This document shows, piece by piece, positions 1 to 33,597 of a stretch of 33,597 nucleotides of DNA (position 1 is its first letter; the number at the start of each line of letters is the position of its first letter). The translations under genes and the position numbers were made by a program. Under the pieces are notes generated by a model that was not told the origin of the DNA, ran no database searches, and saw nothing but the letters and a program-made list of their open reading frames with translations. Location of the stretch: positions 1-33,597 of the forward strand of contig JASHSS010000007.1 in assembly GCA_030038565.1 (NCBI GenBank). The letters run 5' to 3'. Source of the DNA: Bryobacteraceae bacterium. GTDB taxonomy: Bacteria; Acidobacteriota; Terriglobia; Bryobacterales; Bryobacteraceae.

Positions 1-371
1 TCGATGGACGGCGCATTCAGCAGCGTGTTATGGATCAGGCAGGCTTTGACGGCGCGTAGAATGCCCGCCTGGTGCTGTGCGTCCAACTCGGGCGCCGTCA
101 CCTCAATCTGAAAACGTCCCAGCCGGGCCGGTTGGGTGGTCTTTTCGGCGGTGACCTTGAGCTTGAGGCCATCCGCGGGCAGGGACCGCGCCTTAAGGTA
201 TTGGGCCGCGTAGAATCCGGCGCAAGTCCCCAGGGAAACCAGCAAAAACTCGGGCGGGGTCATCCCGCTGTCGCGACCGCCGTTGGCCGCCGGTTGATCG
301 CAGATCACCCGATGGCCCCGGGTGATCGCCTCAAATTTCACGTCGCCTAGATGCAGAATCTCGACTTCCAT
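1..371 (-). CDS. OsmC/Ohr family protein (C-terminus runs off the window)
   Basis: Reverse-strand reading from ATG (complement of 369-371): MEVEILHLGDVKFEAITRGHRVICDQPAANGGRDSGMTPPEFLLVSLGTCAGFYAAQYLKARSLPADGLKLKV...KACLIHNTLLNAPSI. Both conserved Cys contexts of OsmC proteins (GTCAGF and KACLIHNT) are present. Absent from the ORF track because it is open at the window edge. Confidence 0.85.
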   Translation of the reverse strand, partial: MEVEILHLGDVKFEAITRGHRVICDQPAANGGRDSGMTPPEFLLVSLGTCAGFYAAQYLKARSLPADGLKLKVTAEKTTQPARLGRFQIEVTAPELDAQHQAGILRAVKACLIHNTLLNAPSI

Positions 372-774
372 AAAGTACTGTCTCTCTATCGCCCAAGATG
401 CAGGGTTTTCGAAAACGTGACGCTGCCGCCATCGGCCGCCCTCCGCGCCGGGAGAGGTGACGAACGCAACCAAAGCGGACCCATCAGTCCGATATTAGCA
501 GCTACCACGCGATTTACGGTGCGCCGGAGCCGGCCTGGGGGCCACTCCCTATCCGGCGGGCGGCGTCGGACGATTTCCGCTCCCGACTGACGATTGGCGT
601 CGGCGCCGGCGGCGGCAGCGCGGTGGCCGGCGGCGATGGGCGCCCGCGTCAATTCTTGCGCTGCACTGGCCCGCTCAGGGCGCGGGAGGCGCGTACCCAA
701 ACCGGTGCGGCGAGCCTGCTCCGCCCCAGCAGGGACTGCCGCGACGCGGCTGATTCGGCGAAGTTGGTGTGCGG

Positions 775-1998
775 CTACTGGTCTGTAATCGACCCGTCGC
801 CGAGTCTGTACTCCGGCCGGTTAGTGGGCTTGTAGGGGTGTGCCGCCGCAACCTTTTCGTCCAGCGTGACGCCCAAACCAGGCCGGCTCGGAAGGTCCGC
901 ATAGCCATCTTTGATCACCGGTCCACTGCCTCCGAACAATTCCTGAACCCATTCCGTACGGTTGAGGGTGTATTCTTGAATCGCCGCGCTGGGCGTGGTC
1001 GCATCCACGTGCAGGGAGGCCATGGTGCTTACGTAGCTCTGTGGATTGTGGGGCGCCAGGCTGACCCGGTAGGTCTCTGCCAGCACACCGATCTTCTTCA
1101 ACTCCAGAATACCCCCGGCGTGGCAAACGTCGGGCTGAATGTAATCGACCAGGTGGCGGGAACAGAAATCGGCGAATCCGTACTTGGTGAACGAACGCTC
1201 GCCGGTTGCCAGGTGGGTCCTGGTCTTCTCGCGCAGCAGGGCCAATTCGCCCAAGTCTTCGAGTTGAGTCGGCTCCTCGACCCACAGCAGGTCGAGGTCT
1301 TCGACCCTGGTGCAGAAGTCGATTGCCATGGCGGTGGTGCAGCGGCCATGGGCGTCAACGGCAATATCGAAGTCGTCGCCTACGGCTTTGCGGATCGCCT
1401 GAAGTTTGCGTATACCTTCGCGGATCATGGTGGTGGGCTTGACGAGGTTATTGGCCGGAGAAAGCGGAGTGGTCTTGGCCGCGGTGTAGCCCTGATCCCT
1501 GGCGCGGAGAAAGTCCTCGGGCATGGCTCCGACGTCGAGGTACATGCGGATACGGTCACGCGCGGCGCCGCCCAGCAGTTTGTAAATGGGAACCCCCAGG
1601 GCCTGGCCGAAAATGTCCCACAGGGCAATTTCGACGGCGCTGATTGCGGAATTGAGAATCGGGCCGCCGCGCCATCGTGGCACGCGAAACATGGATTGCC
1701 AGAGGATCTCGATATCGGTTGGGTCTTTACCAACCAGGAATCGCTCGTGTTCCATGATGGCCTGGGCGACGGTGGCTTCTTTGCTGGTGACCGAACCTTC
1801 GCCGAGTCCGACGAGACCGCCGTTAGTGTAGACTTTGCAGAAGACCCAGTTGAGGCTGCCGGCGTTCACCACGAATGTTTTGAGTCCCGAGATTTTGAGG
1901 TTCAGAACCCTGGCGCGCGAGGACGCCTCTTGGGCGATGGCCCAGATCGGGCTTGCAGCCGCTGCGGCCACGGCCTGGATGAATCCGCGGCGATTCAT
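775..1998 (-). CDS. Mandelate racemase/muconate lactonizing enzyme (enolase superfamily) with Tat-like signal
   Basis: ORF 775..2124(-); likely start at MNRRGFIQAVAAAAASPIWA (1998). Contains MR/MLE-type sequence: ISAVEIALWDIFGQALGVPIYKLLGG, DFDIAVDAHGR, LLWVEEPT, LATGERSFTKYGF, DYIQPDVCHAGGI, LAPHNPQS. Confidence 0.9.
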   Translation of the reverse strand: MNRRGFIQAVAAAAASPIWAIAQEASSRARVLNLKISGLKTFVVNAGSLNWVFCKVYTNGGLVGLGEGSVTSKEATVAQAIMEHERFLVGKDPTDIEILWQSMFRVPRWRGGPILNSAISAVEIALWDIFGQALGVPIYKLLGGAARDRIRMYLDVGAMPEDFLRARDQGYTAAKTTPLSPANNLVKPTTMIREGIRKLQAIRKAVGDDFDIAVDAHGRCTTAMAIDFCTRVEDLDLLWVEEPTQLEDLGELALLREKTRTHLATGERSFTKYGFADFCSRHLVDYIQPDVCHAGGILELKKIGVLAETYRVSLAPHNPQSYVSTMASLHVDATTPSAAIQEYTLNRTEWVQELFGGSGPVIKDGYADLPSRPGLGVTLDEKVAAAHPYKPTNRPEYRLGDGSITDQ

Positions 1999-2399
1999 AT
2001 CGAAATCCCTCCTGCCGGATTGTACCGCGCAGTGGCGGGGAGAGACGGGCAACCTCGGAGTTCGCGGCCGACGGCGCTCATACCTGCGCACGTAGCTCCG
2101 CACGGGCCGGCCCCATTCGGCCAAGCCCTGGTTGCGGGCGGCGCCGGCCGCCGGTCACTCTCGCCGGTGGAGGCTGGCCGCCCCAGTCGGCCGAAAGCAG
2201 CCAGCGCCGCGGTTGATCCGCGCCTGCGGCCCAATACGGCCGGAGCGCGATGTGCGCGAGTCGGCCGGCCGGGAAGAACGTTGGCGGACGCGTCGCGCCC
2301 GCTGCCAACGTATCCCGCGGCGCTAAACGCGTTGCGTTTGGTCTGCGAACGCACTTATCGAATCGACGTTTGAGTCCTAGACTGAAAGACGTAGGGAGA

Positions 2400-3008
2400 A
2401 TGAGCATGAACCATCTCGACGACTTGCTAAAGCGCAACCAACAGCTTGCCGCTCAGCAGAATGCGGCGGGCACGCTTGTGGCCTCGCTTTCACGGGCGCT
2501 GCCGGCTGTAAAGGCAATCATCGTCGGTTGTGCTGATATGCGGGTAGATCCTGCTTATGTACTTGGAATTAAACCGGGCGAGGCTGTGGTAATACGTAAC
2601 ATCGGCGGTCGAATCACTCCCGGGTTGTTGGAGCAGTTGGGCATGCTCGGGCGAATCGGTGAGGTTGCCGGGGCGATTGCCGGGGGTGGCGGGGAGTTTC
2701 ATATCATCGTGCTTCAACACACCGATTGCGGTATCACCCGACTTCCCGGCGACCCGGCCATGCTGGCGCACTATTTCCAGATACCGGAAGGCCAACTCAA
2801 GGCAAAAGCGATCACCGATCCTCGCGCGGCGGTGGCCGTCGACGTTGCTTCGCTCCGGGCAATCCCCGCACTTCCGGGCGCGTGGCTTGTCTCCGGGCTC
2901 GTCTACGACGTGGCAACTGGACTGGTTGAGGTCGTCGTACCTGCAGCGCCGATTCGTACGGCAAAACCCCTCGAACAACTGGCTGAACATGATGGTCGAA
3001 CGCTGTAG
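2400..3008 (+). CDS. Beta-carbonic anhydrase-like protein
   Basis: MSMNHLDDLLKRNQQ...AIIVGCADMRVDPAYVLGIKPGEAVVIRNIGGRI...IIVLQHTDCGI: the CxDxR and HxxC zinc-binding motifs of beta-carbonic anhydrases. Start chosen at ATG 2400 (next Met 2406). Confidence 0.8.
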   Translation: MSMNHLDDLLKRNQQLAAQQNAAGTLVASLSRALPAVKAIIVGCADMRVDPAYVLGIKPGEAVVIRNIGGRITPGLLEQLGMLGRIGEVAGAIAGGGGEFHIIVLQHTDCGITRLPGDPAMLAHYFQIPEGQLKAKAITDPRAAVAVDVASLRAIPALPGAWLVSGLVYDVATGLVEVVVPAAPIRTAKPLEQLAEHDGRTL

Positions 3009-3840
3009 CGATCAACTCTCACACCGCACATTGGCGGAAGGCGTCGCTTCAGGGTTGGTCCTCGCGTCGCTTGGCGAGCCGGGCGAGGCGGAACCACAAC
3101 CCCCTCCCGTGGCTGCCCGTTCCGCGAGTGCGGAGCTATCGGGCGCGGGTAAGCATCTGACCATCGGCTGTCTTGTCTTTCCTCGGCAAGATCAGATCGA
3201 TTTCACGGGGCCGTTTGAGGTTCTGTCCCGCATGCCCAATTCAACGATCCATGTCATCGCCAAGACGAAGGCTCCGGTTCGCGATGTGAAGGGCCTGATT
3301 CTGACTCCGGAAATGAGCATCGCCGAAGTTCCTCCGCTCGACCTGTTGCTGGTGCCTGGCGGGTTGGGGCAGCAGGCGCTGATGGAAGATCGGGAGATTC
3401 TTTCATTGATCAGGAATCAGGCGGAATCCGGGAGGTATGTCCTATCAGTCTGCACCGGCGCGTTGCTTTGCGGGGCCGCGGGCATTCTCCGCGGCCGACG
3501 GGTTACTACACACTGGGCGGCCTGGGATCTTCTTCACTATTACGGCGCGATCCCGACCAGGACGCGGGTTGTCGTGGACGGCAACTACATCAGCACAGCC
3601 GGCGTCACCGCGGGCCTTGACGGGTCGCTCAAGATCGCATCGATACTTCGCGGTGATCTGGTCGCCCAGGAGATTCAGTTAGATATCGAGTACGCGCCAG
3701 ACCCGCCGTTCCATAGCGGTACGCCCGAGACCGCGCCTCCAGACGTGATCCAGGCATTCTTTGCCCGCTATGGGCACGTAAAAGAGTCCCGGGAAGCGGA
3801 AGCCCGCCGTTTCGCGGCCAGACTCGGAGTGACGGAATGA
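2989..3840 (+). CDS. DJ-1/PfpI (GlxA/isonitrile hydratase-like) family protein
   Basis: KHLTIGCLVFPRQDQIDFTGPFEVLSRMP...LLLVPGGLGQQALMED...YVLSVCTGALLCGAAGILRGRRVTTHWA matches the PfpI/isonitrile-hydratase pattern with the nucleophile Cys in SVCTGA. ATG at 2989 overlaps the carbonic anhydrase 3' end in a different frame. Confidence 0.85.
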   Translation: MMVERCSDQLSHRTLAEGVASGLVLASLGEPGEAEPQPPPVAARSASAELSGAGKHLTIGCLVFPRQDQIDFTGPFEVLSRMPNSTIHVIAKTKAPVRDVKGLILTPEMSIAEVPPLDLLLVPGGLGQQALMEDREILSLIRNQAESGRYVLSVCTGALLCGAAGILRGRRVTTHWAAWDLLHYYGAIPTRTRVVVDGNYISTAGVTAGLDGSLKIASILRGDLVAQEIQLDIEYAPDPPFHSGTPETAPPDVIQAFFARYGHVKESREAEARRFAARLGVTE

Positions 3841-3853
3841 CGAGAGAGGCATC

Positions 3854-3952
3854 ATGAGCGAACGAAAACCGATCGCCGTTTCGGTAGCGAGCCGCGCCGG
3901 CGGCGGTGCGGGCGACACACGGGGGGCTCGTGCCGGCGGCAGCCGATTGTGA
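3854..3952 (+). CDS. Possible short ORF (32 aa), uncertain
   Basis: ATG preceded by GAGAGAGG, reads MSERKPIAVSVASRAGGGAGDTRGARAGGSRL*. No family recognised; may be spurious. Confidence 0.15.
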   Translation: MSERKPIAVSVASRAGGGAGDTRGARAGGSRL

Positions 3953-4040
3953 CCAGCGCGGACCTACCGGACCTGTGAACGCCCAACCTCCGGTTCGCCC
4001 GAGACTCATCCAAAAGCGGCTGTGACTGCCGGCTCTGCGA

Positions 4041-5027
4041 CTACATTGTGAGGACGGCGCGGAACCGGGTCTTGCCCTCCGCAACGCGCTCATAGGCTTT
4101 CGGCGCCTCTGCCAGTGGGTAGGTCTCGACTATCGTTTTGACTTTTCCCTGCGCTACGAAATCAAGGGCTTCGTAGAGATATTCGGGGCCGTTCTGCTGG
4201 CTGCCAATCACCCGGATGCGCTTCGTAATGAGATCCACCAGAGAAATCGAGAGCGGCTCCGCGTCGGCGCCCATCGCGACAAGCCGGCCGTCCGGCCGCA
4301 GTCCCTGAATGCTGTCCACCATGGATTTGGTCGAATTGGAAGTGCTGAGGACCACATCTGCACCCCCCATTGCCGCCAAGCTCTTTCCATCGCGGACGAT
4401 GTCGTCCGCGCCAAGATCGCGGATCATCTTGTCTTTATCGGGGGAGTGTGAAATGGCGATGGTTTGGAAGCCCGCGGCCTTAGCGTATTGCACCGCCAGG
4501 TGCCCCAGCCCGCCGATCCCGAGCACGGCTACGCGCTCGTGCGGCTTGGGATCGGCCCAGCGGAGCCCACTATAGACCGTGTAACCGGCGCAGAAGATCG
4601 GGGCCGCTTGTTCGTAGGAAACCTGGTCGGGAATCAGGTAGGTGGCATCGGCATTCATCAGCATGTACTCTGCGTGTCCGCCTGGTACATCTACGCCCGT
4701 GCCCTTCATATACGGACAGAACATTCTGCGTCCACGCTGGCACCATTCGCAGCGTCCACACGTCGATTGAATCCATGCCGTACCCACGCGGTCGCCCACT
4801 TTCCGGGTCGTGACTCCAGGAGCCACGGCGACGATCTCGCCAACCGGCTCGTGGCCTAAGATTCGGGGAAATGCTCCGGGGAAATGTCCCAGGGTGAGGT
4901 GTACGTCGGTATAACAGATTCCGCTTGCATGCATTTTTACCAGCACTTGATTGGGACCGGGTTGAGGTTGCGGAACCTCGTGGATCTGCCACGCACTGCT
5001 CACCGCGGGAACGACCGCAGCTTTCAT
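4041..5027 (-). CDS. Zinc-dependent medium-chain alcohol dehydrogenase
   Basis: Start at MKAAVVPAVSSAWQIHEVPQP. ASGICYTDVHLTLGHFPGAFPRILGHEPVGEIVAVAPGV (catalytic zinc site), CGRCEWCQRGRRMFC (structural zinc Cys cluster), VAVLGIGGLGHLAVQYAK (NAD(P) binding). Confidence 0.95.
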   Translation of the reverse strand: MKAAVVPAVSSAWQIHEVPQPQPGPNQVLVKMHASGICYTDVHLTLGHFPGAFPRILGHEPVGEIVAVAPGVTTRKVGDRVGTAWIQSTCGRCEWCQRGRRMFCPYMKGTGVDVPGGHAEYMLMNADATYLIPDQVSYEQAAPIFCAGYTVYSGLRWADPKPHERVAVLGIGGLGHLAVQYAKAAGFQTIAISHSPDKDKMIRDLGADDIVRDGKSLAAMGGADVVLSTSNSTKSMVDSIQGLRPDGRLVAMGADAEPLSISLVDLITKRIRVIGSQQNGPEYLYEALDFVAQGKVKTIVETYPLAEAPKAYERVAEGKTRFRAVLTM

Positions 5028-5109
5028 ACGACTCCCTCCTAGGACCATTCGATGCGAGTGCCTTCGCGGCCGGTGCATGGATTTGGATGCCTGATCGCCT
5101 GGACCGAGG

Positions 5110-5421
5110 TCAGTCACCCTGTTGTAGCGCTTCTTCCCTCGTTGCACTCTCCAGGAAATATCGTTCGGTACGCAGTTTCAGGCAGTGCTCCGCGATATCC
5201 GCCGGCCCCACCCCTTTGGTCGCCCGGCGGACCGCGTCGGAAACGAAACGCGCCCGCGCTTTTGCCTCGGGCTTCTCAGAAAGGAATCGCACCACCCGCT
5301 CTGAGATCTCGTAGGTTGTGCAGTAGGGGCATTCCACGCGCCTCGTATCCAGCCCCGGCAGTACCACCGCTTGGGCCGCGCGGTCACATAGCGGACATTT
5401 GTACGATTGAGCCTGTCTCAT
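5110..5421 (-). CDS. Small hypothetical protein with zinc-ribbon-like CxxC...CxxC
   Basis: 103 aa: MRQAQSYKCPLCDRAAQAVVLPGLDTRRVECPYCTTYEISERVVRFL... Confidence 0.55.
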   Translation of the reverse strand: MRQAQSYKCPLCDRAAQAVVLPGLDTRRVECPYCTTYEISERVVRFLSEKPEAKARARFVSDAVRRATKGVGPADIAEHCLKLRTERYFLESATREEALQQGD

Positions 5422-5700
5422 GGCTTGGTTGCATTCGGCACCTCCAGCCGCTCGGGATCGTGGCTTCCGCCGTTATGAATCACACGTCGGGCCCCGAATC
5501 GTTGCACCGTGCTGGTTTACGCCAGGAACCCGGAAGCTGTCCCGATCGCGGTTCCGCATATTCGGCCAAACCCATGGTAGGCGCAAACGTTGCTCCGGAA
5601 ATCTGACCCACAGTTCCGCGACGTGAAGAACAGGACGGCGCCGGGAGCAACCTTCGCCCGGTCTGCTGCGGGGCCGATCCGCGCCAGGCGGCCCGCGCGA

Positions 5701-5718
5701 TTGGCGCGGCGGCGCCAA
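5701..5718. terminator. Hairpin downstream of the GH18-like gene (possible terminator)
   Basis: Perfect inverted repeat TTGGCGC-GGCG-GCGCCAA (7-bp stem, 4-nt loop) about 17 nt past the reverse-strand stop at 5735; no U-tract seen. Confidence 0.3.
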
Positions 5719-5734
5719 CGGACGGCCGCGCCTT

Positions 5735-8209
5735 TCATTGCTGGCGGAGAGGCGGCATCGGTATGGGAAGGTTGTAATTGTTAGCCCCGGTTCCGACGCC
5801 GCCTTCACAGGTGGCGGGGGCCTGGGCCTCCACTTCCCAGAACATATACCCCAGCATGCCCGATGTGATTCCGGCGCCGTTGGGAGCGAGCGTCTGCGCA
5901 AAGATCGCGGTGCTGTTCTGAAGCGACGCGGTGAAATTATTGCACTCCGGCTCGACTGTACTCCCAACCTCCAGCCGCACGGCGCCCGTGAACCGGGCGG
6001 GAGGCAGCGGCGGGACGGCCACACCGGCTACAGTCTCGCCGGCCGCGTGCTGCTGCCAGTTCGTTTCGGCATCCGACGCCACCGGTTGACCGTTGGGCAC
6101 AGTCGCATTGGCAAAATCAAGCGAGGGATTGCTGCCGGTCAGCCAATCGCTGGTGGCCTTACTGCACAACGCCACGAGATATTGATCGCCGGCCGCCAGA
6201 TCGATAGTCAATAACGCGGCCGGGTTGGTTCCCGTCGAATCCGAAGGCGAAACGGAGCGATAGGCGGTGATGAATTCCTGCAAGGCGGTCAAATTCGGGT
6301 TGGTATTGTTCTCGTAATCGATCTCAATGCCCACTCCCATGGCGCCCGCCGCATTGGCGGCATTGATACCGAGCTGGGTGGCATTCGTAGAAAGGGCCTG
6401 GTCCCAATCGCTCACGTAAGTCGCGCCGCCCACCGCCAGCATGACACGCACGTTGTGGCCGGTGAAGTAACTCACGATGGCTGAATTCATGCCGATCGGT
6501 ATTCCATTGACGGTTTCAGAGTCGTTGGTGAGGTTGAGTAACTTGGTCGGCTGCACGAAGCTAAGGACCACCAGGTTGACGGACGGCAGACCCGAACCAT
6601 CTCCGCGGTCGATCATCCAGTGATTCACGCTGTCGAACTGGGTCATGTCGCGCACCGTTGCCCAGTTGCAGGAATCGTTGCCGCAGTCCCAAACACCGTA
6701 AACCTGGAACGAGGCGGCATCGCCGGGAGGCAGGGACGAAAAACTGGGGAAAGCCTCCGCATTCAAAGATAAGCTGATAATCGGTTCCAGGGAGGTGATG
6801 GTTACCGAACCCTGGAAGGACGAAATGCCCAGCAGCGGGCCGAGGTTTGCCTGGCCGTGCGCACCCGGCGCCAGCGTCAGGCTTCCCGTCCCCATCACCG
6901 AACCGCTTCCATTTCGCGCCGTAAAGCTGATGACCGCGGAACCGGGCGATGGATTGGCATAGGCCACGCCCGTGGTCTGGTCCGCATACGTGACAAACTG
7001 GGATGCCGGAGAGGTCGCAGCAATCACGGAAGCCTCTCCTTGCGGCACGCTTCCGTTGTAGTCGCGGAACAGGGCGCTGGCTTTCACCGGGCCGGTACAC
7101 TTCGCGGTCGCCCAGCCGGTGACCACCGAAAGACTGGCTTGAGCGTCGGTTTCCCGGCGCGCGATGCCTCCCGCGGGAATCGTGTCGTTGGTGGAAGAGA
7201 GTTGGGAGCCGTTGAACGAAAGAAGCAGCGGGATGCCCGAATCCGAGTAGAAGGACGTGTCGCAGGTAACGGCCCCGGCCGAAGCATTGACATAGGTGAA
7301 AGTGGTCCGCCAGTTGCCGGCGGCCGCAATGTGGGCAAAATAGTACACCTGGGGTCCCGCGGCGGGAGCGCCGTCGGGTTGCCCGGGCGGTAATGAAGAA
7401 ATGATGGGCGCAGCCTCGGCGTTCAGCGAGAGGCTTACAATGGGCGCCGACGCGGAGATAGTAACCGAGCCCTGGAAGCTGGACAGGCCGAACAGAGGGC
7501 CGAGATTCTGGGAGCTATGCGATCCAGCCGGCACGTTGATGTTCCGGGTGGCTATCACCGTCCCGGTTTGATCCCGCGCCGTGAAGGTGACCATCGCGGA
7601 ACTGGCTGAAGGGTTGGCATAGGCCACGCCGGTGCTCTGGTCCGCGTAGGTGACGAACTGGCTGGCCGGAGGGGTCATCGCCGGCACCGAGGCCTCCGCC
7701 AGCGCTACATTGCCGCTATAAAGGCGGAATAAAGCGCTGGCTTTCACCGGCCCGTTGCAACTGGCGCTGGCCCAGCCGGTTACTACCGGCTGGCTGGGTT
7801 GGGCATCGGTCTGCCTGCGCGCAAGTCCACCAGCGGCGACGGTGTCGCTGGCGGAAGAGAGTAACGAGCCATTAAAGGGAAGGGTCAATGGGTTTCCGGT
7901 GTCCGAATAGAACGACGTGTTACAGGTGACCGGCAGGGTGGTCTGGTTTACATAAGTAAAAGTCGTTCTCCAGCCGCCGGCCGAGGCAATGTGGGCGAAG
8001 TAATAAGTGAGAGCCGCCTGGGCGTGCGCAATACCCCCGGGCGCAAGCAGCAACCCGCAGAGAATCCGGCAAAGGCACCTCACACGGAACGACCCGGTTC
8101 CCAGCGCCACGGCAGCACGCGCCCGTTCAGCCGTTTGCAGATCATCGCCACTTTCCGATTCGACCGGATGCTCATTGGGCTGCTGGCCGCGTCGGTGACC
8201 ATATAACAT
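5735..8209 (-). CDS. Secreted protein: two tandem ~220-aa beta-rich repeats plus a C-terminal GH18 (chitinase-like) domain
   Basis: Start at MLYGHRRGQQ (8209), preceded on its strand by GGAGGAATCGCC; internal signal-like segment CRCLCRILCGLLLAPGGIAHAQA. C-terminal YGVWDCG...LVVLSFVQPTK...VRVMLAVGGATY...MGVGIEIDYEN...GMLGYMFWEVE resembles GH18. Confidence 0.75.
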   Translation of the reverse strand: MLYGHRRGQQPNEHPVESESGDDLQTAERARAAVALGTGSFRVRCLCRILCGLLLAPGGIAHAQAALTYYFAHIASAGGWRTTFTYVNQTTLPVTCNTSFYSDTGNPLTLPFNGSLLSSASDTVAAGGLARRQTDAQPSQPVVTGWASASCNGPVKASALFRLYSGNVALAEASVPAMTPPASQFVTYADQSTGVAYANPSASSAMVTFTARDQTGTVIATRNINVPAGSHSSQNLGPLFGLSSFQGSVTISASAPIVSLSLNAEAAPIISSLPPGQPDGAPAAGPQVYYFAHIAAAGNWRTTFTYVNASAGAVTCDTSFYSDSGIPLLLSFNGSQLSSTNDTIPAGGIARRETDAQASLSVVTGWATAKCTGPVKASALFRDYNGSVPQGEASVIAATSPASQFVTYADQTTGVAYANPSPGSAVISFTARNGSGSVMGTGSLTLAPGAHGQANLGPLLGISSFQGSVTITSLEPIISLSLNAEAFPSFSSLPPGDAASFQVYGVWDCGNDSCNWATVRDMTQFDSVNHWMIDRGDGSGLPSVNLVVLSFVQPTKLLNLTNDSETVNGIPIGMNSAIVSYFTGHNVRVMLAVGGATYVSDWDQALSTNATQLGINAANAAGAMGVGIEIDYENNTNPNLTALQEFITAYRSVSPSDSTGTNPAALLTIDLAAGDQYLVALCSKATSDWLTGSNPSLDFANATVPNGQPVASDAETNWQQHAAGETVAGVAVPPLPPARFTGAVRLEVGSTVEPECNNFTASLQNSTAIFAQTLAPNGAGITSGMLGYMFWEVEAQAPATCEGGVGTGANNYNLPIPMPPLRQQ
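6720..7345 (-). repeat. Protein-level tandem repeat copy B (YYFAHIAAAGNWRTTFTYVNA...)
   Basis: Second copy of the same domain; see copy A. Confidence 0.85.
7346..8005 (-). repeat. Protein-level tandem repeat copy A (YYFAHIASAGGWRTTFTYVNQ...)
   Basis: Aligns with copy B; both contain YYFAHIA.AG.WRTTFTYVN, C.TSFYSD.G.PL, GPVKASALFR, ASQFVTYADQ.TGVAYANPS, SSFQGSVTI, SLSLNAEA. Period 660 nt. Confidence 0.85.
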
Positions 8210-8486
8210 GGCGATTCCTCCGGCCGGGGACATGCACTTGTCCATCCAACTCCAGTCCTTGAGAATATGCAAAATGCCTGAATCCGATGTCCAGAGTGTG
8301 GATAGGTCGCCTTTGTCGATGTACACGCGATGGACACTGTCTAAAGAGTGACGGACCTTCGGCCGTTCTCCGGGTCGGCACGATCCGCCGCGGGAACGCG
8401 GGGTCGTTCGGGTGAGCCGATCCCGGTGCAGCGCCCGTCGTTGCTCCTCTCGGTTCACGATATGATTGCATCAATCGGAGAACACC

Positions 8487-10748
<2,262 letters not shown>

Positions 10749-10755
10749 GAGCGTA

Positions 10756-12915
10756 ATGCCACCGAGGCTCAATATGCGGACCCTCTGGATAGCGCTCGCG
10801 GCCTTGGCGACGGCCCTGCCGGCATTGGCGCAGCCGGTTCTTCGGAAGCAGGATTGGCCTGCCTACGGCCGCGATCCTGGTGGGACGCGCTATTCGCCGC
10901 TCGACCAGATCAATACCGGAAACGTAAACCTACTCCAGCGGGCATGGGTCTACCACACCGGCGAGCACGGCCGGGCATTTGAAATCACGCCCATCGTGGT
11001 GGACGGCACGCTCTACTTCGCCACGCAAAATCAGAAAATCGTGGCCCTGGAAGCCGACACCGGCAGGGAGATATGGAAATTCGATCCGCATTCGAATGCG
11101 CGGGAAATTCGCGGTGTCGCCTATTGGCCCGGCCAGGAGTCAACCGCGCCTCGGATTCTCTTCGGCACCGGTGACGGCCGACTGATGGCGCTCGAAGCGA
11201 GGACAGGCCGTCCCGCGGCCGGGTTCGGCGACAACGGGGTGGTGAATCTAAAAGCCGGGATCACGGACAAGTTCCCGCAAGCGGCGTATGCGGTTACGTC
11301 CCCGCCCACCATCTATCGCAGGGTGGTGATCGTCGGCCCCAGCACCCAGGAGGGTCCCAGCCTGGGGCCGAGCGGCGATCCGCGCGCTTACGATGTGCGA
11401 ACCGGCAAGCTCCTGTGGAGGTTTCACACCGTTCCGCAACCCGGCGAACCAGGCAACCAGACGTGGGGCGCCGGCGGCTGGAAGGACCGCTCGGGTCCCA
11501 GCCAGTGGGGTCCGGCAACCATCGACACCGAGCGAGGCATGGTCTTCCTGCCGATCGGCAATCCAGCGGACAGTTTCTACGGCGCCGATCGGAAGGGAAC
11601 CAATCTCTACGCGAACTGCGTCGTGGCGCTCGACGCCCTCAGCGGCAAGCTGCTCTGGTATTACCAACTCGTACACCACGACATCTGGGATTACGATGTG
11701 GCCGCTCCTCCGGCGCTGGTGGAAGTGAAACGCGGGGGCCGGACCATTCCGGCGGTGGCCGAGACGACCAAGATGGGGCTTCTCTTCATTCTCGACCGGC
11801 TGACCGGCCAGCCGGTTTTCGGGGCAGTCGAGCGGCCCGTCCCGCGCAGTGATACACCCGGAGAGGAATCGTGGCCGACGCAGCCGTTCCCGCTGAAGCC
11901 GCCTCCGCTCTCGCGCATGAGCCTGACCAAAGACGAGATCACCACGCGCACGCCGGAAGCCCACCGGTTCTGCGAAGAATGGTTCAGCCGGCTGCGCCAG
12001 GAAGGCCCCTACACGCCCTTCGGAACGACGCCCTCGCTGCTGTTTCCGGGAACCATGGGCGGTGGAAACTGGGGCGGCGTGTCTTTCGATCCGAAATTGG
12101 GATACACCTTCGTAAACACCAGCAGCCTCGGCGGAACCGGGCGCATGGTGCCGGCAAATCCGGGAGCGCCCATGGCCTGGCGCAACGACGGCGGCTACCA
12201 GCGCTTTATCGATCCGGATGGCTACCCCTGCCAGCAGCCGCCGTGGGGAGAGCTGACCGCGGTCAATGCCTCCGGCGACATCGCATGGCGCGTGCCCCTG
12301 GGGAGTTATGACGAATTAGAAGCGCAGGGATTCAGACATGCCGGCACGCCCAATATGGGAGGTTCTATCGCCACCGCCGGCGGCCTGGTTTTCATCGGCG
12401 CGACCACCGATTCGAAGTTCCGGGCCTTCGATTCGCGGACCGGCAGGGAGCTGTGGATGGCGCAACTCGACGCCACGGCCGACACCATCCCCGTGACTTA
12501 CCAGGGCCGCGACGGCAGACAATACGTCGTGATTGCCGCCGGCGGCACGAACCGCTTCCGGATGCTCGCGGGAACAGCCGATGAAATCGCCGATGCGCTG
12601 ATCGCGTTCGCGCTGCCGGGCGGGACGGCTACTTCGCCGGCGCAGGCGACTGGGGCCGCTCGCCCACCCGTCCCCAACAGATTGAGCCCAGCGCAGCTCA
12701 AAGCCAACGGCGCGCCGCTTCCCGAAGGAGCGGGGAGAGACATTGTCGTGCGGATGTGCACGGTCTGCCACGGCACAGCGGTCTTCTCGAATGTGCGGAT
12801 GAGCCGGACGGGTTGGGAGGACGAAGTCGCCGCCATGGTGGACCGCGGCGCGGCCGGAAGCCCCCAGGAGGTCCACGCCGTGACCGATTACCTGGTGAAG
12901 AACTTCGGTAAGTAG
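10756..12915 (+). CDS. PQQ-dependent (quinoprotein) dehydrogenase with C-terminal cytochrome c motif
   Basis: MPPRLNMRTLWIALAALATALPALAQ signal; DWPAYGRDPGGTRYSPLDQINTGNVNLLQRAWVYHTGE, YQLVHHDIWDYDVAAPPALVEV, FPGTMGGGNWGGVSFDP; C-terminal MCTVCHGTAVF (CxxCH). Confidence 0.95.
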   Translation: MPPRLNMRTLWIALAALATALPALAQPVLRKQDWPAYGRDPGGTRYSPLDQINTGNVNLLQRAWVYHTGEHGRAFEITPIVVDGTLYFATQNQKIVALEADTGREIWKFDPHSNAREIRGVAYWPGQESTAPRILFGTGDGRLMALEARTGRPAAGFGDNGVVNLKAGITDKFPQAAYAVTSPPTIYRRVVIVGPSTQEGPSLGPSGDPRAYDVRTGKLLWRFHTVPQPGEPGNQTWGAGGWKDRSGPSQWGPATIDTERGMVFLPIGNPADSFYGADRKGTNLYANCVVALDALSGKLLWYYQLVHHDIWDYDVAAPPALVEVKRGGRTIPAVAETTKMGLLFILDRLTGQPVFGAVERPVPRSDTPGEESWPTQPFPLKPPPLSRMSLTKDEITTRTPEAHRFCEEWFSRLRQEGPYTPFGTTPSLLFPGTMGGGNWGGVSFDPKLGYTFVNTSSLGGTGRMVPANPGAPMAWRNDGGYQRFIDPDGYPCQQPPWGELTAVNASGDIAWRVPLGSYDELEAQGFRHAGTPNMGGSIATAGGLVFIGATTDSKFRAFDSRTGRELWMAQLDATADTIPVTYQGRDGRQYVVIAAGGTNRFRMLAGTADEIADALIAFALPGGTATSPAQATGAARPPVPNRLSPAQLKANGAPLPEGAGRDIVVRMCTVCHGTAVFSNVRMSRTGWEDEVAAMVDRGAAGSPQEVHAVTDYLVKNFGK

Positions 12916-12927
12916 ACCGCGGCGCGC

Positions 12928-12953
12928 TCCCGCCGGCAAATCCGGCGCCGGGA
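12928..12953. terminator. Hairpin after PQQ dehydrogenase gene (possible terminator)
   Basis: TCC-CGCCGG-CAAAT-CCGGCG-CCGGGA: 6-bp perfect stem with 5-nt loop 13 nt after the TAG; no clear U-tract. Confidence 0.3.
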
Positions 12954-13020
12954 AAGCGTCGTACGCTGTGGGCTGCAGCCAGTGTGAGGCTCCCCCAGGC
13001 GCGAACTCGCGTCATTGGGA

Positions 13021-13026
13021 TATACT
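13021..13026 (+). promoter_or_regulatory. Putative -10 (TATACT) upstream of the exported aldolase gene
   Basis: GGGATATACTTTCTCC 36 nt before ATG 13062; no convincing -35. Confidence 0.3.
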
Positions 13027-13061
13027 TTCTCCACCGTTCTGTACGCGAAAGGATGTACACC

Positions 13062-13973
13062 ATGAAATCGATGGCGACCCTGTTCGTTGCGCTTCCCGCA
13101 ACGGCGCTTCTCTGCTTGCCGGCGCCGTCACAACCGGCCGCGCAGGGAGGGCAATCCAAGCCCACCCTGTATAACACAACCAAGCTGAAGTTGCTGCAGG
13201 GGAGGCAGGTCTTCAGCTACACCCAAAGCAAGTTCGATATCGCCGGAAACTGCGAAGCCGCCAGGCATTACGACTACACGTGGTACGAAATGCAACACAG
13301 CACGCTGGAGTTCAGGGATATCGAGGCCATGATCGCCGCCTGCCCGCACGCCGGCGCCATTCCCATGATCCGCCTGCCCGACGCGCAGGAATGGCATATC
13401 CAGCACGCCACCGATATCGGCGCCTTGGGCGTGATCATCCCCACGGTCGACGACGTGGACCGCGCGCGCGAAGCCGCCAAATGGGCGCGGTACCCGCCCG
13501 TCGCCCGGCGCAGTTCGGGTCAGGGACAGGCTGCCGCCATCTGGGGCATCAACGGCATCGATTACCACCAGACGATCAATGACAACATGCTGGTGGTGAT
13601 CATGATCGAAACACCTACCGGTGTGGCCAACGCCTATGACATCGCTTCCGTCCCCGGCGTCGACGTGGTGATCATCGGCAATAACGACCTGAGCCAATTC
13701 TCCGGGTACTCGCAGAACAGCGACAAGTATTGGGAGTTGGTGACCAAGGTCCACGACGATGTGCTGCGCGCCGGCAAGATTTTCGGCCAGGCTAACGCCA
13801 ACTATGCTAAGGGGCCTCTCAGCCAGGATGCCAGGTTTTTCCAGAACGGTCCGTCCAACGATGGCTGGACGCCGCCGGGCCGGGGTGGCCGGGGCGCAAA
13901 TCCCAGCGCGCCGCCTCCAGGTGAGGACGGACCTGTCACCGCCGGCCGGCGCGGCCGGGGCCAACTAAGGTAG
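13062..13973 (+). CDS. HpcH/HpaI aldolase / citrate-lyase-beta-like protein with signal peptide
   Basis: MKSMATLFVALPATALLCLPAPSQPAAQ signal; YTWYEMQHSTLEF, IPMIRLPD, MIETPTGVANAYDIASVPGVDVVIIGNNDLSQFSG correspond to the His, Arg and metal-ligand Glu/Asp motifs of HpaI-type aldolases. Gly/Arg-rich C-terminus. Confidence 0.85.
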   Translation: MKSMATLFVALPATALLCLPAPSQPAAQGGQSKPTLYNTTKLKLLQGRQVFSYTQSKFDIAGNCEAARHYDYTWYEMQHSTLEFRDIEAMIAACPHAGAIPMIRLPDAQEWHIQHATDIGALGVIIPTVDDVDRAREAAKWARYPPVARRSSGQGQAAAIWGINGIDYHQTINDNMLVVIMIETPTGVANAYDIASVPGVDVVIIGNNDLSQFSGYSQNSDKYWELVTKVHDDVLRAGKIFGQANANYAKGPLSQDARFFQNGPSNDGWTPPGRGGRGANPSAPPPGEDGPVTAGRRGRGQLR

Positions 13974-14089
13974 GGTTACGCGCCGCTCGCTCGTGCCGGC
14001 GACGCGGATAAAGAGACCGCCTGTTGCCCGCACTCCGAATTAGGATCTAAGATAATACCCGATACTCTCGTTTCGGAGGCGGTTCGATA

Positions 14090-14227
14090 ATGACCAAAGC
14101 CGCTGCTGGCGCGTCCAGCACCAGGGGCGAGATGTTGGGGGCCGTTCGAGCGCCTCCATACGCAGGGACGTCCAAACTCCTGGAGAGGGATCCAGAGACG
14201 CCGGCATTCACCCGGCAGGGCAAATAG
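14090..14227 (+). CDS. Possible 45-aa leader ORF directly upstream of the GH54 gene
   Basis: ATG preceded by GGAGG (14076-14080), reads MTKAAAGASSTRGEMLGAVRAPPYAGTSKLLERDPETPAFTRQGK*, stop 8 nt before ATG 14236. Not in the ORF track (below length cut-off). Confidence 0.25.
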   Translation: MTKAAAGASSTRGEMLGAVRAPPYAGTSKLLERDPETPAFTRQGK

Positions 14228-14235
14228 GATAAACC

Positions 14236-17200
14236 ATGAAAACGAGAATCAGTCTTGTGCTTCTGCTCGCGCTGGCGCTCACTCTGATTGGTGCCGCGTT
14301 GACGATGGCGCAACAGCCCGGGACGGGAACCAATGCTGCTCCGCCGCGGCCGAAGGGTCCATGTGACATCTACGCCGCCGCGGGCGACCCCTGCGTGGCC
14401 GCCCACAGCACCACCCGCGCGCTGTACGCCTCCTACAACGGCCCGCTCTACCAGGTCCTGCGCCAGTCGGACGGCAGGACCTTGAACATCGGCGTCGTCC
14501 GGCCCGCCGCCGCACCGGTCCCGGATGGGGGCGGATACGCCAACGCGGCCGCGCAGGACGCGTTCTGCGCCAACACCTACTGCTGGATCAGCGCCATCTA
14601 CGACCAATCCCCCAAGCACAACGACCTCGTCCAGGCGCCCCGCGGCGGATTCAGCGGCCCCGCCATGGGAGGGTTCAACAATCTCCCGGTGGCCGACATG
14701 GCGCCGATTACGATCATGGGCCACAAGGCCTACGGCGTCTTCATCGCGCCGGGTATGGGCTTGCGGCAGAACGACGTGAAGGGCACCGCGGTAGACGACC
14801 AGGCCCAGGGGCAGTACTGGGTGGTGAACGGCCAACACTATAACTCCGGCTGCTGCTTCGACTACGGCAACGCCGAAATCGATAGCCGCGACGACGACAA
14901 CGGCACCATGGAGACCACCTACTACGGCAGTGCCGGCGCCTGGTATCACGGGCCTTCCCCGGGCCCCTGGATCATGACCGATCAGGAGAACAACCTGGTG
15001 GGCTGCGTCAACCCGGATGAAACCAAAGGCTGCGCCAACCTGCCGAACATCGACTGGAGATTCGTGACCGGGATGGCCAAGGGCGAGCCGCATCACTGGA
15101 CCTCGATGGGCGGCGATGCGCAACACGGCGACCTGTCGGTCATGTTCGACGGACCCCGCGTCAACATCACCTACGACCCCATGCGTAAGCAGGGAGCCAT
15201 CCTCCTGGGAAACGGCGGCGACAACAGCAACAGCTCGCAGGGCACCTTCTATGAAGGCGCCATGACGGCCGCGGGATCCTTCCCGACGAATGTCACCGAC
15301 CAGCTAGTCCACGCCAACGTGGTGGCCGCAAAGTACGACGTGCCGCTGCTGAGCCTGGCGCCGGGCGCCGAGGGCGTTCCGGCAACCGCCACGCCGCCGG
15401 GTCTACAGACGTTCTCCCCGGGGTCGTCCGAGGATACCACCGTAACGTTCACCAATACGACGGGGGCGCCCGCGGTGGGCGTCGAGCTGAGCATTTCCGT
15501 GCCCAGGCAGTGGACCTCCGTCGTTGCGGGTAAAACCGGGACGTCGATGACGTTCGCCGGCCCGGTCGCGCCGGGCTCGATCGTGAGCGCCACCTTCAAG
15601 GTCACCTCTGGGCCGGCGGCCTTTAATGGCGACCTGACCGGCAACGCACGCTGGACCAACCAGACGACCGGAAGGAAGCAATCCGAGACAACCGCCGGGA
15701 AGGTGCGGAACGTCAGCCCCATCAAGATCAACGAATTTCGCGTGAGTTCTCCCGGTAACCCGACGAACTCGTTCATCGAACTGTACAACGCCGCCGCCGG
15801 CGCCATCGACATCTCCAACTGGACCCTCACCGAGCACCAGACGCAGCAGGCCATCTTCTCGACGGTGAAGGTCCCTGCCGGGACGAAGCTCGCCGCCGGC
15901 GGCTTCTACCTGCTCGGCCTCTCCAACTCCGGGCTGGCGGCGGCCGCGCGCAAGGGCGAGACCACCATCTACGTCAGGAGCACTGCCGGAATGAAGGTGG
16001 GCGACTCAATCGACATCGACACCGATTCCGGCGCCGAGGTCCGCAAGATTGTAAGCATCGGGACGCCGGCCGGCAACCATACCACTCTGTGGCAACCGCT
16101 CCCCGAGGGTCCGGTGATCACGATCCCCGCCGGCGCCACCAACGTGCCCGTCACGAGCGTGGCCGGCTTCACGGCCGGGGAGAAGATCGCCCTCGGCTAC
16201 GGCGCCACTTACCCCGCTGTCGGCAGAACCATGGAGCACTTCGAAGTGGCCACGGTCACCGCCGTTGGCAAGCCGGGCACACAAGCCTGGCTGGGGGCGG
16301 ATGCACACGCCGGCGCCACCAACATCAAGGTGACGTCGGTCGCCAACATCTCGGCCGGTGACAAGATCCGGCTGGACATCGATAGCGTTGGCCATGGGAT
16401 CGAGACCGTTACGGTGACGAAGGTCGGCACGCAAGCGAGCCGTGGGGCGCTTTCGGCTGAGGCGGGCGCCGGCGCGACTACTATCCAAGTCCAAATCCGC
16501 GGCGCGAACGGTTTCGCCGTGGGCGGCAAGATGACCGTTGGCACGCCCGCCACCCACGAAACGGTCACCATCACCGGGGTTCGCGCCTCGGGACCAGGGA
16601 GCGGCGTGAGCGTGACCTTTACCCCGCCCCTCGCCAAGGCGCATCTCGATCGTGAATTTGTAGTGGCGCATGGCACGGGCCTCGACCTGGCTGCCCCGCT
16701 GAAGTTCAACCACGCGGCCAACCTCCCCTTCAGCGTTCGGGGAACGGGAATCAACTTCCAGCCTGCGACGGCCTTTGCTCACTCGAGCAACGAGCCTGTC
16801 CAGCCGCTTGGCACAGGTATCACGCTAGACAAGCCACTGGTCAAGGATCACGCCATCGACACGGCGGTGCGTGACGCCGCGGTGACGACCGCGGGCTACC
16901 AGGGGACCCCGGCGCCCAACCACTGGTTCGGCGGCCCCGCCCTCTCACCCGCTGCCGGTAACATGGTGCTGCGAACTGCCTCCGGCCTGGTCGTGGACAG
17001 CCTCAACTACGGGTTGCTCGTCGACCCGTGGGCCGCCGAGGGTTACCAGGCTGCTTCCGGATCCGGACAGAGTGGCTGCCGCGTGCCTAGCCCCGGCGCG
17101 GGCGGTGGCTTCGGCGGGCGGGGCGCTCCGACGGCGGAGATCGACAGGAGCGCCGGCCGCTTCCCGGACGGCGCCGATACCGACAGCAACTGCACCGACT

Positions 17201-17691
17201 TCCTGTTGCAGCCCGCCACCATCCTGCCTGGCGGCGCCGCCGCCGGCGCGACTAATATCAAGGTCGCCAGCGTGGCAGACTTTGCCGCCGGCCAGACGAT
17301 TATGATCGATACAGGCGCGAACCTCGAAACCGCCATCATCGCCACGGTTGGCACCGCCGGCGCCACCACCCAGAGCGCCGCCACCGAGGAGGGAGCGACC
17401 GTAATCCCCGTCGCCGGCGCCGTAGGCTTTGCCGCCGGCCAGACCATCACCCTTGATAGTGGCGCGAACCATGAGACTGCCGTGGTCGTGTCCGCCGGCG
17501 GCGGCAGGGGCGGCGCCAGAATCAGCGTCGCCGCGCCGCTTACTCGGGCGCACGCCGCCGGCGCACCGATCTCCGGCAGCGGCATCACCCTTAATGCTGC
17601 GTTGACCCGGACTCACGCCGGCGGGGCGCAGGTATCGAGCGACCTTCCCACGCCCGGCGCCCCCAACAAGTATTCCAGGAGACCGAATTAG
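14236..17691 (+). CDS. GH54 alpha-L-arabinofuranosidase with NEW3-like and lamin-tail-like (LTD) regions and internal repeat arrays
   Basis: Signal MKTRISLVLLLALALTLIGAALTMAQ; GPCDIYAAAGDPCVAAHSTTRALYASYNGPLYQVLRQSDG, AQDAFCANTYCWISAIYDQS, HYNSGCCFDYGNAEIDS, GGDNSNSSQGTFYEGAMT match AbfB/GH54 catalytic domains; later PIKINEFRV..NSFIELYNAAAGAIDISNWTL is LTD-like. Confidence 0.9.
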   Translation: MKTRISLVLLLALALTLIGAALTMAQQPGTGTNAAPPRPKGPCDIYAAAGDPCVAAHSTTRALYASYNGPLYQVLRQSDGRTLNIGVVRPAAAPVPDGGGYANAAAQDAFCANTYCWISAIYDQSPKHNDLVQAPRGGFSGPAMGGFNNLPVADMAPITIMGHKAYGVFIAPGMGLRQNDVKGTAVDDQAQGQYWVVNGQHYNSGCCFDYGNAEIDSRDDDNGTMETTYYGSAGAWYHGPSPGPWIMTDQENNLVGCVNPDETKGCANLPNIDWRFVTGMAKGEPHHWTSMGGDAQHGDLSVMFDGPRVNITYDPMRKQGAILLGNGGDNSNSSQGTFYEGAMTAAGSFPTNVTDQLVHANVVAAKYDVPLLSLAPGAEGVPATATPPGLQTFSPGSSEDTTVTFTNTTGAPAVGVELSISVPRQWTSVVAGKTGTSMTFAGPVAPGSIVSATFKVTSGPAAFNGDLTGNARWTNQTTGRKQSETTAGKVRNVSPIKINEFRVSSPGNPTNSFIELYNAAAGAIDISNWTLTEHQTQQAIFSTVKVPAGTKLAAGGFYLLGLSNSGLAAAARKGETTIYVRSTAGMKVGDSIDIDTDSGAEVRKIVSIGTPAGNHTTLWQPLPEGPVITIPAGATNVPVTSVAGFTAGEKIALGYGATYPAVGRTMEHFEVATVTAVGKPGTQAWLGADAHAGATNIKVTSVANISAGDKIRLDIDSVGHGIETVTVTKVGTQASRGALSAEAGAGATTIQVQIRGANGFAVGGKMTVGTPATHETVTITGVRASGPGSGVSVTFTPPLAKAHLDREFVVAHGTGLDLAAPLKFNHAANLPFSVRGTGINFQPATAFAHSSNEPVQPLGTGITLDKPLVKDHAIDTAVRDAAVTTAGYQGTPAPNHWFGGPALSPAAGNMVLRTASGLVVDSLNYGLLVDPWAAEGYQAASGSGQSGCRVPSPGAGGGFGGRGAPTAEIDRSAGRFPDGADTDSNCTDFLLQPATILPGGAAAGATNIKVASVADFAAGQTIMIDTGANLETAIIATVGTAGATTQSAATEEGATVIPVAGAVGFAAGQTITLDSGANHETAVVVSAGGGRGGARISVAAPLTRAHAAGAPISGSGITLNAALTRTHAGGAQVSSDLPTPGAPNKYSRRPN
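15951..16910 (+). repeat. Protein-level repeat array 1 (about four ~45-aa units) inside the LTD-like domain
   Basis: KGETTIYVRSTAGMKVGDSIDIDTDSG..; AGATNVPVTSVAGFTAGEKIALG..; AGATNIKVTSVANISAGDKIRLDID..; AGATTIQVQIRGANGFAVGGKMTVG.. Confidence 0.75.
17215..17645 (+). repeat. Protein-level repeat array 2 (two units) near the C-terminus
   Basis: AGATNIKVASVADFAAGQTIMIDTGANLETAIIATVGTAG; EGATVIPVAGAVGFAAGQTITLDSGANHETAVVVSAG, followed by PLTRAHAAGAPISGSGITLNAALTRTHAGG. Confidence 0.75.
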
Positions 17692-17769
17692 GGGCGTCGA
17701 TGACGCGCTCGCCCGGGCCGGTATCCGCCGGCCTCGTGGACCGCCAGTCCGCGGGTGGTGGAGAAAGCC

Positions 17770-19335
17770 TTAGACCTTCAGTTCCCAGCCCTTGCGGAGG
17801 AACGGCTTGAGATAGCGGTTGGCTTCCTCGCTATTGGTGAAGCGCCGTTTGTTCCCGTCCCACATGAGCTTTCCGGGTACACGCAGCGCGATGGCCCCCA
17901 TCGCCAGCCACTCGATATATTTCGTTGCGACGGCGAAGTCCGAGACACCCGGCGCCCCGCCTTTGCAGGCGCGAATCCAGTCCTGCTGGTGATTGACGCC
18001 CCTCTGCAGCATCTGCGGCGGCAACTTGTATTCCGCCCAGCGCGAGGCCGGCAGCAGCCAGACGCCTTCCCCGCGGGACGTCGTGGCCATGTAGCCCTTC
18101 GATCCGACAAACACGGAGCCGTTGCCGGGCGCGCGCATTTTCGGATCCTGCGACGCGCCCGGCGGAATACCGCCTGCACCTGCGCCGCCCCGCCCGCGGC
18201 CGCCGCCCGAAGGAATCGCGCCCCCGCGGCCCTGTGCCGGCATGGCTCTGCCACCCGCCGGCGGTTGCGCGCCAACTTGTATGCCATCGCCCTGACCGAA
18301 CGGCCGGCCCTTCTCGGCCAGATTGTTCATCGGCGGGAAGAGGTGATCGTCTTCGGCCATACCCGGCGGGTTCTGGAAGTCGCCGCGCATGTTCTGATAG
18401 GTGTGGATGGTGACCGGAGGCATGCTGCCCCGCGCCGGAAACTCGAAGACCATGTGGGCACGCAATGGCCACAGCCACTGGTTCTTGCCTTCCACGTACA
18501 CGCACTCCACGCTGATCGGCGCAGCCTTGTCGAGTTGCAGCGCCAGGTGGGCCGGTCCGAGGACGTGCACCAGCCAATCCCCCAGCGATCCGCCGGTCGA
18601 AAAATCCATAAAAGCGCGCCATTGATTGGTCATCAACGGATTGAAGTCCCGCGGCTCGGCGCAGCCCAGCCAGAGGTCCCAATCCAGCGTAGGAGGAACG
18701 GGCGTCGATTCGGGCCCGGTAGCCGGGAGATTCGGCTGTCCACCGTAGATGCTGCCGGTCCAGGCGTGCAGTTCCCTGACCTCGCCGATCTCACCCGACC
18801 AGAAGATCTCGCAAGCCGTTTTGGTGGCTTCGTGATTCCAGCCCTGGTTGCCCATCTGGGTCGCCACTTTATATTTCACCGCTGCATCGGCCAAAAGCTG
18901 CGATTCCGGCGGCGTGCGGGTCAACGGCTTTTCGCAGTAGACGTGCTTGCCATGCTGCATGGCCAGCAGCGCCACGGGGGTGTGCATATGATCCGGCGTC
19001 GCGACCATCACCGCGTCGATGTTCTTGGCCTCGGCGTCGAACATCTTGCGGTAGTCTTTGTACTTTTTGGCGTCGGGATATTGAGCGAAACCGCGGGCGG
19101 AGCGCTGTTCGTCCACGTCGCAAAGCGCCACAATGTTCTCGGTGGCGGCGGCGCCGATCAGAATCTGCGGACCGCGAGTGCCCACTCCCACCGCACCGAT
19201 ATGAAGCTTTTCGTTAGGAGACTTGTAGCCCAGCGACGAAAGAGATGGCGTGCTGCCGAATCCACCCCGCGGGACGGCGCCCGCCAGAAGTGTGCCATAG
19301 AAGAAATAGCGCCTTGAAAATCGGAAATCGTTCAC
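17770..19335 (-). CDS. Gfo/Idh/MocA family oxidoreductase with Tat-like signal
   Basis: MNDFRFSRRYFFYGTLLAGAVPRGGFG...KLHIGAVGVGTRGPQIL...NIVALCDVDEQRS...IDAVMVATPDHMHTPVALLAMQHGKHVYCEKPLTRTPPES: Rossmann fold and EKP motif. Confidence 0.95.
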   Translation of the reverse strand: MNDFRFSRRYFFYGTLLAGAVPRGGFGSTPSLSSLGYKSPNEKLHIGAVGVGTRGPQILIGAAATENIVALCDVDEQRSARGFAQYPDAKKYKDYRKMFDAEAKNIDAVMVATPDHMHTPVALLAMQHGKHVYCEKPLTRTPPESQLLADAAVKYKVATQMGNQGWNHEATKTACEIFWSGEIGEVRELHAWTGSIYGGQPNLPATGPESTPVPPTLDWDLWLGCAEPRDFNPLMTNQWRAFMDFSTGGSLGDWLVHVLGPAHLALQLDKAAPISVECVYVEGKNQWLWPLRAHMVFEFPARGSMPPVTIHTYQNMRGDFQNPPGMAEDDHLFPPMNNLAEKGRPFGQGDGIQVGAQPPAGGRAMPAQGRGGAIPSGGGRGRGGAGAGGIPPGASQDPKMRAPGNGSVFVGSKGYMATTSRGEGVWLLPASRWAEYKLPPQMLQRGVNHQQDWIRACKGGAPGVSDFAVATKYIEWLAMGAIALRVPGKLMWDGNKRRFTNSEEANRYLKPFLRKGWELKV

Positions 19336-19362
19336 CGCGTACCTCCTGTTGCTGCATCCCGG

Positions 19363-20334
19363 TCAGCGGCCTCGGCGACCCGCTCCCGGAGGGTTACTCA
19401 GGGCGTTCAGCCCGTACTTATAATTCGGATCCATGGCCGCAATGTCGCTGCGGTAGGCAACCACAGTGGCGGACGGAAATTCGCCCGGGACCTTTTGCGT
19501 GACCTTCCCGGAGGCCGCCCACTCCGTTCCGCGCTGGAAGGTGACAATGAAGCCGACGCAACTGAGGGCATTGATATCGTGGCCCATGGCGGTGTGAAAT
19601 ACACGTCCCTTACCGTAGGCGACCGTGAGCAGCATCGGCTCATCCCGGCCGGTTCCGTGATTCTCGGGATCCGAATAGGCGGTCGCCAGGACGGTCATGT
19701 TCTTGCCGGGCCCACGCAGACTGTTGTACAACTCATCGCCCTGATGCATCCAGACGTGCGGGAGCCCCTTGGTAATCGGATGGTTCGCATCCCGCACGGT
19801 AATTGCGAACGGCACGCGATTGCCATGATTTCCGGCGCGGCCGGGCGTATCGTCCGAGACCAGTTTCCCATCCTTGAAGTACCACAGGGGTCCCGACTTT
19901 TCGGTTCGGCCCCGCCATCCCCCGATCCCGATCATCTCGTTAAACGCCGCCCATCCTCCGAATGCATTGTCGGCGGCGTGAACCGTTACCAGGCCGCCGC
20001 CTCCACGCACGTAAGACTCGAAGGCGGCTTTGAGCGAGTCGGGCCAACGTTCGTCGGGAGCGTCGTAGTTCATCACGATGACCTGGTATTTGCCGAACTC
20101 CGGTTTGAAGGCGTTGAAATCGCCGTCCCGGCCAGGCGCGGTCACGACGTCCACCTGGAAGAGACCGGTTTCCTCGAGTTCCTTCTTGAGCACCGGGGTG
20201 GTCATCTGCCAGGCGTGATAGGGTCCGCCGCTTTCGCCATCCAGAAGCATCACCTGGAAACGGCCCGCGGCATGTGCCGGAAACTGAAATCCGAGCGCCG
20301 CCGGGATGATGGAAACCAAAAGAAGTCGGTTCAT
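19363..20334 (-). CDS. ThuA-like (trehalose utilization) domain protein, secreted
   Basis: Start [112 protein letters not shown] are ThuA-like. Confidence 0.9.
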
Positions 20335-20417
20335 TTTTCCCTGCCAACCGATCACTGTAACGAAAAGCACGGATTTTCGCTAGGGGGCGAGAAGCGAGCC
20401 GCCCTCGCTCTTCCCGC

Positions 20418-20751
20418 AACGACCTGAGCGGAGCCAATCACTGGCTCAAGGTGCTGCTCACCGGCGTCCAATCAAACCGCAGCGCGATGGCGCCGAAGTA
20501 GTCGCCGCATATGGCGGACGGAAGTAGATTCAGGCCGTGCTGGCGCAATCGTCGTACCTTCCGCCAACGATCGGCGTCTGCATTTTGGCCTTGGCGCCGA
20601 GCGGTCGGCGAGTCTCGAAATCCGCTGGCCGAGCGGAAAACAGGAGCGGATCCCCGATGTCGCCGCCAACCAGCTTGTCGGGATTCGCGAAGGCTCGGGT
20701 ATCGTCCGGCGCGAGTCGTTCGAGCCACGTTCGAACGGAACCAGACGTTGA
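20418..20751 (+). pseudogene. Decayed C-terminal fragment of a CRTAC1-type (ASPIC/UnbV domain) protein
   Basis: Frame 1: NDLSGANHWLKVLLTGVQSNRSAM; next frame: AEVVAAYGGRK*IQAVLAQSSYLP; third frame: NDRRLHFGLGAERSASLEIRWPSGKQERIPDVAANQLVGIREGSGIVRRESFEPRSNGTRR* (TGA 20749-20751). Together they read as an ASPIC/UnbV domain interrupted by two frameshifts and a stop. Confidence 0.8.
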
Positions 20752-20805
20752 AGGTTGTGGGCTCCGAATCCGCCGGGACGATGCGATACACTTTTTGACG
20801 GGCTA

Positions 20806-21012
20806 ATGGGCTTGTTGCGCGCGACGATTCCGCTGTTGGCTATCGGTATCCCTTTGGTAACGCCTGCCCGGGCCGCCGCTGCCGATGCCTACGCCGATGC
20901 GGCCGTCTGCGCCCAATGCCACGCCGCCAAGGCGCGAACCTACAGCCAGACGGGCATGGGGCGGTCATTCTACCGGATGACTGCCCGGAAAGCCACGGAA
21001 GATTTCAAATCC
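20806..21012 (+). pseudogene. Truncated N-terminus of a cytochrome c (probably TPR-fused) protein
   Basis: MGLLRATIPLLAIGIPLVTPARAAAADAYADAAVCAQCHAAKARTYSQTGMGRSFYRMTARKATEDF: signal peptide plus CxxCH and the MGRSFYR context of acidobacterial multihaem/TPR cytochromes; similarity then stops and the frame runs into the next gene. Confidence 0.6.
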
Positions 21013-21156
21013 GGCCTTCCCTGGGCAGCGGTAACCGACCGCCTGTTGACTCGTCGCCATGCCGCCATCCCGCCCTCGTTGCACAAAGCTATGGGCTATC
21101 CGATAATCGAAACAATAGATCGAGGGACCCTCCCGGGATTTTCGAAAGGAGGACTC

Positions 21157-21756
21157 ATGAGGGCGATACCCCTTCTGGCGGCTTGGGCCGCGATCGCCGC
21201 TTTCGCGCAGGAAGCGCCTCAGGCACAGCCGCGTCAGGCGGTCGAACGATATGCCATCTACCTTGATAATTCTATGTACGGCGCATGGAATTATTTGCTC
21301 GACCCGTTGGACCCCGCGGCCATGCACGCCAGGTATGGACACGAGTACGCCTGGTTCCGGCAAGGCGCCAACCAATACGTGGTCAACGATCCGGGCGTGC
21401 TTGACCAATTGCGCCAGGCCGTCGAACCCCTGAACGTAATCGACCGCATGAAGGACCAGTTGAACAGCGAGGTGCGCACCTTGAAGGTCGCGCAGATGGC
21501 GCAAATGCAGGCGTCCACAGCCCGGTGGATGCTGGAAAGCGAGCAGCTCAGGCGCAGCGGTAGCGTTGACCCCAACGTGGGGCAGGCCTTTCTGAATCGC
21601 ACCCGCGCGCGCGTGAACGAACAGCAGCAGAAGGTAATCGACCTGCAGCAGAAGGTGAGCGCGGAAGAGCCGGGCGCGTCGGCCGATTACAGTCGCCGAA
21701 TCGTCGAGATTCTCGATTCGGCCGTTCAACGCGGCCTGGCCCAACGGTTCTTGTAG
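21157..21756 (+). CDS. Secreted hypothetical protein, coiled-coil rich (199 aa)
   Basis: In-frame ATG with strong Shine-Dalgarno AAAGGAGG just upstream; MRAIPLLAAWAAIAAFAQEAPQAQPRQ signal peptide. Real start is probably here rather than 20755. Confidence 0.7.
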   Translation: MRAIPLLAAWAAIAAFAQEAPQAQPRQAVERYAIYLDNSMYGAWNYLLDPLDPAAMHARYGHEYAWFRQGANQYVVNDPGVLDQLRQAVEPLNVIDRMKDQLNSEVRTLKVAQMAQMQASTARWMLESEQLRRSGSVDPNVGQAFLNRTRARVNEQQQKVIDLQQKVSAEEPGASADYSRRIVEILDSAVQRGLAQRFL

Positions 21757-21784
21757 AAAGTTATCTTAATCTCGTCACGCCCGG

Positions 21785-23728
21785 TCATGGCAGTCCGACC
21801 GAGCGCAGTAACCCGCTAAAGCGCGGGTCATCCCGCAGGGCCGCAAAACGCGGGTCCACGCCGAGGAAGGCAACCCGGGGGGATCCCTCGCGAACCGCGG
21901 CCCCGAGCAGTTCGAAGGTCTTATTCTTGTCTCCCAGGCCTACGCCGGCTATCGCCACATCGTAGGAGGAAATGAATCGCCGCGCCGCTTTTCGGCTCAG
22001 ATCCTGGAGCATCCTGGATGCCTCCGCGCGTTTCCCGGCGAGCACCAATGCGTGGGCCAGAGACGCGGCGTACATCGAGCCGCCGCCTGTCAGGCTCGAG
22101 GCTTTCTCGAACTCGGCAATGGCTTCCCCGAGCATGCCCTTTTGCTCGTAGGCGTGGCCGAGCACCAGGTGCGCCGGTCCGAAATCGTGGTCCATCTGGA
22201 CGGCGTAGCGGCCCTCTTCGATCGCCTTATCGTACTGGCGCGCGAAGAAATACCGCGAACTGACCCAGGCATTGATGATGTTCGAGAGCGGATCGAGCTC
22301 CCGTGCGCGCTGCGATTCCGCGATGGCCTCCGCATGACGGCCCACCAGGGACAAATACTCGCCGTACCAGTGATGGCCGTTGGCGTAATTTGGATTGAGT
22401 TCGATGGCCCGGCGGAATTCCCTTTCGGCGCCGGCCCAGTCGTGGTCGTAATACATGTTGACGAACGCCAGCGAGGTGTGAGCCTCGGCCATCGAGTCGT
22501 CCAGGCTGAGCGCCTTCGTGATGGCCGCGCGCGCCCTTGGAAAGGCTTCGGAGGGCGGTAGGAAACCGTACCAGCCGAGCGGCAGCCAACTGTCCGCCAG
22601 GCCATCGTATGCCAGAGCATAGTTGGGATCCCTGTCGATGGCCTGCTGAAAAAAGCCGATGGCCTTCTTGAGGTCCTGTTCGTTGCGCTTGTTCCAGAGA
22701 ACCCGGCCATTGGAGTAGGCGCGGTAGGCCTCCGGGACGGAATTCCGCACCAGGGCCAGCCGCGCACGATCGTGCGGCGTCAGGTTGACCCGAATCTCCT
22801 CGGCGATTCTCCGTGCCACCTCGGACTGCAGGACAAACACGTCGCGCAAATCTCTTTCGTAGCTGTTGCTCCAGATGTGGCGGTCCATGCCGGCGTGAAT
22901 GAGTTCCACGCTGATTCGCACGCGCTCGCCCGATCGCAACACCGAGCCGTCCACAACCGCATCGACATTCAACTCGCGCGCGATCTGCGGAAGCGGCTTG
23001 CTGTTGCCCCGGTAGTGCATCGAAGAAGTCCGGGAAATCACGCGCAGAGAGCCGACCCCTTCCAGGTGTTGGCGGAGCGCATCGGTCATTCCCTCCACGA
23101 AGTAGTCCTGGTCGGGATCGCCCGAGAGATTCGCCAGCGGAAGCACCACCAGCGATCGGATCGGACCGGGAGAGGTCCTGCCGCGGACCATCTCGCGCAG
23201 GCGGGCGAAGTTCACCGCCAGGAGGACAACCACTGCCAGGCCCACGGCCGCGGCCATCCACCAACCCCGCGGGCGGCGTCCGGCCGCTTTGGCTTCCGGT
23301 TCCGGCTGCGGCTTCCCGTCGTCGGCCGGCGGCGGGACCTGAGGGGCCTCTTCGGCAGGCTGGCTCACGGGCGCAATGAAACGATACCCACGGCCGGCCA
23401 GAGTCTCAATGAAGCGCGGGGCATCGGCCGAGTCGCCCAACGCGGCCCGCAGTCTCTTCATCGCGGCGTTCAGACTGTGTTCAAAGTCCACGTAGGTGTC
23501 GGCCGGCCACAGCCGCCTTTGCAACTCTTCGCGCATTACAGGCTCGCCGGGACGCTCGAGCAGGCTCGTCAGCACCTCGATGGGCTGGCCCCTCAGCCGG
23601 ATGCGCAAACCGTGCTTGCGCAGTTCTCCCGAGCCGGGCTGAAATTCGAAGGGTCCGAAACGCATCACCCTGAGCGGAACGCTCGATCCCCCCGTGATCC
23701 CATTCCCGGCCCTGATTTCATTACCCAT
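21785..23728 (-). CDS. CadC-like regulator: OmpR/PhoB winged helix, TM segment, TPR/adenylate-cyclase-associated C-terminus
   Basis: MRFGPFEFQPGSGELRKHGLRIRLRGQPIEVLTSLLERPGEPVMREELQRRLWPADTYVDFEHSLNAAMKRLRAALGD...YRFIAPV; WWMAAAVGLAVVVLLAVNFARL TM; VLPLANLSGDPDQDYFVEGMTDAL; TPR-like repeats. Confidence 0.92.
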   Translation of the reverse strand: MGNEIRAGNGITGGSSVPLRVMRFGPFEFQPGSGELRKHGLRIRLRGQPIEVLTSLLERPGEPVMREELQRRLWPADTYVDFEHSLNAAMKRLRAALGDSADAPRFIETLAGRGYRFIAPVSQPAEEAPQVPPPADDGKPQPEPEAKAAGRRPRGWWMAAAVGLAVVVLLAVNFARLREMVRGRTSPGPIRSLVVLPLANLSGDPDQDYFVEGMTDALRQHLEGVGSLRVISRTSSMHYRGNSKPLPQIARELNVDAVVDGSVLRSGERVRISVELIHAGMDRHIWSNSYERDLRDVFVLQSEVARRIAEEIRVNLTPHDRARLALVRNSVPEAYRAYSNGRVLWNKRNEQDLKKAIGFFQQAIDRDPNYALAYDGLADSWLPLGWYGFLPPSEAFPRARAAITKALSLDDSMAEAHTSLAFVNMYYDHDWAGAEREFRRAIELNPNYANGHHWYGEYLSLVGRHAEAIAESQRARELDPLSNIINAWVSSRYFFARQYDKAIEEGRYAVQMDHDFGPAHLVLGHAYEQKGMLGEAIAEFEKASSLTGGGSMYAASLAHALVLAGKRAEASRMLQDLSRKAARRFISSYDVAIAGVGLGDKNKTFELLGAAVREGSPRVAFLGVDPRFAALRDDPRFSGLLRSVGLP

Positions 23729-23971
23729 CCTTGGGAATCGATTCTAACACTTGCCGGGACTCTTACAACGTGTCACCAGGGATAGCAAGTGCTGGAGATT
23801 CAAGCGATTGTCATTTCACCTGGATTTCTCCCGCCGGGTCTTGCCAGCCGATGCCGGATGCGCCATGCTGCCGAGACATGCGGCCCCGGCCGCGATCGCT
23901 TCGGATTCCCCAATCCTGCTCCTCGGATCGCGGCGGTTCGCATCTTTTCAACACTTGGAGGAACAAAAACG

Positions 23972-25228
23972 ATGAAGTCCATACTGCGTATTTCCGCCTG
24001 GGCGCTGCTGACAGGCGTGGCTGCCTGCGGGATAGCGGCCGCCGATGAGATCAGTGACTGGAACCAGATGCTGCTCTCGGCGATGCTGACCAACCCGGTA
24101 ACGCCTGCCCCGCTTACGATGCGGGTGGCGGCCATTGTTCAGGCCGCGGTCTTCGATGCCGTGAATGGAATCGACCGGCGTTACATGCCGATCTATGTTC
24201 CGCCTGCGGCGCCGCCGGGAACCTCTGCCCGGGCCGCCGCCGTCGAGGCCGCCTATACGGCTCTGGTGAGCCTTTTTCCCGCCCAGCAGGCCAAATTCGA
24301 TCAGCAGCTCGCGGCCTCTATGGCGGCCATCACCGACACGCCCGATGCGGTCAAACAGGGATTGTCCTGGGGGCAGACAGTGGCCCAGGAGATTCTGACA
24401 TGGCGCAGCCAGGACGGTTTCTCAGACACCGTTCCGCCGTACCTCGGGGGAACCCAGCCCGGCCAGTGGCGTCCCACACCGCCGGCCATGGCCGCGGGGC
24501 TCGCGCCCCAGTTGGCCACTACCAACCCATGGGTCATCCGCTCGCCTTCGCAGTTCCGCCCCGCAGGCCCCCCCGCCCTCACCAGCGACCAGTATCTGGC
24601 CGATTACAACGAGACCAAAAACATGGGAAGCGCGACGCTTTCCGGCCGAACCGACGACCAGACTCTCTACGCGAATTTCTGGCAGGCCGGCAACCCTCCC
24701 GATTACTTTGATCCGGTAGTGCTGTCGCTCGCCGCGCAGCATCATTTCCAGATAACCCAGACGGCCCGGATGCTCGCGCTGGTCAATCTGGCCATGGCGG
24801 ACGCGATCATCGGCTGCTGGGACGCCAAGTATACCTACAGTTTCTGGCGGCCGATTACGGCCATCCAACTGGGCGACACGGACACCAATGACAATACCGT
24901 GGGCGACCCGACCTGGACCCCCCTGATTACCACGCCCGCTTTTCCGGAGTACCCCTCGGCGCACTCCTGTGTCAGCGGCGCAGCGACAGAGGTCCTCTCC
25001 CACACCTTTGGCGAGGATACGCCTTTCAATGTAATGTCGGACGCCATGCTGGGAGTCACCCGCAGGTTCCACAACTTCTCGGAAGCTTTGGAAGAGATCC
25101 AGAACGCGCGCGTCTTTGGAGGCATTCATTTCCGGACCGCCTGCGTCGATGGGACTTCGCTCGGCATCTCGGTGGGCGATTACGTGATGGCGCACGCCCT
25201 GCTGGCGACTGAAGGAGGCGGCAACTAG
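23972..25228 (+). CDS. Vanadium-dependent haloperoxidase / PAP2-superfamily secreted protein
   Basis: MKSILRISAWALLTGVAACGIAAADEISDWNQM; KYTYSFWRPITAIQ, PEYPSAHSCVSGA, ARVFGGIHFRTA correspond to the vanadate/phosphate-binding K/R, PSxHS and R/H motifs. SD TTGGAGGAAC. Confidence 0.88.
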   Translation: MKSILRISAWALLTGVAACGIAAADEISDWNQMLLSAMLTNPVTPAPLTMRVAAIVQAAVFDAVNGIDRRYMPIYVPPAAPPGTSARAAAVEAAYTALVSLFPAQQAKFDQQLAASMAAITDTPDAVKQGLSWGQTVAQEILTWRSQDGFSDTVPPYLGGTQPGQWRPTPPAMAAGLAPQLATTNPWVIRSPSQFRPAGPPALTSDQYLADYNETKNMGSATLSGRTDDQTLYANFWQAGNPPDYFDPVVLSLAAQHHFQITQTARMLALVNLAMADAIIGCWDAKYTYSFWRPITAIQLGDTDTNDNTVGDPTWTPLITTPAFPEYPSAHSCVSGAATEVLSHTFGEDTPFNVMSDAMLGVTRRFHNFSEALEEIQNARVFGGIHFRTACVDGTSLGISVGDYVMAHALLATEGGGN

Positions 25229-25295
25229 GTCTTCGACGGCGTGATTTCGTTCCCCCGCTTGGTGCGGCAGGCCGGCGCGGCCCGCCTGCCGCGCC
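25226..25295 (+). repeat. Stop-codon-anchored dispersed repeat, copy 1, with terminal hairpin
   Basis: TAGGTCTTCGACGGCGTGATTTCGTTCCCCCGCTTGGTGCGGCAGGCC..., about 40/48 identical by hand count to 28650-28697; hairpin GCGGCAGGC (25264-25272) / GCCTGCCGC (25284-25292), 11-nt loop. Confidence 0.7.
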
Positions 25296-25300
25296 CCCAT

Positions 25301-26728
25301 TCAAACCGCCCGCGCCCGGCGAAGCCCCAAACGCACACGATGAAGCAGGCCTCCGACCAGGCCGTCCAGCCGCGCCGCCCAAGCCAGTCTCCGCAGGCTC
25401 TTCTGAAGTTGCAAAGCCCACGCGGTGCGCTCCTGGAGTTGCTGCTCGAGTCGCAATGCCCAGGCCGTGCGCTCCTGGAATTGTTCCTCCAGCCGCCCGG
25501 CCACGGCGTTGGCCTCCTGAACCCCCCGTTCGAGCGTCAGAGCCCAGGCGGTGCGCTCAGCCAGTTGCGCCTCCAGTTTCCGGGCCCAGGCGGTACGCTC
25601 CTCCAGGTCGTGCTTCAAGCCCGCGATCTGGCGCTCGGCTTCCGCCAGCCGGGCTCCGATTTCCGCCTCCCGCGACGGCTGCTGGGGCCACCCCTCCCAT
25701 TGGTACGACTGGGCCACGGCTTGGGGCTCGGCGGCGCGCGCAAGCCCGGGCGGACGAAGGCAGAATTGCGGGCTTAGCGGCGCGGGAAAGAGTGGCGGAA
25801 TCTGGCCTTCGGTTCCCACTACCGCCAGCATATGGGTCGGCTTGATACGACCCGACAGAATCTCCCGCTCATCGCGTTCCTGCACCTCATCAATGAAAGC
25901 GCGATCCCATTCCGCGGTGGCGTCGAAGTTGTACCCGAACGAGCGGTCCACGAACGGATCGATGATATTGGCAAAGCCGATAAAAAGCTGGAAGTGGAAA
26001 GTGTCGAGCAGCAGCGGCAGAATCTCCTCCGAGCGAATAGCCTCGAAGGTCGCGCCTGGACAGGCTTGGTTCCGGTAAAGCTCCTCATAACGCTGCAACT
26101 GCCTGTTGAAGCGGTAGGCGGGCGGCAGCCTGCGCCAGAACTGCTGCACGATCTCCAGCGCTTCCGGCCAACGGTCGTGGCCGTTCCGCCCGATGATGTC
26201 GGAGATCAGAAAGCAGCCGCCGGGCGTCAGAGATCCCCGGACCTGGGCGAACAGGTCTTCCAGCTTCAGAACATGGTGCAGTGCCTGGTTGGCCATCACC
26301 GCGTCATACTGCCGTTCGGCGGTCCACCGGTTAAGATCGGCGTGAATCGCGTGGATGTGGCTGCCCAGGCCCGCATCCCCGGCGGCCAGCATGCCGCGTT
26401 CCAGCATGGCGGCATTCAGATCCACGCAATCAATCACAAATCCGGTGTGTCCCTCGGCGCGCAACTGCGCCGCCGCTTGAATCTCCAGGTCGCAATTCCC
26501 CGCGCCGAGGCTCAGAAACCGGGCGCCCTCACCCCGCCGCCGGCATTGCTGCCCCAAGTACCGGCCGAACATTTCGTGGGGGTGCGCAAATCCGAACGCC
26601 TCCAGTTTGGGGCGCACATACCGGTTGGACCAGTAGTGAAAGATGGGCGGAAGCTCGTGGACTTCGAGGCAGTCCTCGTAGGCGCCGATCTCGCCTGCCA
26701 CACGCTCTTGATAACTTGCCGGTTCCAT
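25301..26728 (-). CDS. Class I SAM-dependent methyltransferase with C-terminal coiled-coil repeats
   Basis: ARFLSLGAGNCDLEIQAA (motif I), FVIDCVDLNAAMLERG, YDAVMANQALHHVLKLEDLFAQVRGSLTPGGCFLISDIIGRNGH; then 14-aa ERTAWA repeats. Confidence 0.88.
   Translation of the reverse strand: MEPASYQERVAGEIGAYEDCLEVHELPPIFHYWSNRYVRPKLEAFGFAHPHEMFGRYLGQQCRRRGEGARFLSLGAGNCDLEIQAAAQLRAEGHTGFVIDCVDLNAAMLERGMLAAGDAGLGSHIHAIHADLNRWTAERQYDAVMANQALHHVLKLEDLFAQVRGSLTPGGCFLISDIIGRNGHDRWPEALEIVQQFWRRLPPAYRFNRQLQRYEELYRNQACPGATFEAIRSEEILPLLLDTFHFQLFIGFANIIDPFVDRSFGYNFDATAEWDRAFIDEVQERDEREILSGRIKPTHMLAVVGTEGQIPPLFPAPLSPQFCLRPPGLARAAEPQAVAQSYQWEGWPQQPSREAEIGARLAEAERQIAGLKHDLEERTAWARKLEAQLAERTAWALTLERGVQEANAVAGRLEEQFQERTAWALRLEQQLQERTAWALQLQKSLRRLAWAARLDGLVGGLLHRVRLGLRRARAV
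25350..25615 (-). repeat. 14-aa (42-nt) coiled-coil repeats, about six units
   Basis: LEERTAWARKLEAQ / LAERTAWALTLERG / VQEANAVAGRLEEQ / FQERTAWALRLEQQ / LQERTAWALQLQKS / LRRLAWAARLDGLV. Confidence 0.85.
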
Positions 26729-26918
26729 TGGCCTACAGCGCTTCGTATAGGTTCAGTCTATCGCTCGCTCACCCGGCGCCCGTAAGCGTCCTTCGCGGCT
26801 CTCCGCCGGCGACGCCCACGCGCTCCGCGGTTCTATCCCCCAATATCACCGTCCGGAAACGGCCCATCCGCCAGCCGCGCCGCCACGCCCCGGACCATTT
26901 CACAAGCGGGGCTTCGGC

Positions 26919-27749
26919 TTACTGCGCGGCGCCGGTGCGGGTGGCCACTGCCGGCCCTTCCGCGGCAGACTTCTGGTAACCGCTGAACTGGAACACCAGA
27001 TGCTCGCGCACATTCTTCACCAGCAGCAGGCGCGCCGAAAACTGGATGTCGGCGAATTTCGGCAGCCAAACTCCATCGCCCACCGCGGTCTGCTCGATGA
27101 CGATCCGGCTGCCCTTGGCGAGGCGTACAAAAAAGCCCCCCAAAGCCACCGTGTCGCGGGCCTCCATCTCGGTCTTCACCCAGCCGTAATCCTTCCGGGA
27201 AATCCAGATCCGGCCGGCCAGCACGGTCAAAACCGCGGCCGCGCTGGATTTCGGTTTATAGCCCGGCTTGGGAGTCGCTTGGATCACGTAGCACCCGACG
27301 CCATCGACGGTCTCTTCGCCCGCCAGCTTGAAATCGTAGGCGTCCGGCACTTCCCGGAGCGGCGCGCGCCGCCGCTCCTCCCGCCGGTTCCACTCGGCGA
27401 TTCGCCGCTCGCGCTGCTCCGGCGTTTCCTTGCGCCGCTCTTCGATATTAAATTCCAGCTTCTGCTGTTCCAGCTTCTGTTCCTGGTCGGAGATCGGCTT
27501 ATCGTCCCGCGCCACCAGGCGGCGGTACGGAGATCCTTCGATGGTCTGGACGTCCACTGTACGGATGGTCACCTTTTTGGGCTTGTTGGATGCATCCAGT
27601 TCGCGGGTCTCCTCGCGCTGCCGATACGTGTAGTTGCGCTCCTGCACGAAGTTGCGGCGGTCCAATTCGATCGCCTTTTGCACAATCTCGCGCGCATCCT
27701 GAGCCCAGAGCCCCGCGGCCAGCGAGGCCATTGCAATCCACAACCGCAC
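26919..27749 (-). CDS. Secreted hypothetical protein
   Basis: MRLWIAMASLAAGLWAQDAREIVQKAIELDRRNFVQERNYTYRQREETRELD...; the GRIWISRKDYGWVKTEMEA segment is reminiscent of LolA-fold outer-membrane lipoprotein-sorting-like proteins. Confidence 0.7.
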   Translation of the reverse strand: MRLWIAMASLAAGLWAQDAREIVQKAIELDRRNFVQERNYTYRQREETRELDASNKPKKVTIRTVDVQTIEGSPYRRLVARDDKPISDQEQKLEQQKLEFNIEERRKETPEQRERRIAEWNRREERRRAPLREVPDAYDFKLAGEETVDGVGCYVIQATPKPGYKPKSSAAAVLTVLAGRIWISRKDYGWVKTEMEARDTVALGGFFVRLAKGSRIVIEQTAVGDGVWLPKFADIQFSARLLLVKNVREHLVFQFSGYQKSAAEGPAVATRTGAAQ

Positions 27750-27792
27750 CTCCCCATTGTAACGGTCCGGGATTGGAAGCGCAGGCTACGGC

Positions 27793-28041
27793 TCAGTTAT
27801 GAACGTGGTGGCGGCGCGAAGGAAGCAGCCTGTGCACCACGGTGCTCAGGGCGCTCGCGGAGTGCACTTTCTCCGGCGGCGCGGACCCGGCGGGGAGGGC
27901 CAGGTTTCGGCGGGCAACTTCCTCGCACAAAAGCTGCTGCGCCAGGGGAATGAAGGAGGTCCGGTTGGCCGCGACCGCCAGCAGGTCTCCGTCGGTCATG
28001 GAACCATAATAGGCTCGAAACGCCTGCTCCTGGACATGCAT
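27793..28041 (-). CDS. Small hypothetical protein (82 aa)
   Basis: MHVQEQAFRAYYGSMTDGDLLAVAANRTSFIPLAQQLLCEEVARRNLALP...; helical, amphipathic composition; no named family assigned. Confidence 0.5.
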   Translation of the reverse strand: MHVQEQAFRAYYGSMTDGDLLAVAANRTSFIPLAQQLLCEEVARRNLALPAGSAPPEKVHSASALSTVVHRLLPSRRHHVHN

Positions 28042-28205
28042 GGGAAATCACCGCCTTCCTGGGCGCGGCAATGCGGGGGCCATCCCGCGCCTGCCCTCAA
28101 TATAGGACTCGACAGCCTGGAATTCAAGGGCGAAATGGCGCCGATTGGATCCCGTGGCTCGTTCCCTGAAAGCGTGGGAAAACCGCCTCCGCGCTATACT
28201 GCGGT

Positions 28206-28652
28206 GTGCCGAGACTCTGCGGGGTGACCCGCGTGGACCGCGTGGTGGTGAACAAAGGCCGCCGCGAACTGCTGCTGCTGGCGGGCGCGAACGTGCTGCG
28301 CACCTATCGCGTCGCCCTGGGTTCCGACCCCTTGGGGCACAAGCTGTGCGAGGGCGACGGACGGACCCCCGAAGGCCGCTACGCGATTGACCGGCGCAAT
28401 CCGCAGAGCGCCTATCACCTCGCCCTGCGCATTTCGTATCCCAACCAGGCCGATCGCCAACGGGCTGAGGAACTGGGCCTTGACCCCGGCGGCGACATCA
28501 TGATCCATGGCCTGCCGAACGGCGTGGATGCCGGCCAACGAGGCCATCCCCAGCGCGATTGGACCCGCGGGTGCATCGCCGTAACCAATGCCGAGATCGA
28601 AGAGATCTGGAATCTGGTGGCCGAGGGAACCCCGGTGGAGATCAACCCCTAG
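28206..28652 (+). CDS. L,D-transpeptidase (YkuD/ErfK) domain protein
   Basis: VVVNKGRRELLLLAGANVLRTYRVALGSDPLGHKLCEGDGRTPEGRYAI...DIMIHGLPNG...DWTRGCIAVTNAEIEEIWNLV: HG and xRGCI catalytic motif. GTG start as per track; GTG 28224 is an alternative. Confidence 0.9.
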   Translation: MPRLCGVTRVDRVVVNKGRRELLLLAGANVLRTYRVALGSDPLGHKLCEGDGRTPEGRYAIDRRNPQSAYHLALRISYPNQADRQRAEELGLDPGGDIMIHGLPNGVDAGQRGHPQRDWTRGCIAVTNAEIEEIWNLVAEGTPVEINP

Positions 28653-28737
28653 GTCTTCGATCGCGTGATTTAGTTCTTCCGCTTGGTCGGGCATGCCTTC
28701 AGCCTGCCCTGGAGAGGCTGAAGGCCTGTCCCACCAA
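28650..28737 (+). repeat. Stop-codon-anchored dispersed repeat, copy 2, with long hairpin
   Basis: TAGGTCTTCGATCGCGTGATTTAGTTCTTCCGCTTGGTCGGGCATGCC...; hairpin GCCTTCAGCC (28695-28704) / GGCTGAAGGC (28716-28725), 11-nt loop, extendable outward to TTGGT/ACCAA (28683-28687 / 28733-28737). Confidence 0.75.
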
Positions 28738-28865
28738 TGCCTCACGCATCATGGTGTGACAGGCGCGTCTTCAGGGCAGCGAATCATGCGGTCGGGGACC
28801 TAGCCTAGACGCCGGTCGAGGCCCGCCGGCCGCCGCGCCGCCCTCCCCGTCGCACTCCTCCCGAT

Positions 28866-28895
28866 TTGACCCGCAAGGGACCGATTCGATACACT
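28866..28895 (+). promoter_or_regulatory. Putative sigma70-type promoter of the BNR-repeat gene
   Basis: TTGACC (28866-28871), 18-nt spacer, TACACT (28890-28895), about 21 nt before ATG 28917. Confidence 0.4.
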
Positions 28896-28916
28896 TCGAG
28901 CGATTCCCTCAGGAGG

Positions 28917-31900
28917 ATGGCCGTGTTGAATTGTCTTGGTAAGACGCTGGTTCCCTTGGTGTCCGCCGCGCTGGCGTTGACCCCGCTTTCCGCACAACGC
29001 CGGGGCGGAGGCGGCGCCGCCGTGCCCCAGGACCTGGAGTTCCGCTTCATGGGTCCCGCCGTGGGGAACCGCATCGCCTCCGCCACCGGTGTGCCCGGCG
29101 ACCCCCACACTTATTACGCCGGCGCGGCCTCGGGCGGCGTGTGGAAATCCACCGATGGCGGCGCCCACTTTGCGCCCGTGTTCGACAGCCAGCCCGTCCA
29201 GGCCATCGGCGCCATTACGGTGGCCTCCTCCGATCCCAAAACCGTCTGGGTGGGCACGGGCGAGGCTTGGGCCATCCGCGACAGCGACATGATGGGCGAC
29301 GGGGTCTACAAATCCACCGATGCCGGCCAGACCTGGAGCCACATGGGACTCGAAGAAACCGGCCGCATCGCCCGCATCCTCATCCATCCCACCAATCCCG
29401 ATATCGTTTATGTGTGCGCCGCCGGCCGGCTCACCGGACCACAGCAGGAGCGCGGCGTCTACAAGACCACCGACGGCGGCAAGACGTGGCAGCGTTCGCT
29501 CTTCGTCAGCCCCAACGCCGGCTGCTCCGGCCTCACCATGGATGCCCACGATCCCAACACCCTGTTCGCCGGCGCCTGGGAAGTGGTCATGCACACCTAC
29601 GCCATGCTCAGCGGCGGACCGGGCAGCGGCGTCTACGTCACCCACGATGGCGGCGCCACCTGGAACAAAATCGAAGGCCACGGCATGCCCAAGCCACCCG
29701 TGGGCAAGGTGGATGTGGCCGTTGCGCCGGGCGATTCCAAGCGCGTCTACGCGCTCATTCAGACCGCCGACCAGGGCTCCATCTGGCGCTCCGACGATGG
29801 CGGCGTCAACTGGACCAACGGAAGCTGGCAGCGAGCCCTCATCGGCCGCGCCGGCTACTACATTCACCTGGCCGTGTCTCCCTCCAACCCCGACGAGGTG
29901 CTGGTGGCCAACAGCAGTTTCTGGCTCTCCACCGATGGCGGCAAATCCTTCCGCACCGTGCCCTGGGGCGGCGACACCCACGATATCTGGATGGACCCCA
30001 CCGACGGCAAGCGCATCATCGTCACCCACGACGGCGGCATGTACGTCACCAACGACCACGGCAGCACTTCCATCCGCGTCACCCTACCCATTGGGCAGAT
30101 GTACCACGTGGCCGTGGATAACGACGTGCCGTACAAAATTTACGGCAACATGCAGGACGACGGCACTATGCGCGGCCTTTCCACCACCCAGGAAGCCGGC
30201 CCCAACGTGCCCGGCCAGAACGGCGGCGGTCGCGGTGGTTTTGGCGGAGGCGGCTTTGGCGGGCGCGGTGGTTTCGGCGGCGTCGGCCCCTGGGAGCACA
30301 ACCTGGGCGGATGCGAATCGGGCTTCACCCTCCCCGATGTGACCGACACCAACATCGTGTGGGCCTCCTGCTACGGCAACGAAGTTACGCGCTACGACGA
30401 CCGCACCAAGGTAGCTCGCTCCGTCAGCCCGTGGCTGCACACGCTCGATTCTCCGCCCGATAAGCCCAAGTACCGCTGCCACTGGACCGCGCCTCTGGCC
30501 ATCGACCCGTTCGACCATAACGTGGTCTATTACGGCTGCCAGATGGTCCTGCGGACCTCCAACGGCGGCGTGAGCTGGGTCGAGTTGAGCCCCGATCTTT
30601 CCACTAAGGATCCCAGCCGCATCATTTCTTCCGGCGGCATCGTGGGCGATAACCTCGGCCAGTTCTACGGCGAGGTGGTCTTCTCGATCGCCCCGTCGGA
30701 AGTGCAGAAAGGCCTCATCTGGGCCGGCACCAACGATGGTAAGGTGTGGTACACCTCCGACGCCGGCAAAACCTGGAATGACGTCACCAAAAACATCGCC
30801 GGCCTTCCCGCCTGGGGCACGGTCTCCAAGATCGAGCCATCCCATTTCGATCCCGCCACAGCTTACATCTGCGTCGATTTCCACCTGATGGACAACCGCG
30901 ATCCGTTCATCTACAAGACCAGCGATTTCGGCAAGACGTGGAAGAAGATCACCGGCAACCTGCCCACCGGGCCGCTGGCTTACGCGCGGGTGATCGCCGA
31001 GAATCCCAATAAGAAAGGCATGCTCTTCGTCGGCACCGGAAACCAGTTGTATTACTCCATGGATGACGGCGCCACTTACCAGCCGCTCGAGCGCGGCTTG
31101 CCGCATGCGCCGGTTTCCTGGATCGTGGTGCAGAAGCAAGCCCATGACCTGGTAGTCTCCACTTACGGCCGCGGCTTTTACATCATGGAAGATATTTCGC
31201 CGCTGGAACAGGGCGCCATGGAATCCACCGCCACCGCCGCCGTGCAATTAGTCGCGCCGCGCCCGGCTTACCGCTTGATCCGCGGCGGCAACGCCTTGTT
31301 GAGCTTTGTGGCCCGGGGGGCGCCCGGCGGGCCCGCCGAAGTCGAGATCCACGACAGCGCCGGAACCCTGGTCCGAAAGCTTGGTCCACTCACCGCCCAC
31401 GCCGGCCTGAATCGCTTCACCTGGGATATGCATTATGAGCCGCCGCGCCTGGTGGCCCTTCGCACCACTCCGCCCGAGGACCCGCACATCTGGGAAGAGC
31501 CGCGCTTCCAGAATACCGATACCCGTCCGATTACCCATTGGGGCCTCCAGCAGGCCGAGATCGGCCCCATCGCCGCTCCCGGCAGATACAGCGTAAGTCT
31601 TACCGTCGGCGGCCAGACTTATACCCAACCGCTCGAAGTGCGGCGCAATCCCGACAGCCACGGCACCGAATCGGAGCTGCAATCTTCCGTCCGCCTCCAG
31701 CTCAAGGTGCGCGACGACATCACCTCGGTTTCCGATATGACCAATCAGATCGAGTGGATGCGCAAACAGCTCGAAGATCAGCAGAAGACCGTCACGGGTC
31801 GCGCGGAGTTGATCAAGTTAATGGACACCATCGACACCCGCCTGAAGGACGTCGAGTACCGCTTGATTACCCGCGCCGACGCGCTCAGCGACGATAAGTA

Positions 31901-32192
31901 CTTCCAGGAGTCGTATAACCTGTACCAGAATTTCATCTGGTTGAACGGTGAAATCGGCACCGGAGCCGGAGATGTGGCCGGATCGGGCGATTGGGGACAG
32001 ACCGAAACCGCCATCGGCTTGGTGCTCGACCTGGAGCGCCAGTTAGCCGCGGTCAAGACACAGTATAAGAATGTTATGGACAAGGACGTCCCGGCTTACA
32101 ATGCCCAGATTAAGAACGCCGGGGTGAAGCCTCTCGAAACCACCGGCGCCCCGCTGCCTCCGGCCCGCACGGGCGGCCGCGGCGGGCAGTAA
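28917..32192 (+). CDS. Secreted BNR/sortilin-like (VPS10-type) beta-propeller protein
   Basis: SD AGGAGG; MAVLNCLGKTLVPLVSAALALTPLSAQRRGG signal; repeated S-x-D-x-G-x-x-W Asp-box/BNR motifs: KSTDGGAHF, KSTDAGQTWSH, KTTDGGKTWQR, VTHDGGATWNK, RSDDGGVNWTN, YTSDAGKTWND, KTSDFGKTWKK. Confidence 0.93.
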   Translation: MAVLNCLGKTLVPLVSAALALTPLSAQRRGGGGAAVPQDLEFRFMGPAVGNRIASATGVPGDPHTYYAGAASGGVWKSTDGGAHFAPVFDSQPVQAIGAITVASSDPKTVWVGTGEAWAIRDSDMMGDGVYKSTDAGQTWSHMGLEETGRIARILIHPTNPDIVYVCAAGRLTGPQQERGVYKTTDGGKTWQRSLFVSPNAGCSGLTMDAHDPNTLFAGAWEVVMHTYAMLSGGPGSGVYVTHDGGATWNKIEGHGMPKPPVGKVDVAVAPGDSKRVYALIQTADQGSIWRSDDGGVNWTNGSWQRALIGRAGYYIHLAVSPSNPDEVLVANSSFWLSTDGGKSFRTVPWGGDTHDIWMDPTDGKRIIVTHDGGMYVTNDHGSTSIRVTLPIGQMYHVAVDNDVPYKIYGNMQDDGTMRGLSTTQEAGPNVPGQNGGGRGGFGGGGFGGRGGFGGVGPWEHNLGGCESGFTLPDVTDTNIVWASCYGNEVTRYDDRTKVARSVSPWLHTLDSPPDKPKYRCHWTAPLAIDPFDHNVVYYGCQMVLRTSNGGVSWVELSPDLSTKDPSRIISSGGIVGDNLGQFYGEVVFSIAPSEVQKGLIWAGTNDGKVWYTSDAGKTWNDVTKNIAGLPAWGTVSKIEPSHFDPATAYICVDFHLMDNRDPFIYKTSDFGKTWKKITGNLPTGPLAYARVIAENPNKKGMLFVGTGNQLYYSMDDGATYQPLERGLPHAPVSWIVVQKQAHDLVVSTYGRGFYIMEDISPLEQGAMESTATAAVQLVAPRPAYRLIRGGNALLSFVARGAPGGPAEVEIHDSAGTLVRKLGPLTAHAGLNRFTWDMHYEPPRLVALRTTPPEDPHIWEEPRFQNTDTRPITHWGLQQAEIGPIAAPGRYSVSLTVGGQTYTQPLEVRRNPDSHGTESELQSSVRLQLKVRDDITSVSDMTNQIEWMRKQLEDQQKTVTGRAELIKLMDTIDTRLKDVEYRLITRADALSDDKYFQESYNLYQNFIWLNGEIGTGAGDVAGSGDWGQTETAIGLVLDLERQLAAVKTQYKNVMDKDVPAYNAQIKNAGVKPLETTGAPLPPARTGGRGGQ

Positions 32193-33020
32193 GTGGCTTC
32201 GCCAGCCGCCATCCAGCCGGCTCGCTACACCTGCTATCGGGCCGCGGGCCCCATCCAGATCGATGGCCGGCTGGATGAGCCTTCCTGGCGCCTCGCCCCT
32301 AAGTCGCCGCCGTTCGTGGACATCGTCACCGGGGAGCCGGCCTGGTTCGACACGCGCGTGGCGCTGGTGTGGGACGAGCGCCATCTCTACTTCGGCTTCT
32401 GGATCGAGGAAACCGATGTCTGGGGCACGCTCACCCGGCGCGATTCCAAGATCTGGGAAGAGAACGATGTGGAAGTGTTCATCGCCGCCCGGGACGCCTA
32501 CTACGAATTCGAAATAAACGCGCGCAACACGGTGTACGAAGTCTTCTGGATCTGGAAGGACATTCTCAAGCCAGGCTCGCCCTATTTCGGGCGGCCCGAG
32601 TTCGATCCCGCCACCGGGCGCACCATGGTCCTCGATGGCGTCGGCGGCCACGTCCATGAGCGCGGCGAGCGCTGGGGCTTCCTGGATTGGGATTTCCCCG
32701 GCATGCGCAGCGCCGTCCACGTGGATGGCGTGCTGAATAGCCGCGCCAACACCGACCGCGGCTGGACTGTCGAGCTGGCCTTCCCGTGGGCCGGACTGGC
32801 GGACCTGGCCGACGGCCGCGCGCTGCCGCCCAAAGACGGGGACGTGTGGCGCATCGATTGTTCGCGCTTCGAAAAAATCGGACGCCATCGCGAGTCCCTG
32901 GACCCCTCGGCCGGCTGGACCTGGAACCGCCACGGCTACTACGATTCGCACATCCCCGAGGTGTTCCCCTACGTGACCTTCTCGGAAGCCATCGTGGGCA
33001 GCCAGGCCGTTCATGACTAG
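32193..33020 (+). CDS. CBM9-like carbohydrate-binding-type protein, no obvious signal peptide
   Basis: GTG start immediately after the upstream TAA; YRAAGPIQIDGRLDEPSWRLAPKSPPFVDIVTGEPAWFDTRVALVWDERHLYFGFWIEETDVWGT...IWEENDVEVFIAARDAYYEFEINARNTVYEVF is CBM9-like. Confidence 0.88.
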   Translation: MASPAAIQPARYTCYRAAGPIQIDGRLDEPSWRLAPKSPPFVDIVTGEPAWFDTRVALVWDERHLYFGFWIEETDVWGTLTRRDSKIWEENDVEVFIAARDAYYEFEINARNTVYEVFWIWKDILKPGSPYFGRPEFDPATGRTMVLDGVGGHVHERGERWGFLDWDFPGMRSAVHVDGVLNSRANTDRGWTVELAFPWAGLADLADGRALPPKDGDVWRIDCSRFEKIGRHRESLDPSAGWTWNRHGYYDSHIPEVFPYVTFSEAIVGSQAVHD

Positions 33021-33553
33021 CGCCCGAGTTTGTGTAGTAACCATCGCGCTGAGCCTGGCGTGTTGCGCCCGGCGGATGGCCGACGGCAAACAATGGACGA
33101 CTTCCAATCTGAACGTCAAGACGGCCGAGTCCTACTGCTACGAAGAAAAGGAACCGAATTGCCGCCGGTATGGCCGTTTGTACACGTGGGAGGCGGCCGG
33201 GCGGGCATGTCAATCGTTGGGAGATGGATGGCGCTTACCGACGGAAGCCGAAATGGCGCCAGTTGGCGAAGCACTACGGTGGGGTCCATGAGGATTCGGG
33301 TGACGGCGGTAAGTCGGCCTACAGGGCGCTCTTGATCGGAGGCAACTCGGGATTCAATGCCGTGCTCGGTGGCGGCCGCTCCCAGGATGGCCAGTACGCC
33401 CGGCTGGAAGCCCACGGATTTTACTGGACGGCAACGGAAGACGATCCCGGCAGCGCCTGGTTCTACAACTTCGGTCACGGCGGGCTATCGCTTTATCGTC
33501 AGAGCGGCGGCGAGAAGCAGAGAGCATTTTCGGTTCGGTGTGTCAGGGAATGA
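33013..33553 (+). pseudogene. FISUMP-domain (Fibrobacter major paralogous domain) lipoprotein-like gene with one frameshift
   Basis: Frame 1 (33013-33291): MTSARVCVVTIALSLACCARRMADGKQWTTSNLNVKTAESYCYEEKEPNCRRYGRLYTWEAAGRACQSLGDGWRLPTEAE; continues in frame 2 from 33254: WRQLAKHYGGVHEDSGDGGKSAYRALLIGGNSGFNAVLGGGRSQDGQYARLEAHGFYWTATEDDPGSAWFYNFGHGGLSLYRQSGGEKQRAFSVRCVRE*. Confidence 0.85.
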
Positions 33554-33597
33554 CGGTTGCCAGGCGCAGCGCCGGCTTAGCCCAGCGCCTCCTCCAG

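Follow-up and report, generated by a model that had tools for sequence, protein, structure and literature searches.

The window, a 33,597-nucleotide stretch of a Bryobacteraceae contig, contains a gene predicted to encode a GH54 catalytic domain, a NEW3 domain, and a lamin tail domain (LTD) whose parts are separated by two repeat arrays. The gene, its parts, and genes around it are as follows.

10663-12915, + strand: PQQ-dependent dehydrogenase
12984-13973, + strand: HpcH/HpaI aldolase
14236..17691, + strand: coding sequence (1151 aa) for GH54, NEW3, and a split LTD with two repeat arrays; kept in relatives
14236..14310, + strand: probable Sec signal peptide MKTRISLVLLLALALTLIGAALTMA, read by eye; lipobox cysteine absent
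14359..15336, + strand: GH54 catalytic domain, residues 42-367 (PF09206; PDB 6sxt/1wd3, 1e-98)
15415..15633, + strand: NPCBM-associated NEW3 domain, residues 394-466 (PF10633, 28.7 bits, cut-off 24.4)
15712..15936, + strand: LTD part 1 (INEFR ... FYLLGLSNSG), residues 493-567 (Pfam, excision test, Foldseek)
15949..16665, + strand: insert 1 units U1-U4, residues 572-810
16666..16878, + strand: insert 1 hairpins H1-H3 (GTGLDLAAPL.., GTGINFQP.., GTGITLDKPL..), residues 811-881
16912..17025, + strand: LTD part 2, NHWFGGPALSPAAGNMVLRTASGLVVDSLNYG and flanks, residues 893-930 (excision, profile alignments)
17026..17160, + strand: variable LTD loop with invariant C948, residues 931-975 (conservation analysis)
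17161..17217, + strand: LTD part 2 continued, GRFPDGADTDSNCTDFLLQ region, residues 976-994 (profile alignment, conservation)
17239..17574, + strand: insert 2 units U5-U6, residues 1002-1113
17575..17643, + strand: insert 2 hairpin H4, GSGITLNAALTRTHAGGAQV, residues 1114-1136
17644..17679, + strand: LTD terminal motif LPTPGAPNKYSR, residues 1137-1148
17770-19335, - strand: GFO/IDH/MocA oxidoreductase
19363-20370, - strand: ThuA-like protein
28809-32189, + strand: large Sortilin-Vps10 and BNR-repeat protein

The open reading frame and all of the peptides quoted in the original prediction lie where it had placed them. Its proposed check by domain calls returned, in Pfam, GH54, NEW3, a partial LTD, and a marginal FliMN_C match on the first repeat. 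The GH54 domain is full length (PF09206, 396 bits against a cut-off of 25, profile positions 1 to 314 of 315), and its closest solved structures in a PDB sequence search are those of fungal AbfB (E = 1e-98). In the PDB alignment, E251, D329, and C206-C207 coincide with the catalytic Glu, the catalytic Asp, and the vicinal cysteine pair of fungal AbfB, which we take to be the nucleophile, the acid/base, and a vicinal disulfide, respectively. The NEW3 (NPCBM_assoc) match likewise exceeds its Pfam cut-off, and the N-terminal signal-like segment is conserved at the start of relatives. An NCBIfam scan gave no match above cut-off, and no surface-anchoring domain was detected in the protein. As judged from its sequence, the gene probably encodes an active, secreted GH54 alpha-L-arabinofuranosidase of a soil acidobacterium, which, once exported, would act on arabinan or arabinoxylan as a retaining enzyme and free terminal arabinofuranose. 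No arabinan-degradation cluster was obvious among the gene's neighbors in the window, nor was a conserved or shared CAZyme operon seen among the neighboring genes sampled.

The two inserts comprise six repeat units of 50 to 66 residues (U1 to U4 and U5 to U6) and four hairpins of about 24 residues (H1 to H4), those of insert 1 being of the type 'GTGIxLxxPLxxxH'. The units of insert 1 span residues 572 to 628 (U1), 631 to 688 (U2), 691 to 741 (U3), and 745 to 810 (U4). What had been read as "about four" repeats at 15951-16910 resolves into U1 to U4 plus three hairpins, and the "two more" at 17215-17645 correspond to U5, U6, and the fourth hairpin. The repeats are statistically real: pairwise alignments of the six units, with 500 shuffles per pair, yielded z scores of 3.0 to 15.7, and for 11 of the 15 pairs none of the 500 shuffles reached the observed score, whereas one did for each of three pairs and six did for the weakest (U3/U4). 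By the same test, the N-terminal half of the LTD does not resemble the units (z of -1.5 to 1.0). Within the host genome, the unit profile matches at six positions, every one of them inside the GH54-LTD gene. TRF detected no tandem repeat in the DNA of the gene, indicating that the repeats are old and have diverged at the DNA level. Searches of PDB sequences with the repeat profile and with the LTD region returned no credible relative, and the K1-lyase Rider family (PF24149) scored 10.3 bits in the repeats, below its cut-off of 27.

On the whole protein, the LTD profile PF00932 matches residues 493 to 582 (42.5 bits against a cut-off of 34.3, profile positions 5 to 96 of 109), which places the protein in this family and carries the match into the first repeat. 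The N-terminal half alone matches profile positions 4 to 70. When this half is joined to residues 894 to 935, the match extends over positions 5 to 108 of 109 at 49.5 bits, as opposed to 44.3 bits over positions 5 to 71 when the C-terminal half is shuffled (a single shuffle, so that the effect size is indicative only). The family profile from which the inserts have been excised aligns over 131 of 142 columns with eight uninterrupted LTDs, which come from four proteins of relatives at the family level, and its score of 68.7 falls to 56.3 with the N-terminal half alone and to 56.2 with the columns of the C-terminal part shuffled, again a single and thus indicative shuffle. All LTD strands are present and in order, in alignments both to PF00932 and to the uninterrupted-LTD profile, only after the inserts are excised. 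These alignments place insert 1 between the strand ending in FYLLGL and the region beginning with WFGGP, and insert 2 immediately before the closing TPGAPN. The sequence tests, which draw on one protein family, support the nesting of the repeats in two loops of one LTD.

An AlphaFold2 model of residues 486 to 1151, based on 81 sequences, has a mean pLDDT of 86.4 and a pTM of 0.81. Foldseek aligned this model with lamin tail domains over 66 to 76 columns (rmsd of 2.2 to 4.9), an extent that fits the N-terminal half alone, and matched other regions of the model to phage depolymerases and tail proteins. The originally proposed single LTD with nested repeats is partly supported, by collinearity after excision, and the fold comparison extends over only these 66 to 76 columns. 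Modeled alone, insert 2 has a pLDDT of 91.0 and a pTM of 0.65, and Foldseek places it near small barrels from phage depolymerases, tailspikes, and tail proteins and from GH110A (TMq of about 0.36 to 0.48; rmsd of 3.5 to 5.5 for most, and about 10 for 7vul). Only one match has an E value of <0.001, so that these values do not establish kinship of the units with phage barrels; the modeled units resemble the small-barrel fold of the phage proteins, and we offer this as a reading and not as demonstrated kinship.

The protein is likely to be a GH54 arabinofuranosidase with a NEW3 domain and a single LTD, two loops of which are extended by barrel arrays that would serve as arms. Small beta-barrel units (four in one loop and two in the other) would be capped by beta-hairpins (three and one) to form two rigid, possibly sugar-binding arms that project from the LTD, and these may increase the contact of the enzyme with insoluble polysaccharide or the cell surface. 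Alternatively, the barrels could be passive spacers or stiffeners that arose through repeat duplication and have no binding role, a reading that accepts the nesting and that we regard as rather unlikely. It accords with the dispensability of U4, which 9 of the 81 aligned copies lack and 69 clearly have, with the lower conservation of insert 2 (majority-residue fractions of 0.68 to 0.72), and with the resemblance of the units to barrels carried as decorations by phage enzymes and tail proteins. However, U2, U3, H1, and H2 are conserved to the level of the LTD (0.79 to 0.86, against 0.80 for its N-terminal part), and the inserts hold 24 near-invariant polar or aromatic residues (e.g., W619, H720, and H849). 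Element lengths are also nearly fixed across the 81 copies, where H4 is missing once and every element other than U4 and H4 is always retained. Insert 1, whose U2, U3, H1, and H2 are conserved like the LTD, would be the likelier functional surface, and insert 2 the likelier structural element.

A second alternative, which we hold to be improbable, is that the two LTD pieces do not form one fold: a truncated N-terminal LTD would be followed by independent repeat modules, and WFGGP...DF would be a separate small domain containing a C948-C986 disulfide. Such a disulfide in the C-terminal part is possible; both cysteines are invariant across the aligned family. The short alignment with lamin tails in Foldseek is compatible with separate domains, as are pLDDT values of <50 at residues 936-946 and 957-964 and the behavior of the C-terminal part alone, which has no Pfam match and is correctly placed in uninterrupted LTDs by a weak match (P = 0.0013). 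Separate domains are, however, at odds with the end-to-end alignment of the excised profile with uninterrupted LTDs, in which shuffling of the C-terminal part abolishes the gain, with the agreement of strand order and the terminal TPGAPN, and with the single order in which relatives with complete genes hold all pieces. Together with the tail, the C-terminal part falls in the right place in uninterrupted LTDs at P = 1.7e-4. In the uninterrupted LTD L114, the C-terminal profile likewise finds its correct place, which lies about 25 residues beyond the N-terminal part (E = 5.8e-5). The search for homologous LTDs that the original prediction had suggested recovered both relatives with inserts and uninterrupted LTDs, and no relative showing the LTD pieces as separate domains.

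That the repeats are SpoA/FliN-type domains, as might be read from a match of PF01052 (FliMN_C) to U1 (25.1 bits, cut-off 23.8), is so improbable that we reject it, because the match spans about 32 of 73 profile positions in U1 only (no repeat unit having a full-length SpoA match), drops below the cut-off when the inserts are scanned alone, and is accompanied by an NCBIfam fliN score of 13 bits against a cut-off of 84, and because the 50 best Foldseek matches of insert 2 include no FliM, FliN, or SpoA structure.

The same layout occurs in relatives within the host's family, and the architecture recurs at 46 to 79% identity over the LTD region, indicating that it is neither an assembly artefact nor a product of chance. 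A scan of genome contigs yielded 160 relatives, from which 80 loci were retained, and those with enough upstream sequence also carry the GH54 domain. Most relatives are Acidobacteriota; the other labels are Alphaproteobacteria (including the isolate Rhizomicrobium electricum), Bacteroidales, Sedimentisphaerales, Oleiharenicola, Gemmatimonadetes, and Rhodanobacteraceae, many of them from metagenome bins and possibly wrong. A quick tree contains 8 changes of phylum label, with a minimum possible of 5, which suggests horizontal transfer without proving it. Viral contigs gave pattern matches and no relative, and a plasmid search yielded nothing beyond GH54-only matches and one copy of the LTD region, from Novosphingobium.

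Several loci carry variant or additional copies. On plasmid pP6W1 of Novosphingobium sp. P6W (L031:8022-9923), a split LTD without GH54 is annotated as a hypothetical protein, and the ISKra4-family transposase gene directly upstream makes it look like an IS-truncated copy. Two tandem GH54-LTD genes occur at L177:1-7501 (G393:C5), and in both the reading frame diverges from the family within U6, at nearly the same glycine-rich position, through either a sequencing error or a shared frameshift. At L006/L027, L037, L109, and L111, a diverged second GH54-LTD gene adjoins the first; such second copies are about 40 to 55% identical to the first over the domains compared.

The unit profile has weaker, isolated matches in other proteins of the relatives and the phylum. 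The clearest, in a GH78-type alpha-L-rhamnosidase (L176:1352-5371, G048:C52), comprises barrel units and hairpins between Ig_Rha78A_N (112-224) and Bac_rhamnosid_N (546-722). By these Pfam bounds the array lies where two domains meet, and it does not count as a further demonstrated instance of nesting. A single barrel-unit motif, AGSTSIQVLNAAGWRVGDEIVL, is present in three proteins (L154, L156, and L203) that appear to be secreted and G8/beta-helix-like, and weak unit-profile matches fall in L183, L186, and L187, of which two are pseudopilin-like and one is phage-tail-sheath-like, as read by eye from their first residues. As a conjecture with little probability, we suggest that the barrel and hairpin array is a portable module that has been inserted, as projecting sugar-binding arms, at loops or junctions in secreted glycosidases of unrelated kinds (the split LTD and the L176 rhamnosidase), and that it may represent a class of carbohydrate-binding module not yet recognised.

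The architecture is genuine, conserved, and apparently nested, and its conservation in dozens of relatives marks it as a real but modest variation on a known enzyme architecture. Domains within domains are well known; an LTD hosting two small-barrel arrays is, as far as we found, undescribed. The NEW3 domain, the hairpin elements, and the two invariant cysteines C948 and C986 go beyond the original prediction. Standard annotation catches only the first part of the LTD, leaving the C-terminal part and nearly all of the inserts unreported. Because members of the family are widespread in soil Acidobacteriota and also occur in other phyla, its accessory region bears on the attack of these organisms on plant arabinans, and the inserts supply a tangible candidate for a binding module of a new kind, amenable to expression and testing.

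A 2021 study of GH54 (PMC8155123) tabulates ArabFuran-catal with RICIN, LTD, NPCBM_assoc, and RPT1 (internal repeat), and its 'Bacterium I' group includes Acidobacteria; the present protein very probably belongs to this group, and both the domain combination and the internal repeats were already known. The architecture, originally called unusual, is therefore unusual in its nesting, which was not found in the accessible part of PMC8155123 or in the other literature searched, but it is family-wide instead of peculiar to this gene, and its domain combination was on record. Literature searches on the 'rider domain' and on AkAbfB residues found nothing.

The catalytic domain and the aligned catalytic and vicinal cysteine residues are common to this protein and GH54 AbfB of Aspergillus (PDB 1wd3/2d43/6sxt). 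The fungal enzymes carry a C-terminal CBM42 (AbfB), whereas the present protein, in which Pfam finds no AbfB domain, has NEW3 and a split LTD with barrel arrays. The N-terminal part of the LTD matches the folds of lamin A/C (1ifr) and lamin B1 (3umn) with rmsd of 2.2 to 4.9, and the uninterrupted bacterial LTDs L116, L117, L119, and L134 are collinear with the family profile after excision. Relative to the lamin tail domains of PF00932, two loops of the present LTD, with their repeats, run to about 324 and 142 residues; insert profiles detected no such arrays among the 30 further LTD loci examined. The best structural neighbors of insert 2 are Klebsiella K1 lyase (7w1c), P560 (7vul), phi92 gp150 (6e0v), LKA1 gp49 (4ru4), and GH110A (9beh). 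The small barrels of the phage proteins are an appendage of beta-helix enzymes, whereas those of the present protein would form arrays hosted in the loops of an LTD.

Follow-up and report, generated by a model that had tools for sequence, protein, structure and literature searches.

A repeat that begins at TAG stop codons in a Bryobacteraceae genome is very probably one end of an IS630-type MITE inserted in CTAG

The DNA analysed here (the window) is a stretch of 33,597 nucleotides that makes up the whole of contig C177 in the fragmented genome assembly of a Bryobacteraceae bacterium (8.08 Mb, 870 contigs, 92% complete); the relatives used for comparison belong to the Bryobacterales. Two copies of a repeat lie in the window, copy 1 behind a PAP2/haloperoxidase-like gene that ends at 25228 and copy 2 behind an L,D-transpeptidase (YkuD) gene that ends at 28652. 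The original prediction was that these unrelated genes are followed by the same repeat and that the repeat starts with an in-frame TAG in both cases, and this was confirmed, the two copies being alike at 41 of 49 positions (84%; 25225-25273 compared with 28649-28697). The hairpin described for copy 1, with 9 bp and an 11-nt loop, is also present (GCGGCAGGC at 25264-25272 and GCCTGCCGC at 25284-25292). The predicted position between convergent genes applies to copy 1 and not to copy 2, which is followed on its right by a gene (28917-32192) of + orientation as well. What had been taken for the repeat is one end only of a larger element, which in copy 2 extends to 28802 (Table 1).

Table 1. Features of the two window copies and of the DNA around them.
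Feature	Position	Strand	Basis or remark
One-ended divergent MITE relic, window copy 1	25225..~25292	+	Left terminal repeat 25226-25246 and own hairpin
Repeated stretch shared with the end of contig C483, 95% identity	25227..25428	.	BLASTN of the two loci
L,D-transpeptidase gene	28224-28652		Its stop is the TAG of the copy 2 left terminal repeat
CTAG at the left border of copy 2 (target C-TA and element G)	28649..28652	.	Sequence; CTAG preference across copies
Complete MITE, window copy 2, TA to TA	28650..28802	+	Both ends present, 97% identity to the 153-bp consensus
Left terminal inverted repeat of copy 2, including TA	28650..28670	+	1 mismatch to TAGGTCYNCGACCGCRTGATT
Element proper of copy 2, 149 bp, GG...CC	28652-28800	+	Between two TA dinucleotides in the CTAG target
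Palindromic core of copy 2 (REP-like double hairpin)	28683..28737	.	Self-inverted match; 254 genome pattern sites
Right terminal inverted repeat of copy 2, including TA	28782..28802	-	0 mismatches to the TAGGTCYNCGACCGCRTGATT pattern
CTAGCCTAG: right-border CTAG of copy 2 and a second CTAG 5 bp on	28800..28808	.	5-bp spacing at many MITE borders

Further copies were found in the source genome, as expected for a dispersed repeat. The first 27 nt occurred at 64 places (at most 3 mismatches) compared with 0 for the reversed control, and the 21-nt terminal repeat occurred at 137 places compared with 2 for its control. The catalogue of copies was drawn from 100 of these 137 places, and all family counts given below are counts among the matches listed. 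On this basis the source genome holds at least 76 whole or partial copies; left ends could be read with their flanks in 63, of which 44 had a right end and 19 did not, and there were at least 13 lone right ends. Across the aligned copies the similarity continues to a second end that is the reverse complement of the first, and in the 44 two-ended copies among the matches listed it stops sharply on both sides. Counted with the TA on either side, the consensus measures 153 bp, and its ends (TAGGTCTTCGACCGCGTGATT and TAGGTCCCCGACCGCATGATT) are inverted repeats of each other at 18 of 21 nt. Copy sizes range from 85 to 328 bp with a mode of 153 bp, the spread being a result of internal deletions and added modules. 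At least 16 copies among the matches listed are exactly 153 bp long and 95.4-99.3% identical to the consensus, which suggests that the family underwent a fairly recent burst. The element is thus short and multi-copy, as a MITE is, and it contains no transposase gene, for which 149 bp leaves no room. In one copy (L010, 1502-2467) the core is split by about 0.9 kb of DNA with inverted ends (CATAAGCGCTAAC... and ...GTTAGCGTTTATG), apparently another insertion element. Two other copies (L004 and L023) have a common altered right end and right flank (GCGGTCGGCGTATTCGCCCCGCGCCCC), which represents either a variant end or a duplicated locus.

Among the matches listed, the base ahead of the left TA was C in 54 of 63 cases and the base past the right TA was G in 48 of 57, and the target is therefore C-TA-G. 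Most copies are bordered by TA on either side, and the outer bases are independent of the element. In two copies (L091 and L021) the left TA is preceded by T, yet the C before the right TA is kept, and in a relative (L097) the right TA is followed by C with a left border that is still TAG. These borders fit a duplication of TA by an element whose own ends are always G and C, not a 4-bp duplication. Judged from such border sequences, the MITE probably duplicates TA upon insertion, while the restoration of a reading frame, which is direct, comes from the IS partner L183 alone (see below). The genomes searched included no sister genome of the source genus, hence no empty site of a MITE copy. ORF spans in reconstructed empty sites were set aside because the border letters had been taken as found (CA for a mutated TA), which gave false spans.

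Nine related genomes in which the same terminal repeat occurs were searched for DDE_3 transposases. One of the elements found, L183, is a 1412-bp member of the IS630 family with two frames, HTH followed by DDE_3, and with the ends TAGGTTTTCGACCGCCTGAAAAAGTTC and TAGGTCTCCGACCGCCTGAAAAGGTTC. It sits at a CTAG within another transposase gene, and when the element and one TA are taken out, the interrupted host reading frame is continuous across the junction. At least eight IS630 relatives in related genera have such ends, and every one that was checked lies in C-TA...TA-G. The elements of this clade are 1.2-1.8 kb long and have the same terminal repeat and C-TA-G target as the MITE. In terms of the ends, the L183 clade and the left end of the MITE agree at 18-22 of 27 positions; other IS630 clades reach no more than 14, and none of 100,000 random sequences exceeded 19. 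A difference lies at positions 20-22 of the terminal repeat, with TTT or TTC in the MITE and AAA in the IS, and this counts against the match. The MITE thus has its terminal repeats in common with an IS630-family element, and from these sequences the L183-type clade is the likely source of the family.

The source genome itself contained no clear member of this partner clade, only divergent IS630 fragments without these ends. The clade may be unassembled in the draft or may have been lost, and a partner in the same genome is not required of a MITE that has lost its partner. These IS630 fragments were rejected as partner since no matching ends were found at their loci; IS5-type DUF4096 transposases were rejected because none was found in the source genome, and DDE_Tnp_1 transposases because none of their four hits had matching ends. 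Among 101 family genomes, 14 (one of them the source genome) contain the terminal-repeat pattern, and many of the 14 have MITEs of about 105-140 bp that are bounded by it and have other palindromic cores. In the GTDB genome collection, which possibly leaves out the source genome, a long and too strict form of the pattern returned three stretches from two Bryobacterales MAGs.

The product of insertion is C-TA-[GG...CC]-TA-G, so that a gene reading into the left border meets a TAG composed of TA and the first G of the element, and at the right border a TAG is likewise kept on the opposite strand. The anchoring to stop codons arises because the target, the rare sequence CTAG, contains TAG and the native stop survives the insertion. 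The predicted role of the repeat in supplying the stop must therefore be turned around: the TAG is C-TA-G target DNA that was already there before insertion if the target was CTAG, and the stop is preserved rather than provided. The suggestion of a small intergenic mobile element of REP/MITE-like kind holds and can be made more precise, in that the repeat is very probably one end of a non-autonomous IS630-type MITE, with a REP-like palindrome, that lies in CTAG and leaves TAG as a stop after insertion.

A gene's TAG stop borders 12 of the 44 two-ended copies (8 at the left and 4 at the right border; among the matches listed, with a simple codon-usage gene caller). Hence the predicted preference for the 3' ends of genes is seen, while the stop codon itself is touched in only about one quarter of the copies. 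In 230 kb of sequence, CTAG at MITE borders fell on 19 stops, 52 non-coding positions and 4 positions in CDS, compared with 6, 53 and 23 for the free CTAG sites in the same sequence. Stops are thus commoner at MITE borders (19:52 versus 6:53 stop to non-coding, p=0.014), a statistic obtained with a crude gene caller and from sequence chosen around MITEs, which is biased to MITE loci. Gaps between convergent genes held 12 of 32 copies compared with 25 of 123 background gaps, a modest excess (p=0.04). Target choice and selection against gene disruption are enough to explain both the excess at stop codons and the excess in convergent gaps.

At its centre the element has a double palindrome (GGGGCAGGCCTTCAGCCTGCCC / GGACAGGCTGAAGGCCTGTCC). 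In the source genome there are 254 sites of the palindrome GGGNCAGGCYTTCAGCCTGNCC, many of them outside MITEs, and relatives or parts of this palindrome occur in other genera (for example in genomes G017 and G036). Because of this number of sites, their positions away from MITE ends and the occurrence in other genera, the core palindrome forms a REP-like family of its own, a member of which the MITE carries. The core resembles repetitive extragenic palindromes (REPs) in being a short, dispersed, extragenic palindrome. A REP is a single 20-40-bp palindrome without inverted termini or target duplication, whereas the element as a whole has inverted termini and is bordered by TA, features of the MITE and not of REPs. 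The hairpin of copy 1 is unlike the usual core of the family. Copy 2 folds strongly on the + strand (z = -7.5), largely by end-to-end pairing, and a scan of 28500-28950 on either strand for a GC-rich hairpin with a U-tract behind it gave no terminator-like site.

Two other readings of the family were weighed. The strong folding of copy 2, the excess in convergent gaps and the enrichment of stop codons at the borders would also be expected of a functional 3'-end element, either a bidirectional terminator or an mRNA-stabilising hairpin, that selection has placed after stops. This is very unlikely given that any element with inverted ends is expected to fold strongly, that most copies lie off stops with many of them in tandem or divergent gaps, and that the core differs from genus to genus; moreover, the inverted ends and C-TA/TA-G borders are marks of transposition, and the scan at copy 2 gave no U-tract terminator. 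The bidirectional terminator cassette of the original prediction is thus without sequence support, though the MITE may have a secondary effect on the 3' ends of mRNAs. An IS5/IS701-type MITE with a 4-bp CTAG (YTAR) duplication in place of the TA duplication would account for the CTAG seen at both borders in most copies, and CTAG or YTAA is duplicated by MITEPsy1 of Pseudomonas (PMC3189936). That the family is of this type is hardly credible, since the borders of L091, L021 and L097 break the 4-bp YTAR rule and fit TA, the terminal repeat matches IS630 elements, and the source genome search returned no transposase of the IS5 type.

A separate alternative concerns copy 1, in which the left end is followed by the distinct hairpin and then by the 3' end of a methyltransferase gene (25301-26728, - strand). 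The end of contig C483 (L002, 2-202) repeats this arrangement with 95% identity over 203 bp, from the terminal repeat exactly and into the gene until the contig break, and therefore a segment with the terminal repeat on one side was duplicated. Copy 1 may thus be one end of a larger mobile unit with the methyltransferase gene as a passenger, not a truncated MITE. We consider this unlikely, as the window contains no second terminal repeat (at most 6 mismatches) that is plausibly placed upstream of the gene and no right end for copy 1, the C483 end is the only other match to 25227-25428 that a DNA search of the assembly gave and is partial, and a segmental duplication or an assembly or strain variant fits equally well. 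The 3' part of the methyltransferase gene (25301-25602) contains five 42-nt direct repeats that code for a heptad-like tail.

If the family is an IS630-type MITE, a transposase of the L183 clade, now absent from or unassembled in the source genome, would have recognised the MITE ends and inserted copies at the TA of CTAG. Selection would have removed the copies that fell in coding sequence, and the survivors would be those in intergenic DNA or precisely at TAG stops, with a codon that would read TAG before and after insertion. The anchoring to stops would then reflect target choice and selection, not a stop-supplying function, and the core would be a captured REP-like palindrome. The occurrence of one terminal repeat behind unrelated genes would be explained by a simple rule, namely that the target of the transposon contains a stop and insertion keeps it.

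The nearest known system is RUP of pneumococcus, a non-autonomous element of 107 bp with about 108 intergenic copies, IS630-Spn1-like ends and insertion at TA, for which mobilisation in trans has been proposed (PMC2229807; PMC3049150). The MITE is similar to RUP in being short and non-autonomous, in its IS630-family-like ends and in its TA insertion, but sequence and host are unrelated, and the MITE has CTAG as its target and a REP-like palindrome as its core, with a partner IS that was seen in related genera and not in the same genome. In 36 cases a BOX element of pneumococcus encodes the stop codon with which a gene ends (PMC3049150). BOX elements are like the MITE in their stop codons at gene ends, and differ in their modular boxA/B/C structure, weaker link to another IS (ISSpn2) and unrelated sequence. 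According to the title of its description, IS630 of Shigella transposes preferentially to the TA in 5'-CTAG-3' (Tenzen and Ohtsubo 1991, cited in PMC2170065). That element is a full IS with a transposase and resembles the MITE in its target. IS870 of Agrobacterium vitis is an IS5-family element and not a member of IS630. By the title of the paper on it, its CTAG target gives the stop of its own gene (cited in PMC6471742), in contrast to the MITE, where the stop of the host gene is kept. This family was not described in the open-access papers searched on MITEs of Acidobacteria or Bryobacter, and a MITE family with its probable IS630 source clade is now described for a family of soil bacteria.

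At several MITE borders a second CTAG lies exactly 5 bp away (CTAGNCTAG, sometimes three units), and this spacing possibly represents either excision footprints (TA + 3 nt) or a target signature. We tentatively suggest, as an idea that is more speculative than probable, that TAG stops embedded in CTAG are a safe harbour for a family of TA-targeting transposons, that the 5-bp CTAGN ladder preserves the traces of repeated cut-and-paste excision (TA + 3 nt per cycle), and that REP-like palindromes are captured by, and exchanged within, one set of terminal repeats throughout a bacterial family. If the ladder is an excision footprint, it would record Tc1/mariner-like excision that took place in vivo in bacteria. 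The second CTAG was observed at 28800-28808 and at L003, L005, L019, L022, L045, L052, L091, L131 and L156. In 268 kb of sequence, 15 of the 19 CTAG-CTAG spacings of at most 20 bp were 5 bp, and most of these adjoin a MITE end.
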